A DNA stretch of 64,000 nucleotides from Phenylobacterium sp. GTDB lineage: Bacteria > Pseudomonadota > Alphaproteobacteria > Caulobacterales > Caulobacteraceae. Under the pieces are notes generated by a model. The model was not told the origin of the DNA. It worked only from the letters and a program-made list of their open reading frames with translations, and did not search any database. The stretch is from contig NZ_JACESE010000001.1 in assembly GCF_013911965.1 (NCBI RefSeq), forward strand, positions 289,382 to 353,381. Reading direction: 5' to 3'. The translations under genes were made by a program, and so were the position numbers. This document shows positions 1-64,000 of the stretch, in pieces (the first letter of the stretch is position 1; the number at the start of each line of letters is the position of its first letter).

Positions 1-118
1 TTGTCCCCCTTGGCCTTAGCCATGGGCGACCTCCGTCCCGGTTGGCCGCCGCCGCAGGGGTGCAACCGCACCTCGCGCCGTTATCCTGCGACGGGCGAAT
101 CTCCGGGAGGGCGCGGCG

Positions 119-475
119 TTGGACGAAATCTTGGACCGCTTGGGCTCACTGGAAGCCCTCGTGGAGGCCATTTCCGGCGACGCCGTACCAGCGGCGACCG
201 CCAACACAGCGTTTCTCGCCGCAATCGTGGCGGCGCTCGTACGCCACAACGCGATTTCGGTGATCCATGTCGAGGACGCGCTCGCGGCGCAGCGGAAGCT
301 CATTGAGAGTCTCCGGGCGCAGAGCGTGAACATGAATCTTGAGGTCGCAGCTCACGACGACCTCGAACGGAAGCTAAGTACCGCTCTTTCCTGGCAAGAT
401 ATCGATCTCGCTCGTCCGCCCCCATGGGAAACTCATGCGGGACCGGGTCAACCTTGGGCGCCAGCCAACGATTGA
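119..475 (+). CDS. hypothetical protein, 118 aa
   Basis: I do not recognise this protein. It reads from a TTG start with a purine-rich stretch (GGGAGG, about 105-110) at a suitable distance. Residues 1-90 have a coding-like, helix-rich, Ala/Leu/Glu composition, and the tail (residues 95-118) is rich in Pro and Trp. No signal peptide or membrane segment is evident. It converges on the ParB-like operon in a stretch of phage or plasmid character, so it may be accessory. The start could also lie upstream of the window. Confidence 0.45.
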   Translation: MDEILDRLGSLEALVEAISGDAVPAATANTAFLAAIVAALVRHNAISVIHVEDALAAQRKLIESLRAQSVNMNLEVAAHDDLERKLSTALSWQDIDLARPPPWETHAGPGQPWAPAND

Positions 476-552
476 AGCGCCGCGGACCGACCCACTGGCG
501 CACCGGACCTAGAAGACCTGCTAAAGCGCGACGGATGGATGGCGAAAGGCGC

Positions 553-1524
553 TCACGCATCGTCGCCTCCCAGCAGGTCGGTCTCGACCTCTTCGACCGC
601 CTTGGGCGCCACGCGCGCCTGATAGGCGCCGTACTCCGGCGCATCCGTCGGGATCACCGCCCAGCCCTTGGGCAGGGAAAGCCCCGCTAGCCGGTCCAGG
701 ACCGCTCGGCGCTGACTGGGCGTGGCGACCTTCCAGAGCTTCTCGAACTCGCCGGGGATGTCGCGCGCCTTGGCCTTGGCGGCCGGCGGCGGCTTCCCAG
801 CCGCGATCGCCACCGCCGCCGAGACGTTCTTCGTCTGGCCGGCCAGCAGCGGCTCCAGCGCCGCGGCCTGTAGGGCCGGATCGCCGAGGCCGGCGAGGCC
901 CCAGAGAACCCCCTCAGCCTTCGCAATCCAGGTCCCGTGTATGCGGGCGCGAAGCTCGGGGGAGAGGCCATTAATGGTCGCCCAGGCGCGCTTCACCGTG
1001 GACTCTGACAGGCCGACCTCGCCCGCCGTATCGACGGCGAAGCCCATGGTCTGGGGCGCCCCGCCCGTAAATTGGGTAATGTTTACCTCTTTTTTCGGGC
1101 GGCCCCGTTTGCGCTGGAGGGTCCCTTCCTCAACGCTGATCCGGTCCGGAAACCGGCGGCTCCAAACGGCGAACCGCGCCTCGAGCATCTCCGCCCGCTC
1201 GAGCGGCGTGAGGCCGCGACGGACCAGGTTCTCGTCGATCTCGATCTGACGCGCTTCGTCGTCGCTCAGCGGCCGGATCGTCGCTGGGATGGTGGCCCGG
1301 CCCAGGCCGCGCATGGCGGCCAGGCGGTGGGCGCCGGCGACCAGCTCGTACCGCTGCTCGCCCTCCTCGCCTGCGATGGGGCGGACCAGAATGGATCCGA
1401 AGAACACCGTCTCCTGGATGGCGACCTGCAGGTTCTGGACGGCGGCGGGATCGACCGGGCGAAGCCGCGGGCCGACGCTGATCATCGAAATCGGCAGGTC
1501 AACAGGCGCTGCGGAGGCCATCAG
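553..1524 (-). CDS. ParB N-terminal-domain protein
   Basis: A 323-aa protein with a ParB/Spo0J-type N-terminal domain. The segments GAHRLAA (the GERRxxA-like box) and ENLVRRGLTPLERAE (the second ParB box) lie in the first 110 residues. A Lys/Arg patch RKRGRPKKE follows, then a possible helix-turn-helix around LSESTVKRAW. ParB-N proteins are CTPase or nuclease-like DNA-binding proteins of segregation systems, and many unlinked homologues occur on phages and plasmids. No ParA lies nearby. I chose the ATG at 1524 because it overlaps the TGA of the upstream gene (TGATG), giving tight coupling; a longer frame to 1569 is possible. It is the last gene of a three-gene leftward operon with a Rha-like gene and a small DNA-binding-like gene. 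A role in plasmid or phage regulation is inference. Confidence 0.8.
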   Translation of the reverse strand: MMASAAPVDLPISMISVGPRLRPVDPAAVQNLQVAIQETVFFGSILVRPIAGEEGEQRYELVAGAHRLAAMRGLGRATIPATIRPLSDDEARQIEIDENLVRRGLTPLERAEMLEARFAVWSRRFPDRISVEEGTLQRKRGRPKKEVNITQFTGGAPQTMGFAVDTAGEVGLSESTVKRAWATINGLSPELRARIHGTWIAKAEGVLWGLAGLGDPALQAAALEPLLAGQTKNVSAAVAIAAGKPPPAAKAKARDIPGEFEKLWKVATPSQRRAVLDRLAGLSLPKGWAVIPTDAPEYGAYQARVAPKAVEEVETDLLGGDDA

Positions 1525-2225
1525 AGACCGCCCCCCCGCGCGCGCTTCAACTCGTCCAGCCGAAGCCACCAGCGATGCAAGGTGCTGCGGCTTGGCGTCC
1601 TTGCGGGACCGAACCGCTCCCTCATCCCCGCCAGGACGTCATCGATCCGGCCTTGACGATGGGTCGCCAGAATGTGCTGCCGGACCTCCACATCCCCGAA
1701 GAGGGCTGGGCGTCGTCCGGGCCGAAGTTCCGCCCACACATCGGCGTGCGTCAGCGCCAGGGCGCGTGCGCCGTGATCGCCGTCGCGCAGCCGCTGCCCC
1801 AGCCCCTCCAGCGCATCGAGCCGTTCGGTGAGACGCGCGAGCTGGGCGGCGACGGGGTCGCCGGCCGCGATGGGCGTCACGTCGCCTCGGGGCGCCGCCT
1901 GAAGCTCCCCGCGACGCCAGGCCATGAAGACCTCGATCACCTGGCGGCGCACCTCGGCCGCCTCCGGCGTCCGGGCGAACATGCAGACCAGCAGGGCCTG
2001 CGCTTCGTTCAGGAGATATTCGGTAGTCGGGCGCCCGCCGGCCTTACCCGAGGTTTTCGCCACGGTGGCGAGAACCCCTAGGTCCGCGAGTTCGTCGGCG
2101 TTCCTGCGGATCAGGTTTCGAACATTGCTGACGCGCTCGAATCCGAGGCGCTCCCCCAATTCCAGGTCGCGCACCCGCGGCTCTGCGGCCATCACGTACA
2201 GGTCGGATATCGCCAGGGGGCGCAT
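1521..2225 (-). CDS. Rha/antirepressor-like phage regulatory protein with in-frame palindrome
   Basis: A 234-aa protein. Residues 1-105 resemble prophage Rha/antirepressor-type regulators: an N-terminal helical DNA-binding-like part (ELGERLGFERVSNVRNLIRR), a variable turn (residues 50-60, GVLATVAKTSG), the segment GGRPTTEYLLNEAQAL, and a helix ending near FMAWRRGEL. The C-terminal 100 residues contain a coiled-coil-like stretch (RLTERLDALEGLGQRL) and a possible second helix-turn-helix (SRSTLHRWWLRLDEL). Codons 51-58 are written by a near-perfect DNA palindrome at 2052-2076, of the same family as the intergenic palindromes at 3067-3425. The gene starts 2 nt after the stop of the upstream small gene and its TGA overlaps the ParB-like ATG. 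The function is inferred; the family resemblance is from memory. Confidence 0.7.
   Translation of the reverse strand: MRPLAISDLYVMAAEPRVRDLELGERLGFERVSNVRNLIRRNADELADLGVLATVAKTSGKAGGRPTTEYLLNEAQALLVCMFARTPEAAEVRRQVIEVFMAWRRGELQAAPRGDVTPIAAGDPVAAQLARLTERLDALEGLGQRLRDGDHGARALALTHADVWAELRPGRRPALFGDVEVRQHILATHRQGRIDDVLAGMRERFGPARTPSRSTLHRWWLRLDELKRARGGGL
2052..2076. repeat. in-gene copy of the CCAC-S-GTGG palindrome
   Basis: Arms GGTTTTCGCCAC and GTGGCGAGAACC flank a single central G, with one arm mismatch. On the coding (minus) strand the codons read V-L-A-T-V-A-K-T, with the T-V codons at the palindrome centre. The intergenic palindrome at 3322-3348 is nearly identical and on the plus strand would encode G-V-F-A-T-V-A-K-T. 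Confidence 0.85.
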
Positions 2226-2227
2226 GT

Positions 2228-2467
2228 CTAGCAGCCCCGCGCTTTTGGACGTTGGGTGGATGCGGTTTCCGCGCTAATTCCTGCATCGGAGATCAGCCGC
2301 TTACGCCACTCCTGGGCGCAGGGGCCATTTGTGCGGCCGCGAAGGACCTGGATCAGGTAGCTGGCGCTGACGCTGTTCTCCGCCGACCACGCCCTCAGAG
2401 AGGAACCTTGTCGAATGAAGCCGATGCGCACCTCGCGCAGCAGATCGGGGCCTGGGCTCGGGGTCAT
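2228..2467 (-). CDS. small DNA-binding-like protein, 79 aa
   Basis: First gene of the leftward operon, two bases ahead of the Rha-like start codon. Residues 10-55 (SLRAWSAENSVSASYLIQVL followed by RGRTNG) look like a small helix-turn-helix of phage Ner or Nlp type: a helix, a turn with S-A-S, and a recognition-like helix. The 20-residue tail is basic and unstructured. It diverges from the CI-like gene at 2547 across the operator region, as a Cro-like partner would. That role is inference from position; the family assignment is uncertain. Confidence 0.55.
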   Translation of the reverse strand: MTPSPGPDLLREVRIGFIRQGSSLRAWSAENSVSASYLIQVLRGRTNGPCAQEWRKRLISDAGISAETASTQRPKARGC

Positions 2468-2496
2468 GATTGTTAACGTCGCTCACGTGCAATGGA

Positions 2497-2540
2497 TGTT
2501 CACGCGTGAACACTCTAGCGACAAGCGTTCACGTGTAAAC
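2497..2540. promoter_or_regulatory. divergent operator region: perfect 16-bp palindrome plus degenerate copy
   Basis: TGTTCACGCGTGAACA at 2497-2512 is a perfect palindrome. A second copy, GTTCACGTGTAAAC at 2527-2540, differs from its core at two positions and ends 6 bp before the ATG of the CI-like gene. A weaker GCTCACGTGCAA lies at 2481-2492. All three sit in the 79-bp gap between the divergent genes. Spaced similar palindromes between divergent repressor-type genes are typical of a CI/Cro-like switch. Which protein binds is inference. Confidence 0.7.
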
Positions 2541-2546
2541 AATTAA

Positions 2547-3035
2547 ATGGCTGTGGCGGACGACATCGAGGCGTTGCGGGTCGCGCTGAACGCAAAGAAC
2601 GACTCCGAGCTAGCTCGTCAGTTGGGCGTAAATCGCTCCGCTATTTCGCAGTGGCGCGACCGCGGCGCAGTGCCGAATAAGTATTTGCAGCTATTGGTTA
2701 GCCCAGCAGCCGCCGATTACGGGCGCGCGCTCGACGCCGCCCTGCGACTGCACATATTCGGTCGCGTCGAGGCGGCATATTGGTTGCGCGCCGCCCTCGC
2801 AGTCTTTCCCTTCGATGAGATGAAAGAGGCGAACGTTGACGCCGTCTTCCTCGACAATGTTGAGCAGGCAATGATGCAGCTTATGGGGCTCGCAATCACG
2901 GCCACGAACGTCGGCCTTAAGCAGGAACTTTGCCGCGACGCGGCTGACTGCGATCGGGTGATCCAGATCCTCAAGACGGACTTCGCCGATGAGATCGAGC
3001 GGATCGCCAGCCTCTTGGTGAGCGGTGGCGGCTAG
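2547..3035 (+). CDS. phage CI-like repressor, N-terminal HTH
   Basis: A 162-aa protein. Residues 5-50 form a helix-turn-helix of the phage CI/Bacteriophage-CI-repressor type (NDSELARQLGVNRSAISQW then RDRGAVPNKYLQLL). The remainder is helical and lacks a recognisable LexA/CI peptidase part, so self-cleavage on DNA damage is not supported. There is no clear Shine-Dalgarno before the ATG; the operator copy at 2527-2540 occupies that position, so expression may be leaderless or from a very short leader and directly autoregulated. It diverges from the ParB/Rha operon and is the likely repressor of it (inference). Confidence 0.75.
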   Translation: MAVADDIEALRVALNAKNDSELARQLGVNRSAISQWRDRGAVPNKYLQLLVSPAAADYGRALDAALRLHIFGRVEAAYWLRAALAVFPFDEMKEANVDAVFLDNVEQAMMQLMGLAITATNVGLKQELCRDAADCDRVIQILKTDFADEIERIASLLVSGGG

Positions 3036-3066
3036 GTCGAGCGCCGGAATGCAGGCGTGCGCCATA

Positions 3067-3425
3067 GGGGGTTTGCCGCACGGTGCGGCAAACCCCCAGT
3101 CGACGTCTCCCCGATCGGCCGCATCCTGGGCTCCCTGACCCTCCGCCGCGCGTCATAGGTTTGCCCCACCGTGGGGCAAACCCCCAGCGGATCATCGCTT
3201 CAGATTGAAGCGATGATCGGATTGGCGCCGCAGATCGCGGGGCCGATGCAGACGTGCCCCACCATAGGGCGCGCCACGGTGGCGCACGTCGCCCTGGCGA
3301 CCCAGTACGGCCACGCTGAAGGGGTTTTCGCCACGGTGGCGAAAACCCAGCGGATCATCGCCCCACGGTGGGGCGATGATCGCCAGATCCAGGATCATCG
3401 TTCCACCGTGGAACGATGATCCTGG
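3067..3425. repeat. cluster of seven perfect palindromes, six with a CCAC-S-GTGG core
   Basis: The palindromes are: P1 3067-3097 (15-nt arms, GGGGGTTTGCCGCAC); P2 3158-3182 (12-nt arms, GGTTTGCCCCAC); P3 3190-3218 (13-nt arms, GATCATCGCTTCA); P4 3271-3285 (7-nt arms, GCGCCAC); P5 3322-3348 (13-nt arms, GGGTTTTCGCCAC); P6 3353-3381 (14-nt arms, GATCATCGCCCCAC); P7 3389-3425 (18-nt arms, ending CGTTCCAC). All arms are perfect. P1, P2 and P4-P7 have a single-base centre and P3 a 3-nt centre. P2-P3 and P5-P6 are joined by nearly the same CCCAGCG linker. Arms fall into GTTTGCC, GTTTTCGCC and GATCATCG classes. No coding region is apparent here. Confidence 0.9.
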
Positions 3426-3448
3426 CCAGACCGGCGGCCCAGACCGCC

Positions 3449-3583
3449 TTCCCAGTTCGAGTTCGACTTCGGCCCGGCCAGATCGGCCCGACCGATTCTT
3501 ATCCATTTGTCTTTCTTAGCGTTTTCGGAACTGGGAACGCCCGGCGAAACTGGGAAGGACATTTCCCAGTTCGTTTCCCAGAT
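3449..3583. repeat. TTCCCAGTT repeats, direct and inverted
   Basis: TTCCCAGTT occurs at 3449-3457 and 3563-3571 on the plus strand and as AACTGGGAA at 3529-3537 and 3548-3556. A degenerate TTCCCAGAT lies at 3575-3583. The 3548-3556 and 3563-3571 copies form an inverted repeat with a 6-nt spacer. Clustered 9-mers in a gene-free, phage/plasmid-like stretch could be protein-binding iterons. No initiator gene is adjacent. Confidence 0.7.
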
Positions 3584-3945
3584 CCGGCGAGGCCTGGCCC
3601 GCGCTGAGGCCTCTGTTCACCCACGCCTCGAACACCCTTCGAGCGACCTTCAAACCCGTTCCGACCTTGATTCATAAGGGCCGGCGGCCCAACGGCCGCG
3701 CCGCCCTCGAAGGCCCCTACGCGCCGCCTCGAATGTCTAACCGCCACTCCGGTTTTGACTGTCTAAATCGCGCCAGATCGCCCGATCCGCCCGATATCCC
3801 TGGACACAGCCCTGCCGGCCTCCAGCCCCGCCCGACGCGCCCCCGAGCCTTGATTCACAAGGCCCCGTCCCATGATGTTCAGGGTCATTCCAGGTCATCC
3901 CAGCCACTCCAGGACCATGTGTCTGCCTACAGGGTCTGCGGCCCC
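3584..3945. other. gene-free stretch with a 15-bp repeat pair
   Basis: I see no credible gene here; the open frames lack coding-like composition. CCTTGATTCATAAGG at 3665-3679 and CCTTGATTCACAAGG at 3848-3862 differ at one position, and the second is itself an imperfect inverted repeat (CCTTG...CAAGG). The second copy lies about 80 bp from the 3' end of the flavoprotein gene, a position where an element boundary could fall. No integrase is visible. Confidence 0.5.
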
Positions 3946-5067
3946 TCAGGCCTCCGCCAGACCCAACCGCCCCGCCACCTCCTCCCCGATCGCCAGGGAC
4001 GAGGTGAGGCCCGGGCTTTCGATGCCGAAGAGGGCGACGAGCCCCTGCAGGCCATGCGCCTCCGGGCCGTCGATGCGGAAGTCGGGATGCGGCTCGCCCG
4101 GGCCGTGCAGCTTGGGCCGGATGCCGGCATAGTCGGGGGAGAGGGAGTCGTCGGGCAGGGCCGGCCAGAACTTGCGCACATAGGCGTAGAAGCCCGCCGC
4201 CGCGTCGGGATCGACGCTGTAGTCCAGTTCGTCGACGAAGATCAGGTCGGGCCCGAACACGGCCTGGCCGCCCAGGTCGCGCCGATAGTGGGTGCCGAGC
4301 GCGCCGGGGATGGGCGGCGGATAGATCAGGCGGGCGAAGGGCGCCTTGCCCTGCAGGCGGAAATAGCGGCCCTTGCCGTAGTGGCCTTCGGGGATTTCCT
4401 CCCGCGGGAAGCCCTCGATCGCGCCGGCCACGGCCTGGGCCGAGAGGCCGGGCGCGGTGACCAGCAGGCGCGCGCTGAGGCTCGTCGGCTCCGCCCCGCC
4501 GGCCCGAATGCGCCAGCCGCCGCCCGGCAGCGGCTCGGCGCCTTCGAAAGGGGTGGAGAGCACGACGGCCCCGCCGCCGGCCTCGATCTCGCCCTGCAAG
4601 GCCAGCATGTAGCCGTGGCTGTCGAAGACCCCGCTCTGCGGCGAGATCAGGGCGGCGTCACAGGACAGCTCCGGCTCCAGGGCCAGCGCCTGGGCCTTGG
4701 AGAGCAGCTCCATGCCCTCCACGTCGTTGATGCGCGCCTGCTCCAGGATCGGCTCGAGCCGTGCGACCTCGTCGGCCCCGTTGGCCACCACCAGCTTGCC
4801 GCAGCGGTCGAAGGCGATGTTGCGGGCCTCCAGGAACGGATAGAGCATCCGCCGCCCCTGCACGCAGAGCCGCGCCTTCAGCGAGCCCGTCGGATAGTAG
4901 AGCCCGCCGTGGATCACCTCGGAATTGCGCGAGGAGACGCCCTGGCCGATGGCCACATCCTGCTCGAGCACCACGACGGTGAGGCCCCGCCGGGTCAGCG
5001 CATATCCGCAGGCGAGCCCCACGGCGCCCGCGCCCACCACCAGGGCGTCGAAATCGAAATCGGCCAT
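3946..5067 (-). CDS. FAD-dependent oxidoreductase, L-2-hydroxyglutarate oxidase-like
   Basis: A 373-aa protein of the DAO/L2HGDH flavoprotein family. The N-terminus carries a Rossmann FAD-binding motif (VVGAGAVGLACGYAL), followed by the family-typical SSRNSEVIHGGLYYP stretch that contacts flavin, and a C-terminal IESPGLTSSLAIGE segment that closes the FAD site. Family members oxidise L-2-hydroxyglutarate or related 2-hydroxy acids and pass electrons to the membrane quinone pool or to oxygen; the exact substrate cannot be read from sequence. ATG 5067 is preferred over an in-frame TTG six bases upstream. It stands alone, 38 bp from the next leftward gene, a TetR regulator, which may control it. 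Confidence 0.82.
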   Translation of the reverse strand: MADFDFDALVVGAGAVGLACGYALTRRGLTVVVLEQDVAIGQGVSSRNSEVIHGGLYYPTGSLKARLCVQGRRMLYPFLEARNIAFDRCGKLVVANGADEVARLEPILEQARINDVEGMELLSKAQALALEPELSCDAALISPQSGVFDSHGYMLALQGEIEAGGGAVVLSTPFEGAEPLPGGGWRIRAGGAEPTSLSARLLVTAPGLSAQAVAGAIEGFPREEIPEGHYGKGRYFRLQGKAPFARLIYPPPIPGALGTHYRRDLGGQAVFGPDLIFVDELDYSVDPDAAAGFYAYVRKFWPALPDDSLSPDYAGIRPKLHGPGEPHPDFRIDGPEAHGLQGLVALFGIESPGLTSSLAIGEEVAGRLGLAEA

Positions 5068-5105
5068 GGGCAAGCCCTAGCCCGGCTCGCGTGCCGGCGG
5101 AAGCC

Positions 5106-5774
5106 TCAGTCGGGCTGGAAGTAGAGGCGCACCGTCTCACGGAACATCATCGCCTGGCGGCTGATGGCGCTGTTGTCGTCCAGCGCCTTGGCCAGCGTCA
5201 TGCCGCCATAGGTGAAGGCGAGAATGGAGTCCGCCAGGTCCACCATGGCGAGCTTGCCCCGTGGCGGATAGACCGCGGCGATCTCCTCCAGCCAGCCGAC
5301 AAAGCGCTCGCGCCAGTCGATGACGCTGTCGACGGTGAGCCGCCGCATCTCGCGGTCGAAGGATTGGTCCTGGAAAGTGACGGTGGCGACGAAGCAGCCG
5401 GGATGAGAGTCGGGGATGTCCTCCATCGCTTCGGCATAGAGTTTTAGGAAGATGAGGAAGCTGTGTAGCGGATCGTCGGAGAGTTCCCGCGCCCGCTCGG
5501 CCATGTCGTCGAGAAAGCTGGCGTTCTCGCTGGTATAGCGGGCGATCAACTGCCGGGCGAGATCGGTCTTGTCCTTGAAATGGTAGAAGAAGCCGCTCTT
5601 GGTGATGCCGGCCGCCTCGACCAGCTCCTCGATCGAGGTGGCGGCGAATCCTTTGCGGATTACGCTGTCATAGGCGAAATCCAGAATCCGATCGCGCGTG
5701 CGCTCGCCCTTGGGCTTTTGAGCCGCAGGGGACCGTACCGCAGGTGCAGTTTTGGTGAGGCTCGGGCTGGCCAC
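5106..5774 (-). CDS. TetR/AcrR family regulator
   Basis: A 222-aa protein with a 28-residue basic Pro/Lys-rich N-terminal tail, then a canonical TetR helix-turn-helix (residues 24-75: RDRILDFAYDSVIRKGF, TSIEELVEAAGITKSGFFYH). The rest is an all-helical ligand-binding part. The start is GTG with an AAGGAG Shine-Dalgarno at about 5781-5786. It is co-directional with the flavoprotein gene downstream and divergent from the TPR gene. Two AATTCCA direct repeats (5814-5820, 5826-5832) lie in the divergent intergenic region and could be operator half-sites. Confidence 0.88.
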   Translation of the reverse strand: MASPSLTKTAPAVRSPAAQKPKGERTRDRILDFAYDSVIRKGFAATSIEELVEAAGITKSGFFYHFKDKTDLARQLIARYTSENASFLDDMAERARELSDDPLHSFLIFLKLYAEAMEDIPDSHPGCFVATVTFQDQSFDREMRRLTVDSVIDWRERFVGWLEEIAAVYPPRGKLAMVDLADSILAFTYGGMTLAKALDDNSAISRQAMMFRETVRLYFQPD

Positions 5775-5916
5775 GGCCAGGCTCCTTCTTCTCGCTGGCG
5801 CTGCAGATACTTGAATTCCAACTAAAATTCCAGCGTTCGCCGAACCGACCGCGCACCTGCTAGAGGTTGAACCGCCGGAGCTCTACTCCTCTCGGCCTGA
5901 ACGAGGAGACAGAAAC

Positions 5917-7218
5917 GTGCAGATTCGAGATCATCAGGGGCTGGAATTGTCTGGAGCGAGCCGGTTTTCGGCAGATGCGTACCGACAGGCCGTCCATGCC
6001 TACCATTGCTATGCCGGCGAGCCCTTCGCGCCGCTGGAGGCGGCCCTGGCCGACAGTCCGGACTTCGTCATGGCCCATGTGCTGAAGGCCTACATGACGC
6101 TTCTGGGCGGCAGCGCCGCGACCGCCGTCATTGGGTCCGAAGCCTTCGCCGCGGCCAAAGACTTGCCGGCCACGCGGCGCGAGCAGGGGCATCTGGCGGC
6201 GATCGGCAGCCTCCTGGCCGGCGAGATCCGGGCCGCCGGACGCATTCTGGAGGATGTGAGCCTGGAATTTCCCCGCGACGTGCTGGCCCTCCAGGCGGGC
6301 CAGCTCATGGACTTCCTGGTCGGAGACAGCCGCAATCTGCGCGACCGGATCGGCCGCGCCCTGCCCGCCTGGTCCGAAGGCATGCCCGACCACCACGCCG
6401 TCCTGGGCATGCACGCCTTCGGGCTGGAGGAGACCGCGCTCTATGACCGCGCCGAGGCGGCCGGCCGCCGGGCCGTCGAGCTGGAGCCCCGCAACAACTG
6501 GGCTCAGCACGCCGTGGCCCACGTGCTGGAGATGCAGGACCGCCGGGCCGACGGGATCGCCTGGATGCGGACGGAGAACGCCGCCTGGGCGCCGGAGAGC
6601 ATGCTGGCCGTCCACAACTGGTGGCACCTCGCCCTCTTCCACCTCGGCCTGGGGGACGTGGACTCCGTCCTCGCCCTCTATGACGGGCCCATCTACGGGA
6701 CCCCGTCGGACATGACCTTCGACATGGTGGACGCCGCCGCCCTGCTCTGGCGGCTGAAGCTGATGGGCGTCGAGGCGGGCGACCGCTGGGCGCGCCTGGC
6801 CGAGGTCTATGCCGGCACGTCGCGCGGCCAGTACGCCTTCGACGACGCCCACGCCATGATGGCCTTCGTGGGCGCCGGGCGGGCGGACGACGCCAAGGCC
6901 GTGCTGGAGGCGCAAGCCGCCGCGGCGGCCGGGCCGGGGGACAACGCCCTGTTCGCCGCCGAGGTGGGCCGGCCGGTCTGCGAGGCGCTCTTCGCCTTCG
7001 GTCAGGGCGACTACGCCAGGGCGAGCGACCTGCTGCGGGGCGTGCGCCACCGGCTGCAGCGGTTCGGCGGCAGCCACGCCCAGCGGGACGTCTTCGACCT
7101 GACGCTCATCGAAGCCGCCCGTCGCGGCGGCGATCAGAGCCTGGAGCGGGCGCTGCGGGCCGAGCGGGCGGCGGCCAATCCCCTGGCGCCGGGGCGGGGC
7201 GTCGTGCTGGCGGCGTGA
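5917..7218 (+). CDS. TTC38-like tetratricopeptide repeat protein
   Basis: A 433-aa all-helical protein resembling the tetratricopeptide repeat protein 38 (TTC38) family, best known from eukaryotes but common in proteobacteria. Diagnostic-looking segments are FVMAHVLKAYMTLLGG, PDHHAVLGMHAFGLEE, NNWAQHAVAHVLEMQ and LAVHNWWHLALFHLGLGD, with conserved His and Trp. There is no signal peptide, so it is probably cytosolic. The start is GTG with a GAGGAG Shine-Dalgarno at 5902-5907. The molecular function of the family is not established. It diverges from the TetR gene and converges on the indolepyruvate oxidoreductase gene. Confidence 0.8.
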   Translation: MQIRDHQGLELSGASRFSADAYRQAVHAYHCYAGEPFAPLEAALADSPDFVMAHVLKAYMTLLGGSAATAVIGSEAFAAAKDLPATRREQGHLAAIGSLLAGEIRAAGRILEDVSLEFPRDVLALQAGQLMDFLVGDSRNLRDRIGRALPAWSEGMPDHHAVLGMHAFGLEETALYDRAEAAGRRAVELEPRNNWAQHAVAHVLEMQDRRADGIAWMRTENAAWAPESMLAVHNWWHLALFHLGLGDVDSVLALYDGPIYGTPSDMTFDMVDAAALLWRLKLMGVEAGDRWARLAEVYAGTSRGQYAFDDAHAMMAFVGAGRADDAKAVLEAQAAAAAGPGDNALFAAEVGRPVCEALFAFGQGDYARASDLLRGVRHRLQRFGGSHAQRDVFDLTLIEAARRGGDQSLERALRAERAAANPLAPGRGVVLAA

Positions 7219-7340
7219 AGACAGCCGCCGCGCCGCTCCCGCAAGAGCGTCAACCCCCGGGCTTGGCCCCGGGGGTCCCCGCCGCGGGCGGGCGAGAGCG
7301 CGAGAGGCCCTCTCGGCGCAGGCCGAGGGTGACGACGGCG

Positions 7341-7366
7341 GGGGTTCAGACGCTCAGTCTGACCCC
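7341..7366. terminator. hairpin between convergent genes
   Basis: GGGGTTCAGAC (7341-7351) pairs with GTCTGACCCC (7357-7366), with one bulged T and a 5-nt loop. It lies 4 bp beyond the 3' end of the oxidoreductase gene and downstream of the TPR gene. There is no T-run on either side. A second GC-rich hairpin (7308-7329, CCCTCTCGGC/GGCCGAGGG) precedes it. Confidence 0.5.
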
Positions 7367-7369
7367 GGC

Positions 7370-10300
7370 TCAGGCCGCCACCGGCGTCTCCGCCCGCTCC
7401 CACTTCGCCCACAGCGCCTTGGCCTTCGCCTTGGCCGGGCCGACCGAGGCTTCCTTGATGTGGCCGAAGCCTCGGATGTCCTGCGGGACCTCGGCGATCT
7501 CGACGGCCAGCGGCAGACGATCGGCCGAGAGTTCGGCGGTCAGCCGGTCGAGGTCGGCCTCGTAGTCGGCGATCAGCTGGCGCTCCATCTTCCGCTCCTC
7601 GGTGCGGCCGAAGGGGTCGAAGGCCGTGCCCCGCAGCCCCTTCATCTTGGCCAGGACCGGGAAGGCGGCGTCCAGCATCCAGCCGCCGAAGGCGATCTTC
7701 TTCGGATTTCCGCGGTCGTCCTTGGGCGCCAGGATCGGCGGGGCGAGCCAGACCTTGGCCTTGCCGCCCTTGAAGGTCCCGGCGCGATAGGCGTCGAAGC
7801 GGCCGTCCGTATAGAGGCGGGCGACCTCGTACTCGTCCTTGTAGGCCATCAGCTTGTAGAGGTTGATGGCGACCGCGCGGGTCAGGGCCTCGGAGCCGAA
7901 GGGCGCCTCCGCCCGGGCGACAGCCGCCACCCGGTCGGAATAGCGGCGGGCATAGGCGCCGTTCTGATAGGCGGCCAGTTCGCGCGTGCGATGGGCGATC
8001 AGTTCGGCCAGCGGCAGGGTCTCGGGCGTGGCCACGTCGGCCTCGCGCCGGCCGCGGCTCTGCGGGTCATGGGCGGCGCGCCGGCCCATTTCGAAGGCCT
8101 GCAGGTTCGCCTCGGCCGCCACCCCGTTCAGGCGGATGGCCCGGTAGAGGGCGCGGCTGGAGACGGGGATGACGCCCTTCTGCCAGGCGAAGCCCAGCAT
8201 GATCATATTGGCGAAGATGGCGTCGCCCAGCTCGGTCTCGGCCATGTGCTGGGCCGGCGTCTCGTCATAGGCCTTCACCGCGGCCGAGATGCGCCGGGCC
8301 ATGCCGCCGGAATCGAAGCGCACGTCGCGGTCGGTGACGAAGTCGGCGGTGGGCGACAGGTCGGCGTTGCCGAAGCCCAGGGTGCGGTCCTTGGCGTAGA
8401 GGGCGAGCGCGTCGGCGCCGGCCGCCACCATGACGTCGCAGGCGATCAGCACATGGGCGCTCGCCGCCGGCGTGCGGCCGCCCACCACGCTGTGTTCGCC
8501 ATCGCCGATGCGGACGTGGCTGAAGACCGCCCCGCCCTTCTGGGCGAGGCCGGTCATGTCGACGACGGAGGCGGCCTTGCCGTCCACGTGCGCGGCCATG
8601 GCCAGGATGGAGGCCGTGGTCGTCACGCCCGTGCCGCCGACGCCGGTGAAGACGATGTTCTTGACGCCCGCCGACGGCTCGAAGTTGGGCAGGGGCGTGG
8701 AGTCGGCCGTCAGGGCCGGCAGCCTGGCCGCGTGCGGATTCTCCGCCCCCTCGAGCGTGATGAAGGAGGGGCAGAAGCCGTCGAGGCAGGAATAGTCCTG
8801 ATTGCAGGTCGACTGGTTGATCTTCCGCTTGCGGCCGAACTCGGTGTTCAGCGGCTCGACCGACACGCAGTTCGAGGCGCGCGAGCAGTCGCCGCAGCCC
8901 TCGCAGACCAGCGGATTGATCATCACCCGCTGCTCGGCCTTGGCCATGGTCCCGCGCTTGCGCCGGCGGCGCTTCTCGGTGGCGCAGACCTGATCGTAGA
9001 GGAGGACGGTGACGCCATCCGTATCGCGAAGCTGGCGCTGCACGGCCATCAGATCGGACCGCGGCTTGACCTCAACGCCGGGGGCCAGGTCGGTGACGCC
9101 TTTGTAGCGGTCGGGATCGTCGGCCACGATCACCGTGCGGACCACGCCCTCGGCGGCGAGCTGGCGGGTGATCTGCGCCGGCGTGAAGCCGCTTTCGGCC
9201 GCCTGTCCGCCCGTCATGGCGACGGCGTCGTTGAACAGCAGCTTGTAGGTGACGTTGGCGCCGGCCGCGACGGCGGCCCGGATGGCGAGCGAGCCGGAGT
9301 GGTTGTAGGTGCCGTCGCCCAGATTGACGAAGACGTGCTTCTCCGAGGTGAAGGGCGCGGCCCCCACCCAGCTCAGCCCCTCGCCGCCCATATGGCTGTT
9401 CAGGTCGGTGTTGGGGTCGGAGAAGCTCGCCATGTAGTGGCAGCCGATGCCGGCGAGCGCCTTGGAGCCTTCCGGCAGGCGGGTCGATGTGTTGTGCGGG
9501 CAGCCCGAGCAGAAGAAGGGTTTGCGCTGCTGGTCCGAGGACAGGCTGACGGCGGCCACGCCCGCGGCCGAGACGCGGTTCAGATAGTCATAGACACCGT
9601 CCATGTGCGGACCCGGCGGCAGGCGGTCGGCGATGGCGAGCGCGATCTCGGCCACCGACAGGGCGCCCAGCTCCGAGAGCAGCGGATGGCCCTGCTCGTC
9701 GGCCTTGCCGATGATCTTCGGCCGCGCCTGGGCCGGCAGGTCGTAAAGCGCCGCGCGGGCCTGCCCCTCGATCAGGGGGCGCTTGTGCTCGATGACCATC
9801 AGGGTTTCGAGCCCGGCGGCGAAGGCGCGCAGGCCGGTGGGCTCCAGGGGCCAGGGCATGCCCACCTTGTAGATGGAGACGCCGAGGTCGGCGGCCTGGG
9901 CGGCGCTGATCCCCATGGCCGCGAAGGCCTCGACCACGTCCTTGTAGGCCTGGCCCTGGCAGACGACGCCCAGCCGCGGGCGGGGCGAGGCGAGCGTCAC
10001 GCGGTCGATCCGGTTGGCGCGGGCGAACGCCAGGGCGGCGGGGATCTTGTAGGTGCGGAGCCGCTGCTCCTTCTCCATCGGCTGGTCCTTCAGCCGGATG
10101 CCCAGGCCCCCCGCGGGCATGTCGAACTTCGGCAGGACGAACTGGTGACGCGCCAGCGAGGCGTCGATCGTCATGCCCGAATCCATCGTGTCGGCGAGCG
10201 CGATCAGCCCCACCCACAGGCCGGAGAAGCGCGACAGGGCATAGCCCATCAGGCCGTAGTCCAGCACCTCCTGCACGTCGGCCGGCGACAGGACCGGCAT

Positions 10301-10801
10301 CTCGAAGTCCTGGAAGGCGAACTCCGACTGGGACGGCAGGGTGGAGGACTTGCAGTTGTGGTCGTCGCCGGCCACGGCGACCACGCCGCCCTTGGGCCAG
10401 GTCCCGGCGAAGTTGGCGTGCTTGAAGGCGTCGCCCGTGCGGTCCACGCCCGGCGCCTTGCCGTACCACATGCCGAAGACGCCGTCGTACTTGGGGCCGG
10501 CGAACAGGTTCGCCTGCTGGCTGCCCCAGACGGCGGTGGCGGCCAGGTCCTCGTTCAGGCCTTCCTTGAACACGACATGGGCGGCCGACAGGTGCTTGCC
10601 CGCGCGATGGGCCTGCTGGTCGAGCCCGCCCAGCGGCGAGCCGCGATAGCCGGACAGAAAGCCCGCCGTATTCAGTCCTGCGGCCTGGTCGAGCCTGTGC
10701 TGGTCGAGCAGCACCCGGACGAGGGCCTGCACACCGGTGATGAAGACGCGACCCTCGGTGAGCAGAAACTTGTCGTCCAGCGTCACTTCGTTGTGGCGCA
10801 T
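7370..10801 (-). CDS. indolepyruvate ferredoxin oxidoreductase, fused alpha-beta
   Basis: A 1143-aa protein of the fused 2-oxoacid ferredoxin oxidoreductase type. It would convert aryl pyruvates such as indolepyruvate to aryl acetyl-CoA, reducing ferredoxin. The N-terminal third is the pyrimidine/pyruvate-binding domain (GFLSGYRGSPLGGLD). A TPP-binding domain follows (residues about 430-600; GIGCHYMASF, VNLGDGTYNHSG). A Cys-rich Fe-S segment lies at about 640-690 (CEGCGDCSRASNC, then CNQDYSCLDGFCPSF). The gamma/beta part starts about residue 720 (GVGGTGVTTTASILA). The last 250 residues match the extra C-terminal domain of long fused forms. It diverges from an Lrp/AsnC regulator, which fits control by an amino acid or its keto acid (inference). 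Confidence 0.9.
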   Translation of the reverse strand: MRHNEVTLDDKFLLTEGRVFITGVQALVRVLLDQHRLDQAAGLNTAGFLSGYRGSPLGGLDQQAHRAGKHLSAAHVVFKEGLNEDLAATAVWGSQQANLFAGPKYDGVFGMWYGKAPGVDRTGDAFKHANFAGTWPKGGVVAVAGDDHNCKSSTLPSQSEFAFQDFEMPVLSPADVQEVLDYGLMGYALSRFSGLWVGLIALADTMDSGMTIDASLARHQFVLPKFDMPAGGLGIRLKDQPMEKEQRLRTYKIPAALAFARANRIDRVTLASPRPRLGVVCQGQAYKDVVEAFAAMGISAAQAADLGVSIYKVGMPWPLEPTGLRAFAAGLETLMVIEHKRPLIEGQARAALYDLPAQARPKIIGKADEQGHPLLSELGALSVAEIALAIADRLPPGPHMDGVYDYLNRVSAAGVAAVSLSSDQQRKPFFCSGCPHNTSTRLPEGSKALAGIGCHYMASFSDPNTDLNSHMGGEGLSWVGAAPFTSEKHVFVNLGDGTYNHSGSLAIRAAVAAGANVTYKLLFNDAVAMTGGQAAESGFTPAQITRQLAAEGVVRTVIVADDPDRYKGVTDLAPGVEVKPRSDLMAVQRQLRDTDGVTVLLYDQVCATEKRRRRKRGTMAKAEQRVMINPLVCEGCGDCSRASNCVSVEPLNTEFGRKRKINQSTCNQDYSCLDGFCPSFITLEGAENPHAARLPALTADSTPLPNFEPSAGVKNIVFTGVGGTGVTTTASILAMAAHVDGKAASVVDMTGLAQKGGAVFSHVRIGDGEHSVVGGRTPAASAHVLIACDVMVAAGADALALYAKDRTLGFGNADLSPTADFVTDRDVRFDSGGMARRISAAVKAYDETPAQHMAETELGDAIFANMIMLGFAWQKGVIPVSSRALYRAIRLNGVAAEANLQAFEMGRRAAHDPQSRGRREADVATPETLPLAELIAHRTRELAAYQNGAYARRYSDRVAAVARAEAPFGSEALTRAVAINLYKLMAYKDEYEVARLYTDGRFDAYRAGTFKGGKAKVWLAPPILAPKDDRGNPKKIAFGGWMLDAAFPVLAKMKGLRGTAFDPFGRTEERKMERQLIADYEADLDRLTAELSADRLPLAVEIAEVPQDIRGFGHIKEASVGPAKAKAKALWAKWERAETPVAA

Positions 10802-10942
10802 CGCAAAATCTTTCCCTTTGGGGCTCCCTAATTGATTAGAAGATCATATAAGAAGGCCGCAATTGCTTACCAAAGGCGTGCCCCCACCGTTCGGTTCCGG
10901 GGCACGAAGTGGGCGCGAGTGGGCATAAAGCGGGAGAAAAAC

Positions 10943-11440
10943 GTGTCCGAGACTCTCGATGCGGTCGATGCCAAGATTCTCGACCTGATCCAGCACGACG
11001 CAGGTCTGTCCGTCGCCGAGATCGCCGAGAGGGTCGGATTGTCCTCCAGCCCCTGCTGGCGGCGCATCAAGCGGCTGGAGGATGCAGGCGTCATCCAGCG
11101 CCGGGTCACCATCCTGGACCGCGAGCGCCTCGGCCTGGGCTTCGAAGTCTATTGCACCGTCAAGCTGTCCCTGCCGACGCGCGACAATCTCGACGCCTTC
11201 GAACAGGCCATCGGCAAGCTGCCGGAGGTGGTCCAGTGCGCCACTGTCACCGGCGCGGCCGACTACGAGCTGCGCATCGTCACCCGCGACATGCACGCCT
11301 TCGACAACTTCCTGCGCGACCAGATCCTGTCGCTCGGCCTCGTCTCCAACATCGAAAGCCGCATCGTCATCCGCAGCGTGAAGAACACCACGGCGGCCCC
11401 GCTCGGCCTGGTGAGCCCCTATGTGAGCGCGCAGGGTTAG
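10943..11440 (+). CDS. Lrp/AsnC family transcriptional regulator
   Basis: A 165-aa protein. An N-terminal winged HTH (DAVDAKILDLIQHDAGLSVA, then AEIAERVGLSSSPCWRRIKR) is followed by a RAM ligand-binding domain (FEVYCTVKLSL, VTGAADYELRIVTRDMHAF). GTG 10943 is chosen because CGGGAG lies at 10931-10936 and the HTH starts at the expected place; the frame stays open to 10832 but that extension is basic and unlike the family. It diverges from the indolepyruvate oxidoreductase gene (141-bp gap), its probable target. Confidence 0.9.
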   Translation: MSETLDAVDAKILDLIQHDAGLSVAEIAERVGLSSSPCWRRIKRLEDAGVIQRRVTILDRERLGLGFEVYCTVKLSLPTRDNLDAFEQAIGKLPEVVQCATVTGAADYELRIVTRDMHAFDNFLRDQILSLGLVSNIESRIVIRSVKNTTAAPLGLVSPYVSAQG

Positions 11441-11481
11441 GCTGGGGCCACGACATCAGGCCGCCAGAACCCGCCCCTCCC

Positions 11482-11910
11482 TCATGGCTCGGGCGGCGGT
11501 TTCGCCCCTTGCTTCCGGTCGAACCGCTCGTTGGCGCGTTGCAGGTCGCCTTCGTGCCGGAGGGCCCAGTCGTAAAGCGCGAGGAGCGGGTTCTTAAGCG
11601 TCCTGCCCAGCGGCGTGATCGAATAGACGACGGCGATGGGCGAGGCGGTAAGAACCTGCCGGTCGATGAGCCCGTTACGCTCAAGCCGTCGCAACGTGTC
11701 GGTGAGCGCCTTCTGGGTGACGCCGTCGAGGCGCCGCTTGAGTGCATTGAAGCGCTTGGGTTCCTCGCAGAGAAAGGTGAGAACCAGGATCGACCACTTG
11801 TGGGCGATCTGCTCAAGCACCGGCCTCACGATCGGCACGGTCTCGATCACCTCCTCTTCTGTGTACGGCAGGGTTGCCTCGGCGAGGCCTAGGCGAACCG
11901 TAGCGCCCAA
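11482..11910 (-). CDS. HxlR family transcriptional regulator
   Basis: A 142-aa winged-helix protein. The HxlR hallmark HKWSILVLTFL is followed by RFNALKRRLDGVTQKALTDT (recognition helix) and the wing YSITPLGRTL. HxlR proteins are dimeric MarR-like repressors or activators of redox and stress genes. The start is TTG by frame and N-terminal length; it is not certain. It converges on the Lrp gene and is co-directional with the SDR gene upstream (78-bp gap). The redox-sensing Cys near the N-terminus of some relatives is absent. Confidence 0.85.
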   Translation of the reverse strand: MGATVRLGLAEATLPYTEEEVIETVPIVRPVLEQIAHKWSILVLTFLCEEPKRFNALKRRLDGVTQKALTDTLRRLERNGLIDRQVLTASPIAVVYSITPLGRTLKNPLLALYDWALRHEGDLQRANERFDRKQGAKPPPEP

Positions 11911-11988
11911 TTGACACCAGGCGCCCAGGTCATACCGCTTTGTCTCGCCATGAGCTCTCGGACCAGGCGGCCGCGGACATGCGCCAGG

Positions 11989-12969
11989 TCAAGCCGACGC
12001 CGCTTGCATCGCCGTCAGGCCATCTTGCCAGCTCACGACCGGCGCATAGCCGAGTTCTGAACGGGCGCGCCGGTCCGAGATCGTGAAATCGTAGCCGACC
12101 AGCCGCAGCATCTGCCGCGTGAGCGGCGGATGACCCTTCAGACGCAAGATGCGCCAGGCGCCTTCCATCAAGGTCGCGATCAGCCACGCCGCTCCGATCG
12201 GGACGTCCCGGGCGTCCACCTTGACGCCGCGGCTGGCGAGCAAGGCGGTCATGACCTCTCGCATTGTGCGGTCTTCACCGTCGGTGACGAAGTAGGCCCG
12301 GCCGCCCGGAGATCGTGCGGCCGCAAGGATCGCGCAATGACACACGTTGTCGACATGTGCGGTCGACATCATCTGCCGCCCGCCGCCGGGCCATGCGAAA
12401 CGGCCCGCTGCGACGTCCCTCGCGACCTCCTCCAACATGGGCATGCCTGGCCCCCAGATGAGCGGCGGCATGATCACTGTCGTTCTCATCCCCCGAGGCG
12501 CGTCGGCCTGGACCACAAGCCTCATCGCCCGAGCCTTGCTGGCCAGATAGGGGGCCCAGGCGGGATAGGCGAGCGGCGCATCTTCCGTCACGCCCGTCAT
12601 TGCGCGCCGCCTTCCCATCACGACGCCGGCGGCCGCGATTTGGACGAAGCGTTTGACCCCCGCGTCTGAGGCTGCGGCGAGCAGGTTGCGAGTGCCCTCC
12701 ACATTCACACGTTCGAACTCCGCCGGGGGTGCCCACATCGTGAAGAGCGCAGCGCAATGGAAAACCGCATCCGCACCCGCCACACCGGGGCGAAGCGAGG
12801 AGATGTCGCCGAGGTCGCCCTGGACCGGCTCGGCGCCGAGCGCCAGGAGACGGTCGGCGTCTTTGGGCGATCGATACAGCGCTCTGACGGTCCAGCCGTC
12901 GCGGAGCAGCGTTTCCACGAGCCTGCCGCCCAGCAGCCCGGTCCCTCCGGTCACGAACGCGATCGCCAT
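11989..12969 (-). CDS. NAD(P)-dependent epimerase/dehydratase family (extended SDR)
   Basis: A 326-aa extended short-chain dehydrogenase. The N-terminal TGGTGLLGGRLVETLL is the dinucleotide-binding glycine motif. D-at-end-of-strand (GDLGDISSL) and HCAALFTMWAP follow, and the catalytic Y-x-x-x-K reads YLASK. The overall pattern resembles 3-beta-hydroxysteroid dehydrogenase or dihydroflavonol reductase relatives; the substrate is unknown. It diverges from a TetR gene with an inverted-repeat operator in the gap and is probably its target. Confidence 0.85.
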   Translation of the reverse strand: MAIAFVTGGTGLLGGRLVETLLRDGWTVRALYRSPKDADRLLALGAEPVQGDLGDISSLRPGVAGADAVFHCAALFTMWAPPAEFERVNVEGTRNLLAAASDAGVKRFVQIAAAGVVMGRRRAMTGVTEDAPLAYPAWAPYLASKARAMRLVVQADAPRGMRTTVIMPPLIWGPGMPMLEEVARDVAAGRFAWPGGGRQMMSTAHVDNVCHCAILAAARSPGGRAYFVTDGEDRTMREVMTALLASRGVKVDARDVPIGAAWLIATLMEGAWRILRLKGHPPLTRQMLRLVGYDFTISDRRARSELGYAPVVSWQDGLTAMQAASA

Positions 12970-13017
12970 TGGGGCGCCTCCTTAAGACACCCATCGGTAT
13001 GCGCCGGACGAATCCGA

Positions 13018-13041
13018 ATTACAATCTACTATTTTTGTAAT
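13018..13041. promoter_or_regulatory. probable TetR operator
   Basis: ATTACAA (13018-13024) and TTGTAAT (13035-13041) form a perfect inverted repeat with a 10-nt spacer in the 117-bp gap between the divergent SDR and TetR genes. The AT-rich sequence contrasts with the surroundings. Arm length and location fit a TetR-type operator; binding is inference. Confidence 0.65.
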
Positions 13042-13086
13042 CTTGATCCTGTTGCATACAGGTTGGGCGGAGCCTATCCGGGGGCC

Positions 13087-13707
13087 ATGCCCCCTTCGCC
13101 CTCCAACGCGCTCACAGCCTCATCCATCCTGGAAGCCGCGAAGGCGCTGGTCCGCCGCTTTGGCGAGACGAAGACAAACATGGTCGACATTGGCCGCGCC
13201 TTGGGGGTCAGCCACGCCGCGCTCTACCGCCTCTATCGGTCGAAGGGGGCGATCATGGATGCGATCGTCGAAGAAGCGATGCGCGACGAGGAGGCCCTAG
13301 CCGTCGCGCATGTCGCAGGCGACGGCCCCGCCGCCGACCGGTTGCTGGCCATGCTTCTCGATCTCCACCGCCGCAAGCGCGAGCGTTTCATCGGCGATCG
13401 CGAGATCCACGACCTCTATCGGCGGATTCTGGTCGAGCGCCCCGACATGATCGCCGCCTACACCGAGCGTATGACGGCGCTCATCGCGCGACTCATCGCG
13501 CAAGGGGTCGAGCGCGGCGAGTGGAAGGTCGATGACGTCGACATCGCTTCAGGTGTGGTTCGAGACGCCGTGACCATATTCATTCATCCGGCCTTGGTCG
13601 CACAGCTCATCACGGCGGACGCCCCGATCGAGACGATGCTGCGGGACACGGTGGCGACGCTGTCGCGGGCGTTCGAAGCCGGAATGGACTATCGCTCCCC
13701 CGCCTAG
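13087..13707 (+). CDS. TetR family transcriptional regulator
   Basis: A 206-aa protein. The HTH lies at residues 10-60 (AAKALVRRFGETKTNMVDIG, then RALGVSHAALYRLYRSK). A helical C-terminal domain follows, resembling TetR_C members. ATG 13087 gives the family-typical length; the frame is open further upstream, but that part runs through the operator and the divergent gene. It diverges from the SDR gene and ends 10 bp before the convergent DUF6880-like gene. Confidence 0.88.
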   Translation: MPPSPSNALTASSILEAAKALVRRFGETKTNMVDIGRALGVSHAALYRLYRSKGAIMDAIVEEAMRDEEALAVAHVAGDGPAADRLLAMLLDLHRRKRERFIGDREIHDLYRRILVERPDMIAAYTERMTALIARLIAQGVERGEWKVDDVDIASGVVRDAVTIFIHPALVAQLITADAPIETMLRDTVATLSRAFEAGMDYRSPA

Positions 13708-13716
13708 GCGCCGCTC

Positions 13717-15084
13717 TCAACGATAGCGCGCCGCGGGCCCGCTCGCAGGCCTGGACAACTCGGCCACAAAGGCTTCGTGCGTCGGCACGCTGGGGTCGTT
13801 CAGCCCCACCGCCAGGGCTTCGGCTTCGTCGATCAGGCGCCGGACCTCGTCGGTGAAGCCGGCGCCGAGGCGCAGGAGGGCGGCGGCGCGGGCGCGGACC
13901 AGCAGGAGGGCGGCGACCGGATGGCGCGCCGAAAGCTGTTCGGCCCATTGGGGCAGGTCGTTCCACGCGCCGCGCAGCTCGCCCCTGCGCGCGGCGATCA
14001 GGGTCGCGGCCTCCCGGTGAGCCGGCCATGCCATCAGGAAGGCGAGCGCCCGCATCAGGTCCCCGTACGCCGCGGCGATGGCGAAGGCGCGGTCCAGAGC
14101 CACCACGTCCTCGAAGTCCGGCAGCTTGGCGAGCAAGGCCCGCAGCGTGTCGACTGAGAGCGTTCGCTCGAACAGCGCCCAGCGCGCGGCGTCGGCGGCG
14201 GCCGCGTCGCCTTCGGCCTCCAGCACAGCGATCTCGGCGACGCACCAGGCCTCCGACTGCGGCTCTGGTCCAGCGGCGGCCCGGCCCCGCGCCGGCCGCG
14301 CGGCGGGGCTGGACACCCGCGCCGCCTCCAGCGCCGCCCGCGCGGGCTCGGCCCGGCCGGCCAGCGCCAGGCGCCGGGCGATCTCGGCGCCCATGTCGGG
14401 CTTCTTCCGGTCGGCCTCGGAGAGGGAGGCGATCCAGAGGTCCAGGTCGCCGGCCCGGTCGGCCAGCCGGCGCACCACAAGGGCCAGGCGTCCCGTGGGC
14501 GGCGGGCGGCCTTCGGTGAGGTCGCGCAGCAGCGCCTGCGCGAGCGCCGGGCTCAGCTCGCCTGCGCAACGGCCGATCCACACCGCCCAGTCCGACAGCC
14601 GGGTGGTCAGGGGCTCGCTGAGGACCGGGGCTGCGATCTCCGGCCCCAGCCGCGAGGCGAGCGCGGCCAGGTCGTGAGCGGCGGCGTCGAAGATCTGGGC
14701 CAGCTCGCCCTTCGGGTCCTGCACGCGGCGGGTGAGGCCGGGATAGAGATCGAACCAGGCCACCAGTCGGTCCAGCGCCAGCGCCGGCTCCATCTCCGCC
14801 AGCCGCCCGACGATCATGCTCAGCAGGGTCTTCAGTTCGGCCAGCAGCTCCGGCCGCTTGCGCCAGGAGACCCGCGTCCGGCTGGCCTCCAGCGCGGCCA
14901 GGCGCTTGTCCAGTTCGAAGGCCAGGTCGGCGGCGCCCACCTCGGCGGCCAGCTCCATGCGCAGGCGACGCGTCAGGGCGGGACTGGCCGTCTCCACCAG
15001 GATCGCGGCCAGCCGTTCGGCGCCCAGGGCGGCCAGATTGGCCTCTGACAGGGTCTTCTTTCCGCTCGACGCGCGACGCACCAT
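13717..15084 (-). CDS. DUF6880-like hypothetical protein
   Basis: A 455-aa soluble protein rich in Ala, Leu and Arg, almost entirely helical, probably an alpha-solenoid. It starts with a Lys-rich tail and SEANLAALGAERLAAILVE. From memory this resembles the DUF6880 family of alphaproteobacteria, which has no assigned function. The central part (RLALAGRAEPARAALEAARV, AVLEAEGDAAAADAARWALF) has TPR-like spacing. No signal peptide or membrane segment. It stands alone between the TetR gene (convergent) and the ccdAB pair. Confidence 0.7.
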   Translation of the reverse strand: MVRRASSGKKTLSEANLAALGAERLAAILVETASPALTRRLRMELAAEVGAADLAFELDKRLAALEASRTRVSWRKRPELLAELKTLLSMIVGRLAEMEPALALDRLVAWFDLYPGLTRRVQDPKGELAQIFDAAAHDLAALASRLGPEIAAPVLSEPLTTRLSDWAVWIGRCAGELSPALAQALLRDLTEGRPPPTGRLALVVRRLADRAGDLDLWIASLSEADRKKPDMGAEIARRLALAGRAEPARAALEAARVSSPAARPARGRAAAGPEPQSEAWCVAEIAVLEAEGDAAAADAARWALFERTLSVDTLRALLAKLPDFEDVVALDRAFAIAAAYGDLMRALAFLMAWPAHREAATLIAARRGELRGAWNDLPQWAEQLSARHPVAALLLVRARAAALLRLGAGFTDEVRRLIDEAEALAVGLNDPSVPTHEAFVAELSRPASGPAARYR

Positions 15085-15254
15085 CGGCTCAGCGCACCGT
15101 GCGGAAGCGGCGGTTCAGACGGTCGCGCGGCGGTTCGTGTCGGCCCATGGCCCTAGAACGCGGGAAAGCGGGGCGATGGCAAGCCGCAGGACCGGGATTG
15201 CGCACCAGCCGATCTGAAGCCCCGGCATCCACGCCATCGTTCACCGTGGCGCAA

Positions 15255-15557
15255 TCACACCCCCTCGAACAGCACACCGAGCGCGCCGCTGACCGCGTAG
15301 GCTTCGGCGTCCGACAGCATACGGACGGGCTGCCGGCCGAGTTCGCGGAGCGGGACGGCGGCCATCTGCAGGGGCAGGAGCATGAACTCCGCCCCTTCGA
15401 CCTCGAAGTGCGGCGTCAGCCGACTCGGCTGGGCGCCTTTCAGATCCGCCGCTGCGATGAGCGGAACGACCACGCGGGTGGCCGTGGGGTTCAGGAGATC
15501 GGATTGCACGTCCACGACGAGCACGCCGCTGGGCAGCCTGTAGACGCCGTTCTTCAT
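15255..15557 (-). CDS. ccdB: CcdB family toxin
   Basis: A 100-aa protein with CcdB features: a short N-terminal strand (GVYRLPSGVLVVDVQSDLL), TRVVVPLI, SRLTPHFEVEGAEFMLLPLQ and a C-terminal helix with ALGVLF. CcdB poisons DNA gyrase subunit A. The terminal W-G-I residues of the F-plasmid toxin that contact gyrase are replaced by FEGV, so activity is not certain. The ATG overlaps the last base of the antitoxin gene (shared A of TGATG), the usual coupled arrangement. Confidence 0.88.
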   Translation of the reverse strand: MKNGVYRLPSGVLVVDVQSDLLNPTATRVVVPLIAAADLKGAQPSRLTPHFEVEGAEFMLLPLQMAAVPLRELGRQPVRMLSDAEAYAVSGALGVLFEGV

Positions 15558-15802
15558 CAGAACTGGCGGTAGCGGCCCAGCAGGAGACCGTCCTGCTCCA
15601 CCTTTTCATTGTACCAGTCGAAGAAGGGGCGGTTCTCGGCCTGCCAGCGCCGGGCGCGCTCGGCGGCGACCGCCATCTCCAGGCCGCTCTCGCAGGCCCG
15701 CGAAAGGTTGAGGCCGAGCGCCTTGGCCTCCTCGACGAGGGGCGCCGAGAGCGTCAGGTTCAAGCGCTGACGCGCCGAGATACGTGCGTTATCCATGCGC
15801 AT
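15557..15802 (-). CDS. ccdA: CcdA family antitoxin
   Basis: An 81-aa protein. The N-terminal part (ISARQRLNLTLSAPLVEEAK) is a ribbon-helix-helix-like DNA-binding domain. The C-terminal part (RRWQAENRPFFDWYNEKVEQ, then DGLLLGRYRQF) is the flexible CcdB-binding tail characteristic of CcdA. Two in-frame ATGs (15802, 15796) are possible starts. It is the first gene of the ccdAB operon, and a repeated GCGCAT motif overlaps its start, consistent with autoregulation. Confidence 0.88.
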   Translation of the reverse strand: MRMDNARISARQRLNLTLSAPLVEEAKALGLNLSRACESGLEMAVAAERARRWQAENRPFFDWYNEKVEQDGLLLGRYRQF

Positions 15803-15815
15803 AGGATACGCGCAT
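15795..15815. promoter_or_regulatory. possible ccdAB operator
   Basis: ATGCGC (15795-15800) and GCGCAT (15810-15815) are inverted arms 9 nt apart. The same stretch can be read as tandem ATGCGCAT and ACGCGCAT boxes. It overlaps the first codons of ccdA and the start-proximal region. CcdA-CcdB complexes repress their own promoter by binding such repeated sites; binding here is inferred. Confidence 0.5.
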
Positions 15816-15836
15816 CAGCGAGGCGCCGCCACCCCC

Positions 15837-16637
15837 TCACAACCCCGGCATCGGCGGCGGCAGGCCTGCCCGCTCGCGTACCGGCTCCCCTCCCCCGAAC
15901 GCCGCGCAGCGGTCGTTGAAGCCGGCGGCGCCGAAGACCTCGACGCAGGCGCCGAGTTCGGCGTCTTCGATGCGGCCCTGGCGCGCCAGCCAGGCGCATT
16001 GGGCCGCCGAGCCGATCAGGTAGGAGCCGATGGGGCTTTCGCCGGGGCGGCGGCCGGGGATGGTGGGCGCGTCCAGGGAGGTGTCGGTGAAGGCCGGCGT
16101 GAAGACGAAGGGCGAGACCGAGACGGTGTGGGCGATCTCGTGAGCCAGGGTGTTCAGCGCGCAGGAGCGGACCACAGGGTCCTCGGCGCGCCACTGGGCG
16201 GCCACCTCCGGCGGCAGATGGATCTCGCCGTCCTGGGTGAAATAGCCCACCCCGCCGCCGGCGGCGTAGTGCCAGGCGGCGTTGGCCTCGCCCTGCGTCA
16301 TCAGGACGAGGCGCACGGGCAGGAAGCGGCCCTCGCTCCGCAGGCGTTCGAGCACCTCGGCGACGCTGCCTGCGCGGCGGTCGCGGGAGATATAGATGGG
16401 CTGGCCGCCCGCGCCGGCGGCCAGGGCTTGCGCGAACTGCGGCGTATCGAAGAGGCCGTAGGCGGTCTGGGCGGCGTCCAGCAGGTCGGCGCGGACCGCC
16501 GGCGGCAGATCTTCCGCCACCTTCAGGTCCGAGCCGTCGTTCTGGCGCGTCACCTCGCGCACGAGGGACATTCCGCCGACGAGGAGGGCCAGCGCGGCGA
16601 CGATCAGCAGGTGGCGGGGCGGACGGTAGGTCTGCAA
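15837..16637 (-). CDS. membrane-anchored HExxH zinc-metallopeptidase-like protein
   Basis: A 266-aa protein with one N-terminal membrane segment (HLLIVAALALLVGGMSLV) and a periplasmic-type body. NTLAHEIAHTV contains HEIAH, the HExxH zinc-binding motif of metallopeptidases. The third metal ligand is not obvious; downstream E or D candidates lie in CAWLARQGRIEDAE. TTG 16637 is preferred because AAGGAG sits just upstream; an ATG at 16661 is also open. I do not recognise a named family. It diverges from pirin with about 90 bp between the starts. Confidence 0.65.
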   Translation of the reverse strand: MQTYRPPRHLLIVAALALLVGGMSLVREVTRQNDGSDLKVAEDLPPAVRADLLDAAQTAYGLFDTPQFAQALAAGAGGQPIYISRDRRAGSVAEVLERLRSEGRFLPVRLVLMTQGEANAAWHYAAGGGVGYFTQDGEIHLPPEVAAQWRAEDPVVRSCALNTLAHEIAHTVSVSPFVFTPAFTDTSLDAPTIPGRRPGESPIGSYLIGSAAQCAWLARQGRIEDAELGACVEVFGAAGFNDRCAAFGGGEPVRERAGLPPPMPGL

Positions 16638-16729
16638 GCAAACTCCTTCGACGCCGCACAAGGCGATGCAGGCCAGGGCGGCCGCGCCACCCTATATTGG
16701 CGCTGGACCGAGGCGACAGAGGGCGGACC

Positions 16730-17623
16730 ATGATCGATCTGGTAATTTCGCAGCGCAGGCGCGACCTGGGCGGATTCGAGGTGGGGCGGGTGCTGCCCTT
16801 CGCCAAACGGCGGATGGTCGGGCCCTTCATCTTCTTCGACCATATGGGGCCGGCGAGCTTCACGGCCGGCTTCCCGCGCACCGTCGACGTGCGGCCCCAT
16901 CCGCATATCGGACTTTCGACCCTCTCCTATCTCTACGAGGGCCAGATGACCCACCGCGACAGCGTGGGCGCCCACCAGGAGATCAAGCCCGGCGAGGTGA
17001 ACTGGATGACGGCCGGAAGCGGCGTCACCCATTCCGAACGCTTCGAGCACCTGCGCAGCCACGGCGGGACCATGGACGGCATCCAGACCTGGATCGCCCT
17101 GCCGAACGGCGAGGAGGAGATCGACCCCAGCTTCGCCCATTTCGACGTTTCCGACCTGCCGGCCTACGAGGCCGAGGGCCTGACCGCGCGGCTGATCGCC
17201 GGGGCGGCCTTTGGGGCCAAGGCGCCGGTGCCGGTGCGCTCGCCCATGTTCTACGTCCACTGGACCATGAAAGCCGGGGCGCGGGGCGAGCTTCCCGCCG
17301 AATACCCGGAGCGCGCGGCCTATGTCGCCCGCGGCGGTGTGGAGGTGGACGGCCGCACCTTCGGGGCCGGCGAGATGCTGGTCTTCGCTCCCGGTCAGCC
17401 GGTGGTGCTCACCGCGGCGACCGACGCCATCGTCATGCTGCTCGGCGGGGAGCCGATCGGCGAGCGGTTCATTGAGTGGAACTTCGTCTCCTCGTCCAAG
17501 GCGCGGATCGAGCAGGCCAAGGCCGACTGGCGCGCCGGCCGCATGAAGCTGCCCGACGCCGACGATGAGGAGTTCATCCCCCTGCCCGGCGACCCGCCGC
17601 CGGAAGCCAATCCCATGTCCTGA
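16730..17623 (+). CDS. pirin family protein
   Basis: A 297-aa bicupin of the pirin family. The N-terminal cupin holds PHPHIGLSTLSYL, MTHRDS and SGVTHSER, which supply the metal-ligand His and Glu residues of pirins. The C-terminal cupin contains MFYVHW and GAGEMLVFAPG. Pirins bind Fe(II); some have quercetin 2,3-dioxygenase activity, and bacterial functions vary. ATG 16730 starts the typical MIDLVISQRRRDLGGFEVGR opening. It converges on the SH3-domain gene across a hairpin. Confidence 0.92.
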   Translation: MIDLVISQRRRDLGGFEVGRVLPFAKRRMVGPFIFFDHMGPASFTAGFPRTVDVRPHPHIGLSTLSYLYEGQMTHRDSVGAHQEIKPGEVNWMTAGSGVTHSERFEHLRSHGGTMDGIQTWIALPNGEEEIDPSFAHFDVSDLPAYEAEGLTARLIAGAAFGAKAPVPVRSPMFYVHWTMKAGARGELPAEYPERAAYVARGGVEVDGRTFGAGEMLVFAPGQPVVLTAATDAIVMLLGGEPIGERFIEWNFVSSSKARIEQAKADWRAGRMKLPDADDEEFIPLPGDPPPEANPMS

Positions 17624-17638
17624 CGGGCCCATATGCGA

Positions 17639-17666
17639 AGGGCGGCCGGCTTGCGCCGACCGCCCT
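17639..17666. terminator. hairpin between convergent pirin and SH3 genes
   Basis: AGGGCGG-C-CGGC (17639-17650) pairs with GCCG-A-CCGCCCT (17655-17666), with one internal mismatch and a TTGC loop. It lies 15 bp after the pirin stop and 26 bp beyond the convergent gene. There is no T-run, so its strength is uncertain. Confidence 0.5.
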
Positions 17667-17692
17667 CGCAGGTCCTGCAATGGCTCGCGCCC

Positions 17693-18514
17693 TCAGGCCG
17701 CGCTGAGCCGCCAGCCGCCGCCGGCGGCGGGACAGGCGGTGTAGCGTTCGGTCTGGGCCCGACCGACGCGGGGATACATGGTCTGCTGCACGACCTTGCA
17801 GTTGGCCTGGGCGTAGCCGCCGGTGCGGGCCGGCTGGACCACCCACTCGGCCACATAGCCGGTCACATAGCCGTTCTGCTCCACCAGCAGCCAGCGGTCG
17901 CCCGAGACGCGACCGGCGACGTTGAACGTCTCACCGGCGCGAAGCTGGCCGACCACCGCCGAACTGGTCGTCGGGGCGGCGCGCAGGTTCACGGCGTTGC
18001 TGGTGGTGAACTGGGCGTTGGTCGGCTCGAAGGCCACGCGCAGCGGCTGCACGCGAGAGCCGTAGCGCAGGCTGGTGGACGAGGCCGGCTGGCCGTAGCT
18101 GACCGCCGAGGCCGCGCCGCCGACATTGGCGTCGATGATCTCCACCCGGCCGCTGACGCCGGTGGTCGGATCCTGCCAGGTCTGGGTGCGATTGGTGTTC
18201 AGGGCGGTCTCGAAGGCGTTGCGGGCGCGGGCCTGCTCGCTGACCTGCATGTTGCAGCCGATCCAGGAGCCGGCCGCTGCGCCCAGGCCCGCGCCCAGCA
18301 CGGCGCCAAGCGCCCGCTCGTTCTTGCTGACCTGACTGCCCAGCAGGGCGCCGGCCACGCCGCCCAGCAGGGCGCCCGTCTCCTGGCGCTGGCCGGAGGC
18401 CTCGCAGTTGAAGAAGTTGCCCAGGGACGTCCCGCCGGTCTGGGCGGCGACGGGGGCCGGGACGGTGGCCAGCGCCACGGCGGCGACGGCCACGGGAAGC
18501 GTTACATAGCGCAT
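17693..18514 (-). CDS. secreted glycine-zipper and SH3-domain protein
   Basis: A 273-aa envelope protein. A Sec signal peptide (residues 1-25, ending PVAAQT) is followed by a glycine-zipper region (about 47-87: GALLGGVAGALLGSQ, GAVLGAGLGAAAGSWIG) and a bacterial SH3b domain (about 165-215: NAVNLRAAPTTSSAVVGQL, then GDRWLLVEQNGYVTGYV). Such proteins bind peptidoglycan or sit in the outer membrane as 17-kDa-antigen relatives. The ATG at 18514 follows GTGAGGAG. Conserved Cys residues at NCEASG, IGCNM, NCKVV and ACPAAG could form disulfides. Confidence 0.82.
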   Translation of the reverse strand: MRYVTLPVAVAAVALATVPAPVAAQTGGTSLGNFFNCEASGQRQETGALLGGVAGALLGSQVSKNERALGAVLGAGLGAAAGSWIGCNMQVSEQARARNAFETALNTNRTQTWQDPTTGVSGRVEIIDANVGGAASAVSYGQPASSTSLRYGSRVQPLRVAFEPTNAQFTTSNAVNLRAAPTTSSAVVGQLRAGETFNVAGRVSGDRWLLVEQNGYVTGYVAEWVVQPARTGGYAQANCKVVQQTMYPRVGRAQTERYTACPAAGGGWRLSAA

Positions 18515-18753
18515 AGTCTGCTCCTCACGTGTCTGCCCCCACAACGCCCCGGCTGTCCCATAGGCTCCGCTGCGCACGAAGCCTTGACCAGATTTGCGAT
18601 TCATTCGCATTATCTTCTTACACCGGCGCGACGGAGGCGAAGGGAGAGATCCGATGATGCTGCGCATGGCGGGCGACGCGATGCTGGTGCGTCTGATGCA
18701 GGCCGACCGGCCGCCGGGATCGCGCCCGCGGCGGCCGGCGGGGTCCGCGCCGG

Positions 18754-19374
18754 CTACTCCGCCAGCGCCTTCCGCGTCTGCTCCCAGTACTGGGCGCCGG
18801 TGATCACGGTCACCACCGCGGCCAGCCAGAAGAGGCCGTGCGCCACCAGGGTGACGGGACCCAGGGTCTCCGGCGTCATCGGCAGGCCGAACGCGCCCCA
18901 GGAGGCGACCAGCAGCTCGGCGCCGAGTGCGGTGAGCTGCAGCGCGGTCTTCCACTTGGCCAGCAGGGTGACCGGCAGCTTCACCCCCTTGCCGGCCCCC
19001 ACCTCGCGAAGCGCGCTGACCGTGAATTCCCGGAAGAGGATCAGGCCCGCCGGCAGGAAGACCATCGGCTGGGGACCGAGCGACATGAGGCCGAGGATGG
19101 CGCCGCAGACCAGCACCTTGTCGCCGATGGGGTCGAGGATGGCGCCCCAGACGGTGACCGCGTCGAACTTCCGCGCCAGCCAGCCGTCGAACCAGTCTGT
19201 GGTCGCGGCGATCACGAAGGCCCAGAAGGCCCAGCGCTGCAGGGCGAACTGGTCCTCCATGGTCAGGCGCTCGCTGAGCCATGGCGCGCCCCCGGCCGCG
19301 GTCGCCAGGGCCACGAACATGAAGAGCGCCAGAATCAGACGCAGCGAGGTCAGGATGTTCGGCAGGGCTTTCAT
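18754..19374 (-). CDS. pgsA: CDP-diacylglycerol-glycerol-3-phosphate 3-phosphatidyltransferase
   Basis: A 206-aa integral membrane protein of the CDP-alcohol phosphatidyltransferase family. The signature D-G-x2-A-R-x8-G-x3-D-x3-D is complete, from FDGWLARKF to GAILDPIGDK. It starts with LPNILTSLRLILAL, typical of PgsA, and has about five to six membrane segments. It makes phosphatidylglycerol phosphate, the first committed step to phosphatidylglycerol and cardiolipin. It lies downstream of uvrC and a small secreted protein gene in the same direction, an arrangement (uvrC-pgsA) familiar in proteobacteria. Confidence 0.93.
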   Translation of the reverse strand: MKALPNILTSLRLILALFMFVALATAAGGAPWLSERLTMEDQFALQRWAFWAFVIAATTDWFDGWLARKFDAVTVWGAILDPIGDKVLVCGAILGLMSLGPQPMVFLPAGLILFREFTVSALREVGAGKGVKLPVTLLAKWKTALQLTALGAELLVASWGAFGLPMTPETLGPVTLVAHGLFWLAAVVTVITGAQYWEQTRKALAE

Positions 19375-19394
19375 CGCTCAGGGCTCCGCGTCGA

Positions 19395-19661
19395 TCAGGT
19401 GAGCTCCACGGCCTTGGTCTGCTTGTTAAACACGCAGATCTTCCGCTCCTCGCCCTGGCGCAGCACCGCAACGCCATAGGATTCGGTGCCGAACGGATGG
19501 ACCACGATGGTCGGGTTGCTCATGCCCTGGGCCTGGCCGGCGGCCAGGCAGGCGCTGCGCACCTCCGCGCGGAATTCGTTCCAGGCGTCGGGCGAACTGG
19601 CGCCGGCGGCGGCCGGAATGGCGGCCAGGACAGAGGCGGCGAGGGCGAGGCGAAGCAGCAT
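19395..19661 (-). CDS. small secreted protein, hypothetical
   Basis: An 88-aa protein beginning with a Sec signal peptide (LLRLALAASVLAAIPAAAGA). The mature part has two Cys residues (RSACLAAG, RKICVFN) and a beta-rich C-terminal half (TIVVHPFGTESYGVAVLRQG). ATG 19661 is preferred over an upstream in-frame ATG because it gives a clean signal peptide. It lies between uvrC and pgsA, co-directional with both. I do not recognise the family. Confidence 0.7.
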   Translation of the reverse strand: MLLRLALAASVLAAIPAAAGASSPDAWNEFRAEVRSACLAAGQAQGMSNPTIVVHPFGTESYGVAVLRQGEERKICVFNKQTKAVELT

Positions 19662-19716
19662 GGGCGTCTCCTTGGTTTCGGGCCGACCATAACGCACAGG
19701 CCCGCTCTTCGGAGCG

Positions 19717-21576
19717 CTATTTGCGGAAGAAGGCGTGGATCCGCTGGGCGAGCGCCTGACTCACGCCCTCGACCTTGGCCAGGTCCTCCACCGAGGCGCG
19801 GCTGACGCCCCGGGCTGAGCCGAAGGCGTGCAGAAGGGCGCGCTTGCGCCCCGGCCCCACCCCCTCGATTTCGTCCAGGGGGTTCTTCTTCATGTCGATG
19901 GCCCGGCGCGTGCGGTGGCTGCCGATGGCGAAGCGGTGGGCCTCGTCGCGCAGGCGCTGGAGGTAGTAGAGCACGGGCGACTTGGGCTCGAGCATGAAGG
20001 GCTCGCGCCCCTCCATGAAGAAGCGCTCCAGCCCGGCGTCCCGGTCCGGCCCCTTGGCCACGCCGACGACGGCGATGTCGTCGACGCCGAGATCGGCCAT
20101 GATCTCCAGCGCCGCGGCGAGCTGTCCGGCGCCGCCGTCGATGAGGACGAGATCGGGCCGGGGCGGGCTCTCGCCGGCCTCCTCCTCCTTGACCAGACGG
20201 CCGAAGCGGCGGCGCAGCACCTCGCGCATCATGCCGTAGTCGTCGCCCGGGGTGAGCTCCGTCCCCTTGATGTTGAACTTGCGGTACTGACTCTTCAGGA
20301 AGCCTTCGGGGCCGGCCACGATCATGCCGCCGACGGCGTTGGTCCCCATGATGTGGCTGTTGTCATAGACCTCGATCCGCTCCGGACTCGCCTCCAGACC
20401 GAAGGCCTCGCAGACGCCGGCCAGCAGTTTCGACTGGGCCGAGCTCTCGGCCATCTTGCGGCCGAGCGCCTCGCGGGCGTTGGTCAGGGCGTGGTCGACC
20501 AGCTGGCGCTTCTCGCCCCGCTGGGGCTTGAGGATCTCCACCTTGCGCCCGGCCTTGAGCGCGAACGCCTCCGACAGCAGATCGCAATCGGCCGGCTCCA
20601 CATTGGTCAGGATCAGGCGGGGGATGGGCTTGTCCTCGTAGAACTGGCCGAGGAAGGCGGCCATCACGTCGGCCTCCTCGTCGCTCTTGTCCACGCGCGG
20701 GAAGTAGGCGCGGTTGCCCCAGTTCTGGCCGGCGCGGAAGAAGAAGACCTGGACGCAGGCCTGGCCGCCCTCGCCGTGCAGGGCGATGACGTCGCCCTCC
20801 TCCAGGCTCTCGGGATTGATCTGCGTCTCCTGGGCGACGGAGGCGAGCGCCCGGATGCGGTCGCGCAGGCGCGCGGCGCGCTCGAACTCCATGTCGTCGG
20901 AGGCCGCCTGCATCTCGGCCGACATGCGCGCCATCACCGCCCGGCTCTTGCCCCGCAGGAAGGCCTCGGCCTCCTCGACCAGGGCGCCGTAGTCCTCGAT
21001 GGAGACCAGTCCCGTGCACGGGGCGGCGCACCGCTTGATCTGGTGCAGCATGCAGGGCCGGGTCCGCGTCTCGTAGACGCTGTCGGAGCAGGACCGCAGC
21101 AGGAAGGCCTTCTGCAGGGTGTTCAGCGTCCGGTTCACCGCCCAGGCGCTGGCGAAGGGGCCGAAATAGTCGCCCTTGATGGTGTGGGCCCCGCGGTGCT
21201 TGCGCAGCTGCGGCGCCTCGTGGTCGCGGCGGATGACGATCTCGGGGAAGCTCTTGTCGTCCCGCAGCAGGACGTTGAAGCGCGGCTTGAGCTGCTTGAT
21301 CAGGTTGATCTCGAGCAGCAGGGCGTCGGTCTCCGTCCGCGTGGTGACGAACTCCATCGACCGGGTCAGGTCGACCATCAGGGCGATGCGCTGGGTGTGG
21401 AAGCGCCCTTGCGCGTACTGGGTCACCCGCTTCTTCAGCGAACGCGCCTTGCCGACATAGAGGACCTCGCCGTCCTCGCCGATCATGCGATAGACGCCCG
21501 GCGCGTCGGGCAGGCGCTTGACTTCGTCCTTGATGAGGGCGGCGCCCGTCAACGGCGCGGCGGCGGTATCGACCAT
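19717..21576 (-). CDS. uvrC: excinuclease ABC subunit C
   Basis: A 619-aa UvrC, the dual-incision nuclease of nucleotide excision repair. The N-terminal GIY-YIG domain ([20 protein letters not shown]) makes the 3' incision. A UVR motif ([16 protein letters not shown]) binds UvrB. The RNase H-like domain ([31 protein letters not shown]) makes the 5' incision. The C-terminus has tandem helix-hairpin-helix motifs ([32 protein letters not shown]). ATG 21576 is chosen by homology of the N-terminus; the frame is open upstream. It diverges from an HWE kinase gene. Confidence 0.95.
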
Positions 21577-21727
21577 GGGCCCGATATAGGCGGTTTGCGC
21601 AGGTTCAGACAGGTGCGCGCCTTCGTCGCCGCGGGAGAGCTTGATGCGCCGCCGGACGGCCGCTATTCGACTTTCGTTCTGGTGGATCGCTTGGCTCGTC
21701 AAAGCGTTACGCGACTGGGGGTAAGCT

Positions 21728-23224
21728 TTGCCGCAGATCGATTTCCGCACCCTTTTCGAGAATCTGCCCAGTCCGCACGTGGTGCTGGACCGGGGATTCC
21801 GCTTCGTGGAAGCCAATCTGGCCTATCAGGCGGTGACGGAGCGCAGCCGCGAGGAACTGCTCGGCCGCGGCATGTTCGAGCTGTTTCCCAACGAGGGCCC
21901 CAGCGGCCGCCAGCTTCGCGAATCCTTCGAGCGGGTGTTCGCCACCGGCCAGCCGGACACCCTGGCCCTCATTCCCTACGCCATCCCCCTGCCCCGTTCG
22001 CTCGGCGGCGGGTTCGAGATGCGCTACTGGTCGGCCGTCCACACGCCCCTCTTCGACGAGGCGGGCGAGGTCGCCTTCCTCCTGCAGAACACGGTCGACG
22101 TGACCGACATCCAGCGCCTGAAGGACATGGCCTATGGCCCCGGCGGCGAACCGGCGCCCCAGCCGCCGGTGGAGGGCGCCACCCAGCTCCTCCAGCGCGC
22201 CCAGGAACTGCAGGAGACCAACCTCGTCCTGGTCGAGGAGACCAACCAGCTCCGCAACCTCTTCATGCAGGCGCCGAGCTTCATGGCCGTCCTGCTGGGC
22301 CCGGACTACACCTTCCGGCTGGTGAACAACGCCTACCAGCAGCTGGTCGGCCACCGCCCCCTGATCGGCAGGCCGCTGATGGAGGCCGTGCCCGAACTCC
22401 ACGGACAGCCCTTCCCCGACATCCTCGCCGAGGTGATGCGGACGGGACAGGCCTATATCGGCGCCGCGGCCAGCGTCATGCTGCAGCGTGCGCCGGACGC
22501 CGCAGCCGAGGAACGCTTCGTCGACTTCATCTTCCAGCCGATCTTCGACGCCCGCGGCGCGCCGTGGGGCGTCTTCGTCGAAGGCAGCGACGTCACCGAT
22601 CGGATCCGGGCCGAGGAGCAGCAGAAGCTCCTGCTGGACGAACTGAATCACCGGGTGAAGAACACCCTGGCCACGGTGCAGTCGATCGCCGCCCAGACCC
22701 TGCGCACCAGCGCGGATCCGGAAGCCTTCAAGGCGGCCTTCGAAGCGCGGCTGATGGCCCTGTCGGCGACCCACGATCTGCTGACCCAGTCGGTCTGGCG
22801 CGGCGCGGATCTGAATGACGTCATCATGCTGGAGCTGCGCCCGCACGGCTCGGACCGCTACACCGTCCGGGGACCGTCGGTGGCGCTCTCGCCGGCCGAA
22901 GCGCTCACCCTCGGCCTGGTCTTCCACGAGCTCGCCACCAACGCCGCGAAGTACGGCGCCCTCTCTTCGCAGGAAGGCTGCGTTCGCGTGAGCTGGAGCC
23001 TGCACGACGACGGCGCGCGGCCGCGGCTGGAACTGAGCTGGACGGAGGAAGGCGGCCCGACGGTGACGCCGCCGCAGCGCCAGGGATTCGGGTCGCGGCT
23101 GATCGAGCGCAGCCTGAAGGGCGACATCGACGGCCAGGCCGATCTCGACTTCGCGCCCCAGGGCCTGCGCTGCCGACTGAGCGTCCGCCTTCGCGTGCAG
23201 GACGCCGCCGAAGCCGCCGCCTAG
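21728..23224 (+). CDS. PAS sensor histidine kinase, HWE/HisKA_2 type
   Basis: A 498-aa soluble kinase with no membrane segment. PAS-like domain 1 covers about residues 5-130 ([20 protein letters not shown]), a short coiled coil about 150-175, and PAS domain 2 about 178-295. The phosphoacceptor H-box is [20 protein letters not shown]. The ATP-binding domain carries [14 protein letters not shown] and the W-x-E element (LSWTEEGG), marking the HWE family common in alphaproteobacteria; some members sense light or feed the general stress response. No flavin-binding NCRFLQ motif is present, so it is not a LOV photoreceptor. TTG start with GGGGG upstream. Its stop codon overlaps that of the convergent acyl-CoA synthetase gene. 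Confidence 0.88.
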
Positions 23225-25008
23225 ATCTTGTAGCCGCCGGCGGTGATCTTGTTGAACACCGTCTTGGTGATCTTCACATAGCCCTTGTCGGGATCGCGGA
23301 AGTACAGCGGCGTCTTCACCTGGCCGGGGTCGAAGCCCTCGCGAACCAGGTCGACCTTGCGCTGCTTGAAGGTCCCCGTGGTCTCCATGGCGGGCATCAT
23401 GCGCAGGAAGAGCGGCTGGGCGTAGCTGGGAAGCTCCCTGGCCACGTGTTCGCCGAAGGCCGCCAGGTCGAAGGCCTCGTCCGTGACCAGGGCGGCCATG
23501 CCGGCGCGGCCGTCGGCGCCCGGCACCTCCACCCCATAGACGTTCGCCTCCTGCACCCCGGGCGCCTCCTGCAGGCGGGCGGCCACCTCGTTGGTGGAGA
23601 CGTTCTCGCCCTTCCAGCGGAAGGTGTCGCCGATGCGGTCGACGAAGTAGAAGTAGCCTTCGGCGTCCTGCTTCATCAGGTCGCCGGTGCGGAACCAGGC
23701 GTCGCCCTTCTCGAAGACGTCGCGCAGCACCTTCTTGTCGCTGGCCGCCTTGTCGACATAGCCGGTGTATTCGGCGCGGGCGTCGCCGCCTATCTTGCCG
23801 ATGCACTCGCCGATCTGGCCGGGGCCGCACTCGATGCAGAAGCCGTTCGGTCCGCGGATCGGCGTCTCGGTCTCCACGTCGAACTGCACGAGGCGGATGT
23901 TGAAGCGCTTGCGCAGATAGCGCGGCACACGCCCGATCGCCCCTTCGCGGCCGTCGAAGTTGAACATCGACACATTGCCTTCGGTGGAGCCGTAGAACTC
24001 CAGGATGTCGGGGATGCGGAAGCGCCGCTTGAGCTGGGCCCAGACGTCGGGCCGCAGTCCGTTGCCGAAGGCCATCCGGATCTTGTGCCGCGTCTCCGCC
24101 TCGTGCTCGGGCTGGTTGACCAGGTAGCGGCACAGTTCGCCGATATAGACGAACATGGTGCAGTCCTGGGCGACGACGTCCTCCCAGAAGTTGCTGGCGG
24201 AGAACTTCTTCTTCAGCACCACCGAGCCGCCGTTCAGCAGGGCCGCGCCCAGGGCGCAGAGCCCGCCGGTGGCGTGATAGAGCGGCAGGGCGACATAGAT
24301 CCGGTCGTCCGCCCGCGCGCCGGTCGAGCCGGCGAACCCCCGCATGTAGAGCTGGGCCCGCACATGGGTGATGCGGGCCGCCTTGGGCAGGCCGGTCGTG
24401 CCGCTGGTGAAGATGTAGAGGCAGGTGTCGCGGGCGGTCATGCCGGCGCGCACCTCCCGGTCGGGCGGCAACTGGCTGCAGCTCTTGAGCGCCTGGACCA
24501 GATCGCGCTGTTCGCCGCGCGCGTCGCCCAGGATCCACTCATGCATCGGGCTCTCGAGCTCCGCCTTCACCTCCTCGAAGGCCGGGGCGGTCTCGGCGTC
24601 GACGATGCAGTGCGAGGCGCCGGAGATGTTCAGACAGTGAGCCAGCGGCGCGCCGGTCAGCTGATTGTTGATCAGGGCCGTGACGACCCCGATCTTCGAC
24701 AGCCCGTACCAGGCGCAGAAATACTCGATGCGGTTGGGCATGAAGAGGGCCACGGCCTGGCCCCGCCGCAGGTTCAGCCCCTTGCCCCAATGGGCGTATC
24801 GGTTGGCGATGGCGTCCAGTTCGCCATAGCTGACCGTGCGGCCTTCGAAGGTCATGGCCGGACGGTCGCGCCACTTCTCCACCGCCGCCTGGAGATCGTC
24901 GCAGATCAGGTTCGGAGAATCGGTGGCGATGGACTTCACGCGCCCAAGGGTGCGTCTGAGACTGCGCAGGAACCGCCACTCACGTTCCAGCCGGGCTTTC
25001 AAGCGCAT
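23221..25008 (-). CDS. long-chain acyl-CoA synthetase, FATP/FadD6-like
   Basis: A 595-aa AMP-forming acyl-CoA synthetase. The P-loop motif reads YIFTSGTTGLPKAARITH and the adenylate motif EFYGSTEGNVSMFNFDG; GDAWFRTGDLM and FRWKGENVSTNEVA form the C-terminal catalytic hinge. The pattern VVLKKKFSASNFWEDVV and MFVYIGELCRYLVN points to the very-long-chain/FATP (SLC27) branch. It activates fatty acids for beta-oxidation or lipid synthesis. ATG 25008 has a strong GGGAGGG Shine-Dalgarno (25014-25020). Convergent with the HWE kinase gene; the two stops share CTAG (23221-23224). Confidence 0.9.
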   Translation of the reverse strand: MRLKARLEREWRFLRSLRRTLGRVKSIATDSPNLICDDLQAAVEKWRDRPAMTFEGRTVSYGELDAIANRYAHWGKGLNLRRGQAVALFMPNRIEYFCAWYGLSKIGVVTALINNQLTGAPLAHCLNISGASHCIVDAETAPAFEEVKAELESPMHEWILGDARGEQRDLVQALKSCSQLPPDREVRAGMTARDTCLYIFTSGTTGLPKAARITHVRAQLYMRGFAGSTGARADDRIYVALPLYHATGGLCALGAALLNGGSVVLKKKFSASNFWEDVVAQDCTMFVYIGELCRYLVNQPEHEAETRHKIRMAFGNGLRPDVWAQLKRRFRIPDILEFYGSTEGNVSMFNFDGREGAIGRVPRYLRKRFNIRLVQFDVETETPIRGPNGFCIECGPGQIGECIGKIGGDARAEYTGYVDKAASDKKVLRDVFEKGDAWFRTGDLMKQDAEGYFYFVDRIGDTFRWKGENVSTNEVAARLQEAPGVQEANVYGVEVPGADGRAGMAALVTDEAFDLAAFGEHVARELPSYAQPLFLRMMPAMETTGTFKQRKVDLVREGFDPGQVKTPLYFRDPDKGYVKITKTVFNKITAGGYKI

Positions 25009-25020
25009 ACACACCCTCCC

Positions 25021-25357
25021 ACTGCGCCCCACCTTGGCGGTCCGTTCGCGGATGGGTCAAGACGCCGCGCCGGTGAAGCTGGTCAAAGACGCGTCAGCGC
25101 CCGATCCGATCCCTCGGCGCGGCAAGATCGCTCCCACGGACGATCATGGCGCGATAAAGGCGAAACCCGACAGCAATTCGGCAAGATTTCGTCAACATTC
25201 GCCAAGGCCGCTCCTGCGGATACGTCATCCTCACACCCGAATTTCCCTTGATACGCAAGTCTTCCACAGACTCCGCAAGTTTTCAGTCCACAATTTCTGG
25301 AACCTGCACCAACCGGAGCCGTTTCATTCCTCGATATCACGCCAATGTGAGGATGCC
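25021..25357. other. gene-free upstream region
   Basis: This 337-bp gap lies between the divergent acyl-CoA synthetase and Pro/Ala-rich membrane-protein genes. No credible gene is seen. It is markedly less GC-rich between about 25180 and 25340, as expected for promoters and a 5' leader. Candidate -35-like TTGATA lies at about 25247-25252, but no convincing -10 partner could be assigned. Confidence 0.4.
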
Positions 25358-25978
25358 ATGACTGAACGCTCCATCCCCGCCGCCGGCGACGAGCCCTTCG
25401 TCCGCCGCGGCGAGACTTCTCATCCCGCCGCCGAAGCGGCCTTCATTCCCGAACCGGTCTATGCCCGCCGCGAGGCGCGGAAGCGCAAGGGCGTTCCGCC
25501 GGCCCTCTATGTCGCCCCGGTGGTGGGCGTCGCCCTGCTGGGCGGGCTGGCCCTGATGACCGGCTCCGGGACGCCGCAGACGGCCGCGCCGGAGGCTGCG
25601 CCGCAGGCGGAGCTGACCTCGCAGGCCGCCCCGACGGCCCTGGCCGCCAACACGCTCGCCGCGCCCGAGACGGAGATCGCGACGCCTGCGGTCGAACCGG
25701 CGCCCGAAGCGGCCGTCGAACCTGCCCCGGCGGCGCGCCGCGCCCCGGCGCGGCCGGCTTCGGAACCGGCCGCCGCGCCGGCCGCGCCGAGCGCGCTCGA
25801 CTCCGGCGCCGACGTCGCCGCGGAACTGCCCGAGGCGCCCATCCCCTACTCGGCCGCGGCCCAGTCGAGCGCGCCGGCCCCGACGATCAACACGACGCCG
25901 CTCGACATTCCTTCGGCCCAGACGGAGCCGAGCGGGCCCGCCGCCCCGGCGGCCGAACAAGAGCCGATGACCTTCTGA
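25358..25978 (+). CDS. Pro/Ala-rich single-pass membrane protein, hypothetical
   Basis: A 206-aa protein. Residues 1-48 are charged and probably cytosolic. Residues 49-67 (LYVAPVVGVALLGGLALMT) form one membrane segment. The rest is a low-complexity Ala/Pro/Glu linker ending in a Pro-rich tail, as in proteins that span the periplasm. There is no recognisable domain. ATG 25358 has GTGAGGA just upstream, and a strong hairpin follows 27 bp after the stop, so it is probably monocistronic. Function unknown. Confidence 0.7.
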   Translation: MTERSIPAAGDEPFVRRGETSHPAAEAAFIPEPVYARREARKRKGVPPALYVAPVVGVALLGGLALMTGSGTPQTAAPEAAPQAELTSQAAPTALAANTLAAPETEIATPAVEPAPEAAVEPAPAARRAPARPASEPAAAPAAPSALDSGADVAAELPEAPIPYSAAAQSSAPAPTINTTPLDIPSAQTEPSGPAAPAAEQEPMTF

Positions 25979-26004
25979 CGGGCGCCTTCGCCGCAGATGC
26001 AGGC

Positions 26005-26032
26005 AAGGCCCGGGCGACGACGCCCGGGCCTT
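26005..26032 (+). terminator. strong hairpin after the membrane-protein gene
   Basis: AAGGCCCGGGCG (26005-26016) and CGCCCGGGCCTT (26021-26032) form a perfect 12-bp stem with an ACGA loop, 27 bp after the stop. The following TTCGTCGTTC is only weakly U-rich. It probably ends the upstream transcript. Confidence 0.7.
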
Positions 26033-26137
26033 CGTCGTTCCGCCACGTGCGCCCCGATGACGCAGGCCCGCGATTGTAAGACTTGGCTAAGGGCGCCCCG
26101 GCAGGATGTCCGCGTCCGCAGAAGTGGGGTCCGCCCG

Positions 26138-26368
26138 ATGCTCAAAGCGCTGTTTTCGCAAGGTATGGCCGAGTGGGGGACCGCCTCCCTCGTCTTCGTT
26201 TCGGGCGCCATGGCCGGCCGCCTCATCGCCACCGGCATGAACGACGTCCAGGCCGCCGGCGCCCTGGCCGCCGTGCTGGGGTCGATCACGGCCGCCGTCG
26301 CCGTGCGGGTCTGGCCCGCCCCCGCGCCGGTCAAGGTGCGCTCCGACCGGGACGACCGCCGGCTCTGA
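26138..26368 (+). CDS. small membrane protein, hypothetical
   Basis: A 76-aa protein with two probable membrane segments (WGTASLVFVSGAMAGRLIA and AAGALAAVLGSITAAVAVRV) and a basic/acidic C-terminal tail (SDRDDRR). The start ATG 26138 is chosen because the hydrophobic segments follow directly; the frame is open upstream in a basic shadow. No strong Shine-Dalgarno. It precedes a hybrid kinase gene by about 95 bp in the same direction. Family not recognised. Confidence 0.55.
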   Translation: MLKALFSQGMAEWGTASLVFVSGAMAGRLIATGMNDVQAAGALAAVLGSITAAVAVRVWPAPAPVKVRSDRDDRRL

Positions 26369-26462
26369 CCCTGCGGCCAGGAGTCGCAGCTTGGACGAAC
26401 GCCGATATACCGAAGCTTAAGGACGACGCGGCCATCCTCGCTCGGTCATGCGGAGGGTCAGG

Positions 26463-28448
26463 ATGCGCAGCCTCGGCGAAAGAGCCTTGCTTGCTCCCGC
26501 CATTGCGCTGGCGATCGCCGCAATGGTCGTGTTCGTCCTCAGCCTGGCGCTCTGGAGCCGCCACGTCGACGCCAGCGCTCGTGAACGCGAGGAGGCGCTT
26601 GTGCGGGACGGGGTGCGCGCAAGCCTCGCCGAGATCGAGGCGGCGATCCTCCCCGAGACCCGCTGGGACGAGGCGGTGGTCCATCTCGACCACGCCTTCA
26701 ACACCGCGTGGGCGGACGAAAACCTCAACGATTTCTATGCCCTCGGCTTCGACTTCGAGCACCTGCTGGTTCTCGACGCCCAGGACCGGCCGATCTATGT
26801 CCGCCACGGCCGCACGTCGCGGCCGACCAGCGAGGCGGTCCTGCCCGCCGGAACGCGGCGCGTGCTGGCCGAGCTGCGCGCGCTCGAGACCCGCCGGCGT
26901 CCGACACGCCTTGGCGCGCCGCCGCCCTTGCAGGTGAGCCGCTTCGTCGTCGAAGGCGAGCGTGTCCATGTGCTGACGGCGAGCCTCGTCCAGCCCGACG
27001 AGGGCCGTGTCACGATCCGCGGAGCCCGGGCGCCCGTCCTGCTCACCGTCCTGCCGATCGAGCAGGTCTCGATCGAACTGCTCAAGGACCGCTTCATGCT
27101 CGAGGGCCTGCGCAGCGGGCTCGAGGAGGCGGCGAAACCGGGTGAGGCCCAGGTGCGCATCGACACACTCGGGGATGCGCCCTCCCTCACCCTCACCTGG
27201 ACGCCGCACAAGCCCGGCCTTGCGCTTCTGCGGCAGTCGGCGCCGGTCGTGGCGCTGGTGCTCCTCGCCTTTGGCGGCGTGGCCCTCGTCATGGTGGCCC
27301 GCGCGCGCCGGGCGCATCTGCAGCTGGTGGCCGCCCAGCGGACCCAGGCCGAATTCCTCGCCAATATGAGCCACGAGATCCGCACGCCGCTGAACGGCGT
27401 CTGCGCCGTGGCCGCGGCGCTGGAGCGCACGCCCCTGACGCCGGCCCAGCGCGAGATGGTCGACCTGATCCGCACCTCGGGCGTGACGCTCGAACGGCTG
27501 CTGTCGGACCTGCTCGACGTCTCCCGCATGGAGACCGGCGCGGTCCAGATCACTCCGGAGGCCTTCCACCTGGCCGATGCGGTCCGCGCCGTCGCGACCC
27601 TGGTGTCGCCGCGCGCCGAGGCCAAGGGCCTGCCCCTGCGGATCGAGATCGACCCGGCCGCCGAGGCGACGGTGATCGGCGATCCCGTGCGCATCAAGCA
27701 GGTCCTGAGCAATCTGGCCACCAACGCAGTCAAGTTCACGGAGACCGGACAGATCACCCTGCGCGTGACGGCGGACGGTCCGGACGCCTGGCGCTTCGAG
27801 ATCGAGGACACCGGCATCGGCTTCGATCCGGACGAGAAGGCGCGTCTGTTCCGCAAGTTCCAGCAGGGCGACGCCTCCGTCAGCCGGCAGTACGGCGGCA
27901 TGGGCCTGGGCCTGTCGATCTGCCGCGAGCTGACGGAGCTGATGGGCGGCCAGATCGACGCCGACAGCACGCCGGGCCAGGGCGCCCGGTTCTGGGTGCG
28001 CCTGCCGCTCGCCGTCGTCCAGGCCCCGGCGAACGCCGACCAGCCGGCCGACGCCGAGGACCAGGGCCCGCTGCGCATCCTCGTCGCCGACGATCACCCG
28101 ACCAACCGGCGCGTCCTGGAAGTGCTGCTGTCGGAGTTCGACGTCGAACTGGTGCTGGCGGAGAACGGCCTCGAAGCCTGCCAGGCCTTCGACGCCCGCC
28201 CGTTCGACCTGGTCTTCATGGACATGCAGATGCCGGTGATGGACGGGCTCACCGCCATCCGCACCATCCGCGAGCGCGAACAGCGGGCCGAGCGCCGCCG
28301 CACGCCCATCATCATGCTGACCGCCAACACCCTGCCCGAGCACCAGGACGCCAGCCTCCAGGCCGGGGCCGATCTGCACATGCCCAAGCCGATCGACGCC
28401 GCCCGGCTGTTCGCCGTCCTGCAGGAGGTGAGCCCCGCGGCCGCCTGA
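26463..28448 (+). CDS. CHASE4-type hybrid sensor histidine kinase
   Basis: A 661-aa membrane hybrid kinase. TM1 (about 9-31) and TM2 (about 259-280) bracket a periplasmic domain resembling CHASE4 (ILPETRWDEAVVHLDHAFNT, LNDFYALGFDFEHLLVLDAQ). The HisKA phosphoacceptor is His304 in NMSHEIRTPLNG. The HATPase domain shows NLATNAVKFT, EDTGIGF and GGMGLGLSIC. A C-terminal receiver domain has acidic residues in VADDH and Asp587 in FMDMQMPVMDG. ATG 26463 is preferred over 26448 because GGAGGG at 26452-26457 is well placed. No cognate regulator is adjacent, and it probably feeds a phosphorelay. Confidence 0.9.
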   Translation: MRSLGERALLAPAIALAIAAMVVFVLSLALWSRHVDASAREREEALVRDGVRASLAEIEAAILPETRWDEAVVHLDHAFNTAWADENLNDFYALGFDFEHLLVLDAQDRPIYVRHGRTSRPTSEAVLPAGTRRVLAELRALETRRRPTRLGAPPPLQVSRFVVEGERVHVLTASLVQPDEGRVTIRGARAPVLLTVLPIEQVSIELLKDRFMLEGLRSGLEEAAKPGEAQVRIDTLGDAPSLTLTWTPHKPGLALLRQSAPVVALVLLAFGGVALVMVARARRAHLQLVAAQRTQAEFLANMSHEIRTPLNGVCAVAAALERTPLTPAQREMVDLIRTSGVTLERLLSDLLDVSRMETGAVQITPEAFHLADAVRAVATLVSPRAEAKGLPLRIEIDPAAEATVIGDPVRIKQVLSNLATNAVKFTETGQITLRVTADGPDAWRFEIEDTGIGFDPDEKARLFRKFQQGDASVSRQYGGMGLGLSICRELTELMGGQIDADSTPGQGARFWVRLPLAVVQAPANADQPADAEDQGPLRILVADDHPTNRRVLEVLLSEFDVELVLAENGLEACQAFDARPFDLVFMDMQMPVMDGLTAIRTIREREQRAERRRTPIIMLTANTLPEHQDASLQAGADLHMPKPIDAARLFAVLQEVSPAAA

Positions 28449-28493
28449 GCCGGGTCGTCGGGAACCGGCGGGGCCACGGCGAATTGCCTCCGC

Positions 28494-30308
28494 ATGTCCG
28501 GCCCGTCCTCCGCCGCCCGCGACCTGCGCGACTACGCCCTGATCGGCGACTGCGAGACCGCGGCCCTCGTCGGGCGGGACGGCGCGATCGACTGGCTCTG
28601 CTGGCCGAGGTTCGACTCCGAAGCCTGTTTCGCGCGGCTCCTGGGCGACGAGCGCCACGGCTGCTGGAGCCTGCGTCCGGCGGAAGGCTTCGCCCATGTC
28701 CGCCGCCGCTATCTGGACGGCAGCCTGATCCTCGAAACGGTCTTCGAAACCGCTTCCGGCGCCGTGGCCGTCACCGACTTCATGCCGGTCCGCGGCGCCG
28801 CCTCCGACCTGGTGCGGATCGTGGAGGGACGCGCCGGCCGGGTTCCCATGGAGATGCGGCTGGACCTCCGCTTCGACTATGGCCGCTGCCGCCCCTGGAT
28901 TCAGTCGGCGACGCCGAACAGCCTGCGTGCGGTGGCCGGGCCCCACGCGGCGGAGCTCACCGCCGACGCCGAGCTGCGCCCGGCCGAAGGCGGGGCCACA
29001 GCGCGTTTCGCCATCGCCGAGGGCGAGCGGCGCGCCTTCGTGCTCACCTATTCGCCCTCACATGAGCGGGCGCGCCGGCCGATCGACCCGCACGCGGCGC
29101 TGAGCGCCACCCTCGACTGGTGGCGGGACTGGATTTCGCGCTGCGACTACAGCGGCCCCTACGCCGAGGATGTGCGGCGCTCGCTCGTGGTGCTGAAGGG
29201 GCTCACCTATCGCCCGACGGGGGGCATGGTCGCGGCGCCCACCACCTCCCTGCCCGAACATCCCGGCGGCGAGCGCAACTGGGACTACCGTTACTGCTGG
29301 CTGCGCGACGCGACCTTCACGCTGCTCACCTTCATGGAGTCCGGCCTGTTCGAGGAGGCGCGCGCCTGGCGCGACTGGCTGGTGCGGGCTGTGGCCGGCG
29401 AACCGGGGGCGGTGCAGCCGGTCTATGGCGTGGCCGGCGAGCAGCGCCTGATCGAGTGGATCGAGCCCGGCCTTCCCGGCTTCAACGGCGCCCAGCCGGT
29501 GCGCATCGGCAACGCCGCCTTCCGGCAGAGCCAGCTCGACGTCTTCGGCGAGGTGCTGGACGCCCTGCACCAGGCGCGCCGCCACGGCCAGGCGCCTCAG
29601 GACCCCAGCTGGCCGCTCCAGCGCGCCTTCATCGACCATCTGGTGGAGCGCTGGCGCGAGCCGGACGCCGGCATCTGGGAGGTCCGCGGCCCGCCGCAGC
29701 ACTTCACCCATTCGAAGGTCATGGCCTGGGTCGCCTTCGACGTCGGCGTGCAGGCGGTGGAGCAGCAGGGGCTGCGCGGCGACGCCGAGCTCTGGCGCAC
29801 ATGCCGCGAGGAGGTCCGGCAGGCCATCCTGCGGGACGGCCTCGACCCTGAGCGGGGCGGCTTCACCCGCGCCTTCGGTTCGGCGGAGGTGGACGCCAGC
29901 CTCCTCCTCCTGCCGCAGGTCGGCTTCGTGGCCCCCGACGATCCGCGGATGCTCGCCACCGTCGAGGCGATCGAGCAGGATCTGTCCTGGAACGGCCTGA
30001 TCCGCCGCTACGACACGGCCACGAACGACGACGGCCTGCCGCCGGGCGAAGGGGCTTTCCTGGCCTGCAGCTTCTGGCTCGTCGACGCCTACACCATGCA
30101 GGGCCGGCGCGAGGAGGCCGAGGCCCTGTTCGAGCGCCTGCTGTCCTTCACCAACGACGTCGGACTGCTGCCCGAGGAGGTTGACCCGCGCACCGGCGCC
30201 TTCCTCGGCAACTTTCCCCAGGGCCTGTCTCACCTCTCGCTGGTGGACGCCGCCTACAACCTCTCCCGGACGCGCGGGCCGGCCGAGGAGCGCCGCACCC
30301 GCGACTGA
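28494..30308 (+). CDS. glycoside hydrolase family 15 protein
   Basis: A 604-aa cytosolic protein of the GH15 family (glucoamylase, glucodextranase and bacterial trehalase relatives). An N-terminal beta-sandwich (DYALIGDCETAALVGRDGAI, DWLCWPRFDSEACFARLL) precedes an (alpha/alpha)6 barrel holding the conserved GGERNWDYRYCWLRDATFTL region and, near the C-terminus, GLLPEEVDP, which carries the second catalytic-type Glu pair. There is no signal peptide. Substrate, starch-like glucan or trehalose, cannot be read from sequence. It begins 46 bp after the hybrid kinase stop and could be co-transcribed with it. Confidence 0.9.
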   Translation: MSGPSSAARDLRDYALIGDCETAALVGRDGAIDWLCWPRFDSEACFARLLGDERHGCWSLRPAEGFAHVRRRYLDGSLILETVFETASGAVAVTDFMPVRGAASDLVRIVEGRAGRVPMEMRLDLRFDYGRCRPWIQSATPNSLRAVAGPHAAELTADAELRPAEGGATARFAIAEGERRAFVLTYSPSHERARRPIDPHAALSATLDWWRDWISRCDYSGPYAEDVRRSLVVLKGLTYRPTGGMVAAPTTSLPEHPGGERNWDYRYCWLRDATFTLLTFMESGLFEEARAWRDWLVRAVAGEPGAVQPVYGVAGEQRLIEWIEPGLPGFNGAQPVRIGNAAFRQSQLDVFGEVLDALHQARRHGQAPQDPSWPLQRAFIDHLVERWREPDAGIWEVRGPPQHFTHSKVMAWVAFDVGVQAVEQQGLRGDAELWRTCREEVRQAILRDGLDPERGGFTRAFGSAEVDASLLLLPQVGFVAPDDPRMLATVEAIEQDLSWNGLIRRYDTATNDDGLPPGEGAFLACSFWLVDAYTMQGRREEAEALFERLLSFTNDVGLLPEEVDPRTGAFLGNFPQGLSHLSLVDAAYNLSRTRGPAEERRTRD

Positions 30309-30313
30309 GGCGA

Positions 30314-31339
30314 TCACCGGCGCGCGAGCAGGGCGCCAAGCAGCATGAAGCCGAGAGCGCCTGCGGCCACGGCGGCCATGCGCGTGATCGGGCCTTCGGT
30401 GAGCATCGCCTCGCCCTTCGCCTCGGCGGCGAAGGGCCCGGAGACGGCATGGCCTTCGGCGACGGTCTCGAAGAGGTTTCCCGGGCGGGCCTCGCCCGGC
30501 TGGCCGGTGAACTGACCCTCCCAGGCCTTGGCGGCCATGATCCTGTCCATCAGCGCCGGGGCGACGGCCTGGCCGAGCACCGTCTGGGCGGTCGCCGAGC
30601 CCAGCCACCAGTCGCGGTTGGGGTGGCGCGCCGCATGGAGGATGGCGTCGGCCGCCACCTCCGGCCGGCAGGGCTGGCCCACAGGCCGCGGCTGCTGCGG
30701 GATCTTGGTGCGCGCCCAGCCGAACTGGGGCGTATTCACCCCCGGCAGGTGGACTTCGGTGAGGCGGATCCGGCTCCGCTCGTGCTTCAGTTCGGCCCGA
30801 AGCGAGGAGACGAAGCCGCGGATGGCGTGCTTGGCCGCGCAGTAGGGCGACTGCAGGGGAATGCCCCGGAAGGCGAGCGCCGATCCCACCTGCACGATCG
30901 TCCCGCGTCCGCGCCGCCGCATTCGCCGCAGGGCGGCGAGGACGCCATGAACCGAACCGAGATAGGTGACCTCGGTCACCCGCCGCACCTCGTCGGGTTC
31001 GAGTTCGGAGACGGGCGAGAAGACCGTCACCATGGCCGCATTCACCCACAGGTCGAGCGGGCCGAAGCGGCTTTCGACCTGCTCGGCCGCCGCCTCCACG
31101 GCCGCCGCATCGGCCACGTCCAGCGGCAGGGCCAGGGCCTCGCCGCCGGCGGCGCGGATCTGACGGGCGACCGCCTCCAGCGCCTGGGCGTTGCGGGCGA
31201 TGAGGCCCACCCGCGCGCCCTCGCGGCCAAGGGCCAGCGCCGTGGCGCGGCCCACGCCGGCCGAGGCGCCGGTGACGACGGCGACCCGGCCCTTGAAGCG
31301 TCGCCGCTCCGGCGCAGCGTGATCGGTGGCTTTCAGCAT
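30314..31339 (-). CDS. SDR family oxidoreductase with C-terminal membrane anchor
   Basis: A 341-aa classical SDR with a C-terminal extension. It has TGASAGVGRATALAL (cofactor), NAAMVTVFSP (NAG-equivalent), a Ser in QVGSALAFRGIPL and the catalytic YCAAKHA. Residues beyond 250 extend past the usual SDR length and end with a hydrophobic segment, MAAVAAGALGFMLLGALLARR, likely a tail anchor. The substrate is unknown. ATG 31339 is chosen at the usual N-terminal distance. It converges with the GH15 gene 5 bp apart and follows the TpsB-like gene (41-bp gap, same strand). Confidence 0.85.
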   Translation of the reverse strand: MLKATDHAAPERRRFKGRVAVVTGASAGVGRATALALGREGARVGLIARNAQALEAVARQIRAAGGEALALPLDVADAAAVEAAAEQVESRFGPLDLWVNAAMVTVFSPVSELEPDEVRRVTEVTYLGSVHGVLAALRRMRRRGRGTIVQVGSALAFRGIPLQSPYCAAKHAIRGFVSSLRAELKHERSRIRLTEVHLPGVNTPQFGWARTKIPQQPRPVGQPCRPEVAADAILHAARHPNRDWWLGSATAQTVLGQAVAPALMDRIMAAKAWEGQFTGQPGEARPGNLFETVAEGHAVSGPFAAEAKGEAMLTEGPITRMAAVAAGALGFMLLGALLARR

Positions 31340-31380
31340 GGCGCGGGAACGGGCGGCCGCCCCCCGCTGTTCCCGGACGC

Positions 31381-32997
31381 TCAGAAGTTCGCCGACAGGG
31401 ATACGAAGCCGCGGAGCCCTCGGTCGCCCTGCGTGTAGGGCGTCCGTGTGAGCGGCTTGGCCAGCTCCAGGCGGAGCGCCACGTCGTCGAAGACCAGCCG
31501 CAGGCCGGCGCCGGCCGAGGTGAGCGCCGCCGACTTCCAGCCGGGCGCGGCGTTGTAGTTCCACACCTTGGCTCCGTCGAAGAAGGCGTAGGTCTGGAAG
31601 AAGGTCAGCGGCCGCAGGTGCGGATCCCAGCCGATGCGGAGCTCCGCCTGCCCCGCCAGACCGCGGTCGCCCATGACCTCGCCATAGTCGTAGGCGCGCC
31701 CCACCGGCAGGCCGCCCGCCGAGAACTCCTCCGACGACAGCAGGGGGTCGGGCGACCACTGCCCGGACGCCGCGACGAACAGGCCGGCCTTGCTGCCGAT
31801 GTCGCGGTAGTGCGAGCCGTAGAGGTTGACCTTCCAGAAGCGCGCGTCGGCGTCCCAGCGGGTGCGCCCGTCAGGCGGCTCTCCGCCGAAGCCGCCAAAG
31901 CCGTGAGAGACCTGAGCAAAGCCGGTGGTGTAGCCCCCCGACCAGTCGCGGTCGCCGCTGACGGAGGCGCGGGCGACCAGGATCTCGTCCTCATAATCGC
32001 CGGTGGACCAGTTCTGTTCGACGCGTCGCGCCTCCGCCGTCGCCGCCAGCCACAGGGAGCGATCCCGCTGGCGCACCACCGGAACCGACAGCCGGACCGA
32101 GGCCGACTGGCTCTCGTTGCCGAGGGCGGCGTTGAAGCCGTCGGCCTTGCCCTCGGCCGTCGACGCGGTGACGAGCGCCCGCACCCGCGCGCCGCCCCGC
32201 AAGGGGATCGAGTAGGAGAGATCGGCCTGAGCGAATTCCTCCACGTCCTCCGGCGTGGTCAGCACGCCCACGGCGAACTGGTCGCCGGAGACCACTGCGG
32301 AGTTCAGGGCGCCGCGGGCATAGACCTGCAGCGGCCCGGCGGAGTCCGTTCCACGGTTGTCGGCATAGAGGCTGGCGGTCAGACGCTGCGCGTCGGTGCG
32401 CACCACCAGGCGGTGGCGGGCCGGGTCTTCCAGGATCGGCTCCAGGCGCGCGGTCACCTTCACGCCAGGCAGGTCGCCGGCCAGGGAAAGCCTGCGGTCG
32501 AGGTCGGGCAGCTTCAGGGGACGACGGTCGGGAAGATCGGCGAAGAGCGCCCCAACGGCCGGAACGGCGTCCCCCTCGAAGGCGACCTCGCCCACATAGC
32601 CTTCATAGACCACAAGCCGACCCTGGCCGTCGGCGATCTCGTAGGGCGCCGCCGCCCGCGTCAGGAAGTAACCGTCTGCGCGATATTTGGCGGTGATCGC
32701 CTCGGCCACGCGGATCAGGTCGTCCAGTCCGGCTTCGCGGGCCAGCCGATCATCGTAGAGGGGCGCCAGCTCGGCCATCGGATAGGCGGTCACGCCGTCG
32801 ATGGTCATGGCGGTGAGCACGGCGCGGCCTTGCGCCGGCGGGGACGAGCCGCCGCCTTCGGCCTCCTGCAGGGCGATGGCGCGATCGGCCGGACCGCCGC
32901 CGAACCCGCAGGCGAGCAGCGCCGCCAGGCCCGCCAGGACGGGGGCCGCTCTGCGCGAGATTGCCTCTGGCCAGCCCCGGCCGGAACTCATGAACAT
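31381..32997 (-). CDS. TpsB/ShlB-type outer-membrane transporter
   Basis: A 538-aa protein of the two-partner-secretion transporter family (ShlB/FhaC/HecB). An N-terminal signal-like segment (APVLAGLAALLACGFGGG) is followed by POTRA domains (ITAKYRADGYFLTRAAAPYE, VYEGYVGEVAFEG) and a 16-strand beta-barrel of alternating hydrophobic strands. The last residue is Phe (SLSANF), the usual outer-membrane beta-signal. TpsB proteins export large TpsA exoproteins. No TpsA with a TPS-type haemagglutination domain is visible in the window. It diverges from the FecR-CHASE2/EAL genes across a clear promoter region. Confidence 0.85.
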   Translation of the reverse strand: MFMSSGRGWPEAISRRAAPVLAGLAALLACGFGGGPADRAIALQEAEGGGSSPPAQGRAVLTAMTIDGVTAYPMAELAPLYDDRLAREAGLDDLIRVAEAITAKYRADGYFLTRAAAPYEIADGQGRLVVYEGYVGEVAFEGDAVPAVGALFADLPDRRPLKLPDLDRRLSLAGDLPGVKVTARLEPILEDPARHRLVVRTDAQRLTASLYADNRGTDSAGPLQVYARGALNSAVVSGDQFAVGVLTTPEDVEEFAQADLSYSIPLRGGARVRALVTASTAEGKADGFNAALGNESQSASVRLSVPVVRQRDRSLWLAATAEARRVEQNWSTGDYEDEILVARASVSGDRDWSGGYTTGFAQVSHGFGGFGGEPPDGRTRWDADARFWKVNLYGSHYRDIGSKAGLFVAASGQWSPDPLLSSEEFSAGGLPVGRAYDYGEVMGDRGLAGQAELRIGWDPHLRPLTFFQTYAFFDGAKVWNYNAAPGWKSAALTSAGAGLRLVFDDVALRLELAKPLTRTPYTQGDRGLRGFVSLSANF

Positions 32998-33011
32998 AGT
33001 TAAGGACCATC

Positions 33012-33046
33012 GTTCAACTTGGTGAACAGGCCGCTAACACTATAAT
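33012..33046 (+). promoter_or_regulatory. sigma70-like promoter with overlapping inverted repeat
   Basis: TTGGTG (33019-33024) and TATAAT (33041-33046) are spaced by 16 bp, about 100 bp upstream of the FecR-domain gene. The inverted repeat GTTCA-N6-TGAAC (33012-33027) covers the -35 box, so a repressor or activator may act here. No dedicated regulator gene is adjacent. Confidence 0.65.
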
Positions 33047-33143
33047 TTTGTACCCATTTTAGGGGCCGGTTAGCCCTGCTGCGTGTAAGTCCGACGTTCG
33101 AACTGAGCCGAAGAACTTGGTTCAGACACGAAAGGCTTGAGAC

Positions 33144-34532
33144 ATGCGGCTCAATCTTCTGGCTTCGGCCACTGCGCTCGCGAGCACTCTGCTGCTGAGC
33201 GGCGCCGCGTTCGCCGCCGACTGGCGGCTGGTGGAGGTCGAAGGGCGCGTTCGCCTGGCGGCCCCCGGAAAGGCCGCGACGGACGCCGCAAGCGGAGTCG
33301 TGGTCCCCGAAGGCGCGAACCTGACCACCGCCGGCGGCGCGCGTGCGGTGCTGACCAACGGCGACCAGAGGGTCGTCCTGGGTCCGAACAGCCGGATGAC
33401 CGTCGCCAGCGACGACGGATCGGGCATGACCCGCATGATGCAGGATCTCGGCTCGGTGCTCTTCCAGGTCGACAAGAAGGGCAAGCCGCACTTCCGCGTC
33501 GACACTCCCCTGCTGGCCGCCGTGGTCAAGGGCACCACCTTCACCGTGGCCGTGGGGCCGACCGGCGACTCCGTTCACGTGGCCGAAGGTCTGGTCGAGG
33601 TCCGCGCCAACAGCAGCGGACAAGCCAGCGACATTCCCGCCGGGGTGACCGGACGCGTGGCGCGCGATGCGCCCGGCCAGGTCGGCGTGACTCGCCCCGA
33701 CCCGGCGCCGAGCCCGGTCGCGGCGGCGGAGTCCCTGCCCGCCCTCGACTACAGCCAGGCCTCGGACGGTCTGCTGACCGGCCCCGGGCCGGTCGCGGCC
33801 GTGGCTCAGGCTGGCGGCGCCCAGGGTCCGTCCCAGTCGTCCGGCAACGCCCAGGTTACGGCCGAGCCCGCGATCAACGGAACCGCTGGCGAACCCGGCG
33901 GCCCGGCTGTCGCAGGGGGGGAACTTGCCGCCGTAAACACGGCGCGCGCCTCTGCGGCGGTGCTCGCCCAGGTCGGTCAGCCGCTCACAGGCGACGGCAA
34001 CGGAAACGCCCCCCCTGAGAACCCTGGGAACGGCATCGGCAAGGGCCCGCCCGAGAACCCCGGGAACGGGAACGGCAATGGTCCGCCTGTGAGCCCCGGG
34101 AACGGCAACGGGAACAGTTCGCCCGAGAACCCCGGCAGCAGCAACGGCAATGGCCCGCCTGAGAACCCTGGGAATGGCAACGGCAACGGTCCGCCCGAGA
34201 ACCCTGGGAACGGCAACGGGAACGGCCCGCCCGAGAACCCCGGAAACGGCAATGGCAACGGCCCGCCCGAGAACCCCGGAAACGGCAACGGCAATGGCCC
34301 GCCTGAGAACCCCGGGAACGGCAACGGCAACGGCCCGCCCGAGAACCCCGGAAACGGCAACGGCAATGGCCCGTCCGAGAACCCCGGGAACGGCAACGGC
34401 AACGGCCCTCCCGAGAACCCCGGAAACGGCAATGGCAATGGCCCGCCTGAGAACCCCGGGAACGGCAACGGCAACGGTCCGCCCGAGAACCCCGGGAACG
34501 GCAACGGCAAGGGCGGCGGTCAGAGGCCCTAG
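33144..34532 (+). CDS. secreted FecR-domain protein with 12-residue repeats
   Basis: A 462-aa exported protein. The signal peptide is residues 1-24 (LLASATALASTLLLSGAAFA). A FecR domain lies at about 30-155 (VVVPEGANLTTAGGARAVLT, HFRVDTPLLAAVVKGTTFTV). An Ala/Pro-rich linker follows. From residue 284 there are fourteen 12-residue repeats of consensus NGNGNGPPENPG, ending NGNGKGGGQRP. There is no membrane anchor after the signal peptide, so it is periplasmic or exported. FecR proper is a membrane sigma regulator, but FecR domains also occur in secreted proteins. The next gene starts 4 bp after its stop. The divergent TpsB gene suggests a shared surface function (inference). Confidence 0.85.
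   Translation: MRLNLLASATALASTLLLSGAAFAADWRLVEVEGRVRLAAPGKAATDAASGVVVPEGANLTTAGGARAVLTNGDQRVVLGPNSRMTVASDDGSGMTRMMQDLGSVLFQVDKKGKPHFRVDTPLLAAVVKGTTFTVAVGPTGDSVHVAEGLVEVRANSSGQASDIPAGVTGRVARDAPGQVGVTRPDPAPSPVAAAESLPALDYSQASDGLLTGPGPVAAVAQAGGAQGPSQSSGNAQVTAEPAINGTAGEPGGPAVAGGELAAVNTARASAAVLAQVGQPLTGDGNGNAPPENPGNGIGKGPPENPGNGNGNGPPVSPGNGNGNSSPENPGSSNGNGPPENPGNGNGNGPPENPGNGNGNGPPENPGNGNGNGPPENPGNGNGNGPPENPGNGNGNGPPENPGNGNGNGPSENPGNGNGNGPPENPGNGNGNGPPENPGNGNGNGPPENPGNGNGKGGGQRP
33993..34496 (+). repeat. fourteen 36-bp tandem repeats within the FecR-domain gene
   Basis: Exactly 504 bp divides into fourteen 36-bp units, each encoding a 12-residue NGNGNGPPENPG-like unit. Units 6-14 are nearly identical in protein, with one P-to-S change in unit 11. 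Units 1-5 are diverged. Synonymous choices (GGC/GGG, AAC/AAT, CCC/CCT) differ among units in a patchy way, suggesting expansion from the downstream end. Copy number may vary between strains. Confidence 0.92.
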
Positions 34533-34535
34533 GTC

Positions 34536-36923
34536 GTGCGCGCCCTGCCCGCCCCCTGGCGCGCCCGTCTGAGGGGCGGGTTGCCCGTCCTGCTGCTGGC
34601 GGCGCTGATCGTCGTGCTTTGGGCGGGCGGCGCCCTGCGCCCGATCGAGGACGCCCTGGCCGCCCAGCGCTTTCGTCTGACCGAACGTGCGGCGACCGGC
34701 CAGGTCGTGGTCGTCGAGATTGACGCCGCCAGCCTGGAGGCTGCGGGACGCTGGCCCTGGAGCCGCGAGCGCTACGCCCGCGCGATCGCCAATCTTCAAG
34801 CCGCGGGGGCGCAGAGCGTCGGTTTCGACGTGGACTTCAGCGCCCGCTCGACGCCGAAGGCCGACGCGCGGCTCGGCCAGGCCATATCCGCCTGGCCCGG
34901 CGGCGTGATCCTGCCGACCTTCGTGCAGCCTCGCACCCACAGCCGATCGGGTGAGCTGGTCGAGAACAGGCCGATTGCGGAGCTGTCCGACGACGCCCTG
35001 CTGGCGAGCGTGAACGTGCCCGTGGACCGGGACGGCCGCGTGCGGCGCTATATCCGCGGCTTCGAGACCCAGGACGGATATCGGCCGTCCATGGCCGCCC
35101 TGCTGTCCGAAGCGCCCTACGGACGGACCGAGGCGTTCGGGATCGACTACGCCGTACGCGTCGACGAGGTTCCACGCCTGAGTTTCGAAGATGTCTATCA
35201 GAACCGCTTCGATCCGGAGGCGGTTCGCGGCCGGACCCTCCTCGTGGGCGCCACGGCCCTGGAGCTCGGGGACAACTTCTCGACGCCGCGCTACGGCGTC
35301 CTGCCGGGCGTGCTTGTCCACGCCCTGGCCTTCGAAAGCCTCCGTCAGGGCCGGGCGCTCATCGGCCTCAACCTGCCAGCGATCTTTCTGTTGTCGGCGG
35401 GGCTGATCGCCTTCGTCCGGCCGAGCGGTCGCTCCGATCAGCTGACCGAGCTCGGCCGCCGTCACGTCCTCGTCCTGGGCCTGACGCTCGGCCTGCCGGT
35501 GGTGATCCAGGCCTTGACGCCGGTGAGCATCGCCATCGCCCCCCTGCTGCTCGCCCAGGCGCTCGCGCTCGCCTGGGCGGCGCGCTCGGAGCTCCGGCGC
35601 CGCGCGGCGGCCATCGTCCAGGAGCGCGAAGCCGGCCTGCTCCACCTGGCCATGCACGAGCCCGAGACCGAGCTGCCGAACAGGCGCGCCCTGCTGAGCG
35701 AACTGACCCGCATGCGCCAGGGCGACTCAAGCGCGGTGGCGGTGATCGTCTTCGGCGTCGACCGCTATGCGGCCATGCGTGCGGCCATCGGCTACGGCCT
35801 CTCGAACGAGGTGGTGCGGGAGATCGCCGCGCGCCTGCTCCGAACCTGCCGGGAAAGCCGCGTGGCGCATCTGTCGACGGGGGTTCTGGGGCTTGTCCTG
35901 CGGCGGCCCGATCTCGCCGCGCTTCAGGCCGAGGTCGAAGCGCTGGAAGCGCTGAATCCGGCCTATCGTGTGCAGGGATTCGCCGTCGACGCCTTCCTGC
36001 GGCTCGGCGTGGCCTACGCCGAGGGGCCGGGCTTCGACGCCGAAGCTCTGGTGGAGCAGGCGACCACGGCGCTGGACGAGTGCCGACGGCTCGATCGGCG
36101 GCGCCTCGTCTTCGACTCCGCGGCCTTCCCCGATCCGGACCTGAATCTGTCACTGATGAGCGATCTGCGTCAGGGCCTGGAGCGGGGCGAACTCAGCCTG
36201 CACTACCAGCCGAAGGCCCGCGCCGAGGACGGCTGCATCGTTGGGGCCGAGGCGCTGTTGCGCTGGCGACATCCAGACCGGGGCCCGATCCCTCCGGACG
36301 TCTTCATCAGCGCGGCCGAGGAAACCGGCGCCATCCGCGAACTCACCGAGTGGACCATCCGCCGTGCGCTCGGCGACGTCGAGCAGCTTCAGTGGGCCGG
36401 TCGCCGCCTCCTCGTCTCGGTGAACATCTCCGGGCGGCTGCTGGGGGACCAGGCCTTCCGCGACTTCGTCCTTGCGACGATCGAAGGCGGGCCGGGCGAC
36501 CTCTGTTTCGAGATCACGGAGACGGCGGTGATCGAGAATCCCGCCGCCGCGGTGGAGGCCATCGCCGCCTTCCGGAAGGCCGGCGTGAAGATCTCCATCG
36601 ACGACTATGGCGTCGGCCTCTCCTCCCTCTCCTATCTCAAGCTCCTGGAAGCCGACGAACTGAAGCTCGACCGCAGCCTTGCGGCCTCCGCCCACCAGGG
36701 CCGTCGCGACCGCCTGATCGTCCGTTCGACCATCGAACTCGCGCATGGCCTCGGCATGAGCGTGGTGGGCGAAGGGGTCGAAACGCCGGAAGCCCAGGCC
36801 GCCCTTGCCGAGCTGGGCTGCGACCTGGTGCAAGGCTATCTGATCGCCAGGCCGCTGCCGCTCGCCGACCTGTTGGACTTCCTCGACGCCCAGGCGAAGC
36901 CAGACGTCACCGCCGCCGCCTGA
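34536..36923 (+). CDS. CHASE2-EAL c-di-GMP phosphodiesterase with degenerate GGDEF
   Basis: A 795-aa membrane protein. TM1 is about 15-34. A periplasmic CHASE2 domain lies about 40-270 (VVVVEIDAASLEAAGRWPWS, FDVDFSARSTPKAD). Two or three further TMs span about 277-350. A GGDEF-like domain follows (LHLAMHEPETELPNRRALLS), in which the GGDEF signature is replaced (VAHLSTGVLGLVL). The EAL domain starts about residue 550 with GAEALLRW (Glu near 572), VSVNISGRLL, ITETAVIENP, SIDDYGVGLSSLSYLKLL and GEGVETPEAQ. The metal and catalytic residues look present, so it probably hydrolyses c-di-GMP. GTG start 4 bp after the FecR gene, so one operon. Confidence 0.92.
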   Translation: MRALPAPWRARLRGGLPVLLLAALIVVLWAGGALRPIEDALAAQRFRLTERAATGQVVVVEIDAASLEAAGRWPWSRERYARAIANLQAAGAQSVGFDVDFSARSTPKADARLGQAISAWPGGVILPTFVQPRTHSRSGELVENRPIAELSDDALLASVNVPVDRDGRVRRYIRGFETQDGYRPSMAALLSEAPYGRTEAFGIDYAVRVDEVPRLSFEDVYQNRFDPEAVRGRTLLVGATALELGDNFSTPRYGVLPGVLVHALAFESLRQGRALIGLNLPAIFLLSAGLIAFVRPSGRSDQLTELGRRHVLVLGLTLGLPVVIQALTPVSIAIAPLLLAQALALAWAARSELRRRAAAIVQEREAGLLHLAMHEPETELPNRRALLSELTRMRQGDSSAVAVIVFGVDRYAAMRAAIGYGLSNEVVREIAARLLRTCRESRVAHLSTGVLGLVLRRPDLAALQAEVEALEALNPAYRVQGFAVDAFLRLGVAYAEGPGFDAEALVEQATTALDECRRLDRRRLVFDSAAFPDPDLNLSLMSDLRQGLERGELSLHYQPKARAEDGCIVGAEALLRWRHPDRGPIPPDVFISAAEETGAIRELTEWTIRRALGDVEQLQWAGRRLLVSVNISGRLLGDQAFRDFVLATIEGGPGDLCFEITETAVIENPAAAVEAIAAFRKAGVKISIDDYGVGLSSLSYLKLLEADELKLDRSLAASAHQGRRDRLIVRSTIELAHGLGMSVVGEGVETPEAQAALAELGCDLVQGYLIARPLPLADLLDFLDAQAKPDVTAAA

Positions 36924-37155
36924 GTTCGCGGCTGCGACTATTTGCGGAATCGTTTCAAGGGGTTCGGAGGGTCTATCCGTCCCGAGGCGTACCCTGTCAC
37001 AGGGGGCTGGATCGGCAGTCGAGGATCGTCGCCCGCATCAGCGACCCTCTCGCACGCATTCTCCACGACCAGGACGGGCCAGGCCGGGCGATACAGCCTG
37101 GGCGGAGTCGCGGGACTGCGAATGTTCTGCTTTTGTTCGCGCAGGAGGCGCGATC

Positions 37156-37437
37156 ATGGCTGACGACACCCGACCCGCTCCGGCGGCCGACCTGCGGATG
37201 ACCCTTTCGGAGCTGAACGGCTCGAACCACGCCCTGTGGGCGCGGTGCGAAGTCGTGTCCTGCGGCGCCCGCGCGCCGATCGACACCGCCGCGTGGGAAC
37301 GGCGCGGCCTCGCCGGAGCGCGGCTCGCCGATCTCGAGCCCCGGCTCCGATGCGTCTGCGGCGCACGCCGGGCCCGGTTGAGCGCCGGCCCGCCGGTTGC
37401 GACCTACGGTCGCGGCCCGATCTACCCATTTTCGTAG
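37156..37437 (+). CDS. small Cys-containing protein, hypothetical
   Basis: A 93-aa protein with a GGAGG Shine-Dalgarno just before ATG 37156, which supports it as real. Cysteines occur as CEVVSC and LRCVCGARR about 40 residues apart, compatible with a small zinc-binding unit. Residues 11-75 (RMTLSELNGSNHALWARCEV) resemble short proteins of unknown function seen in Caulobacteraceae. No membrane segment. It precedes the XRE gene by about 150 bp. Confidence 0.6.
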   Translation: MADDTRPAPAADLRMTLSELNGSNHALWARCEVVSCGARAPIDTAAWERRGLAGARLADLEPRLRCVCGARRARLSAGPPVATYGRGPIYPFS

Positions 37438-37588
37438 AACGCCATTCTTGCAACCCACGCGTGACGGACGCTACGCGGGTAGTGTGACGAAGCGACAACT
37501 CGCAATGACTGCGGGTTCGGCGCATTCGTCCTTCCGCGGCCAAGCTCGCACAACGGGCCTGCGCCGCCACGCAAGTAAGGAGAAGGCT

Positions 37589-38014
37589 TTGACGGAATCC
37601 TCGCCCAAGACACCAGATCCCATGGACATCGCCCTGGGGGCGGCGGTCCGCATCCGTCGGCGCACCATCGGCATGTCGCAGGAGGCGCTGGCCGAGCAGT
37701 GCGGCGTCAGCTTCCAGCAGATCCAGAAGTACGAGAACGGCGCCAACCGCATCTCCTTCTCGCGCCTCGTCCAGATCGCGCGCGCCCTGCGCTGCCGCGT
37801 CACCGACCTGCTCGACGTGCTGGACACGCCGGACGAAGAGCCGAGCGTCGATCTCGACCTGCTCTCGCGCATGCGCACGCCCGGCGCCCTCGAACTGCTG
37901 ACCGCCTACGAGCAGCTGACGCCCGAGGCGCGGTCCTCGCTGATCGGCTTCCTGCGCGCCATGGGGGTCCAGACCGACGCCCTCGAGGTGACGAAGGTGC
38001 GCGAACCGGCTTAA
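37589..38014 (+). CDS. XRE family helix-turn-helix regulator
   Basis: A 141-aa protein. The XRE HTH covers residues 12-70 (ALGAAVRIRRRTIGMSQEAL, AEQCGVSFQQIQKYENGANR, then ISFSRLVQIARALRC). The C-terminal half is helical (LELLTAYEQLTPEARSSLIG). TTG 37589 is chosen for the AAGGAG at 37577-37582; ATG 37622 would remove 11 residues. It lies 29 bp upstream of the LuxR gene and is co-directional, so it may form a transcription unit with the quorum-sensing genes. Confidence 0.85.
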   Translation: MTESSPKTPDPMDIALGAAVRIRRRTIGMSQEALAEQCGVSFQQIQKYENGANRISFSRLVQIARALRCRVTDLLDVLDTPDEEPSVDLDLLSRMRTPGALELLTAYEQLTPEARSSLIGFLRAMGVQTDALEVTKVREPA

Positions 38015-38043
38015 CTGATCCCCGTCGTGTGGGGAGTGGCGTG

Positions 38044-38775
38044 ATGAGCACCATCGAGGGCCTGAGCTGGGCGTTCCTCTCCGAGGCGCCCGAGCATCGG
38101 AGCCTGCCGGTGCTGGAGGCCCACTTCCGCAGGACGCTCGAGTCGTTCGGTTTCGACCGATACTGCTGCACCCGCCTCTCGGGCCTGCGGGTCGCCGACA
38201 CGCCCACGGTGGTTTCCCGCCACGGATTCGAGGCCTGGGACCGCCGCTACTGGACAGAGCGCTATATCGAGCAGGACCCGTGCTCGCGCTGGATCGCCAC
38301 CAACCAGACAGGCTTCACCTGGACTGACGTGCGCGACGCCGCGCCCGGCGCCGCCGAGACCATGTGGCGTGAGGCCCGCGCCGAGGGCCTGGCGAACGCC
38401 TTCGTGGTCCAGATGCCGGGTCCGCTGTCGGAGAAGATCGTCCTGCGGATGACCAGCCCCCTCGCCGGCTTCCGCGGAGAGCACCGCCCCCTCCTGGAGA
38501 GCGTCGGCGTGGTCTTCGCCACCCTCGCCGTGCGGCTCCACGAGCAGGCCGCCGACCGCCCGGGCCCCGGGCTGCTGACGCAGCGCGAGACGGAATGCCT
38601 GCAGTGGGTCGGCCTGGGCAAGACGGACTGGGAGATCGGGGCCATCCTCGACATCTCGCCCAAGACGGTGAACCACCACGTCGAGAGCGCCAAGCGCAAG
38701 CTGGACGTCGCCACGCGGCTGCAGGCGGTGACGGCGGCCATGTCGCGGGGACTCATCCCGCCCCACCCCGGCTGA
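38044..38775 (+). CDS. LuxR family AHL-responsive regulator
   Basis: A 243-aa quorum-sensing regulator. The N-terminal autoinducer-binding domain contains RYWTERYIEQDPCSRW, in which the W, Y and D-P positions match the AHL-contacting residues of TraR/LuxR proteins. The C-terminal LuxR HTH reads LLTQRETECLQWVGLGKTDW, then EIGAILDISPKTVNHHVESAK. ATG 38044 follows a GTG three bases earlier; either could initiate. It lies 86 bp upstream of a LuxI-type gene, the classic cognate pair. Confidence 0.9.
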   Translation: MSTIEGLSWAFLSEAPEHRSLPVLEAHFRRTLESFGFDRYCCTRLSGLRVADTPTVVSRHGFEAWDRRYWTERYIEQDPCSRWIATNQTGFTWTDVRDAAPGAAETMWREARAEGLANAFVVQMPGPLSEKIVLRMTSPLAGFRGEHRPLLESVGVVFATLAVRLHEQAADRPGPGLLTQRETECLQWVGLGKTDWEIGAILDISPKTVNHHVESAKRKLDVATRLQAVTAAMSRGLIPPHPG

Positions 38776-38830
38776 GGGCGCGATAGGGTGATCTCCCCAT
38801 AGGGCCGAACGCGCCCGGGCGTCAGGCTTT

Positions 38831-38850
38831 CCGGACTATCCGCCGTCCGG
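38831..38850 (+). promoter_or_regulatory. lux-box-sized inverted repeat before the AHL synthase gene
   Basis: CCGGAC (38831-38836) and GTCCGG (38845-38850) are perfect arms with an 8-bp spacer, 20 bp in all, ending 11 bp before the GTG start. Size and symmetry fit a lux box, although the location next to the GGGAG ribosome-binding site would also allow a hairpin that hides it. Both readings are inference. Confidence 0.5.
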
Positions 38851-38861
38851 GAGCGCCCGCC

Positions 38862-39668
38862 GTGATCCACGTCATCACCGCCCAGAACCGCCACCTCTAC
38901 GCCGAGCAGCTGGCCGACATGTTCCAGTTCCGGCGCGTCCACTTCGTGGAGGAGAACGGCTGGGCCGACCTGCAGTCGGACGAGACGGGCGAGCGCGACG
39001 CCTTCGACGACGAACACGCCGTCTACCTGCTGGGACTGGATCCGCAGGACCGTATCGAGGTGGGCCTGCGGGTGCGGCCGACCACCGAGGGTTGCATCCT
39101 GGCCGACGCCTATCCGCACATGGTCGCGCCCGGCGCGCCGGCGGTGAAGGGCCCCGACGCCTGGGAGATGAGCCGCATCTTCTCGACCCACGCCTATCGC
39201 CGCGCGCGCCGGGGCGGGCGGCGCGTGGCCGAGACCTTCCTCGCCGCCATGGAGACCGCCCACGCGGCCGGCGCGGCGCGCCTGGTGGGCATGGTGGACA
39301 TGAAGCTCTATCCGCTGGCCTCGAACATCGCCTGGGACCTGCGGCTGACGGGCCTGCCCGCCCCCTATCCCTATGGCGTGATGGTCGGGGTCTACGCCTC
39401 GGCCGGCGCCGAAGAGATCGCCCATCTTCGCGAGAGCCTGGGTCTCGCCGGGCCGGCCGGCTACGAGGTCGAGGCGCAGGATCTCGCGGCCTGCGGATCC
39501 TTCCAGGGCGTCGAGGCGATGTTCGGTCGCGCCGTCCGGCCCCGCCCGGCGGAGCTGGAGCCCGAGAGCCCCGCCGCCATCGCCGCGGCCGTGGCGACCT
39601 ATGCCTATCACGACGGCCGCCGCCCCGAACGGGAGCGCGCCGAGGACGTGCGCTGGGCGGCCGAGTAG
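38862..39668 (+). CDS. acyl-homoserine-lactone synthase, LuxI family
   Basis: A 268-aa autoinducer synthase. The invariant residues fall near canonical positions: Arg24, Phe28 and Trp34 (FRRVHFVEENGW), Asp46 and Asp49, Arg71, Glu103 and Arg106 (WEMSRIF). It makes an N-acyl-homoserine lactone from S-adenosylmethionine and an acyl-ACP or acyl-CoA donor. It is 50-60 residues longer than LuxI because of a C-terminal extension (FGRAVRPRPAELEPESPAAI) not found in short members. GTG start. It follows the LuxR gene. Acyl chain length cannot be predicted. Confidence 0.92.
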   Translation: MIHVITAQNRHLYAEQLADMFQFRRVHFVEENGWADLQSDETGERDAFDDEHAVYLLGLDPQDRIEVGLRVRPTTEGCILADAYPHMVAPGAPAVKGPDAWEMSRIFSTHAYRRARRGGRRVAETFLAAMETAHAAGAARLVGMVDMKLYPLASNIAWDLRLTGLPAPYPYGVMVGVYASAGAEEIAHLRESLGLAGPAGYEVEAQDLAACGSFQGVEAMFGRAVRPRPAELEPESPAAIAAAVATYAYHDGRRPERERAEDVRWAAE

Positions 39669-39687
39669 CTCCAGCGGGCGCAAAAAA

Positions 39688-39713
39688 GGGCGCGACGGCT
39701 GCCCGTCGCGCCC
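39688..39713 (-). terminator. intrinsic terminator of the cold-shock gene
   Basis: GGGCGCGACGG (39688-39698) and CCGTCGCGCCC (39703-39713) form a perfect 11-bp stem with a CTGC loop. Read on the minus strand it is followed by six T (39687-39682), the classic intrinsic terminator for the leftward csp gene; it may also end the convergent AHL synthase transcript. Confidence 0.85.
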
Positions 39714-39736
39714 CTCTTGCGTTCGCCGTGGCGGCC

Positions 39737-39940
39737 TTACATCGGCTGCAGGTCGACCGCGGCGGTCTTGCCGCGCTCTTCGCGCAGCTGATAGCTGACC
39801 TTGTCGCCTTCGTTCAGGGCCTGCAGGCCCGCACGCTGGACGGCGGAGATGTGCACGAACACGTCCTTGCCGCCGTCATCGGGCTGGATGAAGCCGTAAC
39901 CCTTGGTCGTATTGAACCACTTGACCGTACCAGAGGCCAT
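39737..39940 (-). CDS. cold-shock protein, CspA family
   Basis: A 67-aa single cold-shock domain with both RNA-binding motifs: KGYGFIQPD (RNP1) and VFVHISAV (RNP2). These small OB-fold proteins bind single-stranded RNA/DNA and act as RNA chaperones. It is transcribed alone, ends in a strong terminator, and has a 167-bp gap upstream that may hold a structured leader. Caulobacterales carry several paralogues, so no numbered symbol is given. Confidence 0.95.
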
Positions 39941-40107
39941 AATCTGTCGTCTCCCGACTTAGCTGACGAAACGTGACGCCGGGCGCACCGGACGTCCGTC
40001 AACAATCGCAGTCCTCGGGAAACGCAGCGTAGCTCGGCCCAAATCTCGGATTGTCGCGGGCGCAAACCTGCGCCGCCAGCCCGACGCCGGTCAATCGAAA
40101 ACGCGGT

Positions 40108-40725
40108 TCACCCTTCGGCCAGGACGTGGTCGATGACCGCCTTGGCGTCAGGCCCGGACCAGTCGGCGCCGCCCGCCAGCCGTCCCCGCTCCACGCCGTC
40201 GCGGCCATAGATCACCGTCGTCGGCATGCCCGGCGCCGCGGGCTTCAGGTCGAAGGCCATCTTCATGTTGGGGTCGTTGTAGAAGGCCAGCGGCGCATTC
40301 TTCGCCATGAAGGCGCGGGCCTTTTCGAGATCGTCCTCGCGGTCGATGCTGACGGCCACCACGCGCACGGGCTTGCCCTGGTAGTCGGCGGCCAGCTTGG
40401 CGAGCGTCGGCATCTCGGCGACGCAGGGCGGGCACCAGGTGGCCCACAGGTTCAGGACCACGACCTCGCCCTTGAAATCGGCCAGGCGCAGGGGCTCCCC
40501 TTCGGGTCCATAGATGGTGGTGACCGGGGCGGGCAGCGGCTCGGCCGGCGTCTGCAGCGCGGCCATCTCGCCCTTCGCCACACGCTCCAGACCGCCCGGC
40601 GCAACGGGATTGGTGGTTGCCTGAACGATGATGTAGACCACCGCGGCGACGCCGAACGCGGCGACGCCCCAAAGGAGCCACCGCAACAGGTCGGGTCCGG
40701 GTTTCGCCGCAGATTGACCGCTCAT
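40108..40725 (-). CDS. TlpA-like thiol-disulfide oxidoreductase
   Basis: A 205-aa membrane-anchored thioredoxin-fold protein. The TM segment is about 21-44 ([20 protein letters not shown]). The periplasmic domain has [20 protein letters not shown] with the CPPC redox pair and the cis-Pro in [11 protein letters not shown]. TlpA-family proteins reduce periplasmic disulfides, often for cytochrome oxidase or c-type cytochrome assembly. ATG 40725 overlaps the divergent argH ATG (CATG); an in-frame ATG at 40743 would extend it 6 residues. Confidence 0.88.
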
Positions 40726-42193
40726 GACCGACAACGCCTCCAAAGCTTCGCAAACGCCAGACCATATGGCGACGTCCGGGTCCTCTGGCCAGGGGGGTGA
40801 TCAGGGTCCCTCCGGGGGCCAGGCCATGTGGGGCGGCCGATTCTCGGCCAAGCCGGCCGAAATGATGCAGGCGATCAACGTCTCGATCGGCTTCGACAAG
40901 CGGCTGGCGGCGCAGGACCTCGCAGGCTCCCGCGCGCATGCGGCCATGCTGGCGGCGCAGGGCATCGTGTCGGCCGCCGACGAAGCGGCGATCCAGGACG
41001 GCCTGTCGCGCATCGAAGCCGAGATCGCCGAGGGGACCTTCCCCTTCCGCGACGAGTTCGAAGACATCCACATGAACGTGGAGGCCCGACTGCGCGAACT
41101 GATCGGACCGGCGGCCGGACGGCTGCACACGGCGCGGTCGCGCAACGACCAGGTGGCGCTCGACTTCCGCATGTGGGTGCGCGAGGCCTGCGACCGCACG
41201 GTCGGCCAGCTTCAGGCCCTGCAGCGCTCCCTGCTGGCCCAGGCCGAGGCGCACGCCGAGACCTTGATGCCGGGCTTCACCCATCTGCAGCCGGCCCAGC
41301 CCGTCACCTTCGGCCACCACCTGATGGCCTATGTGGAGATGTTCGGCCGCGACGCCGGCCGCTTCGCCGACGCGCGCGCGCGCATGAACGAGTGTCCGCT
41401 GGGCGCGGCGGCGCTGGCCGGCTCCCCCTTCCCCATCGACCGCCATGCGACGGCGAGCGCCCTGGGCTTCGACCGCCCGACCGCCAATTCGCTGGACAGC
41501 GTCTCCTCGCGCGATTTCGCCCTGGAGGCCCTGGCGGCCGGGGCCATCTGCGCCACGCATCTCTCGCGCCTGGCCGAGGAGATCGTGGTCTGGATGACGC
41601 CGCAGTTCGGCTTCATCCGCCTGTCGGACGCCTTCACCACCGGCTCGTCCATCATGCCGCAGAAGAAGAATCCGGACGCGGCCGAACTGGTGCGGGCCAA
41701 GGCGGGGCGGATGCTGGCCGCCTTCACCCAGCTCGCCGTCGTCATGAAGGGCCTGCCGCTCGCCTATTCGAAGGACATGCAGGAGGACAAGGTCCCCACC
41801 TTCGAGGCCTTCGACGTGCTGGACCTCTCCATCGGCGCCATGACCGGCATGATCGGCGATCTGTCGGCCAACGCCGGGCGCATGGCCGCGGCCGCCGGCG
41901 CCGGCTTCTCCACGGCCACCGACCTCGCCGACTGGCTGGTCAGGACCCTCGACATGCCGTTCCGCGACGCCCACCACGTGACCGGCGCGGCGGTGAAGCG
42001 GGCCGAGCAGCTGGGCTGTGACCTGGCCGACCTGTCGCTCGACGAGATGAAGGCGCTGGACCCGCGCATCGGCGAAGGCGTTTATGAGGTGCTGACCCCC
42101 GCGGCCTCGGCCGCCAGCCGCAAGAGCTATGGCGGCACGGCGCCCGATCAGGTCCGCAGCCAGATCGCCCGTTGGAAGGACGTGCTGAAATGA
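40724..42193 (+). CDS. argH: argininosuccinate lyase
   Basis: A 489-aa fumarase-superfamily enzyme that cleaves argininosuccinate to arginine and fumarate. The superfamily signature is [32 protein letters not shown] and [19 protein letters not shown]-type segments (here [14 protein letters not shown]) hold active-site residues. The usual family start is near [12 protein letters not shown] (residue 35); ATGs at 40766 and 40826 are alternatives to 40724. The 34-residue Ser/Gly/Gln-rich head is atypical. The stop overlaps the lptM ATG (ATGA). Confidence 0.93.
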
Positions 42194-42480
42194 ACGCCAA
42201 GGCCCCCCTCTCCCTCGCCCTGCTGGGCGCCCTGGCCCTGGCGGGCTGCGGCAAGGCCGGCGCGCTGGAACGTCCGCCGCCGATCTGGGGCGACCCCGCC
42301 ACGGGCCGCGTCGTGGGTCCTCGCCCCACCGCCAACAAGCCGGTGGACACGGTCGACCCCCGCGTGCGCGCGACCAATCCGGCGCCGCCGCGGACCCTGC
42401 CCATCGAGGGCACGGGTTCGAACCCCACCGCCTCCGGCCCGCAAGGCGCCCTCCCCGACCCCTACGCCAATCCGCGATGA
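42190..42480 (+). CDS. lptM: LptM-like small lipoprotein
   Basis: A 96-aa lipoprotein. The signal peptide ends in the lipobox LALAGC (Cys20), followed by [11 protein letters not shown], which matches the short LptM/YifL pattern (LAGCGxxG.L..P). LptM assists maturation of the LptD/E lipopolysaccharide translocon. The Pro-rich tail is longer than in E. coli. It overlaps argH (ATGA 42190-42193) and lysA (ATGA 42477-42480), so the three genes are translationally coupled. In many proteobacteria an LptM gene sits next to lysA or dapF. Confidence 0.8.
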
Positions 42481-43745
42481 ACCATTTCGAGCTGCGGGGG
42501 GGCGAGCTCTTCTGCGAGGACGTGCCGCTGGCGGAGATCGCGCAGGCCGTCGGGACCCCGGTCTATGTCTATTCCACCGCCACCCTCGAGCGGCACTACA
42601 CGGTGCTGCGCGAGGCGCTGGTCGCCGCCGGCGTGGTCGATCCGCTGATCGCGTTCGCGGTCAAGGCCAATTCCAATCTCGCCGTCCTCAGGACTCTGGC
42701 CCGTCAGGGCGCGGGCGCCGACACTGTTTCCGAAGGCGAGATCCGCCGCGCCCTGGCCGCCGGGGTGCCGCCGGAAAAGATCGTCTTCTCGGGGGTCGGC
42801 AAGACCGCCGCCGAGATCGCCTTCGCGCTCGAGGCCGGCGTCTGCGAGATCAATGTCGAGTCCGAGCCGGAAATGGCCGCTGTCGCCAGGGTCGCCGAAC
42901 GCCTGGGCAAGCGCGCGACCATCGCCTTCCGGGTCAATCCGGACGTGGCGGCCGGCGGTCACGCCAAGATCGCCACGGGCAAGTCGGAGAACAAGTTCGG
43001 CGTCTCCTTCGCCGAGGCCGAGCGGCTCTACGCCATGGCGTCGAACAGCGCCTGGCTGAAGCCCGTGGGCGTGGCCTGCCACATCGGCAGCCAGATCACC
43101 GACCTTGCGCCCATGGCCGAGGCCTTCGAGAAGATGGCGGGCCTGGTGCGCCGCCTGCGCGGCGAGGGCCTGCACGTCGAGCGGCTGGACCTGGGGGGCG
43201 GCCTGGGCGTGCCCTATTTCAACCAGCCGGAGCCGCCCTCGCCGGGCGACTATGCGCAGGTCGTGGCGCAGGCGACGCAGGGGCTGGACGTCCAGCTCGC
43301 CTTCGAGCCCGGCCGGGTGATCGCGGCCAACGCCGGGGTGCTCCTGGCCGAGGTGGTGCATGTCCACCAGCGCCCGGAAGGCCGACTCTTCCTGGTGCTC
43401 GATGCGGCCATGAACGACCTGCTGCGCCCGGCCATGTATGACGCCTATCACGACATCCGCGCCGTCCGGCCGCGCGAGGGCGAGGCCCGCCCCTATGACG
43501 TGGTCGGACCGGTGTGCGAGACCGGCGACACCTTCACCCGCGACCGCGCCCTGCCGCCCTTCGAGGCCGGCGACCTTGTGGCCTTCATGAGCGCCGGCGC
43601 CTATGGCGCGTCCATGGCCAGCGAGTACAACAGCCGGCTGCTGGTCCCGGAAGTCATGGTCAAGGGCGACCAGTTCGCCATCGTGCGCCCCCGTCCGACC
43701 TATGAGGAGATGTTGGCGCGGGAGGCCGAGGCGCCCTGGCTCTAG
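42477..43745 (+). CDS. lysA: diaminopimelate decarboxylase
   Basis: A 422-aa PLP-dependent fold-III decarboxylase that converts meso-diaminopimelate to lysine. The PLP lysine is in FAVKANSNLAVLRTL, the phosphate-binding GGGLGVPY segment is in the middle, and VGPVCETGDTF carries the Cys/Glu of the active site, with GAYGASMASEYNSR near the C-terminus. Length and order match the family. It is the third gene of argH-lptM-lysA. Confidence 0.95.
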   Translation: MNHFELRGGELFCEDVPLAEIAQAVGTPVYVYSTATLERHYTVLREALVAAGVVDPLIAFAVKANSNLAVLRTLARQGAGADTVSEGEIRRALAAGVPPEKIVFSGVGKTAAEIAFALEAGVCEINVESEPEMAAVARVAERLGKRATIAFRVNPDVAAGGHAKIATGKSENKFGVSFAEAERLYAMASNSAWLKPVGVACHIGSQITDLAPMAEAFEKMAGLVRRLRGEGLHVERLDLGGGLGVPYFNQPEPPSPGDYAQVVAQATQGLDVQLAFEPGRVIAANAGVLLAEVVHVHQRPEGRLFLVLDAAMNDLLRPAMYDAYHDIRAVRPREGEARPYDVVGPVCETGDTFTRDRALPPFEAGDLVAFMSAGAYGASMASEYNSRLLVPEVMVKGDQFAIVRPRPTYEEMLAREAEAPWL

Positions 43746-43752
43746 GGCCCGA

Positions 43753-44280
43753 TCAGTCCATCGCCCCGACATAGGGCAGGCCGCGGAGCTGGCCGGCGGC
43801 GTCCATGCCGTAGCCGACCAGGAAGCGGGGCGGCGCCTGCCAGGCGACGAAGTCCGGCTCGATGGCGCGGGCCGTGGGCCAGGGCTTGGCGGCGAAGACG
43901 CAGGTCAGGACCTCGGCCGCGCCCGAATCCCGCACCAGGCGGGCCGCCTCGCTGAGCGACAGGCCGGTGTCGATCACGTCGTCGACGATCAGCGCCCGGC
44001 GGCCGGAGAGCGGCCGCTGGAGATCGGCGCGGACCTCGCACCGCCCCAGGCTCGCCCGCTCGTCGCCATAGGAGGCGAGCCACAGGGCGTCGAAGCGCAC
44101 ATGCCGGCCCGCGCGGGCCAGGGCCCGGGTCAGGTCGGCGTAGAACCACAGGCCGCCGGTCAGCAGACAGATGACCACGGTGTCGTCGTCGATCCGCGGG
44201 GCGATCTCGCCGGCCAGCTTCTCGACGCGGGCGGCGACCTCGGCCTCGGGCAGCAGCACCTCGGTCGGCTGGTCAGTCAT
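43753..44280 (-). CDS. hypoxanthine phosphoribosyltransferase family
   Basis: A 175-aa type I phosphoribosyltransferase. The PRPP loop reads LIVDDVIDTGLSLSEA. The early flexible-loop segment is VVICLLTGGLWFYADL and the substrate part SYGDERAS. It salvages hypoxanthine or guanine using PRPP. It overlaps the upstream zinc-ribbon gene by 8 bp on the same strand and converges on lysA. The exact base specificity is not readable, so no gene symbol is given. Confidence 0.88.
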   Translation of the reverse strand: MTDQPTEVLLPEAEVAARVEKLAGEIAPRIDDDTVVICLLTGGLWFYADLTRALARAGRHVRFDALWLASYGDERASLGRCEVRADLQRPLSGRRALIVDDVIDTGLSLSEAARLVRDSGAAEVLTCVFAAKPWPTARAIEPDFVAWQAPPRFLVGYGMDAAGQLRGLPYVGAMD

Positions 44281-45187
44281 GATGTTCGTCGCCGTGGTCG
44301 TCCATCGGCAGCGGCTTGGCGTCCTGGATCGCCGGGCCGTGCGCGGCGGCGGCGGCATGATCGGCCGGCGCATGCGCCGCCTCTTCTGCGTGCGCCGGCG
44401 CGCTGGCCTCGGCCGCGCCGCGCAGGTCCAGCGTCTCGGGATGCTTCGGTTCGGCCGGGGCCTTGACCTGGGCGAAAGTGACCTCGAGCTCGGCCGCCGA
44501 GCCCGGCGGATCGATGAGGGCCAGGGCGAAATGCCGCGTCTCGCCCGGCGGAATCTCCGGATCGGCGGGCCGCGCGATCTTTGTGGCCACCGGCTGGCCG
44601 GCCTTGTTCAGCAGGCGGATCTGCAGCGGCGGGGCGGTGATGGTGCGGTCCTCGATGTTGCGGATCATGCCCGAGACCGACAGGGCCGCGTGGCCGTCCT
44701 GCAGGGCCGGCTCGAACTCGACGCCCTCGATGGCCAGGCCCACGCTGTTGACCGGCAGGCCGACCCCGGCGAAGGCCCCCGCCGTGCTCGGCCACAGGCG
44801 CACCACGTCCACCCGGAAGACGACGGCGACGGCGATCATCACCGCCAGCGCCGCGGCCATGCCGGCCCAGACGACGCCGGTCGTGGCGGCTTCGCGCATG
44901 CGGCGGCTGTCGTGCGCCTTGGCGCGGAAGGCCTTGGGCAGGGCGAGGCCCTCGCGGGCCGCAGACTCCGCTTCCGGCTCGGGCGCGGCTTGATCGGCGG
45001 CGGCGGGGGCGCTATCGGCGACGGGAGGCTCGGCCTGGGGCGCCGGCGCGGTGAGCTCCAGCTCGACCTCGCGGCGCGCGGTCCAGCGATGGCCGCAGCT
45101 CACGCACTTCACGACGCGCCCGTCCTCGGGAATCTTGGCGTCGTCCACGAAATAGCTGGTGGAGCATTCTGGACAGGTCAGTATCAT
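44273..45187 (-). CDS. zinc-ribbon membrane protein with DUF3426-like domain
   Basis: A 304-aa protein. The N-terminal MJ0042-type zinc ribbon reads CPECSTSYFVDDAKIPEDG, with the second pair CVSC. An Ala/Pro/Glu linker follows, then one TM (about 105-125: GVVWAGMAAALAVMIAVAVV), and an extracytoplasmic DUF3426-like domain (SVSGMIRNIEDRTITAPPLQ). The tail is His/Asp-rich (DDHGDEHHD), a possible metal-binding end. It diverges from ftsE, an arrangement conserved in Caulobacterales; its function is unknown. Confidence 0.85.
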   Translation of the reverse strand: MILTCPECSTSYFVDDAKIPEDGRVVKCVSCGHRWTARREVELELTAPAPQAEPPVADSAPAAADQAAPEPEAESAAREGLALPKAFRAKAHDSRRMREAATTGVVWAGMAAALAVMIAVAVVFRVDVVRLWPSTAGAFAGVGLPVNSVGLAIEGVEFEPALQDGHAALSVSGMIRNIEDRTITAPPLQIRLLNKAGQPVATKIARPADPEIPPGETRHFALALIDPPGSAAELEVTFAQVKAPAEPKHPETLDLRGAAEASAPAHAEEAAHAPADHAAAAAHGPAIQDAKPLPMDDHGDEHHD

Positions 45188-45243
45188 GGCCGCCGAATCG
45201 GACCCTCCAGCACACCTTTTCGAGGTCGCCGATTCCGGTCTCC

Positions 45244-45975
45244 ATGTCCAGAAACCCGTACGCCGACGAGGCGCTCGACGCCGATGACGCCGTGGTTCGC
45301 TTCGACGACGTCTCGATGCGTTACGGACGCGCGCCGGAAACGCTCAAGGACCTCACCTTTTCCTTGCCTCAAGGGTCTTTCCATTTCGTCACCGGCGCGT
45401 CCGGGGCGGGCAAGACCTCGCTGCTCAAGCTGATCTATCTGGCCGCCCGTCCCTCCAAGGGACTCCTGCACCTGTTCGGCCAGGATGTGGAGCAGGCGCC
45501 CGACGACATCCGCCCCTTCCTGCGCCGCCGCATCGGGGTGGTCTATCAGGAGTTCCGCCTCCTCGACCACCTGAGCGCCTTCGACAATGTCGCCGTGCCC
45601 CTGCGCATCGCCGGCCACAAGCCGGACTCCTACCGGCAGGACATCGCCGAACTGATGGCCTGGGTCGGCCTGCGCGAACGCATGCACGCCTATCCGCCGA
45701 CCCTGGCCGGCGGGGAGAAACAGCGCCTGGCCATCGCGCGCGCCGTGGTGGGGCGGCCCGACATCCTGCTGGCCGACGAGCCGACGGGAAACGTCGACCA
45801 CGAGATGGGCCTGCGAATCCTGCGCCTTTTCCTGGAGCTGAACCGCCTGGGCACCACCGTGCTGATCGCCACCCACGACCAGGACCTGGTCGCCCGCTCC
45901 GGCAAGCCCATCATCCACCTGGAGGACGGCCGGCTGGTCCACATGGGCCCCTTGAGCCCGGCGGGCCGCGCATGA
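45244..45975 (+). CDS. ftsE: cell-division ATP-binding protein FtsE
   Basis: A 243-aa ABC ATPase with Walker A GASGAGKTSLLK, Q-loop VVYQEFRLLDHLS, signature LAGGEKQRLAIARAV, Walker B ILLADEPTGNVD and switch ATHDQDL. With FtsX it forms the MacB-like complex that activates peptidoglycan hydrolases during division. A 20-residue acidic N-terminal extension (NPYADEALDADDAVVRFDDV) precedes the domain. ftsX overlaps by ATGA (45972-45975). Confidence 0.95.
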   Translation: MSRNPYADEALDADDAVVRFDDVSMRYGRAPETLKDLTFSLPQGSFHFVTGASGAGKTSLLKLIYLAARPSKGLLHLFGQDVEQAPDDIRPFLRRRIGVVYQEFRLLDHLSAFDNVAVPLRIAGHKPDSYRQDIAELMAWVGLRERMHAYPPTLAGGEKQRLAIARAVVGRPDILLADEPTGNVDHEMGLRILRLFLELNRLGTTVLIATHDQDLVARSGKPIIHLEDGRLVHMGPLSPAGRA

Positions 45976-46865
45976 ACGGCGTCTTCGATCCGGCCCGCTG
46001 GCGTCCGGCGCCCTTTCTGCCGGCGAGCGACAGCCGCGACTCCTCGCTGGTCTTCGTGGTGGCGGTGCTCTGCTTCCTCGCCTGCCTCACGGCGCTGGGC
46101 GTGCTCGCCTCCGACCGGGCCGCGGCGGGCTGGTCGCGCCAGCTCACCGGCGAGATGACGGTCATCGTCCGGCCCAAGGCGACCGAGACTCCCGATTCCG
46201 CCGCCGCCCGCGCCGCCGAGACCCTGGCCGGGGTGGAGGGCGTGGCCGAGGCCCGCGCCCTGGAGCGGGAGAAGGCCGAGGCCCTGATCGCGCCATGGCT
46301 GGGCGACGCCGCCGACCTCGCCGACCTGCCGGTTCCGCGCCTGGTCGCCGTCACCCTGGAGCGCGAGGCGCCGGCGAACGCCGAGGCTCTGGAGCGCGCC
46401 CTGCGCGCGCGGGGCCTGGACGCCGTGGTCGACGACCATTCCACCTGGCTGGAGGACATCCAGCGCGGAGCGGCCATCGCCCGCTGGATCGGCCTGGGCG
46501 TCTTCCTGCTGATCGCCGCCGCCGCCGCCGCCGTCATCGCCTTCGCGACCCGCGCAGGGCTGGCGGCCCGGCGCGAGGTGGTCGAGGTGCTGCACCTGGC
46601 CGGCGCCGAGGACGTGTTCATCGCCCGCCTCTTCCAGGCCCGCTTCGCACGCATCGCCGCCCTGGCCGGCGCCATCGGGGCGAGCGCGGCGGCCGTCCTT
46701 GGCGCGGGCCTGCGCCTGGCCGGCGGGGGCGACGGTTTGACGCCTGTGCTGCCGGTGGCTTGGACGGATCTGCTGGCTGTTCTACCGTGCCCCCTGGCCG
46801 CAGCTCTGGTGGCCGCGGCAGCCGCGCGGCTGACCGCCACGAGCCTGATCCGCGAGCTGTCCTGA
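45972..46865 (+). CDS. ftsX: cell-division permease FtsX
   Basis: A 297-aa membrane protein with four membrane segments: about 28-50 (VFVVAVLCFLACLTALGVLA), 175-195, 225-245 and 265-285, and a periplasmic loop after TM1 (about 60-165) that in FtsX contacts hydrolase activators such as EnvC or, in Caulobacterales, other factors. A Gly/Ala-rich C-terminal half is typical. It overlaps ftsE. The YdcF-like gene begins 24 bp downstream. Confidence 0.92.
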   Translation: MNGVFDPARWRPAPFLPASDSRDSSLVFVVAVLCFLACLTALGVLASDRAAAGWSRQLTGEMTVIVRPKATETPDSAAARAAETLAGVEGVAEARALEREKAEALIAPWLGDAADLADLPVPRLVAVTLEREAPANAEALERALRARGLDAVVDDHSTWLEDIQRGAAIARWIGLGVFLLIAAAAAAVIAFATRAGLAARREVVEVLHLAGAEDVFIARLFQARFARIAALAGAIGASAAAVLGAGLRLAGGGDGLTPVLPVAWTDLLAVLPCPLAAALVAAAAARLTATSLIRELS

Positions 46866-46889
46866 ACTTCCGCCGTTGAACGCCGCCGC

Positions 46890-47516
46890 ATGAGAACCCT
46901 GGCCGTCCTCGTTGTCGCCGCCCTGATCTGGGCGGCGGGACTGCTCGCCTTCGCCTCCCGCGTGGAGCGCTCCACCCCGGCGCCCGATCCGGCGCCGGCC
47001 GATGGCGTGGTCGCCCTGACGGGCGTCGGCTCCAACGAACGGATCGCCGCGGCCATGCGCCTGCTCGAGGCGGGCAAGGCCGAGCGCATGCTGGTCTCCG
47101 GCGTCAATCGCGAGGCCAGCCGCGAGGACATCCGCGACGTCTCCAAAGCCGTGCGCCGGCTCTACGACTGCTGCGTGGATCTCGGCTTCGAGGCGGCCAA
47201 CACCCGCGGCAACGCCCGCGAGACGGCCGAATGGGCCGCCGCCCGGGGCTTCGACAGCCTGATCATCGTCACCGCCGACTACCACATGCCGCGCGCCATG
47301 CTGGAGCTGGGCGCGACCCTGCCGGACGCCGAACTCCAGGCCTATCCGGTGCCCACGCCGCAGTTCCAGGCGCGCGACTGGTGGCGCACCTCGGCCGGGG
47401 CGCGGCTGATGACCATGGAATACCTGAAGTACCTGGCGATCCTGGGCCGCGAGACGGTGCTCGGCCTGGGACCGCAGGACGAGGACGAGGCCCCGGCGGC
47501 GCAACCGGCCGGTTGA
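46890..47516 (+). CDS. YdcF/DUF218 family membrane protein
   Basis: A 208-aa protein with one N-terminal membrane segment (LAVLVVAALIWAAGLLAFA) and a DUF218 domain (GVVALTGVGSNERIAAAMRL, NTRGNARETAEWAAARGF, IIVTADYHMPRAMLEL). Members such as SanA and ElyC affect the cell envelope. It lies between ftsX and plsC, probably one transcription unit. Confidence 0.88.
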   Translation: MRTLAVLVVAALIWAAGLLAFASRVERSTPAPDPAPADGVVALTGVGSNERIAAAMRLLEAGKAERMLVSGVNREASREDIRDVSKAVRRLYDCCVDLGFEAANTRGNARETAEWAAARGFDSLIIVTADYHMPRAMLELGATLPDAELQAYPVPTPQFQARDWWRTSAGARLMTMEYLKYLAILGRETVLGLGPQDEDEAPAAQPAG

Positions 47517-47572
47517 TCTTTGCGCGCCGGCGCCCGAACCAAGGGGTTCGAATCCTTTAGGAAAGGCCCGCC

Positions 47573-48277
47573 GTGACCGCCCTGCGATCCCTTCTCTTCG
47601 TGGCGCTCTTCTATGTCTGGTCGGCCGTGGTGGCGATCAGCATCACGCCCCTGCTGCTGGGCCCGCGCATCTGGGTGTTGAAGGCCCTCGATTTCTGGGC
47701 CGGCGGCGTCATCGCCCTGCTGCGGATCGCCGGCATCCGCGTCGAGGTGCGCGGCCGCGAGCACATCCCCACGGGCGCGGCCCTGGTGGCGCCGAAACAC
47801 CAGTGCATGTTCGACGTCTTCGCCCAGTTCACCTGGCTGCCCGACGCCTGCTTCGTGCTGAAGAAGGAGCTGATGTGGATTCCCTTCTTCGGATGGTACG
47901 CCCAGAAGGCCCGCATGATCGTCGTCGACCGCGAGGGTCATGCCGCGGCGCTGAAGAAGCTGGTGCGCGACGCCAAGGACCGCTTCGCCCACGACCGCCA
48001 GCTGATCATCTTCCCCGAGGGCACCCGCGGCGAGCCGGGCGTGGCCGGCGACTACAAGCCCGGCATCGCCGCCCTCTATCGCGAACTGGACCTGCCGGTG
48101 CATCCGGTGGCCACCAATTCCGGCGTGCACTGGCCCAGGCACGGCTTCCTGCGAAAGCCCGGCCTGATCGTCTTCGAATATCTCGAACCCATCCCGCCCG
48201 GCCTGAAACGTGCGGAATTCATGCGCATCCTGGAAGAGCGCATCGAGACGGCCTCGAACCGGCTGCTGGACCTCTAG
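47573..48277 (+). CDS. plsC: 1-acyl-sn-glycerol-3-phosphate acyltransferase
   Basis: A 234-aa membrane-bound lysophosphatidic acid acyltransferase. The catalytic H-x4-D is in PKHQCMFDVF; the second block FPEGTRGEPG and a VATNSGVHWPR segment complete the active site. A hydrophobic N-terminus (LLFVALFYVWSAVVAISIT) anchors it. It makes phosphatidic acid from lysophosphatidic acid. GTG start preceded by AGGAAAGG. Its stop overlaps that of the convergent ChaC-like gene (CTAG 48274-48277). Confidence 0.92.
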   Translation: MTALRSLLFVALFYVWSAVVAISITPLLLGPRIWVLKALDFWAGGVIALLRIAGIRVEVRGREHIPTGAALVAPKHQCMFDVFAQFTWLPDACFVLKKELMWIPFFGWYAQKARMIVVDREGHAAALKKLVRDAKDRFAHDRQLIIFPEGTRGEPGVAGDYKPGIAALYRELDLPVHPVATNSGVHWPRHGFLRKPGLIVFEYLEPIPPGLKRAEFMRILEERIETASNRLLDL

Positions 48278-48813
48278 GCGCCCAGCCGCCCCTCCACCAG
48301 CGCCAGCAGCCGCTCCATCGACCGGTCGACGATGCCCTCCTGCCGCAGGTGGGCGACGAGGTCGCGGAGGTAGTCCTCGTTCGGGCCGGAGAGCCCGACC
48401 GCGCCGGTGATCAGATCCGCCTGTCGCTCGAGGCTCAGCGCCCCAGCCCACTGCGGGCGCTCCGCATCGGAGAGGAAGACGAGGCATTCCACGCGGCGGC
48501 CGGTCGCCAGCCGGACGAAGCGGCGGGCCTCCACATAGGTCTCCGTCGGCTGTTCGCGTTCGCGCAGGTAATCGTAGACGGCCGGCCAGTCGGCCTCGGC
48601 CACGCGGTAGGCCATGCCGCGCACCGCGCCGCCCGGGGCGAGGCCGAGCACGAGGCCCGGGCGTTCATAGGTGCCGCGGTGGTGGACCGAATAGATGCAG
48701 AAGGCCCGGCGGCGTCCGTGTAGGGTGGCCGCCGTCCGCTCGACGAACGAAAACCCCGGACGCCACATCAGCGACCCGTAACCGAACACCCAGCGCTCTA
48801 CGCCGTCCGACAT
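48274..48813 (-). CDS. ChaC-like gamma-glutamylcyclotransferase
   Basis: A 179-aa protein starting with the family motif WVFGYGSLMWRPGF, followed by GLVLGLAPGGAVRGMAYRV and YLREREQPTETY. ChaC proteins split gamma-glutamyl peptides, mainly glutathione, into 5-oxoproline and the remaining amino acid or peptide. ATG 48813 gives the usual N-terminus. It converges on plsC and diverges from the DUF2125 gene. Confidence 0.9.
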   Translation of the reverse strand: MSDGVERWVFGYGSLMWRPGFSFVERTAATLHGRRRAFCIYSVHHRGTYERPGLVLGLAPGGAVRGMAYRVAEADWPAVYDYLREREQPTETYVEARRFVRLATGRRVECLVFLSDAERPQWAGALSLERQADLITGAVGLSGPNEDYLRDLVAHLRQEGIVDRSMERLLALVEGRLGA

Positions 48814-48847
48814 CCACCCGACCCGAAGACACCCCAAATAGATTCCG

Positions 48848-49882
48848 ATGTCTGTGCCCGATACCGAACCCGTCCGCAAACACAGCCGCGCCGGCCTGTT
48901 CATCCCCTTCATCCTGCTGCTGGTGGCCATGGTCGCCTGGACCGGCTTCTGGTTCTGGCTGCGCATCCAGACCGCCGACCGTATGGACGAGACGGCGGAG
49001 GCCCTTCGTGCGGCGGGCTATGAGGTGTCCTGGAGCGAACGCAGCATCGGCGGCTTTCCCTTCCGCCTGAACGTCACCCTGACCGAACCGCGCATCCGCG
49101 AACCGTCCGGCTGGGCGCTCGCCGCCCCGCGGCTGGAGTCGGAGGCCTATATCCACGGCCTGGGCAACTGGATCTTCGCCGCCCCCGAGGGCCTGACCTT
49201 CACGCGTCCGGTGGCCGGACCGGTGGAGGTGAAGGGCCGGGTGCTGCGCGCCAGCCTGGCGGGCCTGGACGAGGCGATCCCGCGCTTCGACTTCCAGTGC
49301 GCCGACCTCACCTTCACGCCCGGCGCCGGGGCCCAGCCCTTCAGCCTGTCGGCGGCCAAGCTGGCGGAGATCCACCTGCGTCCGGCGCCGGAGGATCAGG
49401 CGGGCTTCTTCGTGGAGGTCAAGGAAGGCCAGGCGCGCTTCTCCGGCCTCTTCGCCAACATCGCCGAGGATGGCGAGATCGCGCTGAAGTGGGACTCCAT
49501 CCTGACCAAGGCCAGCGCCCTGCGCGGCGCCGACTGGCCCTCGGCCGCGCGGGCCTGGGCCGACGCCGGCGGGACGATGCAGGTGCAGCAGGCGGGTCTG
49601 ACGGCGGGCGAGGCCGTGATCGGCGTACGCTCGGGCGTGCTGAGCGTCGGCGACGACGGCCGGCTGGTGGGCGCGCTGGAGACGACGCTTCGGCAGGCGC
49701 CGCGCGCGCTGGAGGCCATGGGCGAAGGCGGCGTCCTGCCCGAGGAGACGGCCGAGACCGCCGCGGCGGTGGCCGCCGCCCGAGAGGGGGCCGACGAAAC
49801 CGCCCAGGCGACCATCACCTTCCAGGCCGGCCGCACCACCCTGGGCCCCGTCGCCATCGGTCCGGCGCCGCGGGTCTACTGA
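48848..49882 (+). CDS. DUF2125 domain membrane protein
   Basis: A 344-aa protein with one N-terminal anchor (about 16-37: LFIPFILLLVAMVAWTGFWF) and a beta-rich periplasmic body typical of DUF2125 (YEVSWSERSIGGFPFRLNVT). The ISGFPFRL-like strand is a family landmark, and the fold is thought to resemble lipid-transfer AsmA/DUF proteins. The function is not established. ATG 48848 shortly after the divergent ChaC-like start. The chorismate mutase gene follows 104 bp later. Confidence 0.85.
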   Translation: MSVPDTEPVRKHSRAGLFIPFILLLVAMVAWTGFWFWLRIQTADRMDETAEALRAAGYEVSWSERSIGGFPFRLNVTLTEPRIREPSGWALAAPRLESEAYIHGLGNWIFAAPEGLTFTRPVAGPVEVKGRVLRASLAGLDEAIPRFDFQCADLTFTPGAGAQPFSLSAAKLAEIHLRPAPEDQAGFFVEVKEGQARFSGLFANIAEDGEIALKWDSILTKASALRGADWPSAARAWADAGGTMQVQQAGLTAGEAVIGVRSGVLSVGDDGRLVGALETTLRQAPRALEAMGEGGVLPEETAETAAAVAAAREGADETAQATITFQAGRTTLGPVAIGPAPRVY

Positions 49883-49986
49883 TCGCCCGCCAGATGGTTG
49901 CGACTGCAACTTTTATGCAGCGAAGGGCCCTATTGCGCGGCCGCGCGCAATGACCTAGGTCGCAGGCCTCGTATTCGGGGGAAGAA

Positions 49987-50796
49987 ATGGCCGACGCGAA
50001 GAATGCCGCGAACCCGTCCGCATCGCTTCAGGCGGTGCGCACGCGCATCGACGCGATCGACGCCGACCTGCTCGCGCTTCTGGACGAGCGCGCCGCCCTG
50101 GCCAAGCAGGTCGCCGCCGCCAAGGCCGCGGCCGGCGAATCCGACCGTTTCGGCCTGCGCCCCGGGCGTGAGACCCAGGTCCTGCGCCGCCTGCTGGCCA
50201 TGCCCCGCCAGGGCGCGACCGACGCGCTGGTCATCCGCGTCTGGCGCGAGCTGATGGCCGAGAGCCTTGCCCTGCAGGGTCCGTTCAACCTGGCCGTCTG
50301 GGGCGGCGTGCAGCCGGCGCGCGCCGTGGAGCTCGCCCGCCTGCGCTTCGGCGCGGCCCCGCGTCTGCGCATGACCGCCAGGCCGGAGGAGGCCGTGGCC
50401 GCCGCCAAGGTGAAGGGCGGGGTGGGCGTGCTGGCGCTCTCGCCCGACAGCGCCTGGTGGGGCCGCCTGCTGGCCGAGCCGAGCCTGAAGGTCTTCGCGG
50501 TCCTGCCCTGCCTCAACGCCTGGGGCCCGCCCTCCGCCCTGGCCATCGCCGAGGTGGAGGTCGAGCCGACGGGGGCCGACGTGACGCTCTGGGTCACCGA
50601 CGCGCCCGGCCCCGCGGCCAGGATCGCCGAGACGCTGAGCCGTGACGGCGTGGCCGCCGAACTGCTGGCCGAGGCCGGCGGCCTGAAGCTCTTCACCCTC
50701 GCCGGCTATTATCAGCCGCAGGACGAACGCCTGGCCCGCGCGCCGGGGCGCCTGTCGGGCGTCATCGGGGCTGCGCCGGAGCCCTTCGACGTGTAA
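49987..50796 (+). CDS. chorismate mutase, AroQ type, with extra C-terminal domain
   Basis: A 269-aa protein. The N-terminal 100 residues form an AroQ chorismate mutase (VRTRIDAIDADLLALLDERA, KQVAAAK, RETQVLRRLL, IRVWRELMAESLALQ), which makes prephenate from chorismate. The remaining 165 residues resemble a shortened prephenate-dehydratase-like fold (NLAVWGGVQPARAVELARLR, FAVLPCLNAWGPPSALAIAE) but lack the catalytic TRF motif. An ATG after GGGGGAAG starts it. Next come hisC and the prephenate dehydrogenase gene, so the cluster serves tyrosine/phenylalanine synthesis. Confidence 0.88.
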   Translation: MADAKNAANPSASLQAVRTRIDAIDADLLALLDERAALAKQVAAAKAAAGESDRFGLRPGRETQVLRRLLAMPRQGATDALVIRVWRELMAESLALQGPFNLAVWGGVQPARAVELARLRFGAAPRLRMTARPEEAVAAAKVKGGVGVLALSPDSAWWGRLLAEPSLKVFAVLPCLNAWGPPSALAIAEVEVEPTGADVTLWVTDAPGPAARIAETLSRDGVAAELLAEAGGLKLFTLAGYYQPQDERLARAPGRLSGVIGAAPEPFDV

Positions 50797-50835
50797 GACC
50801 GGGCCGTTCCGCCCCTCCGGCCACCCCTGGGTTCC

Positions 50836-51960
50836 ATGTCCGACGCTTCCGCTCCCGATCGCGCCGCCGCCGATCGGCCGATCCCCAAACCCGGCATCCT
50901 CGACATCGCCGCCTATACGCCCGGCAAGTCCAAGGTCGAGGGGATCGAGCATCCGCTGAAGCTCTCGGCCAACGAGAACATCCTGGGCTGCAGTCCCCGG
51001 GCCAAGGCCGCCTATGCCGCGGCCATCGACCAGCTGCACGTCTATCCCGACAGCCGCGCGACCAAGCTGCGCGAAGCCATCGCCGCGGAGTTCCGGCTGG
51101 AGCCGGATCGCCTGCTGTTCGGCTGCGGCTCGGACGAGATCTTCCAGATCCTCTGCCAGACCTATCTGGAGCCCGGCGACAACATCGTGCAGGGCGAGTT
51201 CGCCTTCGGCGCCTACGCCATCTCCGCCCGCGCCTGTCAGGCGGAGGTGCGCAGCGCGCCCGAACCCGACTACCGCGTCGACGTCGACGAGCTGCTGAAG
51301 CTGGTCGACGAGCGCACACGCCTGGTCTTCATCGCCAATCCGGGCAATCCCACCGGCACCTGGATCAACGGCCCGGAGGTGCGCCGCCTGCACGCCGCCC
51401 TGCCCGCCAGCGTCGTGCTGGTGCTGGACGGCGCCTATGCCGAGTTCGCCGACGATCCGAAGTTCGAGGACGGTCTCGATCTGGCCCGCACCGCGACCAA
51501 CGTCGTCGTCACCCGCACCTTCTCCAAGCTGCACGGCCTGGCGACCCTGCGCGTCGGCTGGTCCTATGGCCCGGCGGAGATGATCTCGGCCATGGACCGA
51601 ATCCGCCAGCCCTTCAACACCACCATCCCGGGCCAGATGGCCGCCATCGAGGCGCTGGCCGACAAGGACTTCCAGCGCGCATCCCTGGAGCTGGTCGGCC
51701 GCTGGCGCCCCTGGCTGTCGCAGCAGATGGGGGGGCTTGGCCTCTCGCCCGTGCCGAGCGCCACCAACTTCGTCCTCGTCGGCTTCCCGCAGAGCGGCGA
51801 GAAGACCGCCAAGGCGGCCGAGGCCTTCCTGGCCAGCCGCGGCCTGATCGTCCGCGGAGTCGGCGGCTACGGCCTGCCGCACCACCTGCGCTTCACCATC
51901 GGCCTGGAAGAGCACAACCGCGCCGTCGTGGACGCCCTTTCCGACTTCATGGCGTCCTGA
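50836..51960 (+). CDS. hisC: histidinol-phosphate aminotransferase family
   Basis: A 374-aa fold-I PLP aminotransferase. It has the HisC N-terminal segment LKLSANENILGCSPRAKAAY, CGSDEIFQILCQTYLEPGDN, NPGNPTGTWINGPEV, the cofactor Asp in VLDGAYAEFADD and the PLP lysine in RTFSKLHGLATLRVGW. Placed between chorismate mutase and prephenate dehydrogenase, it probably also acts on aromatic keto acids (tyrosine and phenylalanine synthesis), a common second role. tyrC starts 4 bp after its stop. Confidence 0.92.
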   Translation: MSDASAPDRAAADRPIPKPGILDIAAYTPGKSKVEGIEHPLKLSANENILGCSPRAKAAYAAAIDQLHVYPDSRATKLREAIAAEFRLEPDRLLFGCGSDEIFQILCQTYLEPGDNIVQGEFAFGAYAISARACQAEVRSAPEPDYRVDVDELLKLVDERTRLVFIANPGNPTGTWINGPEVRRLHAALPASVVLVLDGAYAEFADDPKFEDGLDLARTATNVVVTRTFSKLHGLATLRVGWSYGPAEMISAMDRIRQPFNTTIPGQMAAIEALADKDFQRASLELVGRWRPWLSQQMGGLGLSPVPSATNFVLVGFPQSGEKTAKAAEAFLASRGLIVRGVGGYGLPHHLRFTIGLEEHNRAVVDALSDFMAS

Positions 51961-51963
51961 GCC

Positions 51964-52899
51964 ATGGCCGCCGACCTGCCCCTCTTCGAACGCCTGGCCA
52001 TCATCGGCTGCGGCCTGATCGGCTCCTCCATCGCCCATGGCGCGCGGGCGACCGGCGCGGCGCGCCAGATCGCCATCTATGACGCGAGCCCGGAGGCCCG
52101 GGCGCGGATCGCCGAGCTGGGCCTGGCCGACGAGGTGTCGGAGACGGCCGCCCAGGCGGTCACGGGCGCCGATCTCGTCGTCTTCGCCACGCCTGTGCGC
52201 GCCATCGGCGAGGCCGCGCGGGCCTGCGCCACGGCCCTGAAGCCCGGCGCCATCGTCACCGACGTCGGCTCGGTCAAGGCGGCCGTGGCCGAAGCCCTGA
52301 CCGAGGCCGTCCCGGACAGCGTCTTCGTCGTGCCCGGCCACCCGATCGCCGGCACCGAGCAGTCGGGCCCGGACGCCGGCTTCGCCGAACTCTTCCACCG
52401 CCGCTGGGTGATCCTCACGCCCCAGGCGCGGGAAGACGACGCCTATCTCGAGGCCGTTCAGCGCCTGGCCGACTTCTGGACCGCGCTCGGCGCCGAGGTC
52501 GAGCGCATGGACGAGAAGCACCACGACCTGGTGCTGGCCGTCACCAGCCACCTGCCCCACCTGATCGCCTACAACATCGTCGGCACCGCCGCCGACATGG
52601 AGGAGGTCACCCGGGCCGAGGTGATGAAGTACTCCGCCGGCGGCTTCCGCGACTTCACCCGCATCGCCGCGTCGGACCCCACCATGTGGCGCGACATCTT
52701 CCTGACCAACAAGGACGCGGTGCTGGAGATCCTGGGCCGCTTCACCGAGGACCTGCAGGCCCTGTCGCGGGCCATCCGCTGGGGCGAGGGCGACAAGCTC
52801 TACGACCTGTTCAGCCGCACGCGGGAGATCCGTCGCGGCGTCATCGCCGCCGGCCAGGAAAGCGCCGAGCCCGACTTCGGCCGCAAGCGGGGCGGCTGA
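51964..52899 (+). CDS. tyrC: prephenate/arogenate dehydrogenase family
   Basis: A 311-aa NAD(P)-dependent dehydrogenase of tyrosine synthesis. The Rossmann motif is AIIGCGLIGSSIAHGA; GHPIAGTEQSGPDAGFAELF holds the conserved active-site His, and VTSHLPHLIAYNIVG contains the catalytic-type HLPH. It oxidatively decarboxylates prephenate or arogenate. The stop shares a base with the SMR gene start (TGATG). Confidence 0.9.
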   Translation: MAADLPLFERLAIIGCGLIGSSIAHGARATGAARQIAIYDASPEARARIAELGLADEVSETAAQAVTGADLVVFATPVRAIGEAARACATALKPGAIVTDVGSVKAAVAEALTEAVPDSVFVVPGHPIAGTEQSGPDAGFAELFHRRWVILTPQAREDDAYLEAVQRLADFWTALGAEVERMDEKHHDLVLAVTSHLPHLIAYNIVGTAADMEEVTRAEVMKYSAGGFRDFTRIAASDPTMWRDIFLTNKDAVLEILGRFTEDLQALSRAIRWGEGDKLYDLFSRTREIRRGVIAAGQESAEPDFGRKRGG

Positions 52900-53228
52900 T
52901 GGGCGGCATGGCCTGGCTCTCCATCGCCATCGTCGCCGAGGTGATCGCCACCTCGGCGCTGAAGGCCTCGGACGGCTTCCGCAACACCCTGCCCTCGATC
53001 GTCACGGCGGTCGGCTATTCCATCGCCTTCTGGTGCATGTCCCAGGCGATCCGCACCGTGCCCGTGGGCCTGGCCTACGCCATCTGGTCGGGCGTCGGCA
53101 TCGTGCTGATCACCGCCATCGCCTGGGTCATCTTCCGCCAGCGGATCGACCCGGCCGGGCTGATCGGCATCGCGCTGATCATCGCCGGCGTGCTGGTGAT
53201 CCAGCTGTTTTCGAAATCGACGGCTTAG
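52899..53228 (+). CDS. small multidrug resistance (SMR) transporter
   Basis: A 109-aa four-helix EmrE/SugE-type protein. The essential Glu14 lies in AIVAEVIATSALKAS, and VGLAYAIWSGVGIVL carries the family Y-A-x-W motif. It would export quaternary cations by proton antiport, with the dual-topology dimer typical of the family. The AIRTVPVGLAYAIWSG stretch is closer to EmrE/QacE than to guanidinium exporters. It starts one base into the tyrC stop, so it is coupled. Confidence 0.92.
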   Translation: MGGMAWLSIAIVAEVIATSALKASDGFRNTLPSIVTAVGYSIAFWCMSQAIRTVPVGLAYAIWSGVGIVLITAIAWVIFRQRIDPAGLIGIALIIAGVLVIQLFSKSTA

Positions 53229-53290
53229 ACGGCTTTGCACGCCACCATTCCGTGTAGGCTGGTCCTACGACACGGAATGGAGAAGTCGGC

Positions 53291-53974
53291 ATGCTGTATC
53301 GGAGTCTTTTTGCTGTGGTGCTCTCGGTCTTTGCGACCAGGGCTGCGGCGGCCGAGTTCCAGTGCGTGGCCGAGGTTGAGACCGATCTCGCCGACAAGGT
53401 GGGCGCCATGGTCAAGATCGCCGACGACGGCGCGCGGACCGCCAGCGTGTTCTGGGCGCCTCGACCTGATCCGAAGCAGTCCTTCGGTTATGCCAGCGTG
53501 CAGGTCGTTCGAACCGTCGAGGATATCGAGGCGCGGCGGCTCGGCTCCTTCTCCAACCTTATCGCCGGCTCGATGGTCAAGGTGGAGGATGTGGTCGGCC
53601 AACGCGCCGTCGTGATCGCATCCACCGATCGCGCGGAGCCGGTCGCCGTTGAGTGGAAGCTCTTCGCCCAGTTGATGGCGTCCGACGATGAGCCGGGGAA
53701 GCCCGTCGCGATCTTGGGCGCCGTTCCGTTCGGACGCGCCGAGCCGCAGAGCCGCAGCCTGGTTGATTCCGTCGCTCAGTCCCGCTCCTTGATCGTTTCC
53801 GTGCACGATCTGAAGACGCTCAAACCCTACGCCAAAGGCTTCTTCTGGCTCACCGATGCCGAAGCTGCAGAGGTCGCCATGCGCGAGGCGCTGGTCCGCG
53901 CTCTCGAGAAGGCTGAGGCGCCGGACGCGAACTGCGAGGCGTCGGACGCGGCGCCCGTCAACGCCGCCCCTTGA
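53291..53974 (+). CDS. secreted protein, hypothetical
   Basis: A 227-aa protein with an N-terminal signal peptide (YRSLFAVVLSVFATRAAAAE) and a soluble beta-rich mature part with two Cys (FQCVAEVET, ANCEASDAA). No known domain is recognised. Composition is slightly less GC-rich than the neighbours. It follows the SMR gene by 62 bp and precedes the SRPBCC gene. Confidence 0.7.
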   Translation: MLYRSLFAVVLSVFATRAAAAEFQCVAEVETDLADKVGAMVKIADDGARTASVFWAPRPDPKQSFGYASVQVVRTVEDIEARRLGSFSNLIAGSMVKVEDVVGQRAVVIASTDRAEPVAVEWKLFAQLMASDDEPGKPVAILGAVPFGRAEPQSRSLVDSVAQSRSLIVSVHDLKTLKPYAKGFFWLTDAEAAEVAMREALVRALEKAEAPDANCEASDAAPVNAAP

Positions 53975-54021
53975 GCCCGCCCCCGCCTCAGGCCCATGCT
54001 GCCAGGCCAAAGGAGGCGACC

Positions 54022-54453
54022 ATGGCCGAAACGACGACGGTGCGGGTCGAGCGGGATTTCCGGTCCGCTCAGGCGCAGGTGTTCGACGCCTGGCTTGACC
54101 TGAAGAGCGCGGCGCAGTGGCTGTTCGCCACGCCAGACGGGCGGCTGATGACCGCGGCCATCGATCCCAAGGAGGGCGGCCGCTTCCTTTTCGTGGAGCG
54201 CCGCGAGGGCGGCGACGCCGAGCACTATGGCCGCTACCTGAAGATCGAGCGCCCGGTCACCCTGATCTTCGAGTTCTCCACCCGCGAAGACCTGGCCGAC
54301 GCCACGCCGGTGACGGTGGAGGTCAGCGACCGGGGCGAAGGCGCCCGCGTGAGCCTGCGCCACGGCGAGGTGCCGGCGGATTTCGCCGAACGGACGAAGG
54401 CGGGCTGGACCAGCATCCTGGACCGGCTGGCCGAAGCCTTGGGCGAGGGTTGA
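54022..54453 (+). CDS. SRPBCC/AHSA1-like domain protein
   Basis: A 143-aa protein of the START/SRPBCC fold (AHSA1-type activator). It has the beta-strand opening VRVERDFRSAQAQVFDAWLD, KSAAQWLF, IDPKEGGRFLF, GRYLKIERPVTLIFEFSTRE, and an ending GWTSILDRLAEAL helix. Members bind hydrophobic ligands or act as Hsp90-type co-chaperones; the ligand is unknown. ATG 54022 has an AAAGGAGG Shine-Dalgarno, among the strongest seen in the window. Confidence 0.85.
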   Translation: MAETTTVRVERDFRSAQAQVFDAWLDLKSAAQWLFATPDGRLMTAAIDPKEGGRFLFVERREGGDAEHYGRYLKIERPVTLIFEFSTREDLADATPVTVEVSDRGEGARVSLRHGEVPADFAERTKAGWTSILDRLAEALGEG

Positions 54454-54478
54454 GGCGCGGAGGCCGCAGGCCCCCTCC

Positions 54479-54590
54479 GGCCCTTCGGGCCACCTCCCCC
54501 TGTAGAAGGGGGAGGATCTGCGCCGGGGCTGCGGCAGGCCTGGCGGGAAAGATGCTCCCCCTTCCAGGGGGAGCTGTCGCCGAAGGCGAC
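54479..54590. repeat. hairpin-rich intergenic repeat element
   Basis: Four hairpins lie between the convergent SRPBCC and DinG-family genes: GGCCC-TTC-GGGCC (54479-54491), CCTCCCCCT/AGGGGGAGG (54493-54515), GCTCCCCCT-TCC-AGGGGGAGC (54554-54574) and GTCGCC-GAA-GGCGAC (54576-54590). The second and third stems are alike. This resembles dispersed CCTCCCCCTTC-type repeats of sphingomonads and Caulobacterales genomes. It may also act as a bidirectional terminator. Confidence 0.75.
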
Positions 54591-54620
54591 TGAGGGGGTT
54601 GTCGGCCGTCCCGCCGCCCC

Positions 54621-57416
54621 TCACTCCGGCTTCAAAAACTCAGCCGTCGCCTCGATGGCCTCCACCAGGCCCATGCGCTGCAGCTCCACGCCGGGCGGGA
54701 GGCTGGAGAAGAGGCGGGTCGGAGCGGCCGCGTCCAGCATGACGAAGACGCCCCTGTCGTCGGCGCGGCGGATCAGGCGGCCGAAGGCCTGGGCGATGCG
54801 GCCGCGGGCGACGGCGTCGTCATAGCCCTTGCCGCCGAAGCGGGCGCGCCTGGCCTTGTGCAGGATGTCGGGCCTTGGCCACGGCACGCGGTCGAAGACC
54901 AGCAGGCGCAGGGACCGGCCCGGCACGTCCACGCCATCGCGGACGGCGTCGGTGCCGAGCAGGCAGGAATCCTCCTCGGCCCGGAAGATGTCCACGAGCG
55001 CGCCGACCTCCAGCGGATCGACGTGCTGGGCGTAGAGGGCCAGGCCCTTGTCGGCCAGGGGGGCTGCGATGCGTTCGTGCACCGCGCGCAGGCGCCGGAT
55101 GGCGGTGAAGAGGCCCAGGCCCCCGCCGCCGGCCGCCAGGAAGAGCTCGCGCATGGCCGCGGCCACCTGGCGCGGATCTTCGCGGCCCACATCGGTGACG
55201 ACGATGGCCCGGGCGTTGGCGGCGTAGTCGAAGGGCGAGGCGAGCTTCAGCGTCTTGGGCCGGTCGGGCAGGCGCGCCGCGCCCGTGCGCATCTCGGCGA
55301 GCGCGAAGGGATCGTCCAGCGCCGGGTCAGCCAGGGTGGCGCTGGTCACCAGCACGCCGTGGGCGGGCGCGATGACCGCGTTGGTCAGGGGCTCGGTGGG
55401 ATCGACCCAGTGGCGGCGGCAGGCGGCGTCGACCACCCGGCCATAGAGGAAAGTCGCGTCGAACCAGTCGACGAAGTCCGGATCGTCCTCGGCGTCCTCG
55501 TCGATGGCCCGCAGCATGGAGCGCCAGGCCGGCAGGGTCATGCGCGCCCGCCGATCGAGGCCGCGCAGGGCGCCCTCGATCCTGGCCCGTTCGCTGGGCC
55601 CAAGCGCGGCGGCCTCGTCGTCCAGCAGGTCTTCCAGGTGACGGGCCAGAGCCAGCAGCGGCGCCTCGATGCGGGCCAGCGCCGCGGCCGCCTCCCGGGC
55701 GGTGTCGCGGACGAGATCGAGCGCCGGCCGGGCGGCGCACTCCATGCCCACGTCCGAGGGCGCGGCGCGGGCGCGAAGCTGCTCCATCACCGCCACCAGG
55801 AAGGCCTCGATGGCGCCGATGGGGTTCACCTCGCCATTGGGCGGGGCGATGCGGCCGGACCACCCCTCTCCCGGCAGGGCGGCGGCGGCGTGCAAGGCGT
55901 CCGACAGGGCGCGCCTGGCCTCCTCCGCATCGCCCAGGACGTCGGAGAGGCGGGCCTCCAGCCCCCGCCCGCGGCGGCCGCGGCCCTCCGGCCCGCGAAG
56001 CCAGCGGCGCAGCTCCGCGGCCTCGGCGCCCGAGAGCGCGGCGGAAAACGCGCTGTCGGCGGCCTCGAACAGGTGGTGGCCCTCGTCGAAGACCAGCCGC
56101 TTCAGGTGCGCCGTCTCGGTGTCGGCCTTGGACCCCCGGGCGGCCCGGGCGCCGTCGAAGGCCGCCTGGGTCAGGACGAGCGCGTGGTTGGCGATGACCA
56201 GGTCGGCCTTGCGCGACCCTCGGATCGCCTTCTCCACGAAACAGGTGCGGTAGTGCTGGCAGCCGGCATGGACGCACTCGCCGCGCCGGTCGACGAGGTT
56301 GGCGGCCGAGGCCTGCATGGGCGTCGGCACGCCGAACAGGGTCGGCAGCCAAGCGGGGAAGTCGCCGCCCGTCATGTCGCCGTCCCGCGTCGCCCGCGCC
56401 CAGCGGGCGGCCAGCGCCAGGCCCACCAGGTCGCCATTGCCGAGCTGGGCGGCGTTGGCCGCGTCCTGGAAGTTCAGCAGGCAGAGATAGTTCTCGCGGC
56501 CCTTGCGGACCACGGCCTTGCGGGCGCGGACCTTGGGGTCGGGAAAGAGGGCGTGGCTCTCCCGTTCGATCTGTCGCTGCAGGGCGCGTGTGTAGGTGGA
56601 GACCCAGACCGCCGGCCCGTTGGCCTCGGCCCACAGCGAGGCCGGCGCCAGATAGCCCATGGTCTTGCCGACGCCCGTGCCGGCTTCGGCCAGCATCATG
56701 CGCGGTTCGCCCTCGCGGTCGCGCGGCTGGAAGGCGTAGGCCGCTTCGGCGGCGAACTCCGCCTGGGCCGGCCGCGCCTCGTCGAGGCCGGCGCGATGCA
56801 GCAGCTCGGCCAGCCGGCTGGCGGCCTCGGCGCCTTCGACGGGCTTCGATCCGGCCTCGCCGGCCGGCGCCTGATCCTCCCACTCCGGAATGCGCGTCCA
56901 GACGTCGAGGCCCGATCCGCGGAAGGCGTTGCCCACGGGCCCCGAGCGCAGGGCGCCGATCACCGCCGGACCCCAGGCCCAGCCGGCGCGGGCCAGGGTC
57001 TCGGCCTGGGCCAGGGCTTCCTCGCGACTGGGTTCGGGATGGCGGGCCAGTTCGTCGAGCAGCAGCAGGCAGGCCTGACGCAGCGCGCTGGCCTGGGCCG
57101 CAGCTCCCTTCGGCTCGGGCAGGCCGAGCGTCTGGGCGAGCCCCGCCGCCGACGGCGCGCAGAACCGCGCCGGCCGCACGAAGGCGAAGAGCTCCAGAGC
57201 GTCGGAGGTGCGGGGACTGCGCGGCGGCGGATGGAGCCCCAGCCTGCGCGCCGTCATGGAAGCATGGGCCAGCAGAACCGGCCCGCGCTCGAAGAGATCG
57301 CGCGCATCGGGCGCCCGCAGGGCCTCGGCCCGTTCGCCGTCGGCCGCGGCGGCGCGCGGGCCGGGCAGGACCACAAGGGCGGGGGCGAGATCCAGGGCGG
57401 GCGCAGGGGCGTTCAC
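54621..57416 (-). CDS. DinG/XPD-family ATP-dependent DNA helicase
   Basis: A 931-aa superfamily-2 helicase. Walker A is AEAGTGVGKTMGYLAP. Four Cys (ENYLCLLN, GECVHAGCQHYRTCF) form a probable [4Fe-4S] cluster of the DinG/XPD type. Motif II is DEGHHLF instead of DEAH. The C-terminal motifs are LLGTDAVRDGVDVPGRSLRL (motif V) and GRIAQAFGRLIRRADD (motif VI). A 200-residue N-terminal extension precedes the helicase core. It unwinds DNA 5'-3' with roles in repair. GTG start with AGGAG upstream. It diverges from the ligase-associated helicase gene by 56 bp. Confidence 0.9.
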   Translation of the reverse strand: MNAPAPALDLAPALVVLPGPRAAAADGERAEALRAPDARDLFERGPVLLAHASMTARRLGLHPPPRSPRTSDALELFAFVRPARFCAPSAAGLAQTLGLPEPKGAAAQASALRQACLLLLDELARHPEPSREEALAQAETLARAGWAWGPAVIGALRSGPVGNAFRGSGLDVWTRIPEWEDQAPAGEAGSKPVEGAEAASRLAELLHRAGLDEARPAQAEFAAEAAYAFQPRDREGEPRMMLAEAGTGVGKTMGYLAPASLWAEANGPAVWVSTYTRALQRQIERESHALFPDPKVRARKAVVRKGRENYLCLLNFQDAANAAQLGNGDLVGLALAARWARATRDGDMTGGDFPAWLPTLFGVPTPMQASAANLVDRRGECVHAGCQHYRTCFVEKAIRGSRKADLVIANHALVLTQAAFDGARAARGSKADTETAHLKRLVFDEGHHLFEAADSAFSAALSGAEAAELRRWLRGPEGRGRRGRGLEARLSDVLGDAEEARRALSDALHAAAALPGEGWSGRIAPPNGEVNPIGAIEAFLVAVMEQLRARAAPSDVGMECAARPALDLVRDTAREAAAALARIEAPLLALARHLEDLLDDEAAALGPSERARIEGALRGLDRRARMTLPAWRSMLRAIDEDAEDDPDFVDWFDATFLYGRVVDAACRRHWVDPTEPLTNAVIAPAHGVLVTSATLADPALDDPFALAEMRTGAARLPDRPKTLKLASPFDYAANARAIVVTDVGREDPRQVAAAMRELFLAAGGGGLGLFTAIRRLRAVHERIAAPLADKGLALYAQHVDPLEVGALVDIFRAEEDSCLLGTDAVRDGVDVPGRSLRLLVFDRVPWPRPDILHKARRARFGGKGYDDAVARGRIAQAFGRLIRRADDRGVFVMLDAAAPTRLFSSLPPGVELQRMGLVEAIEATAEFLKPE

Positions 57417-57472
57417 GGCGGAGACTCCTAGCCGGATTTGCCGTGAAACGGAACGGGAACATGATATAGGCG

Positions 57473-59947
57473 ATGACGATGGCCGAAGACGCCGCCCTGC
57501 CCGCCGACCTGCTGCCTGCGCAGTTTTCCGACTGGTTCGCCGGGCGGGGTTGGGCGCCGCGTCCGCATCAGCTGGCGATGGTGGAGCGGGCGCGGGCCGG
57601 CCGCGACGCCCTGCTGATCGCCCCCACCGGCGGGGGCAAGACCCTGGCGGGCTTCCTGCCGAGCCTCATCGACCTCGCCACCCGCCCGCCGGCCAACAGC
57701 CCGCGCGGCGTCCACACCCTCTACATCTCGCCGCTGAAGGCGCTGGCCGTGGACGTGGAGCGCAACCTGGCCACGCCGATCCGCGAGATGGGGCTGCCCA
57801 TCGTGGCGGAGTCGCGCACCGGCGACACCGGCGTCTCGCGCCGTCAGCGCCAGCGGGTCAAGCCGCCGGACGTCCTGCTGACCACGCCCGAGCAGCTCGC
57901 CCTCTTCTGCGCCTGGGAGGGCGCGCGGGCCTATTTCGAGCACCTGTCCTGCATCATCCTGGACGAGATCCACACCCTGCATTCGACCAAGCGGGGCGAC
58001 CTGCTGGCCCTGGACCTCGCCCGCCTGCAGACCTTCAGCCCCGACCTGCGGCGGGTGGGCCTGTCGGCCACGGTGGACGATCCCGACGTGATCCGCCGCT
58101 GGATGAGCCGGGGCGGCGAGACGCCCGAGACGGCGGTGGATCTCGTCACCGGTCCGGGCGGCGCGGCGCCCATCGTCGATCTCCTGCTCTCGGAAGGCCG
58201 GGTGCCCTGGGCCGGCCACACCGCCCAGCACGCCATGGCCGACGTCTATGCGGCCATCAAGACGGCGAAGACGGCGCTGGTCTTCGTCAACACCCGCTTC
58301 CAGGCGGAGTTCGCCTTCCAGGAGCTTTGGAAGCTGAACGAGGACGACCTGCCCATCGCCCTGCATCACGGTTCCCTGGCCGCCGAGCAACGGCGCAAGG
58401 TGGAGGCCGCCATGGCCCGCGGGGAGCTGCGGGCGGTGGTCTGCACCTCCACCCTCGACCTCGGCATCGACTGGGGCGACGTGGACCTGGTCATCCAGCT
58501 CGCCTCACCCAAGGGCGCTTCTCGCATGGTCCAGCGGATCGGCCGGGCCAACCACCGGATGGATGAGCCCAGCCGCGCCCTTTTCGTGCCGGCCAACCGC
58601 TTCGAGATGCTGGAGTGCCAGGCCGCCCGCGAGGCCATCGCCGAGAACCGCTTCGACGGCGATCCGCCGCGCGTGGGCGCGCTGGACGTGCTCGCCCAGC
58701 ACGTCATGGGCTGCGCCTGTTCCGAACCCTTCGACGCCCTGGACCTCTATGAGGAAATCCGCACCGCCGGCCCCTATCGGGACCTGCCGTGGGAGGACTT
58801 CGAGCAGGTGGTCGATTTCGTCTCCACCGGCGGCTATGCGCTGCGCAACTACGACCGCTTCCGTCGGATCGTGAAGGGCCAGGACGGCCGCTGGACCGCC
58901 CGCAACGCCGACGCCAAGCTGCGCCACCGGCTGAACGTGGGGGCCATCCTCTCGCCCGCCATGCTGAGCGTGCGTATCGCCGGCCGCGGCGGCCGGGCGG
59001 GCCGCAAGATCGGCGAGGTGGAGGAAGGCTATCTGGAGGCGCTCGATCCCGGCGACACCTTCGTCTTCGCCGGCCAGGTCTGGCGGCTGATGGGAGTGAC
59101 GGCGCTCGACGTCCTGGTCAGCCCGGCGCCGGCCACCGACCCCAAGATGCCCTCCTGGGGCGGCTCGAAGTTCGCCCTGTCCACCTTCCTGGCCAAGCGC
59201 GTGCGCGAGCTGATGTTCGACCAGAGCCATTGGTCGGTCCTGCCCGCCGACGTGCGCGAGTGGCTCGAGATCCAGCGCGACCGATCGATCATCCCGGCCG
59301 AGGACGAGATGCTGGTGGAGACCTTCCCGCGGGGGAAGCGCCACTTCATGGTCGCCTACGCCTTCGAAGGACGGCTGGCCCACACCACGCTGGCCATGCT
59401 GCTGACGCGGCGGCTGGAGCGGATCGGCGCCGCGCCGCTCGGCTTCGTCTGCAACGACTACGCCCTCGCCATCTGGTCGCTGAACCCGATGGACGGGCTC
59501 GACCTCGACGCCCTGTTCGCCGAAGACATGCTGGGCGACGATCTGGAGGACTGGCTGGCCGAGAGCTTCATGATGAAGCGGTCCTTCAAGGGCTGCGCGA
59601 TCCTCGCCGGCCTGATCGAGCGGCGCTTCCCCGGCGCGGAGAAGAGCGGCCGCCAGATCACCTTCTCCGCCGACCTCGTCTATGACGTGCTGCGCCGGCA
59701 CGAACCGGACCACCTGCTGCTGCGCTGCGCGCGGGAGGATGCGGCCACGGGACTCATCGACGTGGCGCGCGTGGGCCATATGCTGGCCCGCATCCGTGGC
59801 CGGATTCGCCACGCCGCCCTCGACCACCTGTCGCCCTTCTCGGTCCCCATGCTGCTGGAGATCGGCAAGGAGCGCGTCCCAGGCGCGGCCGGCGAGTTGA
59901 TCCTGGCCGAAGCCGCCGAAGACCTGATCGCCGAAGCCATCTCGTGA
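57473..59947 (+). CDS. ligase-associated DEXH-box helicase, Lhr type
   Basis: An 824-aa Lhr-family helicase of the ligase-associated DNA damage response. Walker A APTGGGKTLAGFLP, motif II ILDEIHTLHSTKRGD, motif III GLSATVDDP, the helicase C motif LQLASPKGASRMVQRIGRAN and the long Lhr-type C-terminal part (SVLPADVREWLEIQRDRSII) are present. Such genes usually sit with an ATP-dependent DNA ligase, an exonuclease and pdeM; only pdeM is adjacent. It unwinds DNA or RNA-DNA hybrids. ATG at 57473 or 57479. The pdeM start overlaps its stop. Confidence 0.92.
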   Translation: MTMAEDAALPADLLPAQFSDWFAGRGWAPRPHQLAMVERARAGRDALLIAPTGGGKTLAGFLPSLIDLATRPPANSPRGVHTLYISPLKALAVDVERNLATPIREMGLPIVAESRTGDTGVSRRQRQRVKPPDVLLTTPEQLALFCAWEGARAYFEHLSCIILDEIHTLHSTKRGDLLALDLARLQTFSPDLRRVGLSATVDDPDVIRRWMSRGGETPETAVDLVTGPGGAAPIVDLLLSEGRVPWAGHTAQHAMADVYAAIKTAKTALVFVNTRFQAEFAFQELWKLNEDDLPIALHHGSLAAEQRRKVEAAMARGELRAVVCTSTLDLGIDWGDVDLVIQLASPKGASRMVQRIGRANHRMDEPSRALFVPANRFEMLECQAAREAIAENRFDGDPPRVGALDVLAQHVMGCACSEPFDALDLYEEIRTAGPYRDLPWEDFEQVVDFVSTGGYALRNYDRFRRIVKGQDGRWTARNADAKLRHRLNVGAILSPAMLSVRIAGRGGRAGRKIGEVEEGYLEALDPGDTFVFAGQVWRLMGVTALDVLVSPAPATDPKMPSWGGSKFALSTFLAKRVRELMFDQSHWSVLPADVREWLEIQRDRSIIPAEDEMLVETFPRGKRHFMVAYAFEGRLAHTTLAMLLTRRLERIGAAPLGFVCNDYALAIWSLNPMDGLDLDALFAEDMLGDDLEDWLAESFMMKRSFKGCAILAGLIERRFPGAEKSGRQITFSADLVYDVLRRHEPDHLLLRCAREDAATGLIDVARVGHMLARIRGRIRHAALDHLSPFSVPMLLEIGKERVPGAAGELILAEAAEDLIAEAIS

Positions 59948-60681
59948 CCGCCCTCGCCGCACGCCCCGCCTCCGACCGCTACGCCTTCGCCCAGAGCCCC
60001 TGCGGCGGCATCGCCCTGGCTCTGGCCGGGGCCGAGGTGCTGATGCGGCGTTCCGGCGCCCTGCTGGAGGTGGCCCATTCGGCCCTGATCGTCGCCGACC
60101 TGCACTTCGAAAAGGGCTCGGCCTACGCCGCCCGCGGCCAGTTCCTGCCGCCCTACGACACGCGCGACACCCTGGACCGGCTGGAGGCGGAGGTGGCCGC
60201 CCTTTCGCCGCGGACGGTCATCTTCCTGGGCGACAGCTTCCACGACCGGCGGGCGGAGGATCGGCTGGCGGCCGAGGACGCCGAACGCCTGGCGGCCCTC
60301 GCCCGCGGCCGGACTCTCATCTGGCTGGTGGGCAACCACGACGCCGACGGCCCTCGGCGGCTGCCCGGCGAAGTGGCCGACACCTTGACCCTCGGGCCCC
60401 TCACCCTGCGCCACGAGCCCGAGCCGGGGCCGCAGTTCGGCGAACTGTCGGGCCACCTGCATCCCTGCGCCCGCGTCACCTCCGGCCGCGGCACGGTGCG
60501 CCGCCGCTGCTTCGCCACCGATGGAGAGCGGATGATCCTGCCGGCCTTCGGCGCCTATGCCGGCGGGCTGAACCTGCGGGATGCGGCCTTTTCGGGGCTG
60601 TTCGCGCGGACCCCGCTGGCCGGGGCGCTGGGCCGGGACAAGGTCCATGCGGTCGGGTGGCGGTCGCTGACGCCAGACTGA
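59944..60681 (+). CDS. pdeM: ligase-associated endonuclease PdeM
   Basis: A 245-aa calcineurin-like metallophosphoesterase. It has the four family blocks: VADLHFEKG, FLGDSFHD, LVGNHDADGPR and ELSGHLHPC. PdeM is the phosphoesterase of the ligase-associated repair module. The GTG start overlaps the helicase TGA (GTGA), so the two are coupled. It converges on the TIGR02186-like gene. Confidence 0.92.
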   Translation: MTALAARPASDRYAFAQSPCGGIALALAGAEVLMRRSGALLEVAHSALIVADLHFEKGSAYAARGQFLPPYDTRDTLDRLEAEVAALSPRTVIFLGDSFHDRRAEDRLAAEDAERLAALARGRTLIWLVGNHDADGPRRLPGEVADTLTLGPLTLRHEPEPGPQFGELSGHLHPCARVTSGRGTVRRRCFATDGERMILPAFGAYAGGLNLRDAAFSGLFARTPLAGALGRDKVHAVGWRSLTPD

Positions 60682-60716
60682 TCGGGATTGAACTCAGCGG
60701 CGGTGGCGTGGCCGCC

Positions 60717-61499
60717 TTAACGCCGGCGGAAGACCACCGAAGCCAGCCAGCCGGACCCCAGCGCGATCAGCACCGAGACGATGCCGTAGAGCCAGGGCCG
60801 GTTGTTGGCGAAGAGGAAGAGCCAGCGCTCCAGCCCCGCCTTCTCCACCGTGATGGTCCGAGCCCGCCGTGAGACCGGCTCCCCGTCCTGGAAGAGGATG
60901 ATCTCGGTCTGATACTGGCCGATGGGCGCCGAGGTCGGCAGGTCGATCTCGGCGCGGAACAGGCCGCGATCGACGAAGCGCACGCCGTCCTGGTCGGTGG
61001 CGTAGAGCCCCGCATCCTCCTTCAGCCGGATGACCGCGCGGCGCCAGTCGAGATAATCGGCGCCCAGGCGGCTGACGACGACGTCGCGCACGCCGTATCG
61101 GGTCTCGATCCGCTCCTCGTCGGGCGCGTTCATCGGCAGGTGGTCGATGCCGGCGCCCAGCCGGCGCAGGGTCGAGAAGCTGGCGATCTCAGTCAGGGGC
61201 CGGGAAGAGGCGGCCATGTAGAAGCCCGGCGCGCCCTCGAAGACCACAGGACGGGAATTGATCCAGAGGCCCGCCACCCGGGTCTTGCGCGCGATCCGGA
61301 TCGGCTGGTCGGGGCCGCGGACGATCACCACGACGTCGGCGGGCCGCGTCTGGGGATCGAAGACCGCCCCGTAGAGCACGATCTTGGCCCCGGCGAACTC
61401 CGAGGTGACACGGATGTTGGCCTCGGTCAGGGCGGCGGCGACGCGCGGGCCGGGCTCGGGCTGTTCGATCTGAGGCGGCGGCAGGGCGGGGACGGCCAT
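60717..61499 (-). CDS. TIGR02186-like membrane protein
   Basis: A 260-aa protein with a beta-rich soluble part (SEFAGAKIVLYGAVFDPQT, IRVTS, DVVVIVRGP) and one C-terminal membrane segment (YGIVSVLIALGSGWLASVVF) with a short RRR tail. It resembles the TIGR02186 family of alphaproteobacterial membrane proteins that sit beside TauE/SafE permeases. The start ATG 61499 overlaps the permease stop (TGATG). Oddly, there is no signal peptide at this start, although family members are usually exported. Function unknown. Confidence 0.8.
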   Translation of the reverse strand: MAVPALPPPQIEQPEPGPRVAAALTEANIRVTSEFAGAKIVLYGAVFDPQTRPADVVVIVRGPDQPIRIARKTRVAGLWINSRPVVFEGAPGFYMAASSRPLTEIASFSTLRRLGAGIDHLPMNAPDEERIETRYGVRDVVVSRLGADYLDWRRAVIRLKEDAGLYATDQDGVRFVDRGLFRAEIDLPTSAPIGQYQTEIILFQDGEPVSRRARTITVEKAGLERWLFLFANNRPWLYGIVSVLIALGSGWLASVVFRRR

Positions 61500-62419
61500 C
61501 ACTCGCTCCCCCCGACCAGGACGAAGGGGTCCTCCGGCGTGATGAAGAGTTCGAGCCCCATCTGCAGCCCCATGATCAGCACGATGAGGCCCAGGACCGC
61601 CCGCAACTCCTCGGCGCGGAAGCGGGACGAGGCCCGCGCCCCAAGCTGCGCGCCCAGCACGCCGCCGATCAGCAGCAGAGTGGCGAGAACGATGTCCACC
61701 GACTGGTTCCGCCCGGCCTGCAGGATGCTGGCCAGCGAGGTGGTGATGATGATCTGGAAGAGGCTGGTGCCGACGACCACGCTGGCGGGCATGCGCAGGA
61801 TATAGACCATGGCCGGCACCAGGATGAAGCCGCCGCCGACGCCCATGATGGCCGAGAGCACGCCCACGAACACGCCAAGGACCACCGGCGGGATCACCGA
61901 GATGTACAGGCGCGAGCGCGGAAAGCGCACCTTGAGCGGCAGGCCGTAGAGCCAGACGGGCCGGCGGTCGCGCTTCTTCGCCGGCGCCTGGCCGCGCCTG
62001 TGGCGCAGGACCGCCCCCAGGGACTCCACCAGCATCAGGCCGCCGATGGCCCCCAGGAAGATGAGGTAGGACAGCGAGACGACGAGGTCGGCCTGGCCGA
62101 GCAGGCGCAGCCAGCGGAAGATCTCCACGCCCACCAGCGCGCCCACGGCGCCGCCGGCCGCCAGCACGCCGCCCATGCGGAAGTCGACCGCCCGCCTGCG
62201 GCTGTAGGAGATGACGCTGGAGGCTGAGGAGGCGGCCACGTGATTGGCCTCGCTGGCCACGGCCACGACGGGGGGAATGCCCATCCACAGCAGGATCGGC
62301 GTCATCAGGAAGCCGCCGCCGATGCCGAACAGGCCGGAGATGAAGCCCACCACCGCGCCCAGGAGCACGAGAAGCCCGGCGTTCACCGAGACCTCGGCTA
62401 TGGGCAGGTAGATGTCCAC
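61499..62419 (-). CDS. TauE/SafE-family anion permease
   Basis: A 306-aa membrane protein with about eight segments in two similar halves, each with a GxGGGF motif (SGLFGIGGGFLMTPILLWMG and SAIMGVGGGFILVPAMVYIL). A cytoplasmic basic loop (HRRGQAPAKKRDRR) separates them. The family exports sulfite, sulfoacetate or related anions, or takes up organosulfur compounds. GTG start. Its partner TIGR02186-like gene overlaps downstream. Confidence 0.9.
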   Translation of the reverse strand: MDIYLPIAEVSVNAGLLVLLGAVVGFISGLFGIGGGFLMTPILLWMGIPPVVAVASEANHVAASSASSVISYSRRRAVDFRMGGVLAAGGAVGALVGVEIFRWLRLLGQADLVVSLSYLIFLGAIGGLMLVESLGAVLRHRRGQAPAKKRDRRPVWLYGLPLKVRFPRSRLYISVIPPVVLGVFVGVLSAIMGVGGGFILVPAMVYILRMPASVVVGTSLFQIIITTSLASILQAGRNQSVDIVLATLLLIGGVLGAQLGARASSRFRAEELRAVLGLIVLIMGLQMGLELFITPEDPFVLVGGSE

Positions 62420-62482
62420 GCCTTGCGCGCCTCACTCGTCAGTTCAGGCGCGATGCGCCCCAGGACCCGCCGGTCCGGCGGC

Positions 62483-64000
62483 TCAACGGGTGAAGACGGA
62501 GAGCTTGGAAACCGTCGTCGGGTCGAGCGTGCCAGTGGCGGCCATGCCTTGATCGCGCTGGTAGGCGGCGACTGCAAGCCGCAGGGCCGGCGAAGCCGCG
62601 CCGTCCGAGGGGCCCTGATAGTAGCCGAGGCGGGAAAGAGCCCGTTGCGCCGTGCGCACGGCGTCGGGAGAGGCGCCGACCTGGGCGGCCGCCGCCGGCG
62701 CGCTGGGCGCCGTGGCCTTGAAGGCCGCCGCGGCGCGTTCGGCGACCGCCTGCGCGGCCGGCGAGAGGTCGTCCTTGACCCGTTCGGCGCTCGCCGCAGC
62801 GTCCTTGTCGCCCGCCTTGCCGGCGATCAGGAACCACTTGTAGGCCTCGGCGGCGTTCTGGCTGACGCCGAAGCCTTCCTCGTAGAGGCGGCCGAGATTG
62901 TACTGGCTGTCGACCAGGCCGAGATCGGCTGCGCGGCGGAACCACTGGGCGGCCGTCGTGGAGTTCTTCGTCCCGCCCACGCCTTCGAAATAGTAGAGGG
63001 CGAGATTGTGCATGGCCTTGCGGTCGCCGCCTTGGGCGGCGCGCTCGGTCCAGCGGCGGGCTTCGGCCAGATCCTTCTCGACGCCCTCGCCGCCCTGTTC
63101 GTAGAGCTTGGCGAGGTAGAACTGGGCCGGAGCGTAGCCGAGATTGGCCACCTTCTTCAGCTCGTCCAGCGCGCCGTCGGTCCCGTCTTCGACGCCGCGC
63201 ACGGCCTGGGCGTAGAGGCCCGGCAGGTCCTCGCGGATCTCCGCGCCCGCGGCCTCGCCCGTCAGGGGCTCGGGCGCGATGGCCAGGGCCGCCCGCGGGG
63301 CGGAGGCTTCGCCCTCCACGGCGGCGACCTCGACATCGCCGTCCCGCGCGGCGCTGACCGCATCGGCCACCCGCGCCGGCAGTTCGCCGGCCGGCTCGCC
63401 GCTGATCAGCATCATGCCGCCAGCCGCCATGCCCAGGAAGGCCGCGCCGCCCGAGAGCAGCAGGGCCGTCTGCAGGGTGGAGCCGGCGCGCTTCTTCGGC
63501 CGCATGGAAAAGCCGCTGAACAGCGAGCCGCCGTCCTTCGGCTGCTCCGGCTTCTTCAGCTTGGACTTCTTGCCCTTGCCTTCGCCGGCGTTCTGGTTGG
63601 CGCGGGCCGCGGCGCGGGCCTGGGCGATCACATCGCGCGTCGAGGCGGGCCTGGCGGGCGCAGCCGCGGGGGCGGGCTCGATGAAGTCCGACTCCGGATC
63701 GTCGTCGAAGCCGTAGTCCGCCTCGTCCAGCTCGGCGGCGGGCGGCGCGGCGGTCATGCGCGGCGCCTGGAAGGTCTCGGCGATGGCCCGGCGCGGCGGG
63801 TCGAGCACCTCGCCGGCGAACGGATCCTCCGGCAGTTCGGGCGCCGGCCGGCTGCGCTCGGCGGCAGGGGGCGCGCCGAAGCCGTCGGCGGCCTCGAAGT
63901 CCTCGGCCTCCAGCGGCGGCCGCTCGCTCTCGGGCGAGAAGTCGGTCGTCGGGAAGTCGTCGGCGGGGGGCGCGAAGGCCTGACGGGCCAGGGGCGCGGG
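62483..64000 (-). CDS. PodJ-like Sel1-repeat and peptidoglycan-binding protein, 5' truncated
   Basis: The frame runs off the right edge; 505 residues are visible. The cytosolic part is acidic and Pro/Ala-rich (SPESERPP, DEADYGFDDDPESDFIEPAP). A single TM (LQTALLLSGGAAFLGMAAGG) is followed by a periplasmic part with three Sel1-like repeats (AQFYLAKLYEQGGEGVEKDL, AMHNLALYYFEGVGG, DSQYNLGRLYEEGFGVSQN) and a C-terminal peptidoglycan-binding domain (TAQRALSRLGYYQGPSDGAA, ending VAAYQRDQGMAATGTLDP). This order is that of the Caulobacter polarity protein PodJ. Its coiled-coil N-terminal half would lie outside the window, so the name is provisional. Confidence 0.75.
   Translation of the reverse strand, partial: PAPLARQAFAPPADDFPTTDFSPESERPPLEAEDFEAADGFGAPPAAERSRPAPELPEDPFAGEVLDPPRRAIAETFQAPRMTAAPPAAELDEADYGFDDDPESDFIEPAPAAAPARPASTRDVIAQARAAARANQNAGEGKGKKSKLKKPEQPKDGGSLFSGFSMRPKKRAGSTLQTALLLSGGAAFLGMAAGGMMLISGEPAGELPARVADAVSAARDGDVEVAAVEGEASAPRAALAIAPEPLTGEAAGAEIREDLPGLYAQAVRGVEDGTDGALDELKKVANLGYAPAQFYLAKLYEQGGEGVEKDLAEARRWTERAAQGGDRKAMHNLALYYFEGVGGTKNSTTAAQWFRRAADLGLVDSQYNLGRLYEEGFGVSQNAAEAYKWFLIAGKAGDKDAAASAERVKDDLSPAAQAVAERAAAAFKATAPSAPAAAAQVGASPDAVRTAQRALSRLGYYQGPSDGAASPALRLAVAAYQRDQGMAATGTLDPTTVSKLSVFTR

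Follow-up and report, generated by a model that had tools for sequence, protein, structure and literature searches.

A row of palindromes at one end of a Mu-like prophage as predicted operators of Rha-family phage regulators, many with a proposed operator of their own inside the gene

Seven palindromes arranged in a row near one end of a Mu-like prophage of Phenylobacterium sp. are probably operators of Rha-family phage winged-helix regulators, many of which would carry an operator of their own inside the gene. This assignment is drawn from sequence comparison. The window, i.e., the whole stretch of DNA analysed, comprises 64,000 nt (assembly GCF_013911965.1, contig NZ_JACESE010000001.1, positions 289,382-353,381, forward strand). 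According to the proposed mechanism, a Rha dimer would use the first part of its recognition helix to read the inner half-site of an odd palindrome, and many Rha genes would hold such a site within the codons of the DNA-binding domain, usually those of the wing, through which rha may regulate itself. Since the helix would read a site in its own gene, protein specificity and target site would travel together upon exchange of helix and wing.

The array spans positions 3067-3425 and consists of the following palindromes, to which no strand is assigned:

3067-3097, palindrome P1, arms of 15, core GCAC-G-GTGC, operator-like, inner half-site GCCGC
3158-3182, palindrome P2, arms of 12, inner half-site GCCCC
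3190-3218, palindrome P3, arms of 13, centre GAT (CTTCA-GAT-TGAAG), inner half-site GCTTC
3271-3285, palindrome P4, arms of 7 (perfect pairs only 7), inner half-site GCGCC
3322-3348, palindrome P5, arms of 13, inner half-site TCGCC
3353-3381, palindrome P6, arms of 14, inner half-site GCCCC, with another outer arm, GATCATCG
3389-3425, palindrome P7, arms of 18, inner half-site GTTCC

A previous sequence-only reading described seven perfect palindromes, six of them centred on CCAC-S-GTGG. All seven are present and far above chance expectation, but P3 has three unpaired central bases in place of a one-base centre, and the core CCAC-S-GTGG occupies the exact centre of five, not six, P1 and P3 being the ones that differ. 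The same reading correctly noted that the arms fall into exchangeable classes and that the order P2-P3 is repeated in P5-P6, with a linker that turned out to be nearly, not fully, the same (45 nt, 78%). In the entire 64-kb window, one-base-centre perfect palindromes with arms of at least 12 occur five times, all inside the array; 20 first-order Markov sequences of 64 kb and the same composition yielded four one-base-centre palindromes with arms of at least 10. The short sequence GCCACSGTGGC is by itself common enough in the genome (20 places), while the longer GTTTNNNCCACSGTGGNNNAAAC has two genome occurrences, both within the array, and is absent from 99 other genomes scanned. A scan with the outer-arm pattern of P6 and P7 returned nothing, and its looser form a single stretch, on the contig of a known locus (L046). 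The array DNA lies between a CI-type gene and the prophage end, and the ORF list shows no convincing gene there.

Two non-operator classes, already dismissed by the previous reading, were rejected here as well. The site scan for intrinsic terminators in 2100-3960 found three against 1.5 expected from shuffles, which is near chance; no array palindrome is followed by a T run, and one weak five-pair terminator-like site (3350-3366) touches the array. For REP elements, the dispersed genome copies are too few and the longer pattern is confined to the array.

The Mu-like prophage measures about 32.4 kb; one of its ends, the c-gene end, falls in the window and carries the array. The neighbouring features are:

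553-1569, minus strand, ParB-like protein beside rha
1521-2225, minus strand, Rha-family regulator in the wide sense, with a predicted N-terminal winged helix; PHROG anti-repressor Ant
2228-2467, minus strand, small HTH-like protein (weak PHROG match)
2547-3035, plus strand, CI-type HTH protein, likely prophage repressor, with its stop 31 bp before the array start
3907-3931, minus strand, terminal inverted repeat of the c-gene end (TGTAG...GACAC.TGGT...GGAG), followed by GGGTC at 3932-3936

What marks the element as Mu-like are its genes of Mu type, the inverted repeats at its termini and the 5-bp duplication of the target (GGGTC). The two termini are TGTAGCGCGACACTTGGTTTCGGAG at window coordinate -28519 and, in inverted form, TGTAGGCAGACACATGGTCCTGGAG, which ends at 3931; the direct repeat GGGTC flanks both. 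In the closest relatives within the genus, three in number, the distance between the two prophage flanks is about 130, 170 and 213 bp. Among Mu-type profiles, GemA and Phage_tail_S scored above their cut-offs and Mu F-like below its cut-off. No transposase was recognised among the subset of prophage genes scanned; the MuA transposase test with PF09299 gave no match in the genome, as it gave none in the control. All three phage-integrase matches in the genome are on other contigs. Possible helper phages with the same ends, matched once each in G022 and G078 among 390 family genomes, were taken as chance because the stretches there are without homology to the prophage. With the ParB-like protein as the query, related prophages were found in 10 of 390 genomes, its own included; six of the related-prophage stretches found this way contain no array. 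In one of them (L401), a Rha gene also stands beside parB, with 10 of 12 wing pairs.

The assignment of the 1521-2225 protein is to the Rha family in the wide sense only, because its score with PF09669 (Phage_pRha; 24.1 bits, E 5.6e-5) is under the curated cut-off of 29.9. In our first seed alignment (A1), built from palindrome-found loci and the window, 8 of 11 members match PF09669 at E <=0.01. AlphaFold2 models of the window protein and of the L017 domain (mean pLDDT 82.8 and 86.1, respectively) show an order of helices and strands that fits a helix-turn-helix followed by a wing. Two strands come after the helix-turn-helix. In the L017 domain, the palindrome encodes the first wing strand, and the second helix (32-41) has the residues designated h4, h5 and h6 (33, 34 and 37) in its opening part; the window protein shows a similar arrangement, its helix covering 34-41. 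A sequence-profile search for solved structural relatives of the domain returned none below E 0.2. In the rha of the prophage, the sole Rha detected in the genome, the corresponding codons are:

2103-2132, minus strand, recognition-helix region, residues 32-41 of Rha, with h4 S33, h5 N34 and h6 N37
2052-2076, minus strand, wing-codon palindrome with one mismatched pair, peptide VLATVAKT

The link between such palindromes and Rha comes from viral contigs. The pattern GTTTNNNCCACSGTGGNNNAAAC was found in 16 stretches, 11 of them inside Rha-type genes (two being the same sequence), in line with the tie to Rha/antirepressor-like genes that had been suggested. There the sites code for V-C-A-T-V-A-Q-T or a variant of it, and a conserved GGRPxxEYxLNExQAL-like stretch comes directly afterwards. 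This accounts for the x-T-V-x pattern that the previous reading had seen in the translated array cores, since such sequences are the codons of Rha wings.

A second sample was assembled by means of peptide patterns lying outside the palindrome (80 loci, the best 80 of 99). After 14 near-duplicates were left out, the remaining 66 loci (675 kb) contained 20 one-base-centre perfect palindromes with arms of at least 9 in rha ORFs, one of them outside the wing, and 6 elsewhere. The palindromes of Rha genes occur in all three reading frames and in many sequences. In the full set, at least 10 of 12 pairs were complementary in 95 of 131 wing windows (131 of the 144 domains were used for this count) compared to 5 of 591 control windows placed farther downstream in these ORFs; for loci found without the palindrome pattern, the numbers were 87 of 121 and 4 of 556. 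Some Rha genes are thus without a clear wing site, as 36 of the 131 windows have fewer than 10 of 12 pairs. Among 37 distinct motif-anchored 31-mers, 382 of 444 arm pairs were complementary, with a mean of 291 and a maximum of 313 in 5000 shuffles. The distance-7 pair, which changes the amino acid on both sides (C-Q, F-K, S-E), was complementary in 37 of 37 against 18.7 expected. Judged from these comparisons, the symmetry of the Rha-wing palindrome is kept at the level of DNA. Codon shuffling gave a weaker result (11 of 65 genes at p <=0.01), in part because the peptide encoded by the wing itself tracks the palindrome.

The position of the site is not fixed: in L158, L163, L164 and L223, the best palindrome lies just behind the recognition-helix codons and not in the wing. 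In five Rha-type proteins that are more remote, the wing palindromes surround TTTGAAA and form 9 to 11 of 12 pairs; the operator-in-gene principle may therefore predate the CCACSGTGG core. In close relatives (an Azospirillum-type clade, L014/L041 and L050/L064), helix and wing are strongly divergent and the post-wing part is nearly identical, a pattern compatible with a specificity unit that is exchanged or diversifies rapidly. Two loci carry two different tandem palindromes within one Rha wing (L098 at 1737 and 1782, L124 at 6170 and 6212). In L009 (3704-4282), a piece of Rha (model positions 28-64) together with a palindrome forms the C-terminal end of another ORF.

The recognition helix and the half-site also correspond to each other. 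The code residues were h4, h5 and h6 in the motif h4-h5-I-R-h6, and the inner half-site was taken as the five bases d7-d3 of the best palindrome within the 33 codons preceding the Y-x-L-N-type motif, whereby the helix was not consulted. From 144 distinct domains, 124 had a parsable helix and wing and 110 of these at least 9 of 12 pairs. Within these 110, similarity of the helix correlated with similarity of the half-site (r 0.573; partial r 0.571), a value reached in none of 2000 permutations, while the correlation with background identity was r 0.061, and the outer arms were independent of the helix (r -0.02). The recurrent pairings were RDIRK with GCGCC, RKIR[DE] with GCCCC, RDIRQ with GCGG[CT], RDIRP with GCCGC and HKIR with CCGCC; RNIRK went with GCTCC in two of three non-redundant cases.

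Wings that are read in different frames were compared as well. When pairs of such domains had identical helix residues, all five bases were common in 118 of 125; when none of the three residues was shared, this was so in 0 of 959. In the set below 80% identity (96 domains, 85 with at least 9 pairs), the numbers were 66 of 70 and 0 of 610. The main set mixes loci from peptide patterns with loci from the palindrome pattern itself and for this reason favours palindromes; the tests were therefore repeated without the palindrome-found loci, and the result stands (60 of 64 and 0 of 528). One of the two peptide patterns in one collection round touches the helix. Because the code holds when the wing is read in another frame, the match of the Rha recognition helix appears to be to DNA rather than to peptide. 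Joint inheritance of the neighbouring helix and wing is a rival explanation for the code, which the cross-frame result weakens but does not abolish.

The code also had predictive value. A leave-one-out test was applied to the 54 of the 85 domains below 80% identity whose helix type was seen at least twice, and the half-site was predicted correctly from the three helix residues in 45 of 54, again 45 of 54 without the palindrome-found loci. The nine failures all concerned helix types seen only two or three times. Prediction from the nearest relative was right in 0 of 54, a weak yardstick, as the relative must have another helix. Moreover, L158, L163 and L223, with the palindrome behind the helix, still obey the code. 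Among domains added later (11 of 18 records used), all six with a helix type seen before fit it, about three of which are new, because L319, L320 and L317 resemble loci already used. One discrepancy concerns the prophage itself: its own helix (S-N-N) disagrees with the half-site of its own wing, and the helix closest to it, TNIRN, is paired with GCTTC, the half-site of P3 rather than of P5.

Six of the seven array half-sites are among the 35 known from Rha wings, at a composition-weighted chance of 0.074 per site; as a control, the prophage and window contain 30 further quasi-palindromes, of which 3 have a half-site from the Rha set. The half-site of P1 (GCCGC) occurs in eight Rha wings, with the helix RDIRP in five and RGIRD, RAIRD and RNIRD in one each. 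That of P2 (GCCCC) is found in 15 wings, every one with a helix RK[IV]R[DE], and P2 shares 11 of 12 half-site bases with the wings of L208 and L190. P3 (GCTTC) corresponds to two wings with the helix TNIRN, and P4 (GCGCC) to 28 wings, 25 of them with RD[IV]RK; the right arm of P4 equals the L131 Rha wing over 12 bases. P5 (TCGCC) has three wings and a 12-base identity to that of L006, partly by selection, because the scan that retrieved L006 used a pattern derived from P2 and P5. For P7 (GTTCC), no Rha wing with this half-site was found. The array contains six different inner half-sites. The wing of the prophage's own Rha resembles P5 (11 of 12 half-site bases), and since this sole detected Rha has a wing like P5 and a helix like the partner of P3, most of the array seems to match Rha helix types absent from this genome. 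Extra sites that look foreign to the local Rha were also noticed by eye, in small number, in L135, L011, L062 and, for one of two sites, in L124.

Perfect symmetry combined with changing arms had been held to speak against operators. The data instead agree with a set of operators differing in specificity, since a separate half-site belongs to each Rha helix type; the sites are two-fold symmetric and their sequence depends on the recognition helix of the regulator. The array, located between the c-type gene and the prophage terminus, would then be a row of candidate operators, which might let the prophage respond to, or titrate, foreign Rha proteins, the weakest step of the scheme. In the places searched (the triple-core scan of viral contigs and the related-prophage stretches), no second multi-specificity array was found, so that recurrence offers no yardstick for its function.

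The notion of a bank of alternative cassettes, put forward in the previous reading, would have the array store wing segments to be copied into rha by recombination. The array arms do match wings of several Rha types, single wings of L098 and L124 contain tandem palindromes, and close relatives are helix/wing mosaics. The masked array, however, gave only three matches to the 144 Rha reading frames, the best with E 0.17 over 14 nt, i.e., no convincing flanking homology, and the recognition helix, which changes along with the wing, is not seen in the array, which makes such a bank quite improbable. Mobile palindromic elements resembling those of Rickettsia, inserted in frame in genes and also between genes, would explain copies within an unrelated gene (L010) and copies where no Rha was detected (L120, L143, L127 and L108). 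As an account of some single copies, including the tandems of L098 and L124 and those of the four genomes without detected Rha, mobility may apply; as the main reading it has hardly any likelihood, since what the copies have in common does not extend beyond a palindrome of about 25-37 bp, their principal location is a single site in a single gene family, where three reading frames are used, and no partner enzyme was seen. In the draft bacterial genomes without detected Rha, the palindromes at L120:5670-5700, L127:691-713 and L108:4453-4475 are perfect and that at L143:896-918 has one pair broken.

A mutation bias, in which template switching between arms makes and keeps functionless perfect palindromes, would yield perfect symmetry with changing arms as well as tandem or lone copies, but it leaves unexplained why the half-site follows the recognition helix, across reading frames too, and why the palindrome is located in the DNA-binding domain; we give it very little weight. 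The sites might also be operators of another protein, be it an Arc/Mnt-type ribbon-helix-helix repressor, the CI-type HTH protein or the ParB-like protein. The P22 Mnt operator has the same core, the ParB-like gene adjoins rha, and by eye the triple ACCACSGTGGT occurs in many phage contigs, often beside TTGAC-like boxes, and in L327:10603-10662 between two divergent Arc-like genes, a likely operator region. Against this, a single protein would not need so many half-sites, and the half-sites follow the Rha helix, so that we consider it quite unlikely. The CI-type protein was rejected as the reader of the array, its divergent region carrying other palindromes (by eye): between the two divergent HTH genes, at 2470-2545, there are palindromes of the GTTCACGYGTGAAC type, likely operators of the prophage switch. 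Operators of several Rha specificities remain the preferred reading of the array.

Palindromes of related form were met in other contexts. The triple-core scan of viral contigs, many of which are fragments, returned 61 stretches, mostly triplets near promoter-like boxes and coding repeats (by eye). Three or more GCGCCACSGTGGCGC-type sites each occur in L344:3646-3697, L345:2792-2865 and L363:5212-5285, fragments in which no Rha was found; in L345 and L363, the clusters lie inside an ORF like a replication protein (by eye). Several TTGTACCACGGTGGTACAA-type palindromes are present in Bifidobacterium gallicum, in L106 (5593 and 5646) and L141 (1028), loci where Rha was undetected. The ParB-like genes of the related prophages L400-L405 have an odd palindrome of their own at about one place (e.g., L400:5840, L403:6611 and L405:6708), three of them forming all 12 of 12 pairs and the other three 9-10 of 12; in five, the site is at the linker RPxxxxKxxxF, and in L405 at a similar position. 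The parB of the window has no such palindrome (best 8 of 12 pairs).

A wider picture, possible though somewhat doubtful, is that the wing DNA is an operator read by the adjoining helix, that this unit is swappable, that some elements, this prophage among them, gather many specificities in an array and thereby sense or soak up the regulators of other phages, and that related ParB-like genes may use the same device. If true, lock and key would lie in one short stretch, making immunity or regulatory specificity modular. A widespread family of phage regulators would gain a predicted operator and a readable helix-to-base code, from which it could be predicted which phages and satellites might regulate one another. 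It would also show a gene whose binding site is written in the codons of its binding domain, an unusual double use of DNA, and the embedded operator would explain the joint change of specificity and target. The role of multi-specificity arrays would become an experimental question.

In the accessible parts of two sources (PMC4936722, PMC8951638), Rha figures as a winged-helix regulatory protein of phages; a block of phage growth in hosts that lack integration host factor is connected with it, and a part in the lytic-lysogenic switch is suggested. The accessible parts of the open-access literature yielded no description of Rha DNA targets, and no report of a site inside rha was found in the open-access literature. 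The palindrome-carrying gene belongs to the same sequence family (PF09669, PHROG anti-repressor Ant) and has the predicted winged helix; as far as the available source text goes, members come from temperate phages and a satellite phage. Compared to what is known of Rha, the operator inside the gene and the helix-to-half-site code are new proposals. Competing mobile elements with a common DNA-binding domain and semi-palindromic sites are described, in the part of the source available, for the PLE origin iterons and the ICP1 nuclease Odn (PMC8263062). The likeness lies in the sharing of domain and sites between competitors; judged from the same portion of that source, the PLE sites belong to the origin and not, as proposed for Rha, to the gene encoding the binding protein.

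Rickettsia palindromic elements are likewise palindromic DNA inside protein-coding genes, but they are longer and spread over many gene families, and we know of no link between them and a DNA-binding code. The core CCACSGTGG of the array is common to the phage triple ACCACSGTGGT sites and to the operator of P22 Mnt, a ribbon-helix-helix protein; those sites stand near promoters and have one specificity. The KorB operator of RK2 is an odd palindrome with a central S as well; unlike the Rha sites, it is one fixed sequence that is not known to co-diversify or to lie inside the DNA-binding domain of its own gene. Intragenic operators are known from lacI and galE, where a repressor site is within the coding sequence, as proposed for rha. 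What would set Rha apart from these is that the site lies in the codons of the predicted reading domain, and that site and reader co-diversify.
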